A stretch of 61,052 nucleotides of DNA, taken from contig JANYBS010000036.1 of NCBI GenBank assembly GCA_025360715.1, forward strand, positions 1 through 61,052, given 5' to 3'. Within the stretch, counting starts at the first letter, position 1, and every line of letters begins with the position of its first letter. Shown in pieces: positions 1-61,052 of the stretch. Position numbers and translations under genes: made by a program. The notes under the pieces were generated by a model. It was not told the DNA's origin. It did not search any database and was given only the letters and a program-made list of their open reading frames with translations. Source of the DNA: Candidatus Eiseniibacteriota bacterium. Its GTDB lineage: Bacteria > Eisenbacteria > RBG-16-71-46.

Positions 1-851
1 GTGCCGGCGAAGCCGACGTTGAAGAGCAGCATGTTCGACGACCGCGAGAATACCGGCGAATAGGCGCCGGCCTCGTCGAAGCCGATGAGCACGAACAGGA
101 ACTTCGACTTGGGCGTGAGGTTGGTGTATTGGACGGTCGTCGTCTCGGCGCTTGTCGAATCCCACCCGGCCCAGTTACGCGCCGCATAGAACAAGCGCAA
201 GGAATCCGGGAACTGCAGCGCCTTCTGCTGGCTGTATTCCGGGTCGTCCTCCTTGATCAGCTTGAACTTGTACTTGACCGGCTTCTGCGTGAACTGACCG
301 TCGGGATCCGAGCCTGTCCAACTGATGCGGACGGCGGGCGTGACCTGGGCTTCGAGCAGTTCGCTCGGCTGCGGGCTGATGATGAGCACCGACGGCGCCA
401 CGGTGTACGCATTGAAGGCACGGATCTTGGGTTCCGAGAACAGGCCGCCGTTGTCGACCGAACGGATCACGAACACGTGATAGTCGGACGCGGTGGGCCG
501 GCTGATCGGTGCACCGGAATCGGGCACGGTTGCGCGGAAGAACACGATCTGCTCGTTCTTCGTGGTCTTGACCCACGCCGTCTCGGCGCCCGCAGCCACT
601 TGCGCCGAGTTCGGCGGGTCGATGGCATAGAGGAAGTAGTCGACCTTGCCGTCCGGATCGTTACCCGACCAATTCAGGCGGTAGGCATAGAAGTACTTGT
701 CCGTGGAGTTCGTCGGAGCAGACGTGAGTTCGACGGTCGGCCTTGAGTTCGGGAGGAAGTTGCCCTTCACATGGCCGCATCCTGCACCGGACAAAAGAAC
801 CGCCGCCGCTGCGATCGAGGTGATCGCGCGGAGGATCGAGATTCGGGACAT
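1..851 (-). CDS. Secreted lipoprotein, 3' end beyond the window edge
   Basis: Reading the reverse complement from the ATG at 851 gives about 283 residues with no stop before the window edge, so the C-terminus is missing. The N-terminus is a lipoprotein signal: basic start, hydrophobic stretch, then lipobox LSGAGC near residue 25, so it is probably anchored in a membrane. The body contains two copies of a W-(S/T)-G-(N/S)-D-P-D-G motif (near residues 61-68 and 178-185) of the fibronectin/Ig-like sort. The start is supported by a GGCAGGAGGCAG ribosome site 8-10 nt upstream, inside the end of the preceding gene. Only 3 nt separate it from that gene, which encodes a similar lipoprotein, so the two are co-transcribed. 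Function is unknown; a surface adhesion or matrix role is a guess. Confidence 0.85.
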   Translation of the reverse strand, partial: MSRISILRAITSIAAAAVLLSGAGCGHVKGNFLPNSRPTVELTSAPTNSTDKYFYAYRLNWSGNDPDGKVDYFLYAIDPPNSAQVAAGAETAWVKTTKNEQIVFFRATVPDSGAPISRPTASDYHVFVIRSVDNGGLFSEPKIRAFNAYTVAPSVLIISPQPSELLEAQVTPAVRISWTGSDPDGQFTQKPVKYKFKLIKEDDPEYSQQKALQFPDSLRLFYAARNWAGWDSTSAETTTVQYTNLTPKSKFLFVLIGFDEAGAYSPVFSRSSNMLLFNVGFAG

Positions 852-854
852 GGC

Positions 855-2912
855 TTACTGCCTCCTGCCGTCGGCTTGCGGTGACCCCGGTCGTTGGGTC
901 GCCGAAGACGCGCCTGCGCCAGTAGGCGCGTCAGCGGGCTCCGGTCCTAGGAGAGTGAGAGGAACGGTGATGATGGTCGTACGTCCCGGATGGCTGTCGG
1001 CGTCACTTGGACGATAGTCGTCGAGCTTGAGCTCGGCGCGGATCGCGCCTGGGACGATGTACGTGGGGATCGAGAACGTGATGTTCGCGAACTCCAGGTT
1101 CTGGGCGCCCACGAACGACGTGTCGCGGCCCGCGGAGTTCTTGCCGAGAATCGTCACCGTGCGAACGAGGACGGGCGCCGTGTTGTCCTGGGGGCCGCCG
1201 GTCGACGAGACCTGCTTGGTCCAATCGATCGGATCGGGATCGTTCGCCAGGATCTGCCAACTCACCGCGCGCGGGGTCGTGGTGTTGGGCCTGGGCTTGA
1301 AGGTGGGGTCGCTGGTGAGGAAGTAGGGCGAGCGATTCACGTAGAACGTGAGGATCTTCGACCGCAGGGACTGCTGCTCGGGCGTCGCCGTGTTGGCATC
1401 GACCGCGTCGGCGATCCCCAAGCTGCCACCTTCGCGCTGGATCCGGCGGTCGACTGCGCCATCGCCGTCCTCGGAGATCGTGTACGCGTAGCACTTGCCG
1501 CTCGTGGTCATGGAGTTATACGAGGCGATGTGCGGCGCATAGAACACCGAGCCCACGTCGAACACCGGATAGATCGACGACTCGGTCGGCGTGACCGCAC
1601 TGCCGTCGGTCGAGCGCTTGGTGATGAGCAACGACCGGAAGCCGACCGGTGAGCCGTTCGCGCTGTCGATGCGGGTCGTGACCACGCCCACGGGCCGGTT
1701 CGGATCGACTCCGACGTTCACACGATAGGGCGAGTCCACGTCGAGGCCGCCCGAAGGCAGGATCACCCACGAGTTCAGGTTCACGGTGTCACCTTCGGAG
1801 TGCGCGAAGATGGTGTCACCGTAGATCTCGAAGAACGTGTGGAGTTCCTTGCGGCCGGCCGGCAGGACATTCACCGAATCCGGGCCGAACTGCGTATTCG
1901 CGACACCGGCGAAGGTCGTCCAGTTCGCAACGGACTGGTAGTAGTGGCGCTTGCCGACATTGTCGGTGTAGCTCTGCCAGCCCTGCGAGGGATCGTTGAT
2001 GTCCGGCCCGGCGAACCAACTATCGGGTGCGAAGTTCATCTGGAAGTAGCGCGTCGACTGGCCGCGCCAGCCCGACTGCCCGATCGCCCGGAGCGTGAAA
2101 CGCTTCACACCTGGCGACACGCGGTCACTGCCGACCCCGGAGTTGTAGGTGGCCATATGGACCGTGGAGTCACCGACGTTGAAGTTCGGCTCATCGAGCT
2201 TCCAGCGGTAACCCAGCACGAGCGTGCTCGGGATCGTGGGCTCGCCATGCCACTTGAACGTGAGCAGCGCGTTCGAAGGCACGGTGTCGCGCGGGAAGGG
2301 GCGGGCGACATCGAACGAGTCCGTGATGAACGACGTGCGGATCGTGGGTGTGACCCCGCCACCGCTCAGCAGTGTGTACGTGCGGCCGACGGCCTTGGCC
2401 TCGTCGATGATCGCGAGCGGCGGGAACCGGTCGTAGGCGCGGAAGATGAAACGCGCAGGCGTGGGATCCGGCTTGCCCTTGTTGTCGACGGCGTACACGA
2501 AGAATGCATGCTGGCGCTCCGAGACGTCTTCGGATGCCGTGAAGATGAAGATGCTGTCGCTCTTCGTGGTGAAGTGATAGTCGCGCGCCTTGGGTCCCGG
2601 CAGAGTCGGAATCGGCAGCCCGTCGCCTGGCGAGGTGGCCAAGGTCTCGGTCACCGCCCAGTAATAACCGACCACCTCACCGTCCCGGTCAGCGCCCGCC
2701 CAGTACACATGGAAGCGCACAGGGATTCTCCCGATCGAAGGGTCGATCGGGACGCCCAAGGGGCTCTTGGTGGTGATGGTGTCCTGTGGTGCGGCGGTGA
2801 TCCAGGTCTCTGGCGCCTGGTTATCGTCAACGTTTGGTCCGAGGGCCTTGCGGCAGCCAGCACCAAGAAAAGCCAGAAAAAGACAAAGCACAAGCCCGAC
2901 ACGTAAGCGCAT
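855..2912 (-). CDS. Large lipoprotein with Ig/FN3-like repeats
   Basis: The product has 685 residues. It starts with a clear lipoprotein signal ending in LGAGC (Cys about residue 20), so it should be exported and lipidated. The remainder is rich in Thr, Ser, Asp and aromatic residues with no catalytic motif I recognise. A W-A-G-A-D-R-D-G segment near residue 72 resembles the repeated motif of the downstream lipoprotein, suggesting a shared domain family. The start has GGAGGG 5 nt upstream, and a promoter-like site lies about 46 nt before it. It forms a two-gene operon with the next lipoprotein. An extracellular structural or binding role is likely but unproven. Confidence 0.85.
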   Translation of the reverse strand: MRLRVGLVLCLFLAFLGAGCRKALGPNVDDNQAPETWITAAPQDTITTKSPLGVPIDPSIGRIPVRFHVYWAGADRDGEVVGYYWAVTETLATSPGDGLPIPTLPGPKARDYHFTTKSDSIFIFTASEDVSERQHAFFVYAVDNKGKPDPTPARFIFRAYDRFPPLAIIDEAKAVGRTYTLLSGGGVTPTIRTSFITDSFDVARPFPRDTVPSNALLTFKWHGEPTIPSTLVLGYRWKLDEPNFNVGDSTVHMATYNSGVGSDRVSPGVKRFTLRAIGQSGWRGQSTRYFQMNFAPDSWFAGPDINDPSQGWQSYTDNVGKRHYYQSVANWTTFAGVANTQFGPDSVNVLPAGRKELHTFFEIYGDTIFAHSEGDTVNLNSWVILPSGGLDVDSPYRVNVGVDPNRPVGVVTTRIDSANGSPVGFRSLLITKRSTDGSAVTPTESSIYPVFDVGSVFYAPHIASYNSMTTSGKCYAYTISEDGDGAVDRRIQREGGSLGIADAVDANTATPEQQSLRSKILTFYVNRSPYFLTSDPTFKPRPNTTTPRAVSWQILANDPDPIDWTKQVSSTGGPQDNTAPVLVRTVTILGKNSAGRDTSFVGAQNLEFANITFSIPTYIVPGAIRAELKLDDYRPSDADSHPGRTTIITVPLTLLGPEPADAPTGAGASSATQRPGSPQADGRRQ

Positions 2913-2957
2913 TCGCGCCCTCCAGCACGCCCAGTCGAATCGAAGGGAAGTGGAAGC

Positions 2958-2986
2958 AAGCTAACAACCACTCCCAACAGCGTCAA
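2958..2986 (-). promoter_or_regulatory. Promoter of the lipoprotein operon
   Basis: On the minus strand TTGACG and TAGCTT are separated by exactly 17 bp. The predicted transcript would start near 2951 and have a leader of about 39 nt before the lipoprotein start. The elements match the sigma-70 layout and resemble other sites in this window. Confidence 0.55.
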
Positions 2987-3151
2987 GGCGAAATCTTGTA
3001 GGCACTTGGCCGATTGACACATTCACTGGCGAGGGACGGTGGCGGACCTGCCGTGAGGGTGGGACCCACAGCACTCGCGAACACGTAACTTGCTTTGAAC
3101 ATGCGACTTGGCGCTCTCTGTGGGGGCCGCAGGCGCCTTCGGGCACAAAGA

Positions 3152-3183
3152 AACGAGGGCGGGGATCGCTCCCCGCCCTCGTT
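3152..3183 (-). terminator. Intrinsic terminator of the 1469-aa secreted protein gene
   Basis: A perfect 14-bp GC-rich stem (3152-3165 with 3170-3183) closes a 4-nt loop. On the minus strand it is followed by TTTCTTTG. It lies 22 nt past the stop codon at 3206. Confidence 0.85.
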
Positions 3184-3205
3184 CTCTGTTTTCGATTACG
3201 ACTGC

Positions 3206-6200
3206 TTACCGCAGGACCACCACACGGCCGGTGCCGACGACGCCCTTCGCCGCGTACTCGACGCGAGCGAAGTAGACGCCACGAGCAACCTGGCTGCCGC
3301 TGTCGTCCGAGCCGTCCCACGACAGGTCGTACTCACCCGCCGCGAACGAACGGTCAGCCAGCGTGCGCACCAGGCGGCCGGTCACGTCGTACATACGGAT
3401 CTTGACGCGATCGCCGTTGGCGAGACCGAAGTGGACCTTGGCGTTACCGGCATGCATCACGCTGTTGCCAACCTTCATGAAGTTGGCGAACTGCGAACCA
3501 TGCTGGTTGCCAGGGACGTCCAGCGTGACAGCCGGCGTGCCCGTCAACGTGCAGAGCGAACCGAACACGTTGTTGAGCGCGTTGTAGTAGTACGCGAGAC
3601 GACCATTGTCCGTGTCGCAGTAGCGGCTGAGGATGTGACGGATGTCCCAGCCTTCCGACATGGCAACCCAGTTACGGGTGGCGTTCGCCGGCTTGCGGAC
3701 AGACGCGACGTACGGGCCGTTGACGCCGACGTTCTCATAGAACGTGGCCTCGACTGCTTCCGGCACGGACGGGTTGCGCTGCAGCAGGTCGTTCGAGAAC
3801 GTGCACGTGTTGGCCACACCGTAGACGTCGGCGTTAGGCGTGATGCCCGCCGTCGTGATGAGGTCAGCACAGCTGTTCGTGTTGCCCGAGACCGACTGGT
3901 ACGAGGCGTTGCGCAGCGACATGCCCAGCTTGGTCAGCAGGAACGTCGTGTGCGACGGATCGATACCACCGGCAGCGTTCTCAGCCTGAGCGAAGCCGTC
4001 GCCACCGACCAACAGACCACGCGGCTGAGCGGTGCCGCCCGGCGTAATGAGGTAGTCGTTCAGCAGCGCGATGTCGTTCTGGCTACGGTTCGTGAACGGA
4101 CCAAGGACGCCCGAGGTCAGGTCACCCGAGAGCAGGGCCACGACGCGGTAGTACGTACGAAGCATCTCGGGCGTAGGACCGTTGGTCGCGTACTTGTTCG
4201 CGGCAAAGCCCATACCGGCGCGGTTCGACAGACGGTTGCCGAGGGAGCCGGAGCTCGTGGTGAGCGACTCCGACGCCTTCACACCGTACATGTCCCACGT
4301 CGTGCCAGGCTGCTTGTTCTTGCCGTACACAGCGATCGTCGGATCTTCGCCAGCGCCCGAACCAAGGGTCTGGGTCACACCCAACACGCCCGGAGCGCTC
4401 CAACCGTTGTGGTTGCCACGATCCGCGGCGCGCGTTCCACCGATCGAATCCATGACGGAGACCCACACACGCTCGTCACCGCGACGATCGTTGTTGTCGA
4501 CGTACAGCATGCACGCCATGCCGGTGCCGCCGAACGGCACATCCTTCCAACGATCCGGAAGGACGCTGACCTGCTGCCAGCGGTGCGCATCGTTGCTGCC
4601 TTCAGAGCCCTGCGGGAACACCGCGTTGGTATCCGGGCAGAGGCTGAACGCGAGCAGCGAGTCGATCGCGTGCGACTTACGGAAGAAGTACTGCACGTGC
4701 GAGCCAGGGGTCAGCAGACCATCGGGGATGATCTTGGTGAATTCCTTGGTCGTCGCAGCGCCGTTCCAGCCGGTACGCGTCGCCGGAACCGTCGTCAGGT
4801 ACGCCGGGATCGTCCCGTCGCACTTCACGTTGTTCAGGGCTGACGTGCTGGAAGCAGCCTTGGTGGTGTCGAGGACGAAGCACACGAACTTGTTGATGCC
4901 AAGCGACGTGAACTTCGGATCCGACTCGTGATACGTCGACATGTAGGCACCAGACGTGAGGCCCGTACCCGTGATGCCGCCGCCGGTGACCGGGAAGATG
5001 TTGGCCTCGGACGTGTCACAGCGCGCCGAGTTCCAGGTCAGGTAGTTCCACTTGCCACCCGCGTGCGTGCCCTTCGAGAAGGGACCAGGAGCCGCGATGT
5101 ACTGACCCCAGAACGACGCGTCGCCAGAGGTGACAACGGCACCCTGGTTGGTCGGGTTCTGCAGCAGGTTCATCGAGCCCGTGGGCGGGAACGTACGGCC
5201 AGCGGCGATCTGGTAGTTGCCCGGACCCGGAAGGATACGGAACACCATGTCGACGCGGACGTTCTTGTAGTTCGGATCATCACCGGTGCCCGTGAGAGCG
5301 TTCGACGCCTTGATGGAGATGGAGTCAGCCGGGATATCGAAACGCAGCGAGTTGCCCGTGGCCTGAGCGATGTTGATACCACCCTTGAGCGATGCCGTGG
5401 TGGTGTCGAACGCCGCCGTGCCCGGGAGACCCGCGGTCTCGTTGTTCGGGAACGTGTCGTTGAAGAACTGCCAGATGTCAGCCGACACCGGGCCAAGCAC
5501 GATCGAGTTGCTGCTGCTCGTCTGCGTGGCGACGGGGATGTCGACGAAGCCCAGCGAGATGTTGTCCCAGTACGCACCGTCTGCACTGTTGCAGCCCAGC
5601 GAAACCGCAAAGCGGAAGCACTGCTGCTGCGTGTTCAGGAAGAAGCGGAGCGAATCCGGCACGCCCGTCGAGTTCGACGTGACGATGAGGCTGTTCTGGA
5701 AGAAACCTTCGATGTCCGAGAAGCACTGCGGCTCGGGATTGAAGATCAGGAACGGGAACATACGGAGCTCGCCCCAGCACTTGCTGCCATTGAGCTGGGA
5801 AGCGATCGAACCACCGCCCTGCACCGCGGGATACGACTGCGCGCCGAACGACCAGCTGTCACCCGAGAACTGCAGGTTGAACTGGCCAGCGTAGAAGTCG
5901 TACCAGACGTAGTAGTCATCGGTGGCATCGACGATCGTCGTCGACAGACCCTGGTTGTTGAGGCCAACCGCCGGGGTCAGCAGGTTGATGGTCGGCGAGT
6001 ACATACCCGTCGACGTCTCACGCATCGAGACGAAGCGGTTGTCACCGAGCTTCTCGCCGATGTCGAAGTTGCCCGAGGAGATGACCACGCCGCCGATGTT
6101 GCACTGGCGAGCGGGCGAATCCGCCGGACCGCAGAGGTCGTTGTAGGTCAGGTCAGCGAGCGCACGGGTGTGGAAATACACCGAGGGCGGCTTGCCGGTC

Positions 6201-7615
6201 GACTTCCAGACGTTCAGCGCGTTCGAACCGGTACGGTTGTCGATGGCGTTGAGGCCACCGTTCTCCGGCGTCTCGAAGTCACCGATGTTCACGGCGTTGA
6301 CCGTGACGTTGTCGATGATCGCAGCGCCGTAGCTGTGCGACGTGAAGAGATTGCCGCGCGAATCGAGATCCGAGAAGCCGCGGTTCGTCTTCACACGGAA
6401 CACGAGACGGACGATCTTGTTCGTATTGCCCGTCGCGTTGCGGATCGCATCGACGTTGGTGCCCGGGATCGTGACGCTGACCGTCGGGGCCGCAGCCGTC
6501 GTGTCGGTGATGCCCGAGGTCGAGAAGATCTCGTAATACGGCACACCGGACTCGAAGATACGGATGACTTCCGAGAACCAGCGACGCTGCTTGTCGTACA
6601 CCGCACGCGTGACACCGTCCGAGTAGACGCAGGCGGCGTCGTTGACCGGCGCGCCGACGTAGACCTGGAACGAGTCGCAGGGAGCATTCACACCAGCCGC
6701 AGAGCTGGAGATGAAGTTGCCCGTCGTCACAGCAAGCGGATCACCGTGGAACCAACCCGTACGGGTCGCAGACGCGGTGTTGATCTTCGTGCTGAGGTAC
6801 GTGCGATAGAGGAACGAGATGCTCAGGTTCGTGGCCGCAGCAGGCTGCAGGTCGCGATAGAGGAGCTGGTCCCACTGGTCGGAGTAGCCCGGCAGGTTCT
6901 TGTTCGTGCCCGTGCCGCCGCCGGCCTCGCCGTTGAACTCGAGAGCGACCGCGTTGAACGACTGGCCCGTGACCGCGTCCTTGACGGTGTTGTCACCGTG
7001 CTGACGCAGACCGCACCACGCCGAGTTCGAGCCGGCCAGAGGCGACCACGTCACCGCGGAGCCACCGCCGTTACCCGGATCACGGTGCCAGACGCCGACG
7101 ACGCCCTTGGAGCGCTTGCCACCAGGGCCGGCGGGGATCACGTAGTTGACCTGATTGCCGTGATCGAGAGCCCACCACGGACGCACATCGTCCGTCAGGG
7201 TCAGACCACCGGCCGAGCCATAGGCACGCTGAGCCGGCCACCAGCCAGCGAGCGAATCGCCAACATAACGGACGAAGCCCGTCGTGTTGTCGAAGTCCCA
7301 CACCGCGTTCTGAGCATTGGCAGTACCCGGGAAGTTCACACCCGCGTACACGTTCCAGTAGTTGACGATCGACGAAGCATTCACACCGTCATAGCCGGTG
7401 TGATCGGTATACGAGTGGCCGAACCAGACGGTGTCGGGATCCACACCTGCCGAGGTGCGCGTGTGCGCAGCACGGGAGCTGAGCATCTCCTTCACGATCC
7501 TTGCGTTGACGAGCTTGTTCCCGACTTCGTTTTCTTCGGGGCTCGCGAACGCGATGTTCGCCACCATCGCGGCTGCTCCAACGAGGAGAAGCAGCGCGAC
7601 GAACGGCTTCTTCAT
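3206..7615 (-). CDS. Giant secreted protein with C-terminal FlgD/Ig-like domain
   Basis: The product has 1469 residues. It begins with a Sec signal peptide (MKKP, then a hydrophobic run ending near AFA-SPEE at residue 25), so it is exported. The last ~65 residues carry a FlgD-type Ig-like tail: YDVTGRLVRTL, then SWDGSDDSG and GVYFARVEY. In FCB-group bacteria such tails accompany surface or secreted proteins. The long middle is rich in Asn, Thr, Gly and aromatics and contains several scattered Cys residues; I recognise no enzyme active site. The start has GGAGGAAGTCAT just before ATG. Codon and GC use match the neighbours. It is a stand-alone unit with its own terminator and a long leader. Likely a surface or extracellular structural protein, or a protease-like protein with diverged motifs. 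Confidence 0.88.
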   Translation of the reverse strand: MKKPFVALLLLVGAAAMVANIAFASPEENEVGNKLVNARIVKEMLSSRAAHTRTSAGVDPDTVWFGHSYTDHTGYDGVNASSIVNYWNVYAGVNFPGTANAQNAVWDFDNTTGFVRYVGDSLAGWWPAQRAYGSAGGLTLTDDVRPWWALDHGNQVNYVIPAGPGGKRSKGVVGVWHRDPGNGGGSAVTWSPLAGSNSAWCGLRQHGDNTVKDAVTGQSFNAVALEFNGEAGGGTGTNKNLPGYSDQWDQLLYRDLQPAAATNLSISFLYRTYLSTKINTASATRTGWFHGDPLAVTTGNFISSSAAGVNAPCDSFQVYVGAPVNDAACVYSDGVTRAVYDKQRRWFSEVIRIFESGVPYYEIFSTSGITDTTAAAPTVSVTIPGTNVDAIRNATGNTNKIVRLVFRVKTNRGFSDLDSRGNLFTSHSYGAAIIDNVTVNAVNIGDFETPENGGLNAIDNRTGSNALNVWKSTGKPPSVYFHTRALADLTYNDLCGPADSPARQCNIGGVVISSGNFDIGEKLGDNRFVSMRETSTGMYSPTINLLTPAVGLNNQGLSTTIVDATDDYYVWYDFYAGQFNLQFSGDSWSFGAQSYPAVQGGGSIASQLNGSKCWGELRMFPFLIFNPEPQCFSDIEGFFQNSLIVTSNSTGVPDSLRFFLNTQQQCFRFAVSLGCNSADGAYWDNISLGFVDIPVATQTSSSNSIVLGPVSADIWQFFNDTFPNNETAGLPGTAAFDTTTASLKGGINIAQATGNSLRFDIPADSISIKASNALTGTGDDPNYKNVRVDMVFRILPGPGNYQIAAGRTFPPTGSMNLLQNPTNQGAVVTSGDASFWGQYIAAPGPFSKGTHAGGKWNYLTWNSARCDTSEANIFPVTGGGITGTGLTSGAYMSTYHESDPKFTSLGINKFVCFVLDTTKAASSTSALNNVKCDGTIPAYLTTVPATRTGWNGAATTKEFTKIIPDGLLTPGSHVQYFFRKSHAIDSLLAFSLCPDTNAVFPQGSEGSNDAHRWQQVSVLPDRWKDVPFGGTGMACMLYVDNNDRRGDERVWVSVMDSIGGTRAADRGNHNGWSAPGVLGVTQTLGSGAGEDPTIAVYGKNKQPGTTWDMYGVKASESLTTSSGSLGNRLSNRAGMGFAANKYATNGPTPEMLRTYYRVVALLSGDLTSGVLGPFTNRSQNDIALLNDYLITPGGTAQPRGLLVGGDGFAQAENAAGGIDPSHTTFLLTKLGMSLRNASYQSVSGNTNSCADLITTAGITPNADVYGVANTCTFSNDLLQRNPSVPEAVEATFYENVGVNGPYVASVRKPANATRNWVAMSEGWDIRHILSRYCDTDNGRLAYYYNALNNVFGSLCTLTGTPAVTLDVPGNQHGSQFANFMKVGNSVMHAGNAKVHFGLANGDRVKIRMYDVTGRLVRTLADRSFAAGEYDLSWDGSDDSGSQVARGVYFARVEYAAKGVVGTGRVVVLR

Positions 7616-8045
7616 ATGACTTCCTCCAAGCGTCGCAATGCATGGGCAATGCGAGGTCTTCCAAGTAAGGATTGCGAGCGAGGTGTCGCAAACAGCGTGG
7701 CCTCGGAAGCGCTGGTTATTGGCTTTCCGAGAACACTGGCTGCACTGCTACTGGGCCCATCCCCCCTTTCCGCTGTCCTCGATCGACCTTTAGGCAGTTC
7801 AGGTCTAACGAAGACACAAGGTGTCTTGATCTCTGAAGAGCAGCTCCATGAAGAGCCACAGCGGAAACTTTGAGGTGCACGGGGCAGCCAGACGCGAACG
7901 CCTGAACCGCCACGGAACAAAGGCTAGGCGGAGGACAGGTAACTGTCAATCCGTTTTTTCGCTGGCACTTGTGGTTCCCCGATGGGGGCAAGGCACGGTA
8001 TTGCAATCATCTGGACGCTCCAACCTAGTTCTCCGTCGAGAGAAA
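7616..8045. other. 430-bp intergenic region holding a long putative leader
   Basis: No convincing gene. It holds the promoter-like site at 7921-7949 and, nearer the gene, a weaker pair TTGCGA (7686-7691) and TACTTG (7662-7667) spaced 18 bp on the minus strand. A small 7-bp hairpin (AAGACAC/GTGTCTT) sits at 7811-7827. Two 14-codon ORFs occur in the leader on the minus strand, but neither has a properly spaced ribosome site. I could not match the leader to a known riboswitch class. Confidence 0.5.
7921..7949 (-). promoter_or_regulatory. Strong distal promoter for the 1469-aa secreted protein
   Basis: On the minus strand TTGACA, 17 bp, TAGCCT, with an A-tract just upstream (AAAAAA). Transcription from here would give a leader of about 300 nt before the start at 7615. 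Confidence 0.55.
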
Positions 8046-9260
8046 TCAAGGCTGATGGCGCCCACCGGGGCCGGGACCCAGCGCGGCACGCCAAGCCACG
8101 AGCGCAGCCTCGGAGACCTCGCGAAGGGGCCGGCCCGAGCGCTCGGACACGGATCTCACCGATTCGAACTCCGGCTGCCCCCTGCGAGTCCCATCCGGGA
8201 GCGCCGCGACCTTCACCGTGACCGCTCCCCAGGGCGTCTGCACATCCACAAGCTCGCGCGGCAGCTCCATTCGCTGCTCGATCCGGGCACGCACGCCCAG
8301 CGTGGTCGTCTCGGCAAGTATCAGTGACGATAGGCGTTGCGCATCGGCGGGCGCCGCGACGACCACCAGCCAGAGCCCCGCGCGCCCCTTCTTCATGGTC
8401 ACCGGGGCAAGCATGGCGTCGTGCGCCCCCGCGGCGATCAGTCGCGCACACAGCGCGGCGACGAATTGGGGATTGTCGTCGTCGATGGCGGTCTCCAGCA
8501 CCGCTACCTCACTGGCGCCGGGAAGCGTCAACGCTGTGGCCGCGAGCTTATCGCCCACCACCACCCGCAGCACGTTCGGGTGCTCCTTGAAGTCTTTCGT
8601 GCCTGCCCCCGTGCCGACCGCCCGCAGGACGTAAGGCGGCGGCGGCCCCCAGTCCTCGACGAGCGTCGCGAGCAACGCCGCCCCCGTGGGCGTGACCAGC
8701 TCGGCGTCGATCGGCCCTGGCCGCACCGGGATGCCGCGAAGCAGGAATGCCGTGGCCGGGGCAGGCACCGGAATGATGCCGTGCTCGCTCATGACCGTGC
8801 CGCCACCCAGCGGCAGGGTGCCGGCATGCACGCTCGTCACCCCCAGCGCATCGAGCCCGGCGATCGCGCCAGCGATGTCGATGATCGCGTCGACCGCGCC
8901 CACCTCATGGAAGTGCACCTTCTGCACGGTGCTGCCATGTACCTCGGCCTCCGCCTCGGCGAGCTTGGTGAACACCTGGAGCGCGCGGGCGCGCACATGC
9001 GCGGGCAGTTCGGCCTGCTCGAGTATCGCGGCGATGTGGTGCAGGTGGCGGTGCGCCTTCTGCGGCGGGAAGAGCACGTTCACGTGCTTGGCCGCGAACG
9101 GCCCGCGGCGCACGTCGGTCACCTCGATGGTCACGCCCTCCAGCCCCAGCCGCGCGGGCAGCGCCTGCAGTTCGGCCGCCGGCCAGCCGGCACCCACGAG
9201 CGCCGCCAGCGTCATGTCACCGCTCACGCCCGAGAAACAATCGAAGTACGCCAGCCGCAC
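8046..9260 (-). CDS. larC: LarC: nickel-pincer cofactor nickel-insertion enzyme
   Basis: LarC is the CTP-dependent cyclometallase that inserts nickel into the pyridinium bisthiocarboxylate nucleotide to complete the nickel-pincer cofactor of lactate racemase-type enzymes. The 404-residue product has the family N-terminus (YFDCFSGVSGDM), the His-rich HRHLHHI segment near residue 71, the KVHFHEVGAVDAIIDI block and ELVTPTGAALL. I chose the GTG at 9260 because GGAGGG lies 8 nt upstream; the TTG at 9266 would sit almost on that site. The gene is uninterrupted, unlike lactobacilli where larC is split by a frameshift. It follows larB by 2 nt and is the last gene of the operon. LarE and LarA are not in this window. 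Confidence 0.93.
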   Translation of the reverse strand: MRLAYFDCFSGVSGDMTLAALVGAGWPAAELQALPARLGLEGVTIEVTDVRRGPFAAKHVNVLFPPQKAHRHLHHIAAILEQAELPAHVRARALQVFTKLAEAEAEVHGSTVQKVHFHEVGAVDAIIDIAGAIAGLDALGVTSVHAGTLPLGGGTVMSEHGIIPVPAPATAFLLRGIPVRPGPIDAELVTPTGAALLATLVEDWGPPPPYVLRAVGTGAGTKDFKEHPNVLRVVVGDKLAATALTLPGASEVAVLETAIDDDNPQFVAALCARLIAAGAHDAMLAPVTMKKGRAGLWLVVVAAPADAQRLSSLILAETTTLGVRARIEQRMELPRELVDVQTPWGAVTVKVAALPDGTRRGQPEFESVRSVSERSGRPLREVSEAALVAWRAALGPGPGGRHQP

Positions 9261-9262
9261 GC

Positions 9263-10027
9263 TCAAGCCCTCCCGCCTTTGCTGCCTTTGTTGATCAGAT
9301 GCGCCGCGTAGCCCGCACCGAAGCCATTGTCGATATTGACCACGGTCACACCCGCCGCGCAGGAGTTGAGCATGGACAAGAGCGGCGCCAAGCCGTGGAA
9401 GTGCGCGCCGTAGCCCACGGTCGTGGGCACCGCGATGAGCGGCCGGTCGGTGAGGCCGCCCACCACGCTGGGCAGCGCGCCCTCGAGCCCCGCGACCACG
9501 ACCAGCGCCCGGGCGTTGCGCAGGCGCGCGCGGTGCGCGAGCACGCGGTGGATGCCGGCCACGCCCACGTCGGCGATCAGCTCAGCGCGGCTGCCCATGG
9601 TCTGCAGCGTGACGAGCGCTTCCTCTGCCACCGGCAGGTCCGCGGTGCCGGCGCACAGCACGAGCACGCGCCCCACGGGTCGCGGCGCACGCTTGCGCAG
9701 CACCACGCAGCGCGCGCGCTCATGCACCTGCGCGCGCGGAAAGGCCGCCGCCATCGCCGCGCGGCCCGCGTCGTCCACGCGCGTGGCGAGCACGGTGCCG
9801 TGGCGCGCAAAAAGCCGCGCGGCGATGGCCACGATCTCTGCGGGTGTCTTGCCTTGGCCGAAGATGACTTCGGGGAAGCCGGCGCGCAGCGCGCGATGAT
9901 GGTCGAGAGCGGCGAACGCGCCTACCCGTTCGACCGGTTCCGCGCTGATCGCCTTGGCCGCAGACGCGGGCGCGACCTTGCCGCTTCGGACCGCGCGCAG
10001 CAGCGCATCCAGCTCAGCCGGACGCAC
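9263..10027 (-). CDS. larB: LarB: pyridinium-3,5-biscarboxylic acid mononucleotide synthase
   Basis: LarB carboxylates and hydrolyses nicotinic acid adenine dinucleotide to start nickel-pincer cofactor synthesis. The 254-residue protein resembles PurE-like enzymes in its C-terminal half: VLCAGTADLPVAEEA, DVGVAGIHR, VVAGLEGALPSVVGGL and the VPTSVGYGA-type loop (here VPTTVGYGAHF). The N-terminus carries the usual FPEVIFGQGKT segment. The start is GTG and overlaps the end of the dus gene by 14 nt; larC follows at once. Translation coupling with both neighbours is likely. Confidence 0.93.
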   Translation of the reverse strand: MRPAELDALLRAVRSGKVAPASAAKAISAEPVERVGAFAALDHHRALRAGFPEVIFGQGKTPAEIVAIAARLFARHGTVLATRVDDAGRAAMAAAFPRAQVHERARCVVLRKRAPRPVGRVLVLCAGTADLPVAEEALVTLQTMGSRAELIADVGVAGIHRVLAHRARLRNARALVVVAGLEGALPSVVGGLTDRPLIAVPTTVGYGAHFHGLAPLLSMLNSCAAGVTVVNIDNGFGAGYAAHLINKGSKGGRA

Positions 10028-11093
10028 GCATCCCGCCCAAGGGAGCTTCGGACGGCTCAGGCGTGAACGCCTCGAGCCCGTTCGCTTCGAGTTCGCCCAG
10101 ATAGGCTTGGAGTAGGTCGACCATCTCGGCTGCCGAGCGCGTGGTGTTCACCTGGTTACGCACGCGATGGCTGTTGGGCAGGCCCTTGATGTACCACGCC
10201 ACGTGCTTGCGCATTTCTTTTGCTGCAACGTGCTCGCCTGCGCTGCGGACGAGCATGCCCAGATGGCGCACGCCGGCTTCGAGCCGCTCGCTGGCGGTGG
10301 GCAGCGCCAGCACTTCGCCGCGCTCCAGCAGCGCGCGCATGCGCTTGAACACCCAGGGATCGCCAAAGGCGGCGCGTCCCAGCATCACGCCGTCGCAGCC
10401 GGTCGTCTCCAGCATGCGGATGGCGTCTTCGGGCGTACGCACGTCACCATTGCCGATCACCGGGATGCCCACGGCCCGCTTGGCTTCGCCGATCATGTCC
10501 CAGTGCGCGTGGCCCTCGAACTTCTCGGCGCGGGTGCGCGCATGGATCGCCACCGCGGCCGCGCCGGCACCTTCGAGAGCCTTACTCACCTCCACCACAT
10601 TGCGCGACTCGCCGTCCCAGCCCAGGCGGATTTTTGCAGTGACCGGGATGTCGGTCACGGCCGACATCCGGCTCACGATCTGCTCGATGAGCGAGACGTT
10701 CTGAAGCAGCGCCGCGCCGGCGTTGCGCGTGACGACCTTGCGCACCGGGCAGCCCATGTTGATGTCGATGATGTCGGGGCGCTTGTCGGCGGGCAGATCG
10801 CTCAGCACGCGGGTCGCGTCGGCCATCACCGCGGGATCGGAGCCGAAGAGCTGGATGCCGATCGGGCGTTCATGCGGCTCGAACGCGATGTAGTCCATGG
10901 TCGCCTGGTTGCCGCGTATGAGGCCTTCGGACGAGACCATCTCGGTGTAGACCGCGGCCGCGCCCTGCTCGCGAGCCAGCTGGCGGAATGGCGAATCGCT
11001 CACGCCCGCGAGCGGCGCGAGCACGAACGGCGAGTCGATCGCCACGTCCTTGATGCGCATCGGCTTCAGCGCAGATGACGGCGTCGACTTCAT
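10014..11093 (-). CDS. dus: tRNA-dihydrouridine synthase (Dus family)
   Basis: An FMN- and NADPH-dependent enzyme reducing uridines in tRNA D-loops. The 359-residue product has a TIM-barrel layout with the family signatures: PLAGVSDSPFR near residue 26, the catalytic-cysteine motif DINMGCP, NAGAALL, the KIRLGWD strand and the phosphate-binding VIGNGDV and GVMLGRAAFGDPW. It looks DusB-like, but I would not fix the subclass. The open frame extends far upstream, but the real start is ATG at 11093. That ATG overlaps the stop of the upstream phosphatase gene as ATGA, and everything before it is out of family. Confidence 0.92.
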   Translation of the reverse strand: MKSTPSSALKPMRIKDVAIDSPFVLAPLAGVSDSPFRQLAREQGAAAVYTEMVSSEGLIRGNQATMDYIAFEPHERPIGIQLFGSDPAVMADATRVLSDLPADKRPDIIDINMGCPVRKVVTRNAGAALLQNVSLIEQIVSRMSAVTDIPVTAKIRLGWDGESRNVVEVSKALEGAGAAAVAIHARTRAEKFEGHAHWDMIGEAKRAVGIPVIGNGDVRTPEDAIRMLETTGCDGVMLGRAAFGDPWVFKRMRALLERGEVLALPTASERLEAGVRHLGMLVRSAGEHVAAKEMRKHVAWYIKGLPNSHRVRNQVNTTRSAAEMVDLLQAYLGELEANGLEAFTPEPSEAPLGGMRASG

Positions 11094-11848
11094 CGGTCGC
11101 GGCCTCCAGCCGCGGGGGGCTTGGGGCGCGCCGCCGCCGGGCGCGCCACTGCGCGCCGCGCACCCAAGTCGCGGCTCGGGCGCGGCAGCGGCGCCGCCAG
11201 GTCCTGACGGCGCGCGAACTCGGCGACATCGGCGAAGCTCTCGAAGCTCGTGTGCGCCATGCCCTGCTCGGCACACCACGTGCGCAGGCTGCCGCGGGCG
11301 ATCACGCTGTCGGCGGCCTGCGCGCCGTGCCGGTCGCTCACGCCGTCGCCCACCAATACCGTGTGGAAGCCACGCCCGCGATAGCGCCGCACATGCTGCG
11401 CCTTGCAATTGCCGCAGTGCGCGCACGCGGGGTCGGCGAACGGGAATTCCGCGACGATCGAGCCACTTTCGAAACGCGCACGATTCGCGGCCCACGGCAG
11501 ATCGGCGAAGCCGGCACGGGCCAGATGATCGCGCACGTAGAAGTCGAAGCCTTCGCTCACGACCATCACGGCATCGCCGCGGCCGAGCGCCTCGCGCACG
11601 AAGGGCGCAAAGTGCGGATCGAGCTTGAACGCGCGCGTGAAGGCCAGAGCCTCTTCCTCGCCGCTGATGCGAACGAGCGCAGCTTGCCGCGACGAGAGTT
11701 CGCGGTGCCCCATGCGGCCGGCGAGCCAGTCGGCGAGCACGTCGCGGCCGGTCGCGGCACCATCCGGCGAGAACCGCTCCACGAACGCGGCGCCGATGTC
11801 CTGCGGCGAGATCGTGCCGTCGAAATCACACAGGTATGCGAACGGCAT
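11090..11848 (-). CDS. HAD-IB (MtnX/SerB-like) phosphatase
   Basis: A haloacid dehalogenase-type phosphatase of 252 residues. Motif I is DFDGT (Asp 8 nucleophile, Asp 10), motif II the VVSEG segment, and motif III/IV VGDGVSD. A CAHCGNCK cluster in the middle fits MtnX-like members. The substrate is not evident from the sequence; MtnX-like enzymes act on methylthioribulose-derived phosphates, and others are phosphoserine or lipid phosphatases. Its operon also encodes an inositol-phosphate synthase and a CDP-alcohol phosphatidyltransferase, so dephosphorylation of phosphatidylinositol phosphate is a reasonable candidate role (inference). It lies 3 nt after the S41 protease gene and overlaps dus by 4 nt. 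The last ~35 residues are an Arg/Pro/Ala-rich tail. Confidence 0.85.
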   Translation of the reverse strand: MPFAYLCDFDGTISPQDIGAAFVERFSPDGAATGRDVLADWLAGRMGHRELSSRQAALVRISGEEEALAFTRAFKLDPHFAPFVREALGRGDAVMVVSEGFDFYVRDHLARAGFADLPWAANRARFESGSIVAEFPFADPACAHCGNCKAQHVRRYRGRGFHTVLVGDGVSDRHGAQAADSVIARGSLRTWCAEQGMAHTSFESFADVAEFARRQDLAAPLPRPSRDLGARRAVARPAAARPKPPAAGGRDR

Positions 11849-11851
11849 CGA

Positions 11852-13264
11852 TCAGTGTTTGGGCGAGGCGGGTCTGGACGTGAGACGCGGCGCCTCCGGC
11901 GCCTTGGCAGGCGTACTGGCTGGCAGCATGGCCGCGAACACATCGCGCGGCGAATGCGCCTTGGCCAGCAGCGCTGCGGCACGCAGGAACACGGGGTCCT
12001 TCGCCAGCGCCTCGCGCACCAGCGCGAGTCCGCCGCCCACGCGCACGCGCGCCGAAGAGGAATCCGCGGCCACCGCGATGTCGGGTGTGATGCCACCTCC
12101 GCCATAGACCAGCCGGCCCGCCTTGGTATGGAACGCCGGCCGCGCCGCGCTGGAATCCGCGCCCGTGCTGTCGGCACCGGCACTGTCGTCTTCGGTGTCG
12201 ACGGGCTTGGGCAGCAGCTTGTGGATCGAACGTCCGCTGGGCGTGTAGTAGTACGCCGTGGTGAGCTTGAGCGCACCGCCGCCGCGGCGGATCGGGTAGA
12301 TGTCCTGCACGACGCCCTTGCCGAAGCTGGTCTCGCCGATCACCACCGCGCGGTCCAGGTCCTGCAGCGCACCGGTCACGATCTCGGACGCCGAGGCGCT
12401 GCCGCCATCGATGAGCACGGCCATCGGCAGGTCGCTATCGACCCGGCCCTTGGCGGCGACGTAGCGTTTGGCGGCGCTGGTCAGGCGGCCCTTCGTGCTC
12501 ACGATGAGCGCGCCTTCGGGCAGGAACGCGCCCGCGACGTCGATCGCCTGATCCACGAGACCGCCCGGATCGCCGCGCAGGTCCAGCACGATACTCTTCG
12601 CGCCCTCGCGGCGCAGCGAGTCGAGCCCCGCGCGCAGCTCGTGACCCGCGGTCGCGGTGAAATGCGCCAAGCGCAGGTAGCCGACCCTCTGCTCGGTGAC
12701 GAACGCATAGGGCACCGGCCGCACGGTGATGCGGCGGCGCGTGAGCGTGACGTCGTGTTCCTCGTGCGCGCCTTTGGTGAAGAGCGTGAGCGCGACCTTG
12801 GTGCCCACGTCGCCGCGCAGCTTGTTCGCGACTTCGGGGAAGCTCAGCTGGAACGTGCTGTGACCGTCGATCTTGGTGATGATGTCGCCGGGAAGCACGC
12901 CAGCGTCCCACGCCGGCGAGCCCTCGATGGGCGCCAGCACGACCGGATATCCGTCCTTGATGTCGCTCATGAGCCCGACGCCGTCGAATTCGCCGGAGAG
13001 CGAAGCGTTCATCTGCGCCGCTTCGTGCTCGTCGAGGTATTGCGAGTACGGATCGAGATCCTTGACCATGCCATGCAGGCCACCCTGGATGAGCGGTTTC
13101 ACCTGCACCTGGTCGACGTAGCTCGTCTGCACCGCGTGCAGGACCTCGAGGAACAGGTCCGTGTTGGCGTACAGATCGCCCGCGGCGCGGCCACGGCCGG
13201 CCCACCAACCCACGGCGAAGAGCACGCCGAGCAACGCACCCAGCAGGATGCGGCGACGGATCAC
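11852..13264 (-). CDS. S41-family carboxyl-terminal processing protease
   Basis: A membrane-anchored periplasmic serine protease of the CtpA/Prc type, about 470 residues. It has an N-terminal membrane segment (residues 6-20), a PDZ domain (about 90-170, VGLMSDIKDGYPVV and GVLPGDIITKIDG), and the S41 core. The catalytic serine lies in GGSASASEI near residue 291 and the lysine in GETSFGKG near 316. The GTG at 13264 is preferred because GGAGGT precedes it; an upstream in-frame GTG at 13306 is the alternative. A 117-bp gap separates it from tmk and contains an extended -10 site, so it may have an internal promoter. Residues after about 360 are Ala/Ser/Asp-rich and less conserved. Confidence 0.92.
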   Translation of the reverse strand: MIRRRILLGALLGVLFAVGWWAGRGRAAGDLYANTDLFLEVLHAVQTSYVDQVQVKPLIQGGLHGMVKDLDPYSQYLDEHEAAQMNASLSGEFDGVGLMSDIKDGYPVVLAPIEGSPAWDAGVLPGDIITKIDGHSTFQLSFPEVANKLRGDVGTKVALTLFTKGAHEEHDVTLTRRRITVRPVPYAFVTEQRVGYLRLAHFTATAGHELRAGLDSLRREGAKSIVLDLRGDPGGLVDQAIDVAGAFLPEGALIVSTKGRLTSAAKRYVAAKGRVDSDLPMAVLIDGGSASASEIVTGALQDLDRAVVIGETSFGKGVVQDIYPIRRGGGALKLTTAYYYTPSGRSIHKLLPKPVDTEDDSAGADSTGADSSAARPAFHTKAGRLVYGGGGITPDIAVAADSSSARVRVGGGLALVREALAKDPVFLRAAALLAKAHSPRDVFAAMLPASTPAKAPEAPRLTSRPASPKH

Positions 13265-13357
13265 GACACCTCCGTTGTGGACGATCGACACGATCGACAC
13301 GAACACACGATTGATGGGAATACGACTGGCACTGCGCCTGCGGCGGCGGCGCTCGTC

Positions 13358-13366
13358 ATCATAGCA
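13358..13366 (-). promoter_or_regulatory. Extended -10 element, possible internal promoter
   Basis: On the minus strand TGCTATGAT matches the TGnTATAAT extended -10 form. No good -35 is seen at 17 bp. It sits between tmk and the S41 protease gene, the only sizeable gap in the nine-gene operon. Confidence 0.35.
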
Positions 13367-13381
13367 CGCAGCGTCAAAGCC

Positions 13382-14032
13382 TCAGGCGCGCCGCACCCCG
13401 AGCCGAGCCGCGGCAGGGAGCTTGGCCGAGACGGCCTCCCATACGCGCGCCTCGAGTTCGTCGGCTGCGAGGCTCGCGTCAAGTACGACCCAGCGCTGCG
13501 GCTCGGCCTGCGCCAGTTCGATGAACCGCTGGCGAACGCGGTCGTGGAAATCCGCGGGCTCGCGGTCCAGGCGATTCGGCACGCCCGGGGCGCCCTGGCG
13601 GCGGGCGAGCCCCAGATCCGGCACGACGTCGAAGAGCAACGTCAGCGCGGGAGTGATCCCGCCCGTGGCGGCGTGGTTCCAGCTGGCGAGCATCTTGGCG
13701 TCCAGGCCGCGGCCGGCGCCCTGATACGCGAGTGTCGAATCGGCGTAGCGATCACAGAGCACGACGCGCCCCTGCGCGAGCGCCGGCGCGATCACGGTGG
13801 CGACCAACTGCGCGCGCGAGGCTTGCATGAGGAACGCCTCGGCGAGCGGTTCGGGCTTGCGGTCGGGGTCGAGCAGCAGAGCCCGGATGCCTTCCGCGAG
13901 CGGAGTGCCTCCGGGCTCCCGAGTCACCAGCGGGTCGATGCCCAGGTTGCGCAATCGCGCCGCCAGACGTGCGACCTGCGTGGACTTGCCCGAGCCCTCG
14001 CCGCCTTCGAAGGTGACGAATAGACCCGGCAT
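13382..14032 (-). CDS. tmk: Thymidylate kinase
   Basis: Phosphorylates dTMP to dTDP. The 216-residue protein has the P-loop GGEGSGKST at residues 10-18, the TREPGGTPLAE motif, the DRY motif (CDRYADSTLAYQGAGRGL) and the usual length for the family. The LID region contains RRQGAPGVPNRLDRE in place of the common arginine-rich sequence, which is within normal variation. It follows the inositol-phosphate synthase gene by 10 nt. Confidence 0.95.
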   Translation of the reverse strand: MPGLFVTFEGGEGSGKSTQVARLAARLRNLGIDPLVTREPGGTPLAEGIRALLLDPDRKPEPLAEAFLMQASRAQLVATVIAPALAQGRVVLCDRYADSTLAYQGAGRGLDAKMLASWNHAATGGITPALTLLFDVVPDLGLARRQGAPGVPNRLDREPADFHDRVRQRFIELAQAEPQRWVVLDASLAADELEARVWEAVSAKLPAAARLGVRRA

Positions 14033-14042
14033 GACGAGGGGA

Positions 14043-15395
14043 CTAGCGCGACCGCGCCAGCGCCTTGCCCTTCTTCGCTGACACGGCCGCCGACGCCTTG
14101 GCCGGCTTGGCAGCCTTGATGGTCTTCTTCGCCTTCTTCGACTTCTTCGCCATATTCAACGGCGCGATGACTTCGGGCTTTCCATTGCCGTTCGTGCCGC
14201 CCTTGTAGTTCACGATCACCTTGGGCGAAGCCTTCACGTTCGAGCCCGGCGCCGGCTTACCGACCGGACGCTTCTCGCGGACCAACCCCGGCGGGTGCAG
14301 ACGCACATGCTTCTCGACGCCCTTGGGGTCTTTGATATACGCCTCGGTGAGCTCGCGCGAGATGTCGTCGGGGATCTGCACCGGCGGCGACTTCTTGAAG
14401 TACGAGCTCGGCGCGATCAGCGCGCCCTTGAGCTTGTGGTCCAAGCCCAGCTTGCAGCAGCGCACCGCGTCGATCACGACGCCGGCGGAGTTCGGCGAAT
14501 CCCACACCTCGAGCTTCATCTCAAGGTTGAGCGGCACGTCACCGAACGTCGTGCCTTCCATGCGGATGTGGCACCACTTGCGGTCCTTGAGCCACGGCAC
14601 ATAGTCCGACGGGCCCACGTGCACATTCTCTTCATCGAGGTCGTAGGGGATGTTGCTCGTGACCGCCGATGTCTTGCTGATCTTCTTGGACTCCAGGCGC
14701 TCGCGTTCGAGCATGTTCATGAAGTCGGTGTTGCCGCCGAAGTTCAGCTGGTAGGTGCGGTCGATACGCACGCCGCGGTCCACGAACAGGTTCGCGAGCA
14801 CGCGGTGCGTGATGGTCGCGCCGACCTGCGACTTGATGTCATCGCCGATCACCGGCAGGCCCTTCTTCTCGAAGCGCTCCTGCCAGTACTTCTCGCGCGC
14901 GATGAAGACCGGGATGCAGTTCACGAACGCACAGCCGGCCTCGAGCACCTGCTCCACATACCACTTGGTCGCTTCTTCCGAGCCCACGGGCAGGTAGTTC
15001 ACGACCACGTCGGTCTCGGTGTCACGCAGCAGCTTCACGATGTCGACCGTGGAACCCGGCGCCTTCGTGATGATCTGCGAGAGGTACTTGCCCAGGCCGT
15101 CATGCGTCATGCCGCGCTGCACGATCACGCCCGTCTTGGGCACCTTGGCGAAGTTGAGCGTGTTGTTCGGCCACGTCGTGATGGCCTCGGAGAGATCCTT
15201 GCCGACCTTGTTCTTGTCGATGTCGATGGCAGCCGAGATCTCGACGTCACGAACGTGGTAGCCGCCCAGGTTCACGTGCATGAGGCCGGGGACGCGATCC
15301 GTCTCCTTGGCGTTGCGGTAGTAATGCAATCCCTGCACGAACGAACTGGCGCAGTTACCCACGCCGATGATCGCGACACGCACTTTCTTGCCCAT
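14043..15395 (-). CDS. ino1: Myo-inositol-1-phosphate synthase
   Basis: Converts glucose-6-phosphate to L-myo-inositol-1-phosphate using NAD. The 450-residue protein opens with the Rossmann motif [10 protein letters not shown] and contains the actinobacterial/archaeal-type blocks [34 protein letters not shown] and [12 protein letters not shown] with catalytic lysines in [14 protein letters not shown]. The core ends around residue 385; the remainder, especially from about 414, is a Lys/Ala-rich tail ([17 protein letters not shown]) not needed for catalysis. The start has AGGAGGAGAT upstream. The next gene upstream in the operon is a CDP-alcohol phosphatidyltransferase, pointing to inositol phospholipid synthesis. 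Confidence 0.94.
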
Positions 15396-15410
15396 AGGCC
15401 CTATCTCCTC

Positions 15411-16163
15411 CTAGGAATCCGAACCCGCACCGCGGGTGAGTCGCCACACATGTGCCATCCGCTGGTACGCGGTATGGAAAGAGAAGATCGTCAGGAGCAG
15501 GAGCGCGATGCTCATCGCGTAGAACACCTGGATCAGGCCTGCGATGATCAACAGCACGACACGCTCCGGCCGCTCGAACCAGCCGACCTTGCATTCAAGC
15601 CCGAGCCCTTCGGCCCGCGCCCGCGTATAAGACACCATGAAAGAACCGATCAGCGCCAGCACGGAGAGCACCGTCAGGAACAGCCACGCACGGGGATCCA
15701 CCAGCTGGTGTTGCAGCACCGGCAGCGCGAGCGGTGCTTCGAGTTCGCCGGTCGCGACCTGAGCGACCACCGCGAGCGCCTTGCGGTACAGCCCGAGCAG
15801 GTTGCTCGCGTAGAAACCCGCCAAGCCCAGCAGCACGAACGACTCGCCGAGACGGTCGAGCGTCGAATCCAGGAACGCCCCGAAGCGCGTGACGCGGTTA
15901 CCGACCCGCGCGATCTGGCCATCGAGGATGTCGCACAGGCCGCCGGCGATCAGGATCAGCGCCGCCAGGCGGCTCTGGCCGTCGTAGAACGCCACGGCAG
16001 CGATGATGCTCAGCACGAGCCCGGTCCACGTGAGGTGGTCGGGCGTGAGGCCGATCGACACCAAGCCGCGCACCAGCGGATCGAGCGCCGTGTGCGCAAA
16101 GACCTTGAGCCGGTCCTTGTAGCCGCCGCCTGCGCGCTGCGAAGCCAAAGGCCCGGCGCTCAA
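15411..16163 (-). CDS. CDP-alcohol phosphatidyltransferase, probable phosphatidylinositol-phosphate synthase
   Basis: A 250-residue integral membrane enzyme with the full family signature D78-x2-D81-G-x2-A-R-x8-G-x3-D99-x3-D103 (read from CDILDGQIAR through FGAFLDSTLDR). The aspartates bind two divalent metals and displace CMP from CDP-diacylglycerol. About six hydrophobic segments are seen. Position 15 nt before the inositol-phosphate synthase gene argues that inositol-1-phosphate is the acceptor, giving phosphatidylinositol phosphate. PgsA-like glycerol-phosphate use is the main alternative. The start is TTG overlapping the rsmI stop codon (TTGA), so translation is probably coupled. Confidence 0.85.
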   Translation of the reverse strand: MSAGPLASQRAGGGYKDRLKVFAHTALDPLVRGLVSIGLTPDHLTWTGLVLSIIAAVAFYDGQSRLAALILIAGGLCDILDGQIARVGNRVTRFGAFLDSTLDRLGESFVLLGLAGFYASNLLGLYRKALAVVAQVATGELEAPLALPVLQHQLVDPRAWLFLTVLSVLALIGSFMVSYTRARAEGLGLECKVGWFERPERVVLLIIAGLIQVFYAMSIALLLLTIFSFHTAYQRMAHVWRLTRGAGSDS

Positions 16164-16882
16164 CGTTCCGCCGCGCGCATGCGCCGCGTCATGCCACCCA
16201 GCACCAGCACGATCTCCCCCCGCTTCTGGTCCGCGCGCAGCGCGCCGCGCACCTCGCGCGCACTGCCCCGCAACACCTGTTCATGCATCTTGGTCAGTTC
16301 GCGCACGAGCGCGATCGGACGGTCCTGCCAGACGTCTTCGAGGTCGGTGAGTGTGCGCTCGATGCGGTGCGGCGACTCGAAGGCGATGATGGTCTCGCGG
16401 CGCTCACTGAGTTCGAGAAGAAGATTCTTGCGCGCGCCCGGCTTGGGCGGCAGGAAACCGACGAACGTGAATGCGTCCGTGGGCAACCCGCTCACTTGCA
16501 GCGCCGAGATGACCGAGCATGCCCCCGGCACGCTCTCGACGCGATACCCTTCTGAGGCAGCCGCTCGCACGACCGGATAACCAGGATCGGCGATCCCCGG
16601 CGAGCCCGCATCCGTGACGATGGCCACCGATTCCCCCGCGCCCAGCCGTGCAAGCACGCCCGGGACCCGGGAACGTTCGTTGTGATCATGCAGGCTGACG
16701 AGTTCCGCACTGATGCCGAAATGCTCCAGCAACCGGCGCGTGTGGCGCGTGTCCTCGGCGGCGACCAAGTGGACTTCGCGCAGGGTGCGTAGCGCCCGGT
16801 GCGTGATGTCTTCAAGGTTGCCGATCGGAGTCGCGACCAGGAACAAGGTGCCTCCGTGGCCGGAGGGGCGTGCGTCGGTCAC
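16160..16882 (-). CDS. rsmI: 16S rRNA 2'-O-methyltransferase RsmI
   Basis: Methylates the ribose of C1402 in 16S rRNA using S-adenosylmethionine. The 240-residue protein shows the tetrapyrrole-methylase-like fold signatures: LVATPIGNLEDIT, EDTRHTRRLL, TDAGSPGIADPG and GFLPPK, then YESPHR-type FESPHRIERTL and ELTKMHEQVLRG. The start is GTG with AAGGA about 7 nt upstream. It is the first gene of the nine-gene operon and its promoter lies about 50 nt away. Confidence 0.95.
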   Translation of the reverse strand: MTDARPSGHGGTLFLVATPIGNLEDITHRALRTLREVHLVAAEDTRHTRRLLEHFGISAELVSLHDHNERSRVPGVLARLGAGESVAIVTDAGSPGIADPGYPVVRAAASEGYRVESVPGACSVISALQVSGLPTDAFTFVGFLPPKPGARKNLLLELSERRETIIAFESPHRIERTLTDLEDVWQDRPIALVRELTKMHEQVLRGSAREVRGALRADQKRGEIVLVLGGMTRRMRAAER

Positions 16883-16933
16883 TCCAAGTCCTTCGTCATT
16901 CTGCGGGATACCAGACCCTTTAAAGCGCCGCGG

Positions 16934-16962
16934 ACCGTATCACCGAGGGAGGGGTGCGTCCA
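16934..16962 (-). promoter_or_regulatory. Promoter of the rsmI-larC operon
   Basis: Minus strand: TGGACG, 17 bp, TACGGT, with TG one base before the -10 (extended form). Predicted leader is about 45 nt to the rsmI start. Confidence 0.55.
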
Positions 16963-17068
16963 TTGCGACGCTTGGCCTGGCCAGAGTCCGTGCCGGGCTT
17001 GCCAAGCACTCTCCGGCAGGGCGAGGATAGACCGAGTGTCCGATGCCATCCGTTCCCATGGGAGCCCC

Positions 17069-17578
17069 GTGACAACACGATCCCTCAGCCTCATCGCCGC
17101 CGCGCTGCAGCATGCCGACTGCCGCTATCTGATCGTCGGCGGCGTCGCCGTCGTGGCGCATGGCTACCCACGGTTCACCGCCGACGTGGACATCGTCCTC
17201 GACCCCGATCCCTCGGCGACCTTGCGGGCGATCGAGGCACTTTCGGGCCTGGGGTACACGCCGCGGGCCCCGGTGCCCATGCGCGCATTCGCCGACGCCG
17301 CGCAGCGTCAGGCTTGGGCGCGTGAGAAGCAGATGCTCGTGTTCTCGCTGAACAGCCCAAGCCATCCCGCGACCGAGATCGACCTGTTCCTCGAGTCGCC
17401 CTTCCCGTTCGACGAAGCATGGACCCGGGCGCTGCACGAGACACTGGATGGCGTGCCCTTTCACATCGTGGGGCGCGACGACCTGCTCGCGCTCAAGCGC
17501 GCCGCCGGCCGCCCGCGCGACCTCGAGGACGTTGCAGCGATCGAGGCGCTTGCCCATGAGGAACGCCGCGATGACTGA
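17069..17578 (+). CDS. MNT-type nucleotidyltransferase, possible toxin-antitoxin partner
   Basis: A 169-residue minimal nucleotidyltransferase. The core motif is GG-x-A-x(9)-D-x-D: VGGVAVVAHG followed by TADVDIVLD (about residues 26-46), with a further acidic strand EIDLFLE near 111. The C-terminal part (DDLLALKRAAGRPRDLEDVAAI) is typical of AbiEii/DUF6036-like transferases. The GTG at 17069 is chosen because GGGAG precedes it and the reading frame upstream is not family-like. The next small gene overlaps its stop by 8 nt. Such pairs are often toxin-antitoxin modules, but that is inference here. Confidence 0.8.
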   Translation: MTTRSLSLIAAALQHADCRYLIVGGVAVVAHGYPRFTADVDIVLDPDPSATLRAIEALSGLGYTPRAPVPMRAFADAAQRQAWAREKQMLVFSLNSPSHPATEIDLFLESPFPFDEAWTRALHETLDGVPFHIVGRDDLLALKRAAGRPRDLEDVAAIEALAHEERRDD

Positions 17579-17747
17579 CTCGACCCCTCGCCGCTTCGAG
17601 AGCCGCGCGGAACATGAAGTGGCGCAGCACCGGCGCTTCGCGGCCCTCGCGCTCGCGGAGAAACTAGCGTGGCTCGAACAGGCGCAGGCCTTCGCCTCCG
17701 AGGCACTCGCGGCGCATGAGCGCCGTCGTCGCCAGGGCGGCGCCTGA
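17571..17747 (+). CDS. 58-aa partner protein of the nucleotidyltransferase
   Basis: A small, charged, helical protein of 58 residues beginning MTDSTPRRFES and containing AALALAEKLAWLEQA. ATG at 17571 overlaps the stop of the nucleotidyltransferase gene (ATGACTGA), and GAGGA lies 9-10 nt upstream, so it should be translated by coupling. Short proteins of this shape often accompany AbiEii-like transferases. Whether it is an antitoxin or a substrate-recruiting subunit cannot be told from sequence. Confidence 0.7.
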   Translation: MTDSTPRRFESRAEHEVAQHRRFAALALAEKLAWLEQAQAFASEALAAHERRRRQGGA

Positions 17748-17761
17748 CCGGATCGGCAGCT

Positions 17762-18799
17762 TCAGGCCTTGGCGAATCCCGCCACCGCCGCATGGAACGC
17801 CGCGATCGCCCGGGCGATGCCCGCGTCGTCCACGTCCAAGTGGCAGATCGCGCGCACGCGCTTGGGGCCGTACTGCGACATCCAGACTCCGCGCTCGCGT
17901 AGCGCGGCGATCAGCGCCGGCGTGTCGATATCCTCGGCCAGGTTGGCGAACACGATATTGGTCTCGGGCGCGTCCACCTGCACGCCCGGCGCTGCGGCGA
18001 AGCCTGCCGCCAGCTCGCGGGCGCGCGCGTGATCGTCGGCGAGCCGATCCACGTGGTGGTCGAGCGCGTACAAGCACGCCGCCGCCAGCATGCCGACCTG
18101 GCGCATGCTGCCGCCAAAGCGCTTGCGGGCGCGGCGCGCGGCGCGGATCGTGGGCGCATCGCCCACCAGGATCGAACCCACGGGCGCGCCAAGGCCCTTG
18201 GAGAAGCACATCATCACGGTGTCGGCGCACGCCGCCCACTGCGCGATGCTCACGCCGCTCGCCACGGCCGCGTTCCACAGCCGCGCGCCGTCCAGGTGCA
18301 CACGCACGCCGCGCGCACTGGCCGCGGCGCGCATGGCCTGCAGCGCCGCGAGCGGCACGATGCTACCGCCGCTCAGGTTGTGGGTGTTCTCCACGCACAC
18401 GAGCGAGAGCCGGGCGTTGTGGTCGTCTTCGCCGCGCAGCGCTGCGGTCAGCGCTGCCGGCAACATCACCCCGCGCTCGGCGGTCACGATGTGCGCGAGC
18501 GCGCCACTCGCGGCGGCGATGCCGCCCTGCTCGTACAAGAAGATGTGCGAGCTGGCCTCGAGCAGCACTTCCTCGGACGGCCGCACCTGCACGTGCACGG
18601 CGAGCTGGTTGCCCATCGTGCCGCTGGGCACGTACAGCGCCGCCTCTTTGCCGGTCAGGGCCGAGACTCGGCGCTCGAGCTCGATCACGGTGGGGTCATC
18701 GCCATACACATCGTCGCCGACGATGGCCTCGGCGATGGCCTTGCGCATGGCGCTCGTGGGGCGGGTGACGGTATCGCTGCGCAGGTCGATCGGGTTCAT
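17762..18799 (-). CDS. ltaE: Low-specificity L-threonine aldolase
   Basis: A PLP-dependent fold-type I enzyme cleaving L-threonine (and allo-threonine) to glycine and acetaldehyde. The 345-residue product has the signature N-terminus IDLRSDTVTRPT, GDDVYGDDPTV, PSGTMGNQLA, ENTHNLSGG, HLDGARLWNA and the PLP-lysine motif FSKGLGAPVGS. The ATG at 18799 matches the usual start of the family; the longer open frame upstream is not conserved-looking. It is convergent with the nucleotidyltransferase pair, with 14 bp between them. Confidence 0.93.
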   Translation of the reverse strand: MNPIDLRSDTVTRPTSAMRKAIAEAIVGDDVYGDDPTVIELERRVSALTGKEAALYVPSGTMGNQLAVHVQVRPSEEVLLEASSHIFLYEQGGIAAASGALAHIVTAERGVMLPAALTAALRGEDDHNARLSLVCVENTHNLSGGSIVPLAALQAMRAAASARGVRVHLDGARLWNAAVASGVSIAQWAACADTVMMCFSKGLGAPVGSILVGDAPTIRAARRARKRFGGSMRQVGMLAAACLYALDHHVDRLADDHARARELAAGFAAAPGVQVDAPETNIVFANLAEDIDTPALIAALRERGVWMSQYGPKRVRAICHLDVDDAGIARAIAAFHAAVAGFAKA

Positions 18800-19064
18800 G
18801 AGGGGTCTCGGGAGGCTGGTGATGGTCACGCAGCCGGGGGGCTGCGCCTTCGTGCGCAACATAGTGAACTCGGCCGCCGCCTGCACGTGCGCCTGACAAG
18901 GCGTGGACACAAGCGGCGTCTGTCGTGGGCTGCGAGCTTGGCAGCCACGTGACGAACGCGCGAAGTCATGCGAGCATCTTACTACCCGTGTGGAACTTCG
19001 GGCGCCGCGAGGGCAGCCCGCTCACACGCAGCAACGGACCTTTGAAATCACGGAGTATGCGCTC

Positions 19065-19772
19065 ATGCCGTTCTTCGGCTTTGGTCTCGACCCCACGTTC
19101 CTGCTGCTGCTCCCGGCCATGGCGTTCGCGTTCTGGGCGCAGCACAAGGTCCGCAGCACCTACGAGCAGTTCGCCCAGGTCCCCGCCTCGAACGGGATGA
19201 CCGGCCGCGATATGGCGCGCTCGATCATGATGCGCAACGGCATCTCGAACGTGACCATCGAGCCGATCGGTGGCGCGCTCAGTGACCACTACGATCCGGG
19301 CGCCAAGCAGGTGCGGCTCTCGCCCGACATCTTCGGCGGCCAGTCGATCGCGGCGATCGCCGTCGCGGCGCACGAGGTGGGCCACGTGCTCCAGGACCAC
19401 GAAGGCTACTTCCCGTTGCGCATGCGCTCGTCGTTCGCGCCAGTCGCGGGCTTTGGCAGCACGCTGGCGATGCCGCTGTTCTTCATCGGCCTGCTGTTTG
19501 GCAACCGGCTGGCATTCGGTGGCGTGCTCATGGACCTCGGCATCCTGTTCTTCGCGGCCGCAGTAATCTTCCACGTGGTCACGCTGCCCGTCGAGTTCGA
19601 CGCGTCGCGGCGCGCGCTCGCGCAGCTCACCTCGAGCGGCGCGGTCATGCCACAGGAAGTCGCCGGCGCCAAGAAGGTGCTCGATGCCGCCGCGCTCACC
19701 TACGTTGCTGCAGCCGCGATGGCCGCGCTGCAACTGATCCGCCTGCTGCTGATCCGCGACTCGCGGCGCTGA
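19065..19772 (+). CDS. YugP-like membrane zinc metallopeptidase
   Basis: A 235-residue integral membrane protein with the HEVGH zinc motif (AVAAHEVGHVLQ, residues ~103-114), typical of the YugP/Zn_peptidase_2 family. A first membrane helix sits near the N-terminus, two or three further helices follow residue 120, and VTLPVEFDASRRA is a family hallmark. ATG at 19065 has CGGAG about 9 nt upstream; earlier in-frame sequence does not look coding. It is followed after 5 nt by a large membrane protein gene. Confidence 0.9.
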   Translation: MPFFGFGLDPTFLLLLPAMAFAFWAQHKVRSTYEQFAQVPASNGMTGRDMARSIMMRNGISNVTIEPIGGALSDHYDPGAKQVRLSPDIFGGQSIAAIAVAAHEVGHVLQDHEGYFPLRMRSSFAPVAGFGSTLAMPLFFIGLLFGNRLAFGGVLMDLGILFFAAAVIFHVVTLPVEFDASRRALAQLTSSGAVMPQEVAGAKKVLDAAALTYVAAAAMAALQLIRLLLIRDSRR

Positions 19773-19777
19773 TCGCG

Positions 19778-21565
19778 ATGGCGGCGGCAACGCGAGTGAC
19801 TCCTCCCAGCCGCTCGCGGGCCGCAGCCGCGCCTGCACTCGAATCGCCCACGCCGCTGCCGGCGGCAGCGCGCGCGCTGTGGCTCACGCTCGCGCTGCTG
19901 TGGGCGCTGCGCGCGGTCGCCATGCTCGTGCCCGGGCGCTACCTGTGGGGCTTCGATGTGGGCCGCGACACGCCGCCGGCATTCGCGTGGGCGTTGTGGG
20001 TGCTCGGTGCGCTAGCGCTCATCCCCGCACTGGCGCGAGCGGCGGCGGCGGCCTTGCGCCGCAAGCCGGGCGGCACGCTCATTCGCGCGCTGGTGCTGGC
20101 GCTCGCCGCCGCGGCATTCCTGTGGGCGCATCCCGATCGCGTGCGCTTCACCGGCGACGCCGACATCCGAGGCGCAGCCCTGCTCGATGCCGCGCGGCCC
20201 GAGAGCCTGCTCCCCCAGGCCATGCCGGGCGACCTGTTCCTGCACGTGCGCGCGCCGCTCGCGCTGCGCGCGCATGGTGTGAAGCCGGCGCTCTACCACC
20301 GCGCGATCGGCGCGTTGCTCGCGGCGCTCAGCGTGCTTGCCGCGTGGCGGCTCGTGCGCGTACTGAACCTGCGCGGCGCCACGGCGCTCGCGGTCATGAC
20401 GACGGCCGCGTGCACGGCAGCACTCGCGCTCGATGGCGGCTACGCCAAGGGCAGCGTCGAGCTGGTGCTGATCACGATGGCCGCGGGCGTCTCGGCGGTG
20501 GCGATCGCGCGCGAGCGCGAAAGGCTGCTGCCACTCGCGCTGCTCACCAGCGCCGGGATCATCATGCATCGTGCGGGGCTGCTGCTGGTGCCGTTGTATA
20601 TCGCGGCGCTGGTGAGCGAACTCGCACGGCGGCGCACCGCGGTGCTGGCGCGCTGGGACTTCTGGGCCGCTCTGGCAGCGCCGGTAGCGACGCTCGTGTG
20701 GCTCGGACCTTCGCTGCTACATGTCGTCTCGGGATTCGACGCCGTGCATCACGTGGCGCAGGGCCACGGCGGTGTGCTCGCGTACGCGTTCGCGCCTTCG
20801 CACCTGCGCGACGTGGCCAACCTCTGCGTGCTGCTCGTGCCGGTTGCGCCAGCGCTACTGGTGCTTGCTGCGCGCGCGCGCGAGCGCAGCCCCCGCGAAG
20901 GCTTGTTGCTGGCAGCGGCGCTTGCGCCTGCGCTCGCGGTGCTACTCATGATGCGCCCGCAGCAGGGCCTGTTCCGCGACTGGGACGTATTCGCGGGAAC
21001 GGGCGCGCTCCTGGCGGTGACGCTTGCCGTTCACGCCAGTGACCTGTTCGAGCGCGAGCGCGCCGCCGCGTGGCTCGCGGTGCCGCTGCTGTTCATGAGC
21101 GCGGTGCCCGCGCTGCAATGGGTGAGCATCCAGCACGATGAGCCGCGCGGACTCGCGCGTGCGTGGCAGCAACTGCAAGGCCCGCCGGCCGCCGACAACG
21201 AAGCGCGCGCGCGCGGTTTCAGCTCGCTCGGCATGCATTACTACGGCACGGACTGGACACGCTTCGCCGACGCTTGCAGCTTGTCGATCGCGAGCGCGCC
21301 CAACCCGAGCGTGTTCGTGCAGTGGGGCATCGCCAAGACCATGCTCGAGCAATACGCGCCGGCGCAGCAGGCGTATCTGCATGCCGCGCAGCTCAATCCC
21401 GGAATGGTGCTCGCTTGGCGCGGAGTCGCCGCATCGTCGAGTGCGCTCGGGGACCTGCCGCACATGCGCCAGGCGGTCGAGCACTTGCGAGTGCTCGATC
21501 CCGATGGCCCCACCACGCGCGATGCGATGGAATATCTGGCGCAGCAGGGCCAGCGCGGTCAGTAG
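19778..21565 (+). CDS. Polytopic membrane protein with C-terminal TPR-like helices
   Basis: 595 residues, unrecognised. From about residue 30 to 455 there are ten or more hydrophobic segments separated by short charged loops, a layout seen in PMT/GT-C-type glycosyltransferases and other polytopic proteins. However, I do not see a convincing DxD/DE active-site loop. The last ~130 residues are soluble and contain TPR-like helix pairs (YAPAQQAYLHAAQLNP and GDLPHMRQAVEHLRVLDP). Strong codon periodicity supports coding. It is probably co-transcribed with the YugP-like protease. Confidence 0.75.
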   Translation: MAAATRVTPPSRSRAAAAPALESPTPLPAAARALWLTLALLWALRAVAMLVPGRYLWGFDVGRDTPPAFAWALWVLGALALIPALARAAAAALRRKPGGTLIRALVLALAAAAFLWAHPDRVRFTGDADIRGAALLDAARPESLLPQAMPGDLFLHVRAPLALRAHGVKPALYHRAIGALLAALSVLAAWRLVRVLNLRGATALAVMTTAACTAALALDGGYAKGSVELVLITMAAGVSAVAIARERERLLPLALLTSAGIIMHRAGLLLVPLYIAALVSELARRRTAVLARWDFWAALAAPVATLVWLGPSLLHVVSGFDAVHHVAQGHGGVLAYAFAPSHLRDVANLCVLLVPVAPALLVLAARARERSPREGLLLAAALAPALAVLLMMRPQQGLFRDWDVFAGTGALLAVTLAVHASDLFERERAAAWLAVPLLFMSAVPALQWVSIQHDEPRGLARAWQQLQGPPAADNEARARGFSSLGMHYYGTDWTRFADACSLSIASAPNPSVFVQWGIAKTMLEQYAPAQQAYLHAAQLNPGMVLAWRGVAASSSALGDLPHMRQAVEHLRVLDPDGPTTRDAMEYLAQQGQRGQ

Positions 21566-21589
21566 AGCGGCCGGCCGGCCGCAAATAAG

Positions 21590-21624
21590 ATCCGCCCCGC
21601 TCACGAGTCGTGAACGGGGCGGAT
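21590..21624 (-). terminator. Hairpin terminator between the membrane protein and HU genes
   Basis: A 10-bp arm ATCCGCCCCG (21590-21599) pairs with CGGGGCGGAT (21615-21624), with five more pairs inside after one mismatch. Minus-strand continuation CTTATTTG fits termination of the HU transcript. It may also stop the convergent plus-strand transcript. Confidence 0.75.
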
Positions 21625-21643
21625 GATGCTGCGGCGGCGCGTG

Positions 21644-21922
21644 TTACTGCTGCGACACCATGTCCTTGAGTTCCTTGCTCACCTTGAAGACCGGGACCCT
21701 GCGCGGGGGGACCGGCACGGCTTCACCCGTGCGCGGATTGCGCGCGATACGACTCTTGCGGTCCTTCACACGGAACGTGCCGAAGCCACGGATCTCGATG
21801 TGGTGACCCTGAGCGAGCGCCTTGGCCACGGCGTTCAGGAAGCTGTCGACGGTCTCCGCGACATCCTTCTTCGTCAGTCCGGTGCGTTCCGCGATCTGAT
21901 CGACGATATCCGCCTTGGTCAT
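21644..21922 (-). CDS. HU/IHF-family DNA-binding protein
   Basis: A 92-residue nucleoid protein. It shows the HU pattern: N-terminal helices (MTKADIVDQIAERTG), the GFGTF turn at residues 47-51 (IRGFGTFRV), and the DNA-binding arm RxxRxARNPRTGE, then VPVFKVSKELK. Whether HU or IHF-like cannot be settled. The start has GAGGAGG about 6 nt upstream. It is a single-gene transcript between its own promoter and a terminator. Confidence 0.95.
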   Translation of the reverse strand: MTKADIVDQIAERTGLTKKDVAETVDSFLNAVAKALAQGHHIEIRGFGTFRVKDRKSRIARNPRTGEAVPVPPRRVPVFKVSKELKDMVSQQ

Positions 21923-21986
21923 CTCATCCTCCTCAGCGCCGCCCCACCCGGGGAACTGCGGCGAGACCCGGGTATGGAATAACAGG

Positions 21987-22016
21987 ACCGTAAAGCAGCC
22001 CTCTCGGGACTGTCAA
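21987..22016 (-). promoter_or_regulatory. Promoter of the HU gene
   Basis: Minus strand TTGACA, 18 bp, TACGGT, with an AAAAAGGG A-tract just upstream of the -35. The leader would be about 58 nt. Confidence 0.55.
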
Positions 22017-22051
22017 TCCCTTTTTGGGCAACAGGTTGAGCCACTGGCGCG

Positions 22052-23026
22052 TCAGGCTCCCACGGGCGGTTCCACCATGCCCAACGCTTTCCGGCGAGCC
22101 AGCTCCAGCGGATGGGCCGCGGATGCCTTGAGCGCGGCGTCCAGCCGGGGTCGTCCCGAGGCCGCCTCGGCGCCCCATTCGCGCGCGAAATCGCCACTGC
22201 GGATCTCGGCGAGCATCGCGCGCATCTGCGCCCGCGAGTCTTCGCCGATCACGCGCGGGCCGCGGGTCACGTCGCCATAGCACGCCGTGCCGCTGATGCC
22301 CGAGCGCATGCCCGAGACGCCCTTCTCGTGCAGCAGGTCGGCCAGATATTTCAGCTGGTGGATGCACTCCAGATAGGCGATCTCGGGCGAGAATCCGGCT
22401 TCCGTGAGCGTCTCGAACGCTGCGGTCACCAGGGCGTTCATGCCGCCGCAGAGCACGGCCTGCTCGCCAAAGAGATCCACCTCGGTCTCCTCGCGCACCG
22501 TCGTCGGCCACAGCCGGGCACGCGCGCAGCCGAGCGCGGCCGCATAGGCGTTCGCGCGGTCCCAAGCGCGGCCGGTGCCGTCTTGATGCACGGCCAGGTA
22601 CGCCGGCAGGCCGCGGCCGGCCTCGTACTCGCTGCGCAACACGCGGCCGGGGCCCGTGGGTGAGACCAGCACGACGTCAGCGCCCTTCGGGAACACCAGC
22701 GCTCCATAGAGCAGGTTGAAGCCATGCGCGAAGATCACGGCGGCATCTGCCGCCAGACCCGCGCCGACCTGCTGCCACACCGCCGGCGCCACTTCATCGG
22801 GCAACAGCAGCGCCACGACCCGTGCGCGCGCTACGGCCTCGGCGAGCGTGAAGACATCAAAGCCCAGCGCCTGCGCGCGCGCGTGCGCACCACGGCCCGG
22901 CCGCGCGCCCACGATCACCGGAACGCCGGCGTCGCGCAGGTTCAGCGCGTGCGCAGCGCCCTGATTGCCAAAGCCCAGGATCGCGACGGGGGCTTGCATG
23001 GCGTTCGGGCTATGAACCTGCGACAT
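22052..23026 (-). CDS. ilvC: Ketol-acid reductoisomerase
   Basis: Catalyses the Mg-dependent alkyl migration and NADPH reduction in valine/isoleucine synthesis. The 324-residue product is class I-sized, with the Rossmann GFGNQGAAHALNLRD, DVVLVSPTGPG, the metal-site motif EVDLFGEQAVLCGG, AYLECIHQLK and GDVTRGPR near the end. Two ATGs are adjacent; 23026 is preferred because GGAGG lies 4 nt upstream of it. No other branched-chain biosynthesis gene is in the window. A terminator hairpin lies 22 nt before its start. Confidence 0.93.
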   Translation of the reverse strand: MSQVHSPNAMQAPVAILGFGNQGAAHALNLRDAGVPVIVGARPGRGAHARAQALGFDVFTLAEAVARARVVALLLPDEVAPAVWQQVGAGLAADAAVIFAHGFNLLYGALVFPKGADVVLVSPTGPGRVLRSEYEAGRGLPAYLAVHQDGTGRAWDRANAYAAALGCARARLWPTTVREETEVDLFGEQAVLCGGMNALVTAAFETLTEAGFSPEIAYLECIHQLKYLADLLHEKGVSGMRSGISGTACYGDVTRGPRVIGEDSRAQMRAMLAEIRSGDFAREWGAEAASGRPRLDAALKASAAHPLELARRKALGMVEPPVGA

Positions 23027-23051
23027 CATGCCTCCGCGGCGTTGAAAAGCA

Positions 23052-23088
23052 GCGCGGCCTCCGGGACGTCGAGCTCCGGAGGCCGCGC
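23052..23088 (-). terminator. Terminator hairpin just upstream of ilvC
   Basis: A perfect 13-bp stem (23052-23064 with 23076-23088) and an 11-nt loop are followed on the minus strand by CTTTTC. It ends the TPR gene transcript and is so close to ilvC that no promoter fits between them. Confidence 0.75.
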
Positions 23089-23118
23089 GTGTGCGTCAGC
23101 GCGAGTGTGCGGCGAGCG

Positions 23119-24525
23119 TCACTTCTTGCCGGCCGGCGCAGGCGCCGACCAGTCGCTCTTCTGCACCAGCGAGAAGCCTTTGCCGGCATCGAACGTGAAG
23201 CCCTGCTTTTTCTTGAGATACATCCACGTCTGCAGCTTCTGGCCGCTCGACTCCCAATCGTAGACCTTCTCGGGCGCGCCCATCGCCTTCTTCGTGTTCT
23301 CCGCCGCCGAGCCCACCGGCACCTTGCCCGCCGCATCGCCGGCCTTCCCGTTCTGCATCGCCATGTACATCATGAGCAGTTCGGTCGACTTGGGATTGTT
23401 GTTGGCCTTGCTGTACGCAGCGCCTAATTGGCGGTAGTAGATCTTCTCTTCCGGCTTCGCGTCGATCGCCTGGTGCAACACCTTCACGGCCTCGTCGAAC
23501 TTCTGCTCGTCCGCGAGCACCGAGCCCAAGGAAGACAGCGCTTCGGGATCGGTCGGGTTCTGCTTGAGCGCCGCGCGCCACTGGCCTTCGGCCAGCGCGA
23601 GTTCGCCGCAGTTCTGGTACGCCAGCGCCGCATTGAACGCCAGGTTCGCATCGCTCGTCTTGAGTTCGAACGACTTCGCGTAGGCATCGCCGGCCGCCTT
23701 GAAGTCGGCGCGGCGCTCGGCATCCTTCTTCTGCGCCGCGCGCTGGAAGTACGCGTTGCCCAGACCCATGAAGTGGTCCGAGTTCGTGGTCTCCTGCTTG
23801 CTCAGCTCGCCGTAGTAGAGAATCGCGGCGTCGTAGTTCTTGGCGTCGAGCAATTGGCTCGCCTTGTTCGCGCGCACGGTCTTGAGCGCTTCGGCCAGTT
23901 GGCCCACCGACGTGTCGGCCGCCGCTTCGGTCTGGCCGTTCTTGAGCACGGTCTCCGCATCGTCGAACCGGTTCGCGAGCGCGTACGCCGTGGCCAGGTT
24001 GCGGATCGTCTGCGCGTGACCCGGCTTGAGCATCTTGGCGTTCGTGAGCTTGGTGATAGCCGCGGCGAACTTCGCCTTGGCGTCGTCCTTCGCGCCGCCG
24101 TCGGCGAGCGCCTGGGCGTCGGTGATGTTCTTGATGCCGTCGTTGTAGGCCTTGGCCCAGTACGACTCGCGGTTATTCGAGACCACTTCGATGCGCCGCT
24201 TGTCGCCCTTGCTCGTGAGGCCCGTGATGGCCTTGGAGAACGCCGCGCCCGCGGGGCCGGCGCTGTCGAGCTCGGCATACGCCCAGCCCAGGTAGCCCAT
24301 GGCCTCGAAGTCCTCGGGGTCCTCGCCCGTGCCTTGCACGAGCTGGTCGACGGCCTTGTTCATCTCGCGCGTGTAATCCTCGGTGTTGCCCTTGTTCTTG
24401 TCGCCCAAGCCCTGCACGACGTACTGGATACCGCCGGCGCAGTGCGGATTGCGCGCGGATGCGGTACCGGCCAGACCTGCGACAAGCAGGACGGCGAGCC
24501 CGGTGGCGGCGAGTCGGAGCTTCAT
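23119..24525 (-). CDS. Secreted TPR-repeat protein
   Basis: 468 residues with an N-terminal Sec signal (MKLRLAATGLAVLLVAGLAGTASA), so it acts outside the cytoplasm. The middle contains several tetratricopeptide helix pairs, for example TIRNLATAYALANRFDDAETVL, DHFMGLGNAYFQRA and ALSSLGSVLADEQKFDEAVKVL. No enzymatic motif is seen; TPR proteins act as scaffolds. AAGGAGG precedes the ATG by 5 nt. It begins 19 nt after the HD phosphohydrolase gene, so the two probably share the promoter at 25327-25356. Confidence 0.88.
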   Translation of the reverse strand: MKLRLAATGLAVLLVAGLAGTASARNPHCAGGIQYVVQGLGDKNKGNTEDYTREMNKAVDQLVQGTGEDPEDFEAMGYLGWAYAELDSAGPAGAAFSKAITGLTSKGDKRRIEVVSNNRESYWAKAYNDGIKNITDAQALADGGAKDDAKAKFAAAITKLTNAKMLKPGHAQTIRNLATAYALANRFDDAETVLKNGQTEAAADTSVGQLAEALKTVRANKASQLLDAKNYDAAILYYGELSKQETTNSDHFMGLGNAYFQRAAQKKDAERRADFKAAGDAYAKSFELKTSDANLAFNAALAYQNCGELALAEGQWRAALKQNPTDPEALSSLGSVLADEQKFDEAVKVLHQAIDAKPEEKIYYRQLGAAYSKANNNPKSTELLMMYMAMQNGKAGDAAGKVPVGSAAENTKKAMGAPEKVYDWESSGQKLQTWMYLKKKQGFTFDAGKGFSLVQKSDWSAPAPAGKK

Positions 24526-24544
24526 AGCAGCCTCCTTTATGGTT

Positions 24545-25258
24545 TCAGACGAGACGGTTGCCGTTCACCGAGAGCCCGAAACTCGCTCCCAGGAACTTGG
24601 CCGCCTTGCGCGACGCCAGCATGCGCGTCATGAAGATCTCGAAATACTCCATGGCGTTCGAGATCTTGGGATCGAGGGTCAGCTCGAGTGTGATCTGCTT
24701 GGCCTTCTCATCCACGTTCAGGAAGCTCTTCTCCACGGCGTAGTTCACGCGATCGTGGATGTCGAACTTGATCATGTCGGGGTTGCGCACGCGCGTACGG
24801 TGCACGTCCGACTTGTCGGCCAGGATCACGGCCGCGGCGATCGGATTGACCGGGTCGCCGTCGTTCTCGTGGTGGTTGCCGATCGCCGCGATGACTTGCA
24901 ACACCTCCATGTCTTGCATGCCGAACTCGTTCAGGATCTGCATGGCCATGGTGGCGCCGGTCTGGGCGTGGTGATCGCGGTTCACGGCATTGCCGATATC
25001 GTGGAGCAGCCCGGCGATCGCGGCGAGCTCACACTCGCGCGCGGGCCGGCCCATGCGCGTGAGTACATTGAACGCGATGCGGCTGACCAGGCTCACGTGC
25101 CGCTCGCCATGCTCGGTGTAACCGATCTGCTCGAGCGCCGCGTCCGCCATGCGGATGTAGGCCTTCACGCGCGGGTGATCGCGCACGAACTCGAGGGTGA
25201 TCGGCGTGGCGCTGCCCGAAGGGGCGTCAGAGACGGGGCGAACCGGTTGGGTCGTCAT
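24545..25258 (-). CDS. HD-domain phosphohydrolase
   Basis: 237 residues of a single HD hydrolase domain. Metal ligands are visible in order: His in HGERH near residue 51, HD in LLHDIGN, His in DHHAQTG, His-His in GNHHE, and Asp in LADKSDVHR. It lacks the GYP signature, so it is a plain HD protein rather than HD-GYP. Substrate is unknown; nucleotide or phosphate-ester hydrolysis is typical. It is first in an operon with the secreted TPR protein. Confidence 0.88.
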   Translation of the reverse strand: MTTQPVRPVSDAPSGSATPITLEFVRDHPRVKAYIRMADAALEQIGYTEHGERHVSLVSRIAFNVLTRMGRPARECELAAIAGLLHDIGNAVNRDHHAQTGATMAMQILNEFGMQDMEVLQVIAAIGNHHENDGDPVNPIAAAVILADKSDVHRTRVRNPDMIKFDIHDRVNYAVEKSFLNVDEKAKQITLELTLDPKISNAMEYFEIFMTRMLASRKAAKFLGASFGLSVNGNRLV

Positions 25259-25326
25259 GATGGAACTCCCAGAAGCGGAAATCGTGCCGGTTCCCGGCCG
25301 GTGCGGATCTATCGGTGAGCGAGGCG

Positions 25327-25356
25327 ACTCTAGGGGCGCAAATCAAGATGCGTCAA
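25327..25356 (-). promoter_or_regulatory. Promoter of the HD hydrolase-TPR operon
   Basis: Minus strand TTGACG, 18 bp, TAGAGT, giving a leader of about 60 nt before the HD gene start. Confidence 0.5.
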
Positions 25357-25453
25357 GCCACAAGCGGCTCTTGACGACGCGCTGACGTGGCCTCGCAACG
25401 CGTTGCGCCCGTAGCGCTCCCGCACGGAACGGGCGATGCCGCGACAGTGCGCC

Positions 25454-27454
25454 TTAGAGCACTTCCAGCGGATCCACGTCGGCCACCACCTTCACCCTTT
25501 TGAGATTGCCCTTCTCTTCCGCCCATGCCAGCGCCGCCACGGCGGCCGCGCGCAGGTTGGCGCCGTTCTCGCCCTTGAGCAGCAGGTGCCAGCGGTGCTG
25601 GCCGCGCAGCCGGGCCAGCGCCTGCGGCGCGGGGCCGAGCACCTGCACGCCCAGCGGTTCCGCCACCGCCTCGGCGCGCTCGGCCAGCATGCGCGCGGCC
25701 TCTTCGACTTCTGCTTCTTCGGGGCCGCTCACCAGCAACGCGATCAGCCGCGTGAATGGCGGGTAGCCCACCTCGCGGCGCTGATCCAGTTCCTGGCGCA
25801 CGAACAGCACCGTCTCGCCCGTCGCCATCGCTGCGATCGCCGGATGCTCGGGCGCCGCGGTCTGCACCAACACCTCGCCGGGGCGCTTGCCACGCCCCGC
25901 GCGGCCGGCCACCTGCACGAGCAGTTGCCACGTGCGCTCGCCAGCGCGAAAGTCCGGCAGGTGCAGCGCCACGTCGGCATCGAGCACGCCCACGAGCGTG
26001 ACGCCGGGAAAATCCAGGCCCTTGGCCACCATCTGCGTGCCAAGGAGGATCTCGGCTTCGCCGGCGGCGAAGCGCCGCAGCACGTCGGCGGGCGCGGCGC
26101 GGTCACGCGCGGTGTCGGTGTCGAGGCGCAGCACGCGGGCTTCGGGGAACACCTGCGCGAGTTCTCGTTCCACGCGCTGCGTGCCGGCACCCGAGTAGCG
26201 CAGCAGCGCCATCTGGCAGTTGGGGCATTGGGCGGTGGCGCTTTCGCGATGGTCGCAATAGTGGCAGCGGAACTCGCGCGGCTCCATATGAAGTGTGAGC
26301 GAGATATCGCAACGCGGGCATTCCGGCACCCAGCCGCACTGCCGGCACTGCGTGTGGTGGGAATGCCCGCGACGGTTGAGCCAGAGCAGCACCTGCTCTT
26401 TCTTCGCAAAACGCTCCGCCATGGCGGCGCGCAGCGGGCGGGAAAGCAACTCGCCCCCGCCCACTTCGCGGCGCGCGTCCACCACGAGCACGCTCGGCAG
26501 CGCGCGCGAATCCACGCGCTCGGGCAGCAACAACCGCGTGTACTTGCCGCGCGCGGCATTGGCCAGGCTCTCGAGCGACGGCGTCGCCGAGCCCAGCACG
26601 ATCGGCACGCCCAGCATCTGCGCGCGCCGCACCGCCACGTCGCGGCCGTGGTAGCGCGTCTGGTCACTTTGTTTATAGGAGCTCTCGTGTTCTTCATCGA
26701 CGATCACGAGCTTGATGCGCGGCAGCGGCGCGAACACCGCGCTGCGCGCGCCGATGATCACGTCGAGCCCGCCGCGGCGTGCGAGCTCCCAATTGCGCCG
26801 TCTCTCTCCTAAAGCCAGCCCCGAATGCAGCACGCCCACACGCCCGCCGAAGCGTTTCTGGAAGACGCCCGATACTTGCGCCGAGAGTGCGATCTCGGGC
26901 ACGAGCACCAGCGCCTGGCCGCCGGCTTCGCGCGCGGCATGCGCAGCGCGCAGGTAGACCTCGGTCTTGCCACTCGCGGTCACGCCGTGCAGCAGGAAGG
27001 GCTGGAAGCCGCCGCTCTTGACTGCAGCGTTGACCGCCTTCACGGCCGCCGCCTGCGCGCTCGTGAGCGTCACGCGCTCGGGCATGGCCATGCCGACGAT
27101 CGGGTCTTCACTGGCGCCCTTGCGCGCGCGGCTGCCGGCGAAGCCCGTGTTGCCGCCGGGCAGCGCCGCCGCGACCACTTCACCCGGCGGCGCGAGGTAG
27201 TACTCGCTCACCCAGCGCGTGAGCGCGAGCAGGTGCGGCGTGAGAAGCGCGGCGCCGAGCACTTGTTTGATGTCGCTGACCTTTTCCAACTGTGTCTGCG
27301 CGATGCGTTCAATCAGCACGCCGCGCATCTCGCGCCCACGGAATGGCACGAGCACGGGCACACCGGGACGGGCGGCGGCTTCGAGCGCCTCCGGGATGCG
27401 ATAGGTGAACAACTGCCGCACGGGCAGCGGCAGCGCGATGAGCGCGTAGGACAT
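25454..27454 (-). CDS. priA: Primosomal replication restart helicase PriA
   Basis: ATP-dependent 3'-5' helicase that restarts stalled forks and loads the replicative helicase. The 666-residue product has an N-terminal DNA-binding region (LFTYRIPEALE, PFRGREMRGVLIE), Walker A GVTASGKT at residues 157-164, DEEH at 253-256, and a zinc region with eight cysteines (about 370, 373, 379, 382, 397, 400, 410, 413). The C-terminal helicase motifs are GTQMVAKGLDFPGVTLV and QVAGRAGRG. ATG at 27454 matches the family start; the upstream extension is not conserved in type. Confidence 0.95.
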   Translation of the reverse strand: MSYALIALPLPVRQLFTYRIPEALEAAARPGVPVLVPFRGREMRGVLIERIAQTQLEKVSDIKQVLGAALLTPHLLALTRWVSEYYLAPPGEVVAAALPGGNTGFAGSRARKGASEDPIVGMAMPERVTLTSAQAAAVKAVNAAVKSGGFQPFLLHGVTASGKTEVYLRAAHAAREAGGQALVLVPEIALSAQVSGVFQKRFGGRVGVLHSGLALGERRRNWELARRGGLDVIIGARSAVFAPLPRIKLVIVDEEHESSYKQSDQTRYHGRDVAVRRAQMLGVPIVLGSATPSLESLANAARGKYTRLLLPERVDSRALPSVLVVDARREVGGGELLSRPLRAAMAERFAKKEQVLLWLNRRGHSHHTQCRQCGWVPECPRCDISLTLHMEPREFRCHYCDHRESATAQCPNCQMALLRYSGAGTQRVERELAQVFPEARVLRLDTDTARDRAAPADVLRRFAAGEAEILLGTQMVAKGLDFPGVTLVGVLDADVALHLPDFRAGERTWQLLVQVAGRAGRGKRPGEVLVQTAAPEHPAIAAMATGETVLFVRQELDQRREVGYPPFTRLIALLVSGPEEAEVEEAARMLAERAEAVAEPLGVQVLGPAPQALARLRGQHRWHLLLKGENGANLRAAAVAALAWAEEKGNLKRVKVVADVDPLEVL

Positions 27455-27530
27455 GGTCTCGTCGGATCGGAGGGCGGGTCGCAGCGGGGACGCTGACCGG
27501 CGCAGAGTGGCACAAGGCGCAAGCACAAAG

Positions 27531-27568
27531 CCAGACCGCCCCGGCGCGAGTGCGCTCGGGGCGGCTGG
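27531..27568 (-). terminator. Terminator of the receiver-only regulator gene
   Basis: Stem CCGCCCCG (27536-27543) with CGGGGCGG (27557-27564), extended by CCAG/CTGG beyond a one-base bulge. On the minus strand it is followed by CTTTGTGCTT, 24 nt past the stop. Confidence 0.7.
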
Positions 27569-27591
27569 AAGTGCTTCGTGTGCCTGGCGGC

Positions 27592-27990
27592 TTACGCCTG
27601 CATACGCTGCTGCGAGGTGCCCTGGCCCAGGATCGCGTTGATGCGTTCGACGAGCTTGCGCGGGCTGAACGGCTTGGTGATGTAGTCGTCGGCGCCGACC
27701 TCGAAACCGATCTTCTGGTCGACGTTGCGGCCCTTGGCCGACAAGAGGATGACGGGAATGTTCTTGGTGTCGTCACCGGCCTTGAGCAACTTGCACGTCT
27801 CATAGCCGTCGAGCTTGGGCATCATGATGTCGAGGACGATCAGGTCCGGCTTCTCCGCGCGCGCTTTCTCGAGCGCCTGCTCGCCATCGAGCGCGGTGAG
27901 GACCTCATAGCCCTCCATCCCCAAGCTGAAATCCAGGATGTGCACGATGTAGATCTCATCGTCCACCACCAGGATCTTGCCTTTCGCCAT
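27592..27990 (-). CDS. Single-domain response regulator (receiver only)
   Basis: A 132-residue CheY-like protein. Conserved residues are visible: the acidic pair DDE near residue 10, phosphoacceptor Asp in VLDIMMPKLDG (about residue 54), Ser in LLSAKG and Lys in ITKPFSP. There is no output domain, so it probably acts by protein binding or in a phosphorelay. ATG at 27990 has a strong GAGGAGG 7-8 nt upstream; the longer open frame is spurious. It lies 170 nt downstream of the GAF-kinase-HD-GYP gene and may be its phosphorylation partner. Confidence 0.92.
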   Translation of the reverse strand: MAKGKILVVDDEIYIVHILDFSLGMEGYEVLTALDGEQALEKARAEKPDLIVLDIMMPKLDGYETCKLLKAGDDTKNIPVILLSAKGRNVDQKIGFEVGADDYITKPFSPRKLVERINAILGQGTSQQRMQA

Positions 27991-28160
27991 TCCCTTCACC
28001 TCCTCGCGGGCCGCGAACGGCCCAAGACCTTCCTTGGCACGAGCGCGTCCGTCCATGGGATGCGCTCTTTCTCTTTTGGCGGTATCGGCCGGGTGGCCCC
28101 GGGGCTTGAGCCCGGGTGGTGCTTTTCGCTTGGGGTTGTGCAAATCGCGGCCAGGCCCTT

Positions 28161-30518
28161 CTAGGCCACGGCGCGTTGCTCGCTTTCGCGCGCCAGGACC
28201 TGCAGGAACGCCTCGACCACGCGCTCGTCGAACTGCCGCCCGGCTTCCCGGCGCAGTTCGGCCTCGGCGTCCTCGTGCAGCCGCGGGGCCCGGAAAGGCC
28301 GCGCGGTCGTCATGCTGTCCCACGCGTCAACCACCGCCAGCACACGGCTGCCGAGCGGGATCTGTTCGGCTTGGAGACCCCGCGGATAGCCTGTGCCGTC
28401 CCAATGCTCGTGGTGGCTCAAGATGAGGTCGCGGACCACGCCCAGGTATTCGAGCGGCCGCAGGATCTCGACGCTCACCTCGGGGTGCGCGGTCACGGCG
28501 TCGCGTTGCGCGGCATCGAGCCGTCCGGGGTGCCCGGTCTCGGCCTCGAAGCGCACCATGCCGATGTCGTGGATGCTCGCCACGTAGCCGATCACGTCGA
28601 CATCCGCCGGCGAGACGCCCAACTCGCGCGCCACCGCGCGCGCGCGCTTGACCAATTGCCGCGTGCCCAGCGCCAGGTCGCGCTTGAGCCGCGTCATGCA
28701 GCGCACGGCCTCGAGCGAGTCCTCCACCACGCGGCGCGAATCCGGATAGGCGCACGCGCGCTCGATGGCGCTGCCCACGCGTTCGGTGAGCATCACGAGT
28801 AGAGCGAGATCGTCTTCATCGAACGACTCGCCGTTCATCTTGTTATTGGCGTTCACCACGCCCACCACTTCGCCTTCCACGCGCAGCGGCACACACAAGA
28901 GTGACTTCGTGTGATATTGCGGATGGTTCAAGCGCCGGAAACGGCGGTCGGTCTCGATATTCTCGACCAGCACCGGGCGGCCCCACGCGGCGACGGCGCC
29001 GGCCACGCCGGAGCGCAGCGTCGTACGACGTCCGGTCACATCAAGCGGGTCATGACCCATGGACGCGGCGATGAAGAGGTCGCCACGGTCGGGATCCACA
29101 AGAATGAGCGACACCAGGCTGGTCTCGAGCGAGGCCGCGACCATCTCGACGATCGCGTCGAAGAGTTGGCGCAGGTCGTCGCGGCCCACGGTCTGGCGCG
29201 CGATGCGGCGCGCGCGCGCCGAAGCGCACTGGCGTACCGGCAGCGCCAGGCAGAAGCGCGCGCCGGCCGGTGCGTCGCCGGGCGCGGGCTGCTCGGCCCA
29301 CATGCGGCCACCATGAAGTTGCACGATGCTGCGCGCGATGGCCAAGCCCACGCGCGTTCCTTCATGCGAGGGCCGGCCACCCGACAATTGTCGGCGGGCG
29401 CGATAGAAGCCCTCGAAGACCGTGGCCAGGTCCTCGGCGGGAAGCGGCGGCCCGTCATCGCTCACGCTGGCGATCCATTCGTCGCCGCGCACGCTCAGCC
29501 GCATGTCAACGCGGCCGTCGTCGGGCGCGAACTGCAGCGCGTTCTGTACCAGGTTCGTGAACGCGCGCCGCAGCAGCTCGGCGTCCACATCGACGCGCGC
29601 GTCCTGTTCGCACGTGAACGTGAGCGCGATGCCGCGGCGCGCCGCAGCGCCTTCCATGCGGGCACACACGTCGCGGCCGAACTCGGCCAGGCTCACGCCG
29701 GTCAACCTCAGCGTGCACTCGCCGCCTTCGATGCGCGAGAGATCGTGTACGTCCGTGACAAGACTCGCCAAGCGGTCGCACTCTTCATCGATGATGCACA
29801 GGAAGCGTTCGCGCGGCGCGGACTTGTTGTCCAGGTTGCCTGCCAGTGTCTCGACATACGCCTTGACGCTGCTTAGCGGGCTGCGCAGTTCGTGCGCAAG
29901 GATGCTCATCAGGTTCGAGGCGGCTTCTTGGGCAAGGCTCAGCTTGCGCTCGGCCAAGGCCGTGCGCAGTCGTTCGTCCTCGAGCGTGCGGCGCAGGTCG
30001 GCGCGCTCGAGCGCCAAGGCAAGCGCGTCCGCGATGGCCTGAAGAAACACACGCTCAGGCGCTGCGTAGTTGCGTGCGCGGTCGAACGCCACGAGCAGGA
30101 TCCCCAGATGCGTGCTGCCGGCGACCAAGGGCACGCTCGCGACTGCCGCCGGCGGCTGCTGCCACAGCAGGGTCTCGCGTGGCGCGCGGGACCCGCCGGA
30201 GCCTTCGTCGAACAAGGGCCGGTCGTGGCGCATGACCCATTCCACGGGCCCGCCGTGCTCGGCCAGATAGGGCGTCTCGACGCCAGACTCTTCAAAGCGA
30301 AACAAGGCGCCACTGCGCGGATCCACGCGTAGCAGCCGCGCATCGCAAGCCCCGAGCGCGCGCCGCGCATTCGCGGCGGCGATGCCCCACGAGACGCCCA
30401 GGTCGCCGGTGGTGCGCAGCGCGAGCACGGCCTCGGCCATAAGCGCGAGCGCTTCTCCGGGAAGCTCGAGAAGACCATCCTCGCGCCCCGAGCCGCTGAT
30501 GCCGGGTCCGAAGCTCAT
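28161..30518 (-). CDS. GAF-histidine kinase-GAF-HD-GYP fusion
   Basis: A 785-residue cytosolic multidomain signalling protein. Order: GAF-like sensor (about 45-170), HisKA with phosphorylatable His in LAHELRSPLSS (His 209), HATPase with N-box NLVQNALQFA, second GAF (about 440-590), then an HD-GYP domain (about 610-775) with HDIG at 650-653 and SHHEHWDGTGYP at 701-712. The ATPase G-boxes are weakened (DDGPPLP for DxGxG, GTRVGL for GxGxGL). The first metal-binding His of HD-GYP also seems replaced (LGTRQLVKRA). It overlaps the upstream REC-GGDEF gene by 4 nt (ATGA). Predicted to couple kinase signalling with c-di-GMP breakdown. Confidence 0.9.
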   Translation of the reverse strand: MSFGPGISGSGREDGLLELPGEALALMAEAVLALRTTGDLGVSWGIAAANARRALGACDARLLRVDPRSGALFRFEESGVETPYLAEHGGPVEWVMRHDRPLFDEGSGGSRAPRETLLWQQPPAAVASVPLVAGSTHLGILLVAFDRARNYAAPERVFLQAIADALALALERADLRRTLEDERLRTALAERKLSLAQEAASNLMSILAHELRSPLSSVKAYVETLAGNLDNKSAPRERFLCIIDEECDRLASLVTDVHDLSRIEGGECTLRLTGVSLAEFGRDVCARMEGAAARRGIALTFTCEQDARVDVDAELLRRAFTNLVQNALQFAPDDGRVDMRLSVRGDEWIASVSDDGPPLPAEDLATVFEGFYRARRQLSGGRPSHEGTRVGLAIARSIVQLHGGRMWAEQPAPGDAPAGARFCLALPVRQCASARARRIARQTVGRDDLRQLFDAIVEMVAASLETSLVSLILVDPDRGDLFIAASMGHDPLDVTGRRTTLRSGVAGAVAAWGRPVLVENIETDRRFRRLNHPQYHTKSLLCVPLRVEGEVVGVVNANNKMNGESFDEDDLALLVMLTERVGSAIERACAYPDSRRVVEDSLEAVRCMTRLKRDLALGTRQLVKRARAVARELGVSPADVDVIGYVASIHDIGMVRFEAETGHPGRLDAAQRDAVTAHPEVSVEILRPLEYLGVVRDLILSHHEHWDGTGYPRGLQAEQIPLGSRVLAVVDAWDSMTTARPFRAPRLHEDAEAELRREAGRQFDERVVEAFLQVLARESEQRAVA

Positions 30519-31477
30519 GCGACGTTCCGTTCGTTCTCGGCGCCTTCGCGGCGGCGACGTTCGCCGACGAGCACGCTGCCGGGGATACCCTTGCCGTGGG
30601 CCTTGAGTTCCTGCGCGATATCGATGAGTTCGGCCAAGTGCGTGACGGGCACACGGTCGGTCGACACGAGCGCGATGGTCAGGCTCATGAGCGGAAAACG
30701 CTCCACGACGTGGCGGCGGTTGAGCACCTCCACATAGCCACGCTCGCGGTCTTCCTGGTCATACAGGTCACGGGCTGCGTTGTTGAACCATTCCAGGATG
30801 TCCTCGCCCAGCACTTCCGCGCAGTCCGGCGAGGTGAGCACCACGAAATCATCGCCGCCGATATGACCCACGAAGCCGTCGGCGCCACCCAGGCGCCCGG
30901 TGGATTCGGTGAGAATACGCGCAAGCAGCTGGATCGCTTGATCACCGCGCGCGTAGCCATAGTAGTCATTGAAGGCCTTGAAATGATCCACGTCGATCTG
31001 CAGCAACGCGAAGGACTCGGACACCGCGAGGCGGCGGCGGATCTCATCGTTGATCGAGTGATTGCCGGGCAAGCCGGTGAGCGGACTCGCCGAGCGCTGC
31101 TGGTGGCTCCATTCGAGTACGTTGCGCACGCGCAGCATGAGTTCGCGCTTGTCCCACGGCTTGGTCACATAGTCGTTCGCGCCACCCTCGAGGCCGCTCA
31201 GCTTGTCCTTCACCTCGGTGCGCGCCGTGAGCATGACGATCGGGATATGCCGCGTCGTGAACGAACTGCGCAGCGAGCGGCAGACCTCGTGCCCGTCCAT
31301 GTTGGGCATCATCACGTCGAGCAGCAGCAGATCCGGCATATGCTCGTGCGCCGCGTCCACGGCCTCGCGGCCGTCACACGCTTCGAGCACGTCGTAGCCC
31401 TCCAGCTCGAGCTGCATACGCAGCACTTCGCGGAGAGTCGGGTCGTCTTCTGCGATCAGGATGCGTGGCTTGGCCAC
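30515..31477 (-). CDS. REC-GGDEF response regulator, probable diguanylate cyclase
   Basis: A 320-residue protein with a receiver domain (residues 4-120: AEDD, phosphoacceptor in LLLDVMMPNMDG, Lys in VTKPWD) and a GGDEF domain (SPLTGLPGN, then HIGGDDFVVL near residue 208). The active-site sequence is GGDDF, a variant expected to be able to make c-di-GMP. No RxxD inhibitory site is seen at the usual place. The start is GTG with GAGGAG about 8 nt upstream. It is co-translated with the kinase/HD-GYP protein, an enzyme of opposite sign in c-di-GMP turnover. Confidence 0.92.
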   Translation of the reverse strand: MAKPRILIAEDDPTLREVLRMQLELEGYDVLEACDGREAVDAAHEHMPDLLLLDVMMPNMDGHEVCRSLRSSFTTRHIPIVMLTARTEVKDKLSGLEGGANDYVTKPWDKRELMLRVRNVLEWSHQQRSASPLTGLPGNHSINDEIRRRLAVSESFALLQIDVDHFKAFNDYYGYARGDQAIQLLARILTESTGRLGGADGFVGHIGGDDFVVLTSPDCAEVLGEDILEWFNNAARDLYDQEDRERGYVEVLNRRHVVERFPLMSLTIALVSTDRVPVTHLAELIDIAQELKAHGKGIPGSVLVGERRRREGAENERNVA

Positions 31478-31771
31478 CCCTGCTCCTCGACTTGGGGGAA
31501 GTCTTCGGCTTCGTGGCGGAACTGCAGCGCAACGCCCGAGTCACCGGACATGCCGCCGGGAGCGCGTGCGTCCCACCGCTAGAGTCTTCGGCCACTTTGA
31601 CTTCGGCCTTGCGCAGAAATCGGTTGGTCCGGCCGAAGACGGAGCAAGTGGCGCCCGGTGGTCACGCAGGACGCAACACGAGACGCGCGATGCCCAGCGG
31701 CCTAGGTGGCATAGTGGCAGGGGATTCGGGTGCCTTCGGCGTGCGGAGCGGGCGCAGGCCGGACCCTGGCT
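31478..31771. other. 294-bp gap without a supported gene
   Basis: Between the REC-GGDEF start and the tsaD end. It has two copies of TGGCCGAAG about 20 nt apart on the minus strand (near 31595-31640) but no convincing promoter pair or terminator. Confidence 0.4.
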
Positions 31772-32803
31772 CTAACGCGTCAGCAGCCCCGAAGCCTCCA
31801 AAGACGCCGCGGCGTCCAGGTCGGCGCCGCTCACCTGACCCATCGCCAGCCGGCGAGCGCCGACCAGCGCGATCATGCCGGCGTTGTCTGCGCACAGGCG
31901 CGGCGACGGAATACGCAACGCAACGCCGCGCGATGCACACACGCTCACAAGGCGCTCACGCAATGCGCGATTGCACGCCACGCCGCCGCCCAGGTCGAGC
32001 GCCTTGGCGCCGGTCCTATCGAGCGCGCGGCCACACTTGCCCGCGAGGGTGTCCACGACTGCCGCTTGGAACGACGCCGCGATGTCGGCGGTCAGCCCCG
32101 CGGGATACGGCGCTTCGCCGTGCGGCGCGAGCGCGTGCGCCACTGCGGTCTTGAGCCCACTGAATGAGAAGTCGAGCCCCGGCTTATCCAGCATGGGCCG
32201 CGGGAACGCAAAAGCATCCGCGCGGCCCGAGGCCGCAAGCCGGTCGATCACGGGGCCTCCCGGAAAACCAAGGCCCAGCCGCTTCGCGACTTTGTCGTAC
32301 GCTTCGCCTGCGGCGTCATCAAGCGTCGCGCCAAGCCACTCGTATTCGCCGAACGCGCGGATCAAGACAAGCTCCGTGTGCCCGCCGCTCACGATGAGCG
32401 CCACGGCCGGATACGGCCGCTCGCCATGTTCAAGCGTGGCCGAGTGCAGATGCGCTTCGATATGGTTCACGCCGATCACGGGAATCTTGAGCGCCGCCGC
32501 ATACGCCTTGGCGAACGCCACGCCCACCACGAGCGAGCCGACCAGGCCGGGCGCGTGCGTCACAGCGATCGCCGTAAGGTCGTGCGGTTGCACCTGCGCT
32601 TCGGCGAGCGCCTGCGCGACCATGGGCGGCAGGAGTTCCAGATGCGCGCGCGAGGCCAGCTCGGGGACGATGCCGCCATAGAGCTTGTGGATATCTTGCG
32701 CAGCGATCAGATGCGAGCGCAGCTGCTGGCCGTCCTCCAGAATGGCCACGGACGTGTCGTCGCAGGAGGTCTCGATAGCCAATACGAGATGCTCGGGCTT
32801 CAT
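31772..32803 (-). CDS. tsaD: tRNA N6-threonylcarbamoyladenosine transferase TsaD
   Basis: Transfers the threonylcarbamoyl group to A37 of ANN-decoding tRNAs together with TsaB and TsaE. The 343-residue product has the ASKHA-type ATPase signatures: ETSCDDTSVAI, GGIVPELASRAH, metal motif HIEAH at 114-118, SGGHTELV, GEAYDKVAKRLGLGFPGGP, FSFSGLKTAV and LGGGVACN. The start overlaps the cutA stop by 4 nt. Confidence 0.96.
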   Translation of the reverse strand: MKPEHLVLAIETSCDDTSVAILEDGQQLRSHLIAAQDIHKLYGGIVPELASRAHLELLPPMVAQALAEAQVQPHDLTAIAVTHAPGLVGSLVVGVAFAKAYAAALKIPVIGVNHIEAHLHSATLEHGERPYPAVALIVSGGHTELVLIRAFGEYEWLGATLDDAAGEAYDKVAKRLGLGFPGGPVIDRLAASGRADAFAFPRPMLDKPGLDFSFSGLKTAVAHALAPHGEAPYPAGLTADIAASFQAAVVDTLAGKCGRALDRTGAKALDLGGGVACNRALRERLVSVCASRGVALRIPSPRLCADNAGMIALVGARRLAMGQVSGADLDAAASLEASGLLTR

Positions 32804-33165
32804 GCGCCGGCCGTTCCCGCGTCGGGCTCAGGCTCAGGTGCAGGTTCGTAAGCCAGCGCCGCGTCCAGCCACTCCATGTACTTGGGCGCGCCGGCCGCGA
32901 TACGCACGGCGACGCACTCGGGCGTCTCGTACGGATGCAAGTCATGAAGCCGCGAGAGCAAGGCTGTCCAATCCTGCTTGCGCGTCTTCATGATGCAAAG
33001 CACTTCGTGAGCGTCTTGGATGGCTTGCTTCCAGACATACAAAGACCGCGCGCCGGGGATGAGATTGGCGCACGCGATCAGCCGCTCTTCGAGCAGCACG
33101 CGCGTCACGCGCTCGGCGTCTGCTTCATTCGCAAAGCTCGTGTACACCATGAAGGCTTCCGTCAT
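32800..33165 (-). CDS. cutA: CutA1-family divalent ion tolerance protein
   Basis: A 121-residue protein of the small trimeric PII-like CutA family: TSFANEADAERV, ACANLIPGARSLYVWK, EVLCIMKTRKQ and HPYETPECVAVRI are all family blocks. Its exact function remains unclear in bacteria; copper binding has been reported for homologues. It is embedded between the DUF3037 gene and tsaD with 4-nt overlaps on both sides. The Glu/Pro-rich tail after residue 107 is extra. Confidence 0.94.
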   Translation of the reverse strand: MTEAFMVYTSFANEADAERVTRVLLEERLIACANLIPGARSLYVWKQAIQDAHEVLCIMKTRKQDWTALLSRLHDLHPYETPECVAVRIAAGAPKYMEWLDAALAYEPAPEPEPDAGTAGA

Positions 33166-33563
33166 GCCATGCCCCTTCCGGCCAGCCCCAACTGCGCGAG
33201 CACGCGCTCCATGGCGGTGTGCGGATCGTCGCAGAGCCCTTCGTGCACCGCCGAAGGCTGGATCATCGTGCTGCGCGGCGCCACCAGCCAGCGGAAGCGC
33301 TCTGCCTGCGAGAGCAGGCCGATGGGACCGGCGTCAGGGCCGCCTTCACAGATACGCGCGAGCGCATCGAGATGGGATTGGATCAGGCCGGCGTCTGCTG
33401 TGGCATCCAGCGCGTGAAGCTTGGCCGGGTCGAGCGCGATATGCGCTTGCAGGAATTCCAAAGCTTTGCAATAAACAATCACGCCCGCGTTGATGCACTC
33501 GCCGCGTTCCACGCGCGGCATCACGCGCAGCACCGCATATTCAAACGAGAAGGGACCGGGCAC
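33162..33563 (-). CDS. DUF3037 protein, partner of the HipA-like kinase
   Basis: A 133-residue protein of the DUF3037 type: FEYAVLRVMPRVERGECINAGVIV, LAxICEGG and GLLSQAERFRWLVAPRSTMIQPSAVH. Such proteins are habitually encoded beside small HipA-like kinases, as here. I chose GTG at 33563 because GAGGAGG lies about 7 nt upstream and the conserved sequence starts at once. It overlaps the kinase gene by 23 nt. Biochemical role is unknown; a substrate or regulator of the kinase is plausible. Confidence 0.85.
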   Translation of the reverse strand: MPGPFSFEYAVLRVMPRVERGECINAGVIVYCKALEFLQAHIALDPAKLHALDATADAGLIQSHLDALARICEGGPDAGPIGLLSQAERFRWLVAPRSTMIQPSAVHEGLCDDPHTAMERVLAQLGLAGRGMA

Positions 33564-34320
33564 GTTCCGCCTCCTCGGTGAATAGGTGCGAGTGCGCAAG
33601 CCTTGCGCGCAGGAAGCTCTCGTATGCGCTGCGCAGCGCAGCGGCGTCACCGAACATGGGATCTGTCGCCAGCCACGCGTCCGGCAGCGCCGCGGTGAGC
33701 GCGGCGATGTCCAGCGCTTCGAGCTTCGCACGAAGCTGCGCGCCTTGCGCGGGGATATCCGAGGCCAGCGGCAACAGCACATGATCGCGCACCGGCGCGA
33801 ATGCGCTCTTCTGCGCCGATGCTGCGGTGGCCCATGCATGATGCGGATAGAGCGCCGCGCCATGATCGATCAGCCAGAGCGCTTGTTCATGCCACAAGAG
33901 ATTCGTATTCCGGGCCGTGCGATCCACGTTCATGGCATAGGCATCGAACCACACCAAGGCCGACGCCAGCGCGCTATCGGGCTGCGGCGGCGCCGCGGGG
34001 TCATGCGTGATCGCGCCCGGCAGGTAGCGCAGGCCCAGGTTCATGCCATGACTCGCGCGCAGCAGGTCGCGGATCTCGGGATCGGGCTCGTTGCGCCCGA
34101 GCGCATCGTCGATTTCGAGGCCGACGATCTCGGGGACAAGAAAGCCGCAGGCACGCGCCATCTCGCCCACGAGATATTCTGCGATCAAAGCCTTCGGCCC
34201 TTGGCCAGCGCCCTTGAACTTGAGCACATACAACACGCCATCGCTGCCCTCGACGATGGCGGGCATGGAGCCCCCTTCGCGAAGCGGGGTCACATAACGC
34301 ATGGCTTGGAGAGTGCGCAT
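33541..34320 (-). CDS. Small HipA-like kinase
   Basis: A 259-residue HipA-family kinase domain without the N-terminal DNA-tethering region of classical HipA (about 440 residues). Characteristic segments: RYVTPLREGGSMPAIVEG, YVLKFKGAGQGPKALIAE (ATP-binding lysine), the catalytic-loop-like DAYAMNVDRTARNTNLL and LIDHGAALY. ATG at 34320 is chosen over 34383 because the family starts here and a promoter-like site lies at 34330-34358, between the two candidate starts. It is first in the operon kinase-DUF3037-cutA-tsaD. Target unknown. Confidence 0.85.
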   Translation of the reverse strand: MRTLQAMRYVTPLREGGSMPAIVEGSDGVLYVLKFKGAGQGPKALIAEYLVGEMARACGFLVPEIVGLEIDDALGRNEPDPEIRDLLRASHGMNLGLRYLPGAITHDPAAPPQPDSALASALVWFDAYAMNVDRTARNTNLLWHEQALWLIDHGAALYPHHAWATAASAQKSAFAPVRDHVLLPLASDIPAQGAQLRAKLEALDIAALTAALPDAWLATDPMFGDAAALRSAYESFLRARLAHSHLFTEEAERARSLLV

Positions 34321-34329
34321 AAGACCTAA

Positions 34330-34358
34330 ACGGTAGAGGCCACGCGTAGCGCTGTCCA
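34330..34358 (-). promoter_or_regulatory. Promoter giving a nearly leaderless HipA-like kinase mRNA
   Basis: Minus strand TGGACA, 17 bp, TACCGT. The predicted transcription start falls about 3 nt before the ATG at 34320, implying a leaderless or near-leaderless message. Confidence 0.45.
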
Positions 34359-34399
34359 ACATGGGCCTGTGGCTGGAGGTCATTTGCTAACATGCGCAC

Positions 34400-36058
34400 A
34401 TGCGAACTCCAGCCTGGCTCAAGATAGTGCGCTCTGCCGCCGTGCCCCTGCTCGCGCTGTGCCTGCTGGGCGCTGACCAGGCCGCTCCCAAACTGCCCAT
34501 GCTCCCGCCGATCGTGTTCGTCTCGCGCGGCATCCCCACCGGCGCCGACGCCGGCCAGATCCCCGGCCTAGGGCCGCATGGCTCCACGATCATCGTGGGC
34601 GGGCGGCTGTTGATTCGGGAAAGCTCTGGCGCCGTGCGCGAGCTCGTGCCGCACGAGAAATTCACTGACGTGCAGGATCCCGATGTATCGCCGGACGCGA
34701 AGCGCGTGGTGTTCTCTGCAGTGGCGCCGGGCGAGAAGCATTGGGGGCTCTGGAGCGTGGGCGTGGATGGGAAGGGGTTACAGAAGCTGGCGAACACCTG
34801 GGCCGACTCCAGCCTCGACGCGGTGGATCCTTGTTGGTACGCAGGCATGATCGTGTTCGTGGATGCTTATGTGAGCGGTAGGAATCTCTACGACATCGGT
34901 CCCCGGTCGCAGCTCTGGATATTGCAGCCGGACGGCGTAGCGCTTCCGATTCGCGCACAGAGCCCCGTGGGTTCGCTGGATCCTACGATCGATCCCCGGA
35001 ACGGCCGCTTGATCTACTCGCGCTGGTGGTACAACCCATGGCGCATCGAGCAGAGCGCCGCGGGTTCTCTCACCGCACACATCGGTGAGCACGCCCCCGA
35101 CGACGTGAACCTGTGGCAGCCGGTGAGTGCGCGCATCCGGTTCAATCGGGCGGCGTATCCGGACGCAGTTCAAGAATATCCGCCCGTTTCGCTCTCGGGG
35201 GCTCCGAGACCAAGGCCCACACCGCATTCCATCGGCGACCAATATTATCTCGACGACCTCAAGCTTGCCGCCGGCGGTGTGACGCCTCGCGGCGCAAGCA
35301 CGGCGCTCCAGCCTTGCGTTCTCGCGGACGGGACCATCGTCGGTACGGCCCCAAGCAATACCGGCTGCGCTCCCACGCCGGTGTCGACCAACGTACGCCG
35401 ATTCGCGCCGCCGCCCTCGCCAGGCATGCGCATCGCGGGCGCCGCGATCTCGGATGACAGCGCGGATAGCTATTCCGAAGCCGGGAATCTCTCGGCGCCG
35501 TCGGCCTGCGCGCCGGCGGCGCTGCCAGACGGACGGATCATCGTCAGCCTGGACCGCGGCGCGCGTGGAGATTTCGGGCTTTACGTGATCACGCCGAATG
35601 GCGACACCCAGCGCCTCCTGGACCTGGAGGGCACGTCCGAGCTCGATGCAGCAATCGTGAGGCCGCATCGCGATGGTGAGATCTTCACGACCAGCGACGA
35701 TCGAACCAGCTTCCGATTTCACGACAGCGACGTCTTCGCGGGCCCCGGCGGACCGGCACGCGTGGCCGGCGCACGAGTGCATTTCTACGCCGTGTGGCCC
35801 CCAGCCGCGGTCTATGGTATCGCCACTGCGTTCCATATCGCCGAGACTCCGGTCGCAGCCGACGGAAGCGTGGACAGGGAGCTGCCCGTCTCTAATAGCC
35901 TGAATACCCGCGCCATGTTCGAGACCCTCACCGACTCCCTCGGCCGCGTGCTCATGACCGCGCACGGCCCCGCGCAGGTGCGCGGCTTCAACAGCGGCAC
36001 GCCCGGCAGCACGGTCACGTGCCGCGGCTGCCATCTGGGGCACTCGACGCTGAAATGA
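34400..36058 (+). CDS. Secreted TolB/PD40-propeller-like protein with CxxCH haem motif
   Basis: 552 residues with an N-terminal signal peptide (hydrophobic AAVPLLALCLLGA), so exported. The body has PD40/TolB-like blade sequences (QDPDVSPDAKRVVFSA, LDPTIDPRNGRLIYSRW). The C-terminus ends with TCRGCHLGHS, where C-R-G-C-H is a covalent haem c attachment motif. The layout recalls the propeller-plus-haem arrangement of the hydrazine synthase alpha subunit family, but similarity is only in general form and no hydrazine metabolism is suggested. No cytochrome maturation gene is in the window. Confidence 0.8.
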   Translation: MRTPAWLKIVRSAAVPLLALCLLGADQAAPKLPMLPPIVFVSRGIPTGADAGQIPGLGPHGSTIIVGGRLLIRESSGAVRELVPHEKFTDVQDPDVSPDAKRVVFSAVAPGEKHWGLWSVGVDGKGLQKLANTWADSSLDAVDPCWYAGMIVFVDAYVSGRNLYDIGPRSQLWILQPDGVALPIRAQSPVGSLDPTIDPRNGRLIYSRWWYNPWRIEQSAAGSLTAHIGEHAPDDVNLWQPVSARIRFNRAAYPDAVQEYPPVSLSGAPRPRPTPHSIGDQYYLDDLKLAAGGVTPRGASTALQPCVLADGTIVGTAPSNTGCAPTPVSTNVRRFAPPPSPGMRIAGAAISDDSADSYSEAGNLSAPSACAPAALPDGRIIVSLDRGARGDFGLYVITPNGDTQRLLDLEGTSELDAAIVRPHRDGEIFTTSDDRTSFRFHDSDVFAGPGGPARVAGARVHFYAVWPPAAVYGIATAFHIAETPVAADGSVDRELPVSNSLNTRAMFETLTDSLGRVLMTAHGPAQVRGFNSGTPGSTVTCRGCHLGHSTLK

Positions 36059-36062
36059 GCGA

Positions 36063-36097
36063 GTCGGACCCGGAGGGGTGAACGCCCCGGGCCCGAC
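36063..36097. terminator. Imperfect hairpin between convergent genes
   Basis: GTCGG-a-CCCGG pairs with CCGGG-c-CCGAC through one mismatch, just past the stop of the plus-strand gene. U-tracts are poor on both sides, so efficiency is doubtful. Confidence 0.45.
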
Positions 36098-36111
36098 TTC
36101 CTGCGGACGGC

Positions 36112-36786
36112 TTACTTCTTCTGCTGGTAGGGGAAGTTGCCCGCGACCTTCTTGAACAGTGACTTCGTCATCGCCTCGACGGCATTCGTCATGCTGCCGG
36201 TGAATCCGCCACCGCTGTCCGTATGGTCATAGTTCCAGAGCAGCGCCCCGTCGACTCCATTGTGAAGATCGATGTGGATGTCGACGCGCTGCGTGGAACC
36301 ATGGAAACCGAGCAGAAGGGTCTGAGCCATTGCCATGCCCTGCGACGTCGGTTGCGATTGACTGACTGTTCCGGAAACGAGCGCGTCGACGCCGAGCACC
36401 TTGGCGATCTCGTCCATCGTGTGTCCCGCGAGGCTGTCCGGCTTGTACCCGGCCTTGATCAGGAGCGCGTCCGTTCGGTCAACATCCTGAAAGTCGACTC
36501 TGTAGTGCAGATCGCCGCTCTTCTGCAAGAATCGAGCGTAGATCTGTCGCTGGAATTCCGTGCCCTCATCGTTCTCCTGCTTCGTGATCTGCTCCATCGT
36601 GATGTCCTTCAGGCGCTTGGTGTCGATGGTCACCTTGAATGGCAGAATCGCGACGCTCTTGTGCGAAGCCGTCAGTGCTTCGAAGTGAGGACTTAGGTAT
36701 TGCTGTGCACCGGCTTGTACGCTGATGGGACAACCACCGATGACAGCGATTGCGAGGAGACAGGCGCACAGATCACGGATCTTCAA
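36112..36786 (-). CDS. Exported protein of unknown function, possible lipoprotein
   Basis: 224 residues, starting at a TTG codon with AGGAGGT 4-5 nt upstream. The N-terminus is a signal sequence with IGGC at the end, a lipobox-like site, so it may be lipidated. The body has segments typical of CsgG/DUF799-like exported proteins (SVAILPFKVTIDT, IAKVLGVDALVSGTVSQS, DLHNGVDGALLWNYDH). No catalytic motif is evident. Its promoter is likely at 36861-36889. Confidence 0.8.
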   Translation of the reverse strand: MKIRDLCACLLAIAVIGGCPISVQAGAQQYLSPHFEALTASHKSVAILPFKVTIDTKRLKDITMEQITKQENDEGTEFQRQIYARFLQKSGDLHYRVDFQDVDRTDALLIKAGYKPDSLAGHTMDEIAKVLGVDALVSGTVSQSQPTSQGMAMAQTLLLGFHGSTQRVDIHIDLHNGVDGALLWNYDHTDSGGGFTGSMTNAVEAMTKSLFKKVAGNFPYQQKK

Positions 36787-36860
36787 GGCGACCTCCTGAC
36801 GATCATGGGAGCGGCTTACATGGCAATTGCGGGTCGCCGGGGGTCGACATCCGTGACGGC

Positions 36861-36889
36861 ATGAAACTTTAATATCAGGAACCGGTCAA
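36861..36889 (-). promoter_or_regulatory. Promoter of the exported CsgG-like protein
   Basis: Minus strand TTGACC, 17 bp, TTTCAT, in an unusually AT-rich stretch for this window (TGATATTAAAG). Confidence 0.4.
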
Positions 36890-36944
36890 TGCGCGTCGGC
36901 ACTCAAACCTGCGACCTTGCAGCGCTTCGCGCATCTCAAGCCGC

Positions 36945-37739
36945 ATGGCAGAAGGTCACTCCTCGGCGCGCTGGGCGCGCATGATCTCGCGGCTTGTTGG
37001 CACGCCGCTCGTGCGTGTCGAGATCACGCGCGCTGACCCGGCACGAGCCTCGACGCTTGTTGGCGCGTCGATCACACGCGTGCAGCCGCGCGGCAAGCAT
37101 TTGCTGGTTTTCTTCTCAAACAATCTCGTGCTCCATACGCACGCGCTCATGTCGGGCAAGTGGTATGTGACCGGCCCCGCGGGGCCCACGCCCGAGATGC
37201 TCGCCGAAGCCGACGTGCGGTTGATCACCGCACAGCGCGAAGCGTTGTTCACGAACGGCCCCGTGATCGAATTGCTCACGGCTCAGGAGCTCGCGGCACA
37301 TGCGCGCCTCAACTCGCTGGGACCCGATGTTCTGGACCCGCTCTTCGACCGCGACGTGGCTTTCGCGCGTCTGCGCCGCGTGGGTGCGCGGGAGGTCGGC
37401 GATGCTTTGTTGGATCAGACACTGATCTGCGGCGTCGGCAACAAGTTCAAGATCGAGGCGCTCTTCGTGGCGCGATTGGATCCGCGCAAACCTGTAGGAC
37501 TCTTGAGCACATCCGAGACGCGCCGCATGTGGGATGCGCTTCTGCCCATGATGCGCAGCATCGCCAGCGCGAGCAGCGGCTTCACGACGCTGCCGCGCGA
37601 TCTTGCGCTTCAGGGCGAAAGACACTGGGTCTACGCCCGCACGGGCAAGCCCTGCTTCGTGTGCGGCGCACGGGTGATCACCTATCGCCACGGCCGCCCG
37701 CCGCGCATCACGTTCGCGTGCCCGGAGTGCCAGAAGTAG
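36945..37739 (+). CDS. Fpg/Nei-family DNA glycosylase-like protein with Ala in place of the catalytic Pro
   Basis: 264 residues of the Fpg/Nei type: PRGKHLLVFF with the conserved Lys (about residue 51), HALMSGKW, LDQTLICGVGNKFKIEALF (helix-two-turn-helix) and a C-terminal zinc finger CFVC...CPEC with the family Arg. The start is M-A-E-G-H, whereas active members begin M-P-E-(L/G) and use the exposed N-terminal proline as the nucleophile. The codon is GCA, so the change is direct. There is no better start upstream. It may be inactive, act as an AP-site binding protein, or use another amine. The 3' end overlaps the convergent HNH gene by 32 nt. Confidence 0.85.
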   Translation: MAEGHSSARWARMISRLVGTPLVRVEITRADPARASTLVGASITRVQPRGKHLLVFFSNNLVLHTHALMSGKWYVTGPAGPTPEMLAEADVRLITAQREALFTNGPVIELLTAQELAAHARLNSLGPDVLDPLFDRDVAFARLRRVGAREVGDALLDQTLICGVGNKFKIEALFVARLDPRKPVGLLSTSETRRMWDALLPMMRSIASASSGFTTLPRDLALQGERHWVYARTGKPCFVCGARVITYRHGRPPRITFACPECQK

Positions 37740-38808
37740 CGAAGCGGGCTTTGTGGGATGCGGCGGCGCCGTGGGACTTGGCAGGAGCTGCCTCACGTTC
37801 GCGCTTGTCCTTCATGAACCCGTGCCCCAACACGCGCTCGGCCTCGTACTGGTTGTGTGGCCTACAGAGCAATCGCAGGTTCTTGGTTTTCGTGAGACCA
37901 CCCTTCGCGACCGGGATCACGTGGTCGTACTCAAGGTCGCGCCTGCATTCGCAGCGCTTGCCGTGGTCGCTCACGAACGCGCACTGACCGCCATCGCGCT
38001 CGAACACTTCGCGCTTGATCGAGGCCTCCACGTAACGCGGGTTGCTCGAGCCCCTTCCGGCGCGCGGTTTGGACGTCTCGGCGAAGCGCTCGTGGCGCTT
38101 CTGGGCGATGAGGGCTTTGAAGGCCGCGTTCAAGAGCGCGTCGTAGTCTTGAAATGCGATCGCGCTGCCGACCAGATCCTGCGCTTCCTTCATGAGATCC
38201 CGCGTTTCCTGCGAGAGAGTGACCTGGAACGCGAACCGCTCGGGTGCCAGGGGGCGGAGTGTTGCAGGCGCTTCATCCGGCGGCGCCATCATGAGTGGCC
38301 CTGCCGGGACAGCGCGTTCCGCGCTTTCAGACAGCACCACTGGCCCCGGGGCCAGTTCGATCGCCTGCGGCGGCATTGGCCTGAGCACGGTGGGCACATC
38401 CGGCTTCGGGGCGTATGCGGCCACAAGCATCTCGATCTGGGCCTTTGTCTTGTTCTCGGCGGCTGCGATAAGCGCTGGCGCGCTGAGCTCCGTGAGCAAC
38501 GGCGCAATCAGCACGACGCCACTCACGTTCAGCCGGCCATCGGCGATCATAGGGTGGATCATCGGGAACCGCCGCGCGGCGCGAGCGACACGAATGCGCT
38601 TGAACGCCGTGTCATCCGAAAAGCGCAATGCGCCCACGCCGTACGCGTGCATCGACGGATAGCCCTGCGGCCGATAGAGCTTTCGCGCGTCGCACTCCCC
38701 CAGATGCGCGAGCAGCGCCGCGGTGAGCGCGCGGTGTTTTGAGACCAGAGCAGAAAGTTCCTGAAGCAGCACATGATCCGGCACAAGCGCGAGCGAACGA
38801 ATACTCAT
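37708..38808 (-). CDS. HNH endonuclease
   Basis: A 366-residue protein with a helical N-terminal region of the DUF222-like type and a C-terminal HNH nuclease motif: QCAFVSDHGKRCE, then LEYDHVIPVAKGG and NLRLLCRPHNQYEA (about residues 280-335). Cysteines in the motif suggest zinc. Start chosen at the ATG at 38808; 38820 is an in-frame alternative. Such genes occur in several copies in related high-GC bacteria. Role unknown; it could be a mobile or defence-linked nuclease, but no intein or restriction partner is seen. Confidence 0.85.
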   Translation of the reverse strand: MSIRSLALVPDHVLLQELSALVSKHRALTAALLAHLGECDARKLYRPQGYPSMHAYGVGALRFSDDTAFKRIRVARAARRFPMIHPMIADGRLNVSGVVLIAPLLTELSAPALIAAAENKTKAQIEMLVAAYAPKPDVPTVLRPMPPQAIELAPGPVVLSESAERAVPAGPLMMAPPDEAPATLRPLAPERFAFQVTLSQETRDLMKEAQDLVGSAIAFQDYDALLNAAFKALIAQKRHERFAETSKPRAGRGSSNPRYVEASIKREVFERDGGQCAFVSDHGKRCECRRDLEYDHVIPVAKGGLTKTKNLRLLCRPHNQYEAERVLGHGFMKDKREREAAPAKSHGAAASHKARFATSGTPGTRT

Positions 38809-39000
38809 CACATCACCCATCGCGGGGGCGGGTCGCGGTGGCGTGAGCATTGTCGCACGCGCGAATCCGGCGCTCTCAGAGCCGCGTGCGCCGCAGAACG
38901 CGGGCGCGGACGAGAACGCGCGAGCACTTGGCTCGCGCAGCGGGCGCACGGGCGAGCGAGGCGCGTTCAGCGTGACTGGCGCGGGCAGTCTCGGGAGGCG

Positions 39001-39048
39001 ATTCGCGTCGCGCCAAAGGCTGTCAAGAGGCGCGTTCGCGACGCGAAT
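39001..39048. repeat. 12-bp perfect inverted repeat with 24-nt spacer
   Basis: ATTCGCGTCGCG at 39001-39012 and its complement CGCGACGCGAAT at 39037-39048. TTGACA (minus strand, 39021-39026) lies in the spacer. Likely an operator or a hairpin upstream of the HNH gene; no matching -10 was found. Confidence 0.55.
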
Positions 39049-39079
39049 ACGGCACTTGCCCCGGGGCCAGTTGGACCGC

Positions 39080-39907
39080 CTACTTATACGCCGCGCAATA
39101 GGCGATCCAACTATCCTCGTGATCCAGGTGCGCGCGCTTGTGCAGCGTGCCCGTGTGCGTGCGGTGTTCTTTGTCGTAGCCTTCTGAGTACACCTCGAAG
39201 TCCGAGAATCCGGCTTCGGCCACGAGTTCGCGCAGCTCCGGGATCGTCCACATGCGCCAGTCATACACAAAAGCGCGCTTCATCGTGCTGCCATCGCGCA
39301 TCTCGAAGTGAATGTAGGCCAGCAGCCTGCGATCCAGAGCATTCAGCTTCGCGTGCTCCCATATGTAAGTAAAAGCCGGCGTCGGCTCGCCATCGGGCGC
39401 ATTGCCCGCGCCCTTGCGCGTGCGCTCGATGACGCGCTTTTCAGCGCGGATGCCGCCGAACATGTTCAGCACCAGCACGCCGCCGGGCTTGAGGCTGGCA
39501 CGAGCGGCCTTCAAATAGGCCAACAAGTCCGCGCGTTCATGAAACACCCACCATGAAAAATTCAGTGCACATGCCACGTCCACGAGCGGCTTCTGGGGCT
39601 TGCGCACGTCACTACGTACCAGCGTGACGCGGCCCTTCGTATCTCGCGCCCAGGGCAGGCGGCGGCGGCGGGCCCACGCCAGCGGTTCAGGATCCAGGTC
39701 CACCGCCCACGCGAGGTTGTCCGGGTGGCGCTGCGCCCAAGCCACCGCCAGCGCGGCGGTGCTGCAGAAGTCCTCACGGAAGGTGCGGGCCTCGCGGCCG
39801 TTGCGGTTCCGGAAGCACCGCGCCAGAAAGTCCAGGTCCCATTCGACGCCCTGCACAGCGACTTCATACAATGCATGGCGATCGCGCTGCAGGTCGGGGC
39901 TTTTCAT
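39080..39907 (-). CDS. SAM-dependent methyltransferase
   Basis: A 275-residue class I methyltransferase-like protein. A degenerate SAM-binding region (EDFCSTAALAVAWA, then WAVDLDPEPLAWA) is followed by DVACALNFSWWVF and LKPGGVLVLNMFGG, a frequent motif after the post-I strand. ATG at 39907 has AAGGAA 6 nt upstream. Substrate unknown. It is transcribed divergently from the metallopeptidase/ATP-grasp pair. Confidence 0.85.
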   Translation of the reverse strand: MKSPDLQRDRHALYEVAVQGVEWDLDFLARCFRNRNGREARTFREDFCSTAALAVAWAQRHPDNLAWAVDLDPEPLAWARRRRLPWARDTKGRVTLVRSDVRKPQKPLVDVACALNFSWWVFHERADLLAYLKAARASLKPGGVLVLNMFGGIRAEKRVIERTRKGAGNAPDGEPTPAFTYIWEHAKLNALDRRLLAYIHFEMRDGSTMKRAFVYDWRMWTIPELRELVAEAGFSDFEVYSEGYDKEHRTHTGTLHKRAHLDHEDSWIAYCAAYK

Positions 39908-40041
39908 GGCACTTTCCTTGGGTAGAATGCGATAGCTTGACGCCCATCGGCACACATCGCCGGAGCGCGCATGTTCGGGGAGCATGCGCGGAGCGTCAAA
40001 CTTGCAGCACACCGCACGGCCCCCGACCGTGCTGGAGGCGC

Positions 40042-41070
40042 ATGGCCGCGCAACAGGGCACTTCGCATCGCTGGGCCGCGTTCGATGACGAGCGCCTGCT
40101 CGATGTGCGCTTCTGTGATCTTGGTTTGACTGTGGAACATAGTTGGGTCGAGGACAGGGTCCTCGAACTCTGGGCCGAACTCGCAGCGCGCGGCCTCAAG
40201 CTCAAGCCGCATGTGTGGGTGTCGACCGAGTGGTTCTCGCCCGACGGCATCCCTGGCATCGCGTTGCCCTTCTACCTGGCGCATCCGCGATTGGCGCGAC
40301 TCGAGCGCAAGATGATGCTCGAGGTCGAAGGCGGTTCGCGCGAAGAATGCATGGCGATCCTTCGCCACGAGTCCGGCCACTGCGCGCAGCACGCATGGCG
40401 GCTGCACCGGCGCGAGCAGTGGCGCAAGCTCTTCGGCGACACGCACCGGCCGTATCCGCAAGTGTACCGCCCCAACCCTGCGAGCCAGCGCTATGTGCAG
40501 CATCTGCGGCAGTACTATGCGCAGGCGCATCCGGATGAAGACTTCGCCGAGACCTTTGCCGTGTGGCTTACGCCGCGCTCGGCGTGGAAGCGGCGGTATG
40601 CCGACTGGCCGGCGATCAAGAAGCTCGAGTATGTGGACACGCTCTTGCGTGAACTGCGCGGCGTGGCGCAGGCGGTCAAGACACGTAAGCAGGTCGAGCC
40701 GCTCTCGCAGGTCAAACGCACGCTGCGTGAGCATTATGCCGAGAAGCAGGCGCACTATTCGCAGGTGCGGCCCGCAGTCGCCGATCGCGACCTGCAGCGC
40801 CTCTTCGCCGCCGAACCCGGCCGCAAGGGCGAGCCCGTCACGCGTTTCCTGCGCCGCAATCGCGGCGAGATCCGCCGACTCGTGGCGCGCTTCACCGGTG
40901 AGTCGCCTTTTACGCTCGAGGCAGTCTTGGACGACGTGATGGTGCGCTGTGAGGCGCTCGAGTTGAGCGCCGTGGGTAACGAGCGGCGGCTGCGCGTGGA
41001 CTTCGCGCTGCTGCTCGCCGTGCGCACGGTGCACTTTCACTACAGCCGCAAGAATTGGGTGGCCTTATGA
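40042..41070 (+). CDS. Zinc metallopeptidase (HExxH) coupled to an ATP-grasp ligase
   Basis: 342 residues with no signal peptide. The metal motif is HESGH at residues 109-113, followed by HAWRLH and a downstream glutamate in DEDFAETFAVW (about 165-174) that probably completes the zinc site. The C-terminal half is helical and basic. It matches proteins annotated as putative zinc-binding metallopeptidases of unknown substrate. ATG at 40042 has GGAGG very close (3 nt), so the start is only moderately sure. It overlaps the ATP-grasp gene by 4 nt. Confidence 0.8.
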   Translation: MAAQQGTSHRWAAFDDERLLDVRFCDLGLTVEHSWVEDRVLELWAELAARGLKLKPHVWVSTEWFSPDGIPGIALPFYLAHPRLARLERKMMLEVEGGSREECMAILRHESGHCAQHAWRLHRREQWRKLFGDTHRPYPQVYRPNPASQRYVQHLRQYYAQAHPDEDFAETFAVWLTPRSAWKRRYADWPAIKKLEYVDTLLRELRGVAQAVKTRKQVEPLSQVKRTLREHYAEKQAHYSQVRPAVADRDLQRLFAAEPGRKGEPVTRFLRRNRGEIRRLVARFTGESPFTLEAVLDDVMVRCEALELSAVGNERRLRVDFALLLAVRTVHFHYSRKNWVAL

Positions 41071-42089
41071 AGCCGCTGCGCGTGCTGGTGCTCATGCACC
41101 CGAGTATGGTCCCACCGGAATCGATCAAGGGCTACACGGCCGACGAGATCAATGTCTTCAAGACCGAGTACGATGTCGTGAGCACACTGCGCAAGCTCGG
41201 CCACGAAGTCCGGCCGCTGGGCGTGCAGGAAGAACTCAATCCCATTCGTGTCGCGGCAGAAGAGTGGAAGCCGGATATTGTTTTTAATCTGCTCGAGGAG
41301 TTTCACGGGCTCTCCGACTTCGACCAGCACGTGGTCGCGTATCTGGAGCTCCTGAAGCTCCCCTACACGGGCTGCAACCCACGCGGTCTCGTGCTGGCAC
41401 GCGCCAAGGCCATCACAAAAAAAATCGCCGCCTACCATCGCGTCCGCGTTCCCGCGTTCATGGTGGTCGCAGTGGGCAGCAAGCCGAAGCGCCCCGCGTC
41501 GCTGCGCTTCCCGCTGTTCGTGAAGAGCGTCAGCGAGGAATCTTCGTTAGGAATATCCCAGGCGAGTATCGTGGAGAACGACGAGAAGCTGAACGAGCGC
41601 GTGCGGTTCATCCACGAGAGCCTCGAGACCGATGCGCTGGTCGAGGAATACATCGAGGGGCGCGAGCTTTACGTGGGCGTGATCGGCAACGAGCGGCTCA
41701 AGACGTTACCCGTGTGGGAACTTGACTTCGGCAATCTCACCGAGTCCAGCTCGCCCATCGCCACAGCTCGCGTCAAACACAGTCCGGACTACCAGAAGAA
41801 GTACAAGATCGACATCCGCCAAGCCGAAGGACTCGACCCTGCCGTCGAACGCGCGCTGCAGCGCACCACGCGCCGTGTGTTCCGAATGCTGGAGCTCGAT
41901 GGCTATGCGCGCGTGGACTACCGGCTCACCGCCAAGGGCGAGATCTACCTGCTCGAGGCGAACCCCAATCCCGAGATCGCCGAGAAGGAAGAGTTCGCGT
42001 CGGCGGCGGCGGCAGCGGGACTCAAATACCGCCGACTCATCGCGCGGGTCTTGAGCCTTGGGCTGCGCCGGCGGGGGCGGCTCAGCTAG
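41067..42089 (+). CDS. D-alanine-D-alanine ligase-like ATP-grasp enzyme
   Basis: 340 residues of ATP-grasp type. The N-terminal strand is LRVLVLMHPS, followed by EEWKPDIVFNLLEEFHG (Ddl family), the adenine-loop region KLPYTGCNP, FVKSVSEESSLGIS (lysine strand), EEYIEGRELYVGVIG and the C-terminal metal motif YLLEANPNPEIA. It is a carboxylate-amine ligase; whether it makes D-Ala-D-Ala or another dipeptide is unknown. ATG at 41067 overlaps the metallopeptidase stop (ATGA), a sign of coupled translation. Confidence 0.88.
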   Translation: MKPLRVLVLMHPSMVPPESIKGYTADEINVFKTEYDVVSTLRKLGHEVRPLGVQEELNPIRVAAEEWKPDIVFNLLEEFHGLSDFDQHVVAYLELLKLPYTGCNPRGLVLARAKAITKKIAAYHRVRVPAFMVVAVGSKPKRPASLRFPLFVKSVSEESSLGISQASIVENDEKLNERVRFIHESLETDALVEEYIEGRELYVGVIGNERLKTLPVWELDFGNLTESSSPIATARVKHSPDYQKKYKIDIRQAEGLDPAVERALQRTTRRVFRMLELDGYARVDYRLTAKGEIYLLEANPNPEIAEKEEFASAAAAAGLKYRRLIARVLSLGLRRRGRLS

Positions 42090-42114
42090 CCCCGGCCCGG
42101 ACCGCTTGGCAGGG

Positions 42115-44292
42115 CTAAGCCGCAGCGCGGCGCAGCGCCGCTTTGATGCGCGTGACGAAGCGCTTGGGCTCGATCGGCTTGCGGATGTAGTCGTCGGCGC
42201 CTTCGTCTATGAGGCGCACCTCCAGATCCGGATCGGGGGAGCCCGTCAGGACGATGACCGGCATGCTCGCCGTGGCCGGCGACTGGCGCATGCGGCGGAG
42301 CACCTCATCGCCCTGGATCGTGGGCAGGCCCAGATCCAGCACGGTGAGCGCGATGTGCTCATCGACTTCGAGCATGGTCATCGCCTCCTCGCCGGACTTG
42401 GCCTCGACCACGTCATAGCCGCCCTGCTGCAGCAGATGCTTCGCGACCTTGCGGCAGACCGCGTCGTCCTCCACCAGCAGCACGCGCGGACCGGTGAAGG
42501 CCTTGCTCTCGGCCGCCACAGGCGCCTGTTCTTCGTCCGCGATCTCGCCGATGACGCGTTCGACTTCCTGCAGAGTCGTCTCGCCATCGAGCACGCGTTG
42601 CAGCGCCGAAGAACGCAGGTTCTTCATTCCGGCCTGGGTCGCCGTGCGCTGGATCTCCTGCACGCTGGCGCCCTTGGCTACCTGTTCCTGGATCGCCGGC
42701 GTCATCTGCAGGATCTCGAACACCGCGATGCGTCCCAGATAGCCGGTGTTGCCGCACTTCGCACAGCCCACCGTGCGCACACGTGGCGAGACGCCATAAG
42801 CTCGTGCCAGACGCTGTTCTTCTTCGAGCAGATCGCCTTCGATCGTCTGCGCGCAGTGCGGGCAGATGTGCCGGATGAGCCGCTGGGCGACCACGCCGCG
42901 CACGGTGGCCGACAGCGCGGGCCGCTCCACGCCGATGTCGACCAGACGCGTGATCGCGCTGGCAGCATCGTTCGTGTGCAGGGTGGTGAGGACCAAGTGG
43001 CCCGTCATCGACGCTTGCACCGCGATCGCGGCAGTCTCCAGGTCACGGATCTCGCCGACCAGGATCACGTCGGGATCCTGGCGCAGGATCGCGCGCAGGG
43101 CAGCCGCGAACGTGAAGTCGCGTTTGGTCTCGACCTGCATCTGCGTGATACCCGGCAGCTCGTACTCGATCGGGTCCTCGACCGTGCTGATGTTGGTCTC
43201 GCCGTTGTCGAGTTCGCGGATCGCCGCATAGAGCGTGGTCGTCTTGCCCGAGCCCGTGGGTCCGGTCACGATCACGACACCGTTGCGATGCTGGATCAGT
43301 GCGCGCAACGTGCGCAGGTCGCGGTCGCTCAGGTGCAGGTCGTTGAGCTTTTCATCGCCCGCGCCACGGAGCAGACGGATGACGCACTTCTCGGCATCGC
43401 GCGTGGGCACGGTCGAGATACGCAGGTCGATGTGCTGGTGGTCGACTTCGATGCCCGCGCGGCCATCCTGTGGCCGCAGGCGGTCGGCGATGTCGAGGCC
43501 GCCCGTGACCTTGATCCGCGAGACCACACGCGTGAGTGCGAGCAGCGGCATGCGCATGTGTACGCGCATCAGGCCGTCCACGCGGAAGCGTACGGTGCCA
43601 CCATTGGGGCTGGGCTCGAAATGGATGTCACTCGCCCGCTCCTGCACCGCATTGCGCAGGATCAGGTTCGTGAGGCGCACGACGGGTGCGACAGCGCTGT
43701 CGTCGTCGTGGGTCTCCACGGCAGAGGTCTGCACGAGCTGGACAGCTTCTTCCAGCGCGTTCGAGGGTGCTGCGCTGGGAGCCGGTTTGGCAGAGGCCGG
43801 CTCCGCGTGACCCGAGGCGCTGGGCACCGGAGCCCGTGCGGCCGCAACCTTTGGCGCGGCGGACGCAGCACTGAAGACCTGATCCAATGCTGCAGTGATC
43901 TGCTCCGGCGTCGACAACTCGAAGAGCGCCATGCGGCCCGACGCGAAAGCCACGCCACGCTCCACTTCCTCGTTCAGAGGATCCGCGGTGGCCACAACGA
44001 TCTGGCGGTCCGACTCGCGCAGCGGCACCACCTGGAAGCGGCGCGCGATCTTCTCCGGCACGAACTTGTTCACATGCGCGTCGCGCTGATCGAGTCGCGC
44101 AAGCGGCAGGCGCAGGCTGTCCGCGACCTCTTGTGCGAGTGCGGACTCCGCCAGATGACAGTGCTCCGCGACCCGGCGCCAGGCATCGGCGAGCAGACTG
44201 CCCGCATCGACGTCCAACGAGTCCGAGTGGGGTAGCCCAGCCTTCCGCGCGATGTCGGCCAGCCAGTGAAGGCTGGCGTTGTCCCGCTGCAT
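42115..44292 (-). CDS. GspE/PilB-family secretion ATPase fused to a receiver domain
   Basis: A 725-residue protein. Residues ~1-130 resemble the GspE N-domain, followed by an Ala/Pro linker (130-180) and the ATPase core. The core has Walker A GPTGSGKTT at 344-352, Asp box and Walker B (DPDVILVGEIRD, 406-417), His box and the four-Cys zinc motif CPHC/CAKC (477, 480, 510, 513). A CheY-like receiver domain follows (602-722): VEDD, phosphoacceptor Asp 652 in VLDLGLP, Lys in IRKPIEP. Drives type II secretion or type IV pilus assembly. The fusion would let phosphorylation tune the motor. ATG at 44292 has GAGGG upstream. Confidence 0.92.
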   Translation of the reverse strand: MQRDNASLHWLADIARKAGLPHSDSLDVDAGSLLADAWRRVAEHCHLAESALAQEVADSLRLPLARLDQRDAHVNKFVPEKIARRFQVVPLRESDRQIVVATADPLNEEVERGVAFASGRMALFELSTPEQITAALDQVFSAASAAPKVAAARAPVPSASGHAEPASAKPAPSAAPSNALEEAVQLVQTSAVETHDDDSAVAPVVRLTNLILRNAVQERASDIHFEPSPNGGTVRFRVDGLMRVHMRMPLLALTRVVSRIKVTGGLDIADRLRPQDGRAGIEVDHQHIDLRISTVPTRDAEKCVIRLLRGAGDEKLNDLHLSDRDLRTLRALIQHRNGVVIVTGPTGSGKTTTLYAAIRELDNGETNISTVEDPIEYELPGITQMQVETKRDFTFAAALRAILRQDPDVILVGEIRDLETAAIAVQASMTGHLVLTTLHTNDAASAITRLVDIGVERPALSATVRGVVAQRLIRHICPHCAQTIEGDLLEEEQRLARAYGVSPRVRTVGCAKCGNTGYLGRIAVFEILQMTPAIQEQVAKGASVQEIQRTATQAGMKNLRSSALQRVLDGETTLQEVERVIGEIADEEQAPVAAESKAFTGPRVLLVEDDAVCRKVAKHLLQQGGYDVVEAKSGEEAMTMLEVDEHIALTVLDLGLPTIQGDEVLRRMRQSPATASMPVIVLTGSPDPDLEVRLIDEGADDYIRKPIEPKRFVTRIKAALRRAAA

Positions 44293-44604
44293 GGATCCCT
44301 CATGGTGTCGTGCACTGCTTGCGCTGGCCTGCCATCCAGCGGTGCTGCTCTCACTATCGGTTGCACCCTCTGATTGCTTGACAGGTCGCGAGCCTTTCGG
44401 CGCGCGCTCTCACTCCGCGTTTTCGTAACCGTTACATCGACGGTGATTTCGCGGCTTCGCTCGCTTCTTTTCCATTGCCAGCATGCGCACGCATGCGGCA
44501 ACATCGCACTCCGATTCTCGGGCCCACTCGGACAGCCAGCGCCTGCACTCCCTCGACCGAGACCGAGCGGTTCGCCGACACCCCCCGACGGAGACCCCTC
44601 AATC
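44293..44604. other. 312-bp divergent intergenic region
   Basis: Between the divergent GspE-REC and cyclophilin genes. On the plus strand TTGACA occurs at 44378-44383 but no -10 is found at 16-19 bp. No gene or hairpin of note. The 5' open frame ahead of the cyclophilin gene is not conserved-looking. Confidence 0.4.
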
Positions 44605-45177
44605 ATGTTGGAACAGATCGATTCACTCGTCGCCGCCGCCGGCGTCGACAAGAGCCAGCCCGACTGGCGCACCCGGTTACCCAAGCCCGCTGTGATCACG
44701 TTCGCGCCCGAGCAGACCTGGCACGCGCATATGCTCACGAACAAAGGCGAGGTCGTGATCCGCCTCTTACCGGATATCGCGCCGATGCACGTGACGAGCT
44801 TCGCCTACCTCGCGCGGCTGGGCTTCTTCGATGGCTTGGCCTTCCACCGCGTCATCACCGAGTTCATGGCGCAGGGCGGCTGCCCACTGGGCACCGGTAC
44901 CGGCGGCCCCGGATACCGCTTCGACGGCGAGTTCAGCCGCGACGTGCGCCACGACCGGCCCGGCCTGCTGTCCATGGCCAACGCCGGCCCGGGCACCGAT
45001 GGCAGCCAGTTCTTCCTCACCTTCGTGCCCACGCCATGGCTCGATGGCAAACACACGATCTTCGGTGAGGTCTCGCAGGGTCAGGACGTGCTCAAGGCGC
45101 TCGAAGCCGCCGGTTCGTCCTCGGGCGGCACGAGCGAGACGCTGGTGATAGAGCAGGTCACGATCGACGTCGCCTGA
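44605..45177 (+). CDS. Cyclophilin-type peptidyl-prolyl isomerase
   Basis: 190 residues with no signal peptide, so cytosolic. It has the cyclophilin core: FDGLAFHRVITEFMAQGG (catalytic Arg in FHR), GPGYRFDGEF, LLSMANAGPGTDGSQFFLT and WLDGKHTIFGEV. ATG at 44605 is preceded by GGAG 11 nt upstream. An N-terminal extension of about 40 residues precedes the core. Terminator lies 40 nt downstream. Confidence 0.94.
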   Translation: MLEQIDSLVAAAGVDKSQPDWRTRLPKPAVITFAPEQTWHAHMLTNKGEVVIRLLPDIAPMHVTSFAYLARLGFFDGLAFHRVITEFMAQGGCPLGTGTGGPGYRFDGEFSRDVRHDRPGLLSMANAGPGTDGSQFFLTFVPTPWLDGKHTIFGEVSQGQDVLKALEAAGSSSGGTSETLVIEQVTIDVA

Positions 45178-45216
45178 TTGGTTCAAGTCAGAAGACAGAG
45201 CATCATCGCCCCCGAC

Positions 45217-45245
45217 GGCGCCGGAACCTCACACGTTCCGGCGCC
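45217..45245 (+). terminator. Terminator of the cyclophilin gene
   Basis: An 11-bp perfect stem GGCGCCGGAAC/GTTCCGGCGCC with a 7-nt loop, followed by TTCGGCATTTG. Confidence 0.7.
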
Positions 45246-45429
45246 TTCGGCATTTGGGCGCTGGAGTGCGCCTCTGGGGCGGGCTCTCGTGCAGCGTTGC
45301 CGCTCAAGTCAGTCTGCATCCGGTCGAGACTTCGCACGGAATGACCGGCTCACGATCCGGCAACTGTGCGTGAATCCCCCGAATGTGGAGATGGCCTTGG
45401 CAGGCTCCCGTGCTGTCCGAGACGTCCGA

Positions 45430-45980
45430 ATGCATGCTGGCCTGCGTTTCCGCGCGTGGCTCGCCGCCACCGTGACCGCATTCGCCGTGTGGCTGTCCGC
45501 GCCGCTGGCCCAAGCGGGTGACACGAACAGCATCAAGGCCGACATGCTCTGCAACATGGCCAAGTTCGTGCAGTGGCCGGATGCCGTCATGGTGCAGAAC
45601 AAAGGCCAGCTCATCGTCACCATACTGGGCGAGGATGACCTTGCCGGCACGATCGCGAACGTGCTGAGCCAGCGCAATGTGAACGGCAAGCCCGTCTACG
45701 TACGCTTCGCGCGCCGCGTGCAGGACATCCACGGCAGCCAGATCGTCTACATCGCCGCATCCGAGATGGCGCACGCGGACGAGATCACCGCAGCGCTCAA
45801 GGGCGCGCCCGTGCTCACGCTCTCCGATGTCGAGGGCTTCGCAGCCAAGGGCGGCATGATGGATTTCTCCGGCGCCCCGCCGCGGATCCGGTTCGAGGTC
45901 AGCCTCGCGCGGGCCGAACAAGCCGGCCTGCGCATCAGCTCGCGACTGCTCGCGATCGCCAAAGTCGTGGATGCCACGCC

Positions 45981-45984
<4 letters not shown>
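45430..45984 (+). CDS. YfiR/HmsC-family periplasmic protein
   Basis: 184 residues beginning with a Sec signal ([23 protein letters not shown]). The mature part has the YfiR pattern: [59 protein letters not shown] and a C-terminal [14 protein letters not shown]. In Pseudomonas, YfiR represses the membrane cyclase YfiN from the periplasm. Start could be ATG at 45391 or 45430; the latter gives the cleaner signal peptide. It overlaps the next gene by ATGA, so it is made with a hybrid kinase that probably is its target. Confidence 0.85.
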
Positions 45985-48443
<2,459 letters not shown>

Positions 48444-48542
48444 TTCCGGTCCGAGCGGGCGACCGGACACGCTCAAGTCCCACGCGCGCCGACCGAGACT
48501 TCTTCGCGACCCCGCAGTGCATTCTTCATGGACGGAGGAATC

Positions 48543-49490
48543 ATGGTCGCATCGATCGGCAACAGCCCAGCGCTCCAGACACCAGTGCCGCCCGTTTCTC
48601 GTGATCGCGATGGCGACGGTGACAAGGACGGCGTGCGCGCGGCAGGCGCCAAGGCCGGTGGCACGACCGAGAAGCTCACGGCCGCGTCTGTCAGCGAGTC
48701 GACGAGCACCGATCTCAAGATCGTGACGCAGCAAGGCGACGTCGTGACGCTCCACGCGAGCCTTGACACGAACGCCACCTACGCGAGCCTGCGTTCACGC
48801 GGTCCCAACGGGAAGATCGATGCCAAGAGCCTGAGCCTCTCCTCGCAGCAGAGCCTGTCCGTGAGCGTCCAGGGTGACCTGAATCCGCAGGAGCAGGCCG
48901 ACATCGACCAACTCGTGAAGCGCATCGGCTCGGATCTCAAGTCGTTCCTCTCCGGCCAGGGCGGCACAACCGGTCATGAGGCCGACGGTCTCTCCAGTCT
49001 CGCAGGCTTCCAGGTGCAGTTCTCGCACTCCGAGACCGCCACCGCCGTTTCGATCGTACGCCGGCTCCCGGCTGCTCCCGCGGGCACGGATGCCGCTGGT
49101 GCCAAGCCGCTGCCCACGCCGGTGCCAGTCTCCCCGGCGCCCGAGGGTGACGCTGGCTCGACGCCCACGGTGACCTGTGCGGCTGCACCGCCGGTGACGC
49201 TCACCGCGAACGACGTGCGCGACTTGGTACAGAAACTGCTCAAGTCGGGAGACGACGAAGCCAAGGGCGCTTCGCCCTTCGCGCATCTGGCGAATGCCGT
49301 GCGCAAGGCGATCGATCATGTCGCCAAGGACCCGGCGTTCGCAGCACAAGGCGGGCTGTTCGACCAGTTGCGCAGCGCTCTCGATGCACTGAGCGCCAAG
49401 AGCACTCCGGTCGCGGCACCGGTCGCGCCCGCGGATCCCCTGCCCACGCCGGACCAGTCGCCTGCGAACCCTGCGGCGGCCGGCAACTAG
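48543..49490 (+). CDS. Protein of unknown function with a DxDGDxD calcium-like motif
   Basis: 315 residues, starting at the ATG at 48543 with GGAGG just 4 nt upstream. The N-terminus has DRDGDGDKDG, resembling a calcium-binding loop, and no signal peptide is visible. The middle is Ser/Thr/Gln-rich, followed by an Ala/Pro linker and a helical C-terminal region (NDVRDLVQKLLKS...FAHLANAVRKAIDHV). No enzyme motif is recognised; DUF5610-like proteins are similar in style. It follows the hybrid kinase gene by 99 nt and may be in the same operon. Confidence 0.7.
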   Translation: MVASIGNSPALQTPVPPVSRDRDGDGDKDGVRAAGAKAGGTTEKLTAASVSESTSTDLKIVTQQGDVVTLHASLDTNATYASLRSRGPNGKIDAKSLSLSSQQSLSVSVQGDLNPQEQADIDQLVKRIGSDLKSFLSGQGGTTGHEADGLSSLAGFQVQFSHSETATAVSIVRRLPAAPAGTDAAGAKPLPTPVPVSPAPEGDAGSTPTVTCAAAPPVTLTANDVRDLVQKLLKSGDDEAKGASPFAHLANAVRKAIDHVAKDPAFAAQGGLFDQLRSALDALSAKSTPVAAPVAPADPLPTPDQSPANPAAAGN

Positions 49491-49531
49491 CGCGGGTCAC
49501 GCCCACGCTGGACTCCTTGCCTGAAGCATCG

Positions 49532-49560
49532 GCGGCCCGCTCCCCCACGGGGGCGGGCCG
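49532..49560 (+). terminator. Probable terminator after the calcium-motif protein
   Basis: CGGCCCG pairs with CGGGCCG, and CCCC with GGGG near the loop, giving a strong hairpin; then TCGTCATGCTTG. The U-tract is weak. Confidence 0.5.
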
Positions 49561-49659
49561 TCGTCATGCTTGCCGCGCTCGAGGTGTTTCGCATTGAAAG
49601 CGTCACAGGGGCCGTCTAACCTCGTCCGATTCGCCGCAAGAGCCATTCCCGGAGGACGC

Positions 49660-51195
49660 ATGAAGGCACTGAAGGAACTCCAGTCGCGACTGCTCGAGAT
49701 CGATGACCTGAACCACGCGGCGGCCCTGCTGCGCTGGGACCAGACCACCTACATGCCGCCCGGCGGCGCGGAGGCCCGCGGCCGCCAGACCGCTACGCTG
49801 AGCCGGCTCGCGCACGAGAAGTTCACCGATGCGGCGGTCGGCCACCTGCTCGACCAGGCCCAGAAGGAGACCGCCTCGCTGCCGTACGACTCCGACGAGG
49901 CCGCGCTCGTGCGCGTCGCGCGCCGCGGGTTCGATGAGGCCGCGCGGATTCCGAACTCGCTCGTCTCGGAGTTCAACGAGCATCAGGCGCGTATCTACCA
50001 AGCGTGGACGGTAGCGCGGCCGGCCAACGATTTCGCCGCCGTGCAGCCGCTGCTCGAGAAGACGCTCGAACTGAGCCGCCGCATGGCCGCGTGCTTCCCC
50101 GGCCACGAGCATGTGGCCGATCCGCTGATCGGCTTCAGCGACTACGGCATGAAGGCGTCCAGTGTGCGCGCGCTGTTCGCGGACCTGCGCGCGCGCCTGG
50201 TGCCGATCGTGCGCGCGGTCGCCTCGCGCCCCGTCACCGACGATTCGTGCATCCGCCAGCACGCCCCGGAAGCCGACCAGCTCGCGTTCGGGCTCAAGGT
50301 GATCGAGCGCTACGGTTACGACATGAACCGCGGCCGCCAGGACAAGACGCACCATCCGTTCATGACCAAGTTCTCGCTCGGCGACGTGCGCATCACCACG
50401 CGCGTGCGCGAGGACGAGATCACCGACGCACTCTTCTCCACGCTGCATGAGTGTGGCCACGCGCTCTACGAGCAGGGCATCTCGCCGTCGTTCGAAGGCA
50501 CGCCGCTCGCCACGGGCACGTCATCGGGCGTGCATGAGAGCCAGTCGCGCCTGTGGGAGAACATCGTGGGCCGCAGCCGCGGGTTCTGGGAGCACTTCTA
50601 TCCTTTGCTGCAAGCGCAATTCCCGCAGCAGCTCAAGAACGTACCGCTCGACACGTACCACCGCGCCATCAACAAGGTCGAGCGCTCGCTCATTCGCGTG
50701 GACGCCGACGAGCTCACCTACAACCTGCACGTGATGCTGCGCTTCGACCTGGAACTCGAGATGCTCGAGGGCAAGCTCGCCGTGAAGGATCTGGCGCGCA
50801 CGTGGCGCGAGCGCTTTGAGGCGGACTTCGGCATCCCGGTACCGGACGACCGCCGCGGCGTGCTGCAGGACGTGCACTGGTACGCGGGTCCGATCGGCGG
50901 TGTGTTCCAAGGCTATACGCTCGGCAACATCCTGAGCGCGCAATTCTTCGCTGCTGCCTCGAAGGCTCACCCGGCGATCCCCGACCAGATCCGGGCCGGC
51001 GAGTTCGGCGTGTTGCGCGAATACCTACGCTCGAACATCTACCAGCATGGCGCCAAGTTCACCGCCGCCGAGCTGGTCGAGCGCGTCACGGGCGGACCGC
51101 TCACGCTGGAGCCCTATATGGACTACCTCTGGAACAAGTTCGCGCCGCTGTATGGGCTGCGCGAGGAGGAGCGCACGGCGGTCGAAGCGCATTGA
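49660..51195 (+). CDS. M32-family (Taq) metallocarboxypeptidase
   Basis: A 511-residue cytosolic carboxypeptidase releasing C-terminal residues. Zinc motif HECGH at 263-267 with third ligand Glu 293 in VHESQSRLWEN. Further family blocks: LRWDQTTYMPPGGA, KTHHPFMTKFSLGDVRITTRV, LHVMLRFDLELEMLEG and DVHWYAGPIGGVFQGYTLGN. ATG at 49660 has GGAGG 4 nt upstream. It overlaps the next small ORF by 4 nt (TTGA). Confidence 0.95.
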   Translation: MKALKELQSRLLEIDDLNHAAALLRWDQTTYMPPGGAEARGRQTATLSRLAHEKFTDAAVGHLLDQAQKETASLPYDSDEAALVRVARRGFDEAARIPNSLVSEFNEHQARIYQAWTVARPANDFAAVQPLLEKTLELSRRMAACFPGHEHVADPLIGFSDYGMKASSVRALFADLRARLVPIVRAVASRPVTDDSCIRQHAPEADQLAFGLKVIERYGYDMNRGRQDKTHHPFMTKFSLGDVRITTRVREDEITDALFSTLHECGHALYEQGISPSFEGTPLATGTSSGVHESQSRLWENIVGRSRGFWEHFYPLLQAQFPQQLKNVPLDTYHRAINKVERSLIRVDADELTYNLHVMLRFDLELEMLEGKLAVKDLARTWRERFEADFGIPVPDDRRGVLQDVHWYAGPIGGVFQGYTLGNILSAQFFAAASKAHPAIPDQIRAGEFGVLREYLRSNIYQHGAKFTAAELVERVTGGPLTLEPYMDYLWNKFAPLYGLREEERTAVEAH

Positions 51196-51410
51196 CGCCG
51201 GCGGCTTCTCAGCCACTCGCGCCATGGCCCAAGGTGCAGGCGCTCTACCGGCAACTGCTCGCCGAGGAGCAGCGCCACGCCGACGATCGCGCCGGCAAGG
51301 AAGTCGGATACCAGATGCTCGCGGACACGCTCCAGGATGCCGGCGTGGACGACAGCCAGTTCGTCATCCGCCTGTTGCGCCACACGGCGCTCGAGCGGAG
51401 CGTCGCGTGA
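51192..51410 (+). CDS. Small protein coupled to the M32 carboxypeptidase
   Basis: 72 residues if it starts at the TTG (51192) overlapping the carboxypeptidase stop; an in-frame GTG at 51234 is an alternative. Sequence is helical and charged (LYRQLLAEEQRHADDRAGKE, then DDSQFVIRLLRHTALERS). A further 20-codon frame begins with a GTGA overlap at 51407 and ends at 51469. Unrecognised. Confidence 0.55.
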   Translation: MTPAASQPLAPWPKVQALYRQLLAEEQRHADDRAGKEVGYQMLADTLQDAGVDDSQFVIRLLRHTALERSVA

Positions 51411-51487
51411 GCAAGACCTCGAACCGCACGCGCGACCTGGACGGCCGCCCGGTCTCACTCGCGGCCTGAGTCCCACCCCCGACGCGA

Positions 51488-51521
51488 ACGGCGCCGCGGC
51501 CGAACTGGCCTGCGGCGCCGT
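51488..51521. terminator. Bidirectional terminator
   Basis: ACGGCGCCGC/GCGGCGCCGT with an inner GGCC/GGCC stem around a 5-nt loop. TTGTGTTT follows on the plus strand. It lies between convergent transcripts. Confidence 0.7.
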
Positions 51522-51558
51522 GGCGCGTTGTGTTTCAAGCGCGTTCGCGCGTTCGCCC

Positions 51559-51921
51559 TCAGTCCGCGCGGCGCACGGTGTCCGGCGAGAACGCCGGCAG
51601 GCATACGGCAATGTATTCCGCGCCTTCATCGCCCGGCGTGCTGTAGCAGACTCTCTCGCCCGCCTTGGTCAGGATCGCTTCGCCTGCGTGAACGTCGAGT
51701 GCGCCCCCGTCGTGTGTGACGTGCAGGCAGCCCTTGAGCACGACCGTGTACTCGTCGAACTCCGGTTGCTGCGCCGGCTCGACCCAACCGCCTGGGCTGC
51801 GCATGTGGGCCACGCTCACGCGCGACTCGCCATTGTTGACGCGGCCCACGTACTCGTCGATCAACTTCGGCTTGTTACCCGCCGCTTCGACGCGCGTCGG
51901 CTTTGAGATATGGATCGGCAT
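51559..51921 (-). CDS. Cupin-domain protein
   Basis: A 120-residue single cupin. Motif 1-like stretch EFDEYTVVLKGCLHVTHDG and motif 2 AGEAILTKAGERVCYS; the usual HxH metal pair is reduced, so metal binding is uncertain. Function unknown. It lies 29 nt downstream of msrA and is probably in its operon. Confidence 0.85.
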   Translation of the reverse strand: MPIHISKPTRVEAAGNKPKLIDEYVGRVNNGESRVSVAHMRSPGGWVEPAQQPEFDEYTVVLKGCLHVTHDGGALDVHAGEAILTKAGERVCYSTPGDEGAEYIAVCLPAFSPDTVRRAD

Positions 51922-51950
51922 GCGGCCTCCGGTGGGTCTCGCTTGGAAGG

Positions 51951-52607
51951 TCAGCGTTCGATCGGCAGCGTCTGCGACTTGCCCCAGATCTCAAGCGTGC
52001 GCTGGTCACGTCCGGAGCCGTTGCGATACTGGTGATAGTAGGCGCGATTCTTCTTGGCGAAATCCTGGTGATAATCCTCGGCCGGGTAGAACGCGCCCGC
52101 GGGCAGGATCTGCGTCGCGATCGGCGCCTTGAGCATGCCCGATCTCTCAAGACGAGCTTTGGACTCCACGGCAAGCTTCTGCTGCGCCGCATCGTGGACG
52201 AAGATGGCCGTGCGGTACTCGGGGCCGGTGTCGTAGAGCTGCCCATCCGCCTGCATCGGATCGATACCGTGCCAGAAGCGGTCGAGCAGCTGCGCGTAGG
52301 TGACCTTGGCCGGGTCGTAGATGACCTCGACCGACTCATAGTGACCCGTGGTCTTGCTGCCGACTTCTTCGTATGTGGGATTCTTCTTGGTCCCGCCCGT
52401 GTAGCCCGACGTCACCGAGACGATGCCGGGAAAGTTCTCGAAATCCGACTCCATCGACCAGAAGCAGCCGCCGGCGAAGGTCGCGGTCTCGGTGTGAGCG
52501 GGCGGCAGGGATTTCATGATGGGCGCCTTGGGCGCGGCTGCAAATGCGAAAGCCGCCGCAAGCGCGGTCGCCGCAAGGGCCATCAAGAAGGAATGGGTCG
52601 TCTTCAT
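51951..52607 (-). CDS. msrA: Exported peptide methionine sulfoxide reductase MsrA
   Basis: Reduces the S-epimer of methionine sulfoxide. 218 residues with an N-terminal signal (TTHSFLMALAATALAAAFAFAAA), so a periplasmic or secreted form. Catalytic motif GGCFWSMES with Cys 48; then YTGGTKKNPTYEEV, GHYESVEVIYDP, RTAIF and AEDYHQDF. There is no second cysteine in the protein, so recycling must use an external reductant directly. ATG at 52607 is preceded by AGGAG 6-7 nt upstream. Confidence 0.95.
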   Translation of the reverse strand: MKTTHSFLMALAATALAAAFAFAAAPKAPIMKSLPPAHTETATFAGGCFWSMESDFENFPGIVSVTSGYTGGTKKNPTYEEVGSKTTGHYESVEVIYDPAKVTYAQLLDRFWHGIDPMQADGQLYDTGPEYRTAIFVHDAAQQKLAVESKARLERSGMLKAPIATQILPAGAFYPAEDYHQDFAKKNRAYYHQYRNGSGRDQRTLEIWGKSQTLPIER

Positions 52608-52739
52608 CGTGTGCTCCTGGAGGTGAGAGTGTCGCCGCGCAGATGCCGCTAGCCTTCGCTTACCGGTGCCTGTTAGACGTGGCGGCGGCGCCATTGTGAC
52701 GCGCCAGACCACAGGACTGACGACTCCTTGAAGATGCGT

Positions 52740-52773
52740 GCGGGCCCGGAGGGATTCCTCCCGCCGGGCCCGC
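52740..52773 (-). terminator. Terminator of the OPT transporter gene
   Basis: GCGGGCCCGG (52740-52749) with CCGGGCCCGC (52764-52773), plus inner GGGA/TCCC pairs. U-tract modest on the minus strand. Confidence 0.55.
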
Positions 52774-52799
52774 GCACTTGTCCAGAGGATGTCGCCTCG

Positions 52800-54578
52800 C
52801 TACGGCTGCAACTTGAGCAGGTGCAGAGTGACCAGGATCGGGATGAGCACCGCGACGATCGCCTCGCCGGCGATGAAACCGCTGGCCACCGGCGTCATGT
52901 GCAGCTCGGCGTTCTTGGGCGCGAGCTTCTTCCAGGCCTCGCCCACCAAGCCGCCCACGAACATCGCCACGATCGCGCTGCCCGGCACCAGCATGCCGAT
53001 GCCGAAACCCGCCGGCGACGGCGTCCACTTCTTGAGCTTGGTGTTCTCGAGCAGCGTGAAGAGGATGCCGAGCGCCGTGCCCACCATGAGCGCTTCGACC
53101 GCGCCGTGCGGCAGCGCCGACAGGCCGCCCGAGAGCAGCTTGGCGAAACCCGCCCAGCGCGTGGAGGTGGGCGACGAAAGCCCATGCTCGCCGCCGATGC
53201 CGTAGGTATCGCGCAGCAGCGGGTAGACGTAAGACACCGCCGCCGCACCGACCGGCACCGCGATGAGCTGCGCGTAAGTGAGGTACTTCGGCGTGCTGCC
53301 GATGAGGTAACCCGTCTTGTAGTCCTGCATGAGACCTTCGGACTGCGCCGCGATCGAACCCGTGATGCCGCTGGCCGTGAGGTTGGGCAGCACCTGGCCC
53401 GGCGCCAGCACGCCGAAGATGGCCTGCATCATGTTCGACATGCTGCTGATCGGGCCCCAGTTCGTCTCACCCAATACTCGCAGCGACACGAGCATGAGGA
53501 TGAGCGAGAAGCCGGTGGCCACGAGCGTCATCCAGATCGGCATGTGCAGGCTGATCTTCTGGAAGATCACCAGCACGACCGTGAGCGCCACCGAACCGCC
53601 GATCACCCACTGCATGGGGAATTCGTCGCTGCGGATGCTCTTGCCCGAAAGGTTCTTGAAGGTGGCCACCATGACCGACCAGCGCAGGAACAGCGCGGTG
53701 AGGCCGCCCGCGACGAGCATGCCGGTCGCCGGCCACATGACCCACAACAGCACCTTCTTGCGCACCAATTCATCGATGCCACCGTACTGCAGCAGCAGTG
53801 GCGGGAGCACCGACCAACTGATGAGCGTGCCGATCATCATGCTGGTGTTCACTCGCATGCCCACGAGCATGCCCGAGCCCAGGCTGAGCAGGCTCCAGCT
53901 CATGCCGAAGTTCATCTTGGCGCCAAGATCGCCGAACGCGAACAGCTCGGGGATCCGGTACCACGCCGCCGCGATCACGCGCGCGTCCTCGCGCAGCGTC
54001 ATCACCAGCGCCGAGAACAGCGTGCCCAGGCCCATGCTGCGCGCCGCCGCCGTACCGTCGCTGCCGCGCGAGTCGAGCACGACGAGCGTCTCGGCCGCCG
54101 CGACACCATCGGCGAAGGTGAGCTTCTCATCGACGATGAAGTGCTGGCGCATCGGCACCGCGAGCAGAACGCCCAGCAGGCCCGAGATCGTGAGCCAGAT
54201 GAACGCCTGCACCGAGCTCAGGTGGAAGTTCAGCGTGCCGTCCTGCGCGAGCATGTCGAACGCCGCCATGAGCACGCAGAGGAACGCCGTCTGGCCCGCC
54301 GAAGTGCCGGCGGTCTGGACGATGTTGTTCTCCCAGCGGTTGTAGTCCTTGAACACCAGGCCCAGCGCCAGGAATCCGAAGAACGCCGAGACCACCGAGA
54401 TGTTGGGGCCGAAGCCCAGCTTCATCACGATGTACGGGTACGAGCCGCCGATGATGGCCGCGACGATGATCGCCACGACGACCGAGCGGACCGTGAACTC
54501 CTTGATATGCGCGGGCTTGACGCCCGGCGCGTTGCCGTGCGGATCGAGGGCGGGTGAAGCTTGCGTTGGGTTGGCCAT
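52800..54578 (-). CDS. OPT-family oligopeptide transporter
   Basis: 592 residues with about fifteen hydrophobic segments. OPT hallmarks include KPAHIKEFTVRSVVVAIIVA at the N-terminus, SYPYIVMKLGFGPNISVVSAFFGF, AGTSAGQTAFL, and WPATGMLVAGGL. C-terminal GFGIGMLVPGSAIVAMFVGGL also fits. Transports peptides or metal chelates. ATG at 54578 is the family start though a ribosome site is not obvious. Divergent from the secreted repeat protein. Confidence 0.92.
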   Translation of the reverse strand: MANPTQASPALDPHGNAPGVKPAHIKEFTVRSVVVAIIVAAIIGGSYPYIVMKLGFGPNISVVSAFFGFLALGLVFKDYNRWENNIVQTAGTSAGQTAFLCVLMAAFDMLAQDGTLNFHLSSVQAFIWLTISGLLGVLLAVPMRQHFIVDEKLTFADGVAAAETLVVLDSRGSDGTAAARSMGLGTLFSALVMTLREDARVIAAAWYRIPELFAFGDLGAKMNFGMSWSLLSLGSGMLVGMRVNTSMMIGTLISWSVLPPLLLQYGGIDELVRKKVLLWVMWPATGMLVAGGLTALFLRWSVMVATFKNLSGKSIRSDEFPMQWVIGGSVALTVVLVIFQKISLHMPIWMTLVATGFSLILMLVSLRVLGETNWGPISSMSNMMQAIFGVLAPGQVLPNLTASGITGSIAAQSEGLMQDYKTGYLIGSTPKYLTYAQLIAVPVGAAAVSYVYPLLRDTYGIGGEHGLSSPTSTRWAGFAKLLSGGLSALPHGAVEALMVGTALGILFTLLENTKLKKWTPSPAGFGIGMLVPGSAIVAMFVGGLVGEAWKKLAPKNAELHMTPVASGFIAGEAIVAVLIPILVTLHLLKLQP

Positions 54579-54713
54579 GATTCGGGAACATAGCAGCGGC
54601 AACCCGCGCGGCGCACCGGGATTCGTGTGTCCGGCGGGATTTTCCCTGTGATGGCGGACCCGGGCGACGGTCCCACGGGAGAGAGCCCCTCTCCCCCTAT
54701 CCGGAGCTTTGCC

Positions 54714-57086
54714 ATGACACGAACCCGACTGCCACTGCCGATCCTCGCGCTCTTTGCGTTGCTTGCGCCCACAAGCGTTCATGCATGGCCCCACTCGCCG
54801 CTCAGCCAAGGCCTGTACATGGGCGGTGCGGGCGCGCCGTCGGCACCCGTTCCCGATGGAACCGGCGGGTGCTTCGTCGCGTTCGGGCGCTACACCACCA
54901 GCAACCAGTTGTACGCCCAGCACTACGATGCTGCCGGGAACGCTCTCTGGGGGACCGGCGTGCCCGTGAGCACCGGAGTGGGTGACCACTACCTGCCGAC
55001 GATCGCGCGCGATGGCCAGGGTGGCTGCTTGCTTTGTTGGTATGACTCGCGGACCTACGCGACCACTGCCACCGACGTCTACGCCCAGCGTCTCTCATCG
55101 ACGGGGGCGGCTCTCTGGACAGCGAATGGAATCCCCGTATGCACCGCCGCGAGTGACCAGTATCCGACCGCGCTCGCGAGCGACGGCCAAGGCGGCGCGT
55201 GGCTGGGCTGGAACGATTTTCGCGGAGCGACCTCAGGCGCGTACGCGCAACACCTGAACTCCGCTGGCGGCGCCTCAATGCCATCGAACGGATTCCTGCT
55301 CGCGAATCTGCCCACGGCAAGCTCCGCTCCGAGCATCGCCGTCGATCTGAACGGATATGCCATCGTCGCGTGGACGGACAACCGTGCCACGGTCTCAGAC
55401 ATCTACGCACAGCGATTCTCGACGAACGGAACCGCGCAATGGGCAACGAATGGGGTCGCCGTCTGCACGGCACCGAACACGCAGGTGGAGGTCGAGATCG
55501 CCCTTTTCGGCGACGGAACGGCGATCGCGACCTGGACCGACTACCGGGGCGTGGACTCGGATATCTACGCGCAGCGAATCAATAGCACTAACGGGGCTAG
55601 CATGTGGGCGGCGAACGGCGTGCCTGTCTGCTCTTCCGCTGGCATCCAGTACACGCCGCAGGTCGTACTGGACGCCGGCGGCTATGCCGTTGCGACCTGG
55701 ATCGACGTACGAACGGGCGACTACAACATCTACGCGCAGAAGATCGGTTCCAATGGCGCGATGCAATGGACGAGCAACGGCGTGCCGATCCGCACGGCGC
55801 CCGGCACGGCAGGATTCGTCAACCTTGTCTCCGATGGCTTGAGCGGCACGCTCGTCGCGTGGAGCGATTCGCGAAATGATCTCGGCGATCTCTACGCCCA
55901 ACGCTTGTCGTCCAGCGGCTATCCGATGTGGACGACGAATGGAGCCCTGGTGGCCAGCGGCCCGCGCGAACAACGCGTCTACGGGATCTGCCCCACGCCC
56001 ACCGGCGGCGCATTCGTCACATCGCAGGACGGGAACTCCGCCTATGGGCGCATCCAGGCGATTGACGAATGGGGCTTCATGGGTGCCGAACCTTCGATGG
56101 CTGGCGTGAAGGATGTCCCGAACGATCAGGGCGGGCGATTGCGCGTGTCGTGGAATGCGAGCCCGCTCGATACCGACCCGCTCTTTCGCAATATCAGCGA
56201 CTACGTGGTCTACCGCTCGATCCCCACGCATCTGGCGGCCACTCTGGCGCGTATCGCGACTCGCGACGGCGTCACCTACGGCGGCAAGCACTACCTGCGC
56301 ACGCACACCTCGGCCCAGGACTACTACTGGGAGGAACTCGCGCGCGTGACACCGCGGCATCTGTCGGGATACAGCTTCGATGCCACGACCACGGGCGACT
56401 CCGTGGCCGGCTCGAACCCCCGCACGGCGTTCATGGTGATGGCTCTGGGCAATTATGGGTCGAGCTGGTGGACCAGCGCTCCCGACTCCGGCTACAGCGT
56501 GGACAACCTCGCACCCGCCGCGCCCGCGCCGCTCACCGGCCAATACGGCGCCGGCCGCGTGGCGCTGCACTGGGACCCCAACGCCGATGCCGATGTGGCG
56601 GGCTATCGCGTCTACCGCGGCACCACGCCGGGCTTCGCGATCGGCGCGGCCGCGCTGATCTCGGCGCAGCCGGACACCGGCCTGGTCGATCTCTCGGCCA
56701 TGCCCGCGTACTACAAGGTCACCGCGATCGACACGCACGGCAACGAATCGGCACCGTCGTCATTGCTGCCCGCAGGCACGCTCGCCGTGGGCGATGCGCT
56801 GCTGCATGCATCGTTCGCCGCGCCGGCGCCGAATCCTCTGCGCAGCGGCGGCGCTGCGCTGCTGCGCTTCACGCTCGCGCAGGCGGGGAACACACGCTTG
56901 GCGCTGTACGACGCGCAGGGCCGCCTCGTGCGCGTGCTCGGCGATGGCGCGCTCGCTGCCGGCGCGCACTCCGTGCGCTTTGATGGCCGCGATGACGCGG
57001 GCCGGCTACTTTCGCCCGGGCTCTACTTGGCGCGCATCGCGGCGCCGGGGCTCTCCGGCACGCAACGGGTGCTGGTGATCGAGTAG
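54714..57086 (+). CDS. Secreted seven-repeat protein with FlgD/Ig-like tail
   Basis: 790 residues with a Sec signal (PLPILALFALLAPTSVHA). Seven copies of a 54-56 residue unit occur, each with a YAQ motif near residues 67, 123, 177, 231, 285, 340 and 394 and a W-x2-NG-x-x-(V/I) block about 12-15 residues later. This count fits a beta-propeller. An FN3-like segment follows (APAAPAPLTGQYGAGRVALHW, about 585-670). The last ~65 residues are a FlgD-like tail (YDAQGRLVRVLGDGA and FDGRDDAGRL). ATG at 54714 has GGAG 8 nt upstream. Likely a surface or extracellular binding protein. Confidence 0.88.
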   Translation: MTRTRLPLPILALFALLAPTSVHAWPHSPLSQGLYMGGAGAPSAPVPDGTGGCFVAFGRYTTSNQLYAQHYDAAGNALWGTGVPVSTGVGDHYLPTIARDGQGGCLLCWYDSRTYATTATDVYAQRLSSTGAALWTANGIPVCTAASDQYPTALASDGQGGAWLGWNDFRGATSGAYAQHLNSAGGASMPSNGFLLANLPTASSAPSIAVDLNGYAIVAWTDNRATVSDIYAQRFSTNGTAQWATNGVAVCTAPNTQVEVEIALFGDGTAIATWTDYRGVDSDIYAQRINSTNGASMWAANGVPVCSSAGIQYTPQVVLDAGGYAVATWIDVRTGDYNIYAQKIGSNGAMQWTSNGVPIRTAPGTAGFVNLVSDGLSGTLVAWSDSRNDLGDLYAQRLSSSGYPMWTTNGALVASGPREQRVYGICPTPTGGAFVTSQDGNSAYGRIQAIDEWGFMGAEPSMAGVKDVPNDQGGRLRVSWNASPLDTDPLFRNISDYVVYRSIPTHLAATLARIATRDGVTYGGKHYLRTHTSAQDYYWEELARVTPRHLSGYSFDATTTGDSVAGSNPRTAFMVMALGNYGSSWWTSAPDSGYSVDNLAPAAPAPLTGQYGAGRVALHWDPNADADVAGYRVYRGTTPGFAIGAAALISAQPDTGLVDLSAMPAYYKVTAIDTHGNESAPSSLLPAGTLAVGDALLHASFAAPAPNPLRSGGAALLRFTLAQAGNTRLALYDAQGRLVRVLGDGALAAGAHSVRFDGRDDAGRLLSPGLYLARIAAPGLSGTQRVLVIE

Positions 57087-57107
57087 CGAGGCGGTGGCTT
57101 GAGTACC

Positions 57108-57142
57108 CGGCCGGGCTCGCGCTGCTCGCGCGGGCCCGGCCG
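57108..57142. terminator. Bidirectional terminator between the repeat protein and tyrS
   Basis: CGGCCGGGC (57108-57116) with GCCCGGCCG (57134-57142), plus six more pairs inside, one of them G-T. Strong stem between convergent genes. Confidence 0.6.
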
Positions 57143-57145
57143 TTC

Positions 57146-58426
<1,281 letters not shown>

Positions 58427-58654
58427 GGATGGGGTCCTGGAAGGGGAGCAGGTGGACGGGCGCGTGCCCGCACGCATCGTCGTTGCCGGCCATGGTAGCG
58501 GCCTCATGCCCGCGCGGCCAAGCCGCCCGCGCCGGGAAGCCGGGCGGCGGCGCACGACCGTTCGCGCTGGCAGGACGGACTGCGCGAGCCTAACGTGGTG
58601 CGGTCCCGAACCGGCCGCCCAGCGGCCATCCATCCCCGAAGGGAGATCTCCCCG

Positions 58655-60709
58655 ATGTCCACGCTGTCGACCTCTCGACGCCGCACGTGGTTCGCCCTGT
58701 CCATCGCTGTTCTTGCACTTGCGGCCTGTGCGCCGCTGGCGCACGCGGGCGACCAGCCCTACACGCTGGACACCGCACGCAAGCTGGTGAACGCCGGCGG
58801 CGTGCAGCCTTCGCCCGATAGCCGCAGCGTGGCGTTTACGGTGACGCGAGCCGACTATGGGAAGGACGCGAACCTGAGCGAGTTGTGGATCGCCGACATC
58901 GCCAGCGGCAACCCGCGCCAGCTCACGTGGGACCGCAAGCATGTGGGCGAAGTGCGCTGGTCGCCCGACGGCCAGTGGATCGGCTTCGTCGCTGCAGACG
59001 CCGACGACCACTCGCAGGTCTGGCTGCTGCCCGTGCGCGGCGGCGAGGCGCGGCAACTCACGCACGCCAAGACCGACGTCGAGCATTACGCGTGGCGGCC
59101 GGACGGCAAGGCGGTCGCCTATGTCGCCGCCGACACCACGGTCACTCGCAACGGCGAAGACAAAGCGCTCACCACGTTCACCGTGGGCGCGCAGGACCTG
59201 TTCCTGCGCACGAACGCGCAACCGCGCCACATCTGGCTGCAAGCCGCCGATGGCGCCGACGCGAAGCGGCTGACCAGCGGCACATGGAGCGTGGAGTTCG
59301 TGCTGCCGCCTTCAAGCCCGCCCTCGCATCTCTCGTGGTCGCCCGACGGCCGCACTCTCGCCTTCGCGCAGGTGCCTGCGGCCGAGAGCGGCAAGCTCGA
59401 CTCCGTGCACGTGGCGCTACTCGATATCGACAGTGGCGCGATCCGGGCGCTCGATGGCGCGAAGCGCTTCCAGAACAATCCGCAGTTCTCGCCCGATGGC
59501 GCGTCGCTCACGTACTGGTTTCCGCGCGATGGCCGCGGCGATGCCGGCGATGTGAACGAGCTCTACATGGCGCCGCTTGCTGGCGGCGGCAAGAGCCTGA
59601 CGCGAGCGCTCGACCGCAATCTGTTCAATGGCGACTTCATGCCCGACGGCAAGAGCGTGCTCGTTGCCGCGAACGATCGCACGACCACGGGCGTGTGGCT
59701 GCAGGCGATCGGCGGCGCGGCGAAGCGCCTGGAACTGGGCGACCTCATCGTGAACGGCGCGTTCGGCTACGACATACGGCCCACGAAGACCGGCGCCATC
59801 GTGTTCAGCGCGTCCACCGCCACGCGGCCGTCCGAGGTCTACGTGATGGACTCGCCCACGGCCAAGCCGCGGCGGCTCACGGACTTCAACGGCTGGATCA
59901 CGGCCAACGCGCTGGGCAATACCGAGACCGTGACGTGGACCAACGACGGCCTTGCCGAAGACGGCGTGCTCATCCACCCGGCGAACGAGGACCTCGCCAA
60001 GAGCTATCCGCTGGTACTCGTCATCCACGGCGGCCCCACCAGCGCGTCGAAGGGCAACTTCAACTCCATGGGCCAGATGATGGCGAGCGAAGGCTGGTAT
60101 GTGTTCATGCCCAACTATCGCGGCAGCGACAACCTGGGCAACACCTACCAGTCCGCCATCCACGGCGATTGGGGCCCGGGCCCCGGCCGCGACGTGATGG
60201 CCGGCGTGACCGAACTGCGCAAGCGCGCCAGCATCGACAAGGCGCGCACAGCGGTCACGGGCTGGTCGTACGGCGGTTACATGACGAGCTGGCTCATCGG
60301 CAACTATCCCAATGAATGGCGCGCGGCCATGGCGGGCGCGCCAGTCACCAGCTGGCTCGATCAGTACGACTTATCGGACGGCAACATCTCGCTCAAGAAC
60401 GATATGGGCGGCTCGCCGTGGGTGAACGATCACGCGGAGTTCTACAAGCAGCAATCCCCGATCACGTACGCGACCAAGGCCAAGGCGCCCACGCTGGTCA
60501 TGGCGAACATCGAGGACTTCCGCGTGCCGCCAAGCCAGGCGATGTCGCTCTATCGCGCGCTGCAGGACAATGGTGTCGAATCCAAGTTCGTGGCGTTCCA
60601 GGGCCGCACGCACGCGTCGGCCGATCCGGTGAACGCGCGCGAGCGCACGCGGCTGTGGATCGAGTGGGTCAAGCAGCACCTCGAGAAGCCGGCGACGAAC
60701 CTGCCCTGA
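58655..60709 (+). CDS. Exported S9-family prolyl oligopeptidase-like peptidase
   Basis: 684 residues. N-terminal signal with a possible lipobox LAAC (residues 22-25), though signal peptidase I cleavage after AHA is also possible. WD40/PD40-like propeller region (about 45-390: QPSPDSRSVAF, RWSPDGQWIGF, SWSPDGRTLAF), then the alpha/beta-hydrolase domain. Catalytic Ser 538 is in GWSYGGYM, Asp 621 in NIEDFRVPP, and His 653 in RTHAS. ATG at 58655 has GGGAG about 9 nt upstream. Cleaves short peptides after proline or similar residues. Confidence 0.94.
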   Translation: MSTLSTSRRRTWFALSIAVLALAACAPLAHAGDQPYTLDTARKLVNAGGVQPSPDSRSVAFTVTRADYGKDANLSELWIADIASGNPRQLTWDRKHVGEVRWSPDGQWIGFVAADADDHSQVWLLPVRGGEARQLTHAKTDVEHYAWRPDGKAVAYVAADTTVTRNGEDKALTTFTVGAQDLFLRTNAQPRHIWLQAADGADAKRLTSGTWSVEFVLPPSSPPSHLSWSPDGRTLAFAQVPAAESGKLDSVHVALLDIDSGAIRALDGAKRFQNNPQFSPDGASLTYWFPRDGRGDAGDVNELYMAPLAGGGKSLTRALDRNLFNGDFMPDGKSVLVAANDRTTTGVWLQAIGGAAKRLELGDLIVNGAFGYDIRPTKTGAIVFSASTATRPSEVYVMDSPTAKPRRLTDFNGWITANALGNTETVTWTNDGLAEDGVLIHPANEDLAKSYPLVLVIHGGPTSASKGNFNSMGQMMASEGWYVFMPNYRGSDNLGNTYQSAIHGDWGPGPGRDVMAGVTELRKRASIDKARTAVTGWSYGGYMTSWLIGNYPNEWRAAMAGAPVTSWLDQYDLSDGNISLKNDMGGSPWVNDHAEFYKQQSPITYATKAKAPTLVMANIEDFRVPPSQAMSLYRALQDNGVESKFVAFQGRTHASADPVNARERTRLWIEWVKQHLEKPATNLP

Positions 60710-60729
60710 TTCTTTCGCCCTGCAACCAC

Positions 60730-60765
60730 AAGCGCCCGGTGGGATCACTCCCGCCGGGCGCTTTT
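60730..60765 (+). terminator. Intrinsic terminator of the S9 peptidase gene
   Basis: A 15-bp stem (60730-60744 with 60749-60763, one G-T pair) and 4-nt loop, followed by TTC, with the last Ts of the stem giving TTTT. It probably also works for the convergent partial gene. Confidence 0.85.
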
Positions 60766-60784
60766 CTCAGGCGCGTAGGTGCGC

Positions 60785-61052
60785 TCAGTGGTTGTAACGC
60801 ACGACCTCGGCCGAAAGCATCGGGCGGCCATCGACCACCGTCGAATCCATCTCGACCAGCGCCTCGCCACCGTGCAGGTTCGCCTGCGGCAGTGCCAGGG
60901 CGAGCAGACTGCGGAACGTGGCGTTGCGAGTGCCTGCGTGTACGCTGATCTGTCCCAAGCGTTCGTAACCCGGCGGTGCGGACTCGCCCTTGCGATAGAC
61001 ATCGACCGTCGCCCGCGTGTCGCGAGGCGGCGCGTGTTTGCTGATGACCGAC
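60785..61052 (-). CDS. Protein of unknown function, 5' end beyond the window
   Basis: Reading the reverse complement from the edge gives 88 sense codons to a TGA at 60785. The segment starts SVISKHAPPRD and ends VEMDSTVVDGRPMLSAEVVRYNH. The reading frame has strong codon periodicity and is terminated just before the bidirectional hairpin. I do not recognise the family. Confidence 0.65.
   Translation of the reverse strand, partial: SVISKHAPPRDTRATVDVYRKGESAPPGYERLGQISVHAGTRNATFRSLLALALPQANLHGGEALVEMDSTVVDGRPMLSAEVVRYNH

Follow-up and report, generated by a model that had tools for sequence, protein, structure and literature searches.

DNA glycosylases of the Fpg/Nei family are regarded as being defined, in catalytic terms, by an N-terminal proline, and vertebrate NEIL3 is the named exception. 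The natural Val2 of NEIL3 gives an enzyme that is active but uncoupled, and a V2P substitution restores coupling (PMC5727206). Substituted forms of other members are also informative. The P2G form of human NEIL1 forms a conjugate between the Gly2 amine and C1' and keeps residual activity, and the P2G and P2T forms of E. coli Fpg have about 10% of their Fapy activity left (PMC10164570). The most extensive data come from Nei2 of Mycobacterium smegmatis, whose P2A form excises 5-hydroxyuracil (OH-U) as the wild type does (32.5% versus 32.4%), while incision at AP sites is 3.3% versus 93.8%, a loss of about 96% of the AP-lyase activity, and borohydride trapping is 6% versus 73% (PMC11323726). Nei2 P2A complements the sensitivity to psoralen crosslinks in vivo, and both glycosylase activity and complementation are lost in the E3A and K51A forms (PMC11323726). 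The P2C form loses OH-U excision yet complements (PMC11323726); thus, a residue other than proline at position 2 is not always benign. Searches of the open-access literature turned up no previous account of an Fpg/Nei protein from bacteria that lacks the proline. In this study, we analyzed a stretch of 61,052 nucleotides (the window) that encodes a Nei protein with alanine at this position, and we conclude that the Ala2 Nei is a genuine variant, and a conserved one, within a known enzyme family.

Results

A Nei-type gene with alanine at the nucleophile position

The gene and its catalytic positions are as follows.

36945..37739, + strand: Nei-type (endonuclease VIII-like) DNA glycosylase gene, 264 aa, Ala2 (Pfam, AlphaFold2 model, PDB fold match)
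36948..36950, + strand: codon 2, GCA, Ala at the nucleophile position (Pro in 112 of 119 homologues)
36951..36953, + strand: codon 3, Glu3, the glycosylase acid residue, kept (alignment; role from PMC11323726)
37095..37097, + strand: codon 51, Lys51, the beta-hairpin catalytic Lys, kept (alignment; role from PMC11323726)
37653..37736, + strand: zinc finger Cys237-Cys240...Arg254...Cys259-Cys262, intact (sequence, alignment)

The reading frame opens ATG GCA GAA GGT CAC, which confirms the M-A-E-G-H start, with no proline at the Schiff-base position, that a first-pass annotation of this DNA had described. The ATG is the earliest ATG, GTG, or TTG past the upstream stop. Among the 24 open codons 5' of it, there is no start codon with a proline codon immediately after, and the sole CTG would yield M-R-P, which rules out an alternative start that supplies the proline. 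Membership in the Fpg/Nei superfamily, also claimed by that annotation, is borne out by two Pfam domains that score over their cut-offs, Fapy_DNA_glyco (PF01149; 1.5e-8, 35.7 bits, cut-off 25.5) and H2TH (PF06831; 2.2e-13, 50.4 bits, cut-off 34.7). Together with the CxxC...CxxC zinc finger, these make up the superfamily architecture. The Lys, zinc finger, and Arg that had been reported as kept are indeed present as Lys51, four Cys, and Arg254, and so is Glu3, so that the superfamily's Glu, beta-hairpin Lys, and zinc-finger Arg are all in place. The one departure is the N-terminal proline nucleophile that other members expose after Met removal: Ala2 is the sole alteration among the catalytic positions.

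Several lines of evidence place the protein on the Nei side of the superfamily. Among proteins of solved structure, E. coli endonuclease VIII and M. smegmatis Nei2 are the nearest in sequence, and the scores against the corresponding NCBIfam equivalogs are far under the curated cut-offs (Nei2, NF040775, 109.9 bits against 400; EndoVIII, NF007763, 122.5 bits against 252). An AlphaFold2 model built on a 24-sequence alignment, 23 of them Fpgs from viral contigs and one bacterium, reached a pLDDT of 89 and a pTM of 0.84; prediction from the single sequence gave a pLDDT of only 34. The top PDB fold match of the model is E. coli Nei (2opf, TM 0.87), above the Fpg/MutM structures, and M. smegmatis Nei2 matches with a TM of 0.81. 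In a maximum-likelihood tree of 37 sequences, from which residues 1 and 2 were taken out, Nei and Fpg are split with 100/100 support and the window protein falls with Nei. Its Gly4 (MxEG start) is likewise a Nei trait, as G4 is found in 20 of 20 Nei and L4 in 11 of 11 Fpg proteins. The window protein is therefore Nei-like, not Fpg.

The gene lies in a segment missing from related genomes

The nei gene is carried by a stretch that interrupts a locus otherwise collinear with that of congeners.

34321..39078, no strand: segment of ~4.76 kb missing from the congeners' collinear locus, carries nei (blastn synteny)
37708..38820, - strand: HNH endonuclease-domain gene that lies downstream of nei and converges on it, start probably near 38820 (Pfam HNH 5.7e-5, above the cut-off)

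By blastn, congeners G001, G002, and G003 are collinear with the window on either side of the segment, over 31.78-34.32 kb and again from 39.08 kb; the G004 contig covers the left flank only, up to 33.17 kb. In place of the segment, G003 has ~92 bp between the two flanks, and G001 and G002 have a different stretch of ~1.77 kb at this site. This arrangement suggests that the nei segment was gained by transfer, and loss in the congeners is a possible alternative. A 29-nt direct repeat, 90% identical, occurs at 38338-38366 and 39053-39081, and the right boundary of the segment coincides with the end of one copy. The TsaD encoded on the window contig is 79-85% identical to that of the congeners, and this identity and the collinear flanks rule out that the contig is a contaminant of the draft genome.

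The other open reading frames of the segment encode 552 and 224 aa and have no Pfam match. No Lhr-sized gene adjoins nei, whose neighbours are these two frames and the HNH gene. Two Nei relatives with Pro2 (L094 and L096) adjoin a conserved open reading frame of ~1,530 aa, 54% identical between them (L094:10432-15051; L096:5047-9633), which is taken to be a putative Lhr because of its size and the mycobacterial nei2-lhr operon.

Ala2 recurs in a second phylum

Residue 2 of 119 distinct Fpg/Nei open reading frames is Pro in 112, Ala in 5, and Leu in 1, with 1 cut by a contig edge; the sample is biased in favor of relatives of the window protein and of Fpgs fetched by a pattern including MPELPEV, and it does not give a population frequency. 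The impression of a lone oddity left by the first-pass annotation has to be given up, since the four other Ala2 proteins come from genomes of one other phylum (G181, G385, G386, and G389, 4 of the 8 examined), and five Ala in two phyla is more than chance. All four start MAEGPLVH and have GCA or GCG as codon 2, and their identity to the window protein is 31-33%. Their genes have a dN of 0.23-0.39 and a dS of 1.8 or more, or saturated; on this sequence comparison, the MAEGP clade is under strong purifying selection. Elsewhere, in the phylum of G405, the 30 best Nei homologues that were retrieved all have Pro2, and a peptide-pattern search of GTDB contigs and viral contigs found no close homologue with the MAEGH start.

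These counterparts bear on whether the alanine is an artifact. The window comes from a draft genome of 253 contigs, Ala differs from Pro here by one base (GCA from CCA), and no close relative of the window protein was found, all of which would suit a decaying gene, or a mistake in assembly or sequencing at codon 2. Recurrence of Ala2 in four independent genomes with differing codons excludes a read error for the MAEGP clade and makes one improbable at codon 2 of the window gene. The 264-codon frame is open, the remaining catalytic residues are all kept, and the contig belongs to the genus, as its TsaD indicates. We therefore consider error or decay very improbable.

The MAEGP clade has 100/99 support in the tree. 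When all five Ala2 proteins were held together, the likelihood was slightly better with all rows (AU p 0.62) and slightly worse without three long or odd rows (AU p 0.32); a single Ala2 group appeared in 14% and 6% of bootstrap trees, respectively. The AU test thus does not reject a single Ala2 clade, and proof of a single origin was not obtained from these sequences either. A single origin would mean an old lineage, and two origins would mean that the proline was lost repeatedly.

One further Nei relative without the proline, L003 (G094:C8:41461-42285, minus strand), starts MLDAPAV, with Asp3, and keeps the Lys. It may be truly lyase-dead, since Met removal before Leu is unlikely. Its genome has two further H2TH genes.

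Conserved residues and accompanying repair genes

Glu3, Lys51, Asn166, Glu171, Arg254, and the four zinc Cys are invariant across all five Ala2 proteins. This invariance weighs against the reading that the protein is inactive or only binds DNA, as a scaffold or sensor for damaged or abasic sites that excises no base. Loss of the proline nucleophile, the variable presence of the nei segment, and a non-catalytic role proposed for NEIL3, as cited in PMC11323726, are compatible with such a role. Glu3 and Lys51, however, are dispensable for mere binding and are kept in 5 of 5, P2A in itself does not inactivate Nei2, and the MAEGP clade is under strong purifying selection; we regard an inactive or purely binding protein as quite unlikely. 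The first-pass annotation had offered an inactive, a binding-only, or an altered-chemistry protein, and with the base-excision residues conserved and Nei2 P2A active, altered chemistry is the best supported of these and the first two are less likely.

In none of the five Ala2 genomes (that of the window, G000, and the four others) did we find an H2TH-family gene besides the one with Ala2, which is in line with a working enzyme. The four congeners have one H2TH gene apiece, and those whose start could be read are canonical MPELPE MutM genes. The congeners have mutM in a murQ-mutM-DEAD-box neighbourhood that we did not find in the G000 assembly, so mutM may be missing there through an assembly gap. 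A search for exonuclease III (Xth, TIGR00633) found none in G000, in G001-G004, or in three of the four Ala2 genomes of the second phylum. Around the MAEGP genes, we saw no conserved AP-endonuclease partner; by eye, the neighbours encode a membrane protein and a thioredoxin protein that is DUF255-like.

Discussion

We infer that the window gene probably encodes a functional glycosylase of the Nei/endonuclease VIII type that is poor in lyase activity and mainly monofunctional, which would make it similar to NEIL3 with its Val2. Met-Ala N-termini are normally processed by methionine aminopeptidase, and the window protein therefore probably presents an Ala amine. In the mechanism that we propose, removal of Met1 would leave the primary amine of Ala at the nucleophile position, Glu3 would protonate the sugar O4', and Lys51 and Arg254 would hold the DNA. 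Oxidised or adducted bases would be excised, and kinship with Nei makes pyrimidines the probable substrates; the intercalation loop, L68-M69-S70, differs from that of characterised Nei proteins, which makes the substrate uncertain. The Schiff base would be poorly formed or resolved, with little strand cutting, and an AP site would be left for another enzyme. Little strand cutting would entail reliance on an AP endonuclease, and this step is the weakest link of the proposed pathway.

A competing interpretation is that the Ala amine is a fully competent Schiff-base nucleophile in an ordinary bifunctional glycosylase/lyase adapted by other substitutions. The expected processing of Met-Ala would suit it, the amines of NEIL3 Val2 and NEIL1 P2G attack C1', and Ile170, Arg181, and Arg248, which are common to the Ala2 proteins and absent from most Pro2 Nei, might compensate. 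These shared residues may instead reflect ancestry or chance, NEIL3 is weakly coupled, and for Nei2 P2A cleavage at AP sites is only 3.3%, with trapping at 6% (PMC11323726). We consider full bifunctionality unlikely and favor the lyase-poor glycosylase.

More tentatively, the Ala2 Nei proteins could form a bacterial subfamily, spread over at least two phyla, of dedicated monofunctional glycosylases, possibly crosslink-unhooking, that would be a counterpart of NEIL3 and the cell's only Fpg/Nei enzyme. If a natural, selected Ala2 branch exists in bacteria, it would show that organisms can do without coupled lyase activity in vivo, a result that would match the surprising outcome of P2A in mycobacterial Nei2. 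Such proteins would also be small tools for probing how base excision separates from strand cutting.

Among known systems, the Fpg/MutM enzymes (MPELPE; e.g., those of the congeners) share the fold superfamily, the H2TH domain, and the zinc finger with the window protein; they differ in L4 and Pro2, where it has G4 and Ala2, and in the 100/100 split of the tree. E. coli Nei (1k3w, 2opf) is the best match in fold and sequence among solved structures and has the same Glu, Lys, and Arg catalytic residues, but it combines Pro with a Q-L-Y intercalation triad, whereas the window protein combines Ala with L-M-S. NEIL3 offers the natural precedent of a proline replaced by a residue that uses its primary amine as the nucleophile, with glycosylase and lyase uncoupled, and it is still filed in the superfamily although it lacks Pro2. 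It is, however, a eukaryotic enzyme with Val2 rather than Ala2 and with extra C-terminal zinc fingers, and its sequence match to the window protein is weak (E about 1e-11). M. smegmatis Nei2 (PDB 8tjg, NF040775) has the MxEG start and the zinc finger, and its Glu and Lys are likewise residues 3 and 51. It differs in its Pro2, in an identity of about 31% in structural alignment, and in its lhr-nei2 operon, whereas the window nei has no Lhr-sized neighbour. Its P2A form, with A2, E3, and K51, is by sequence the engineered equivalent of the window protein.
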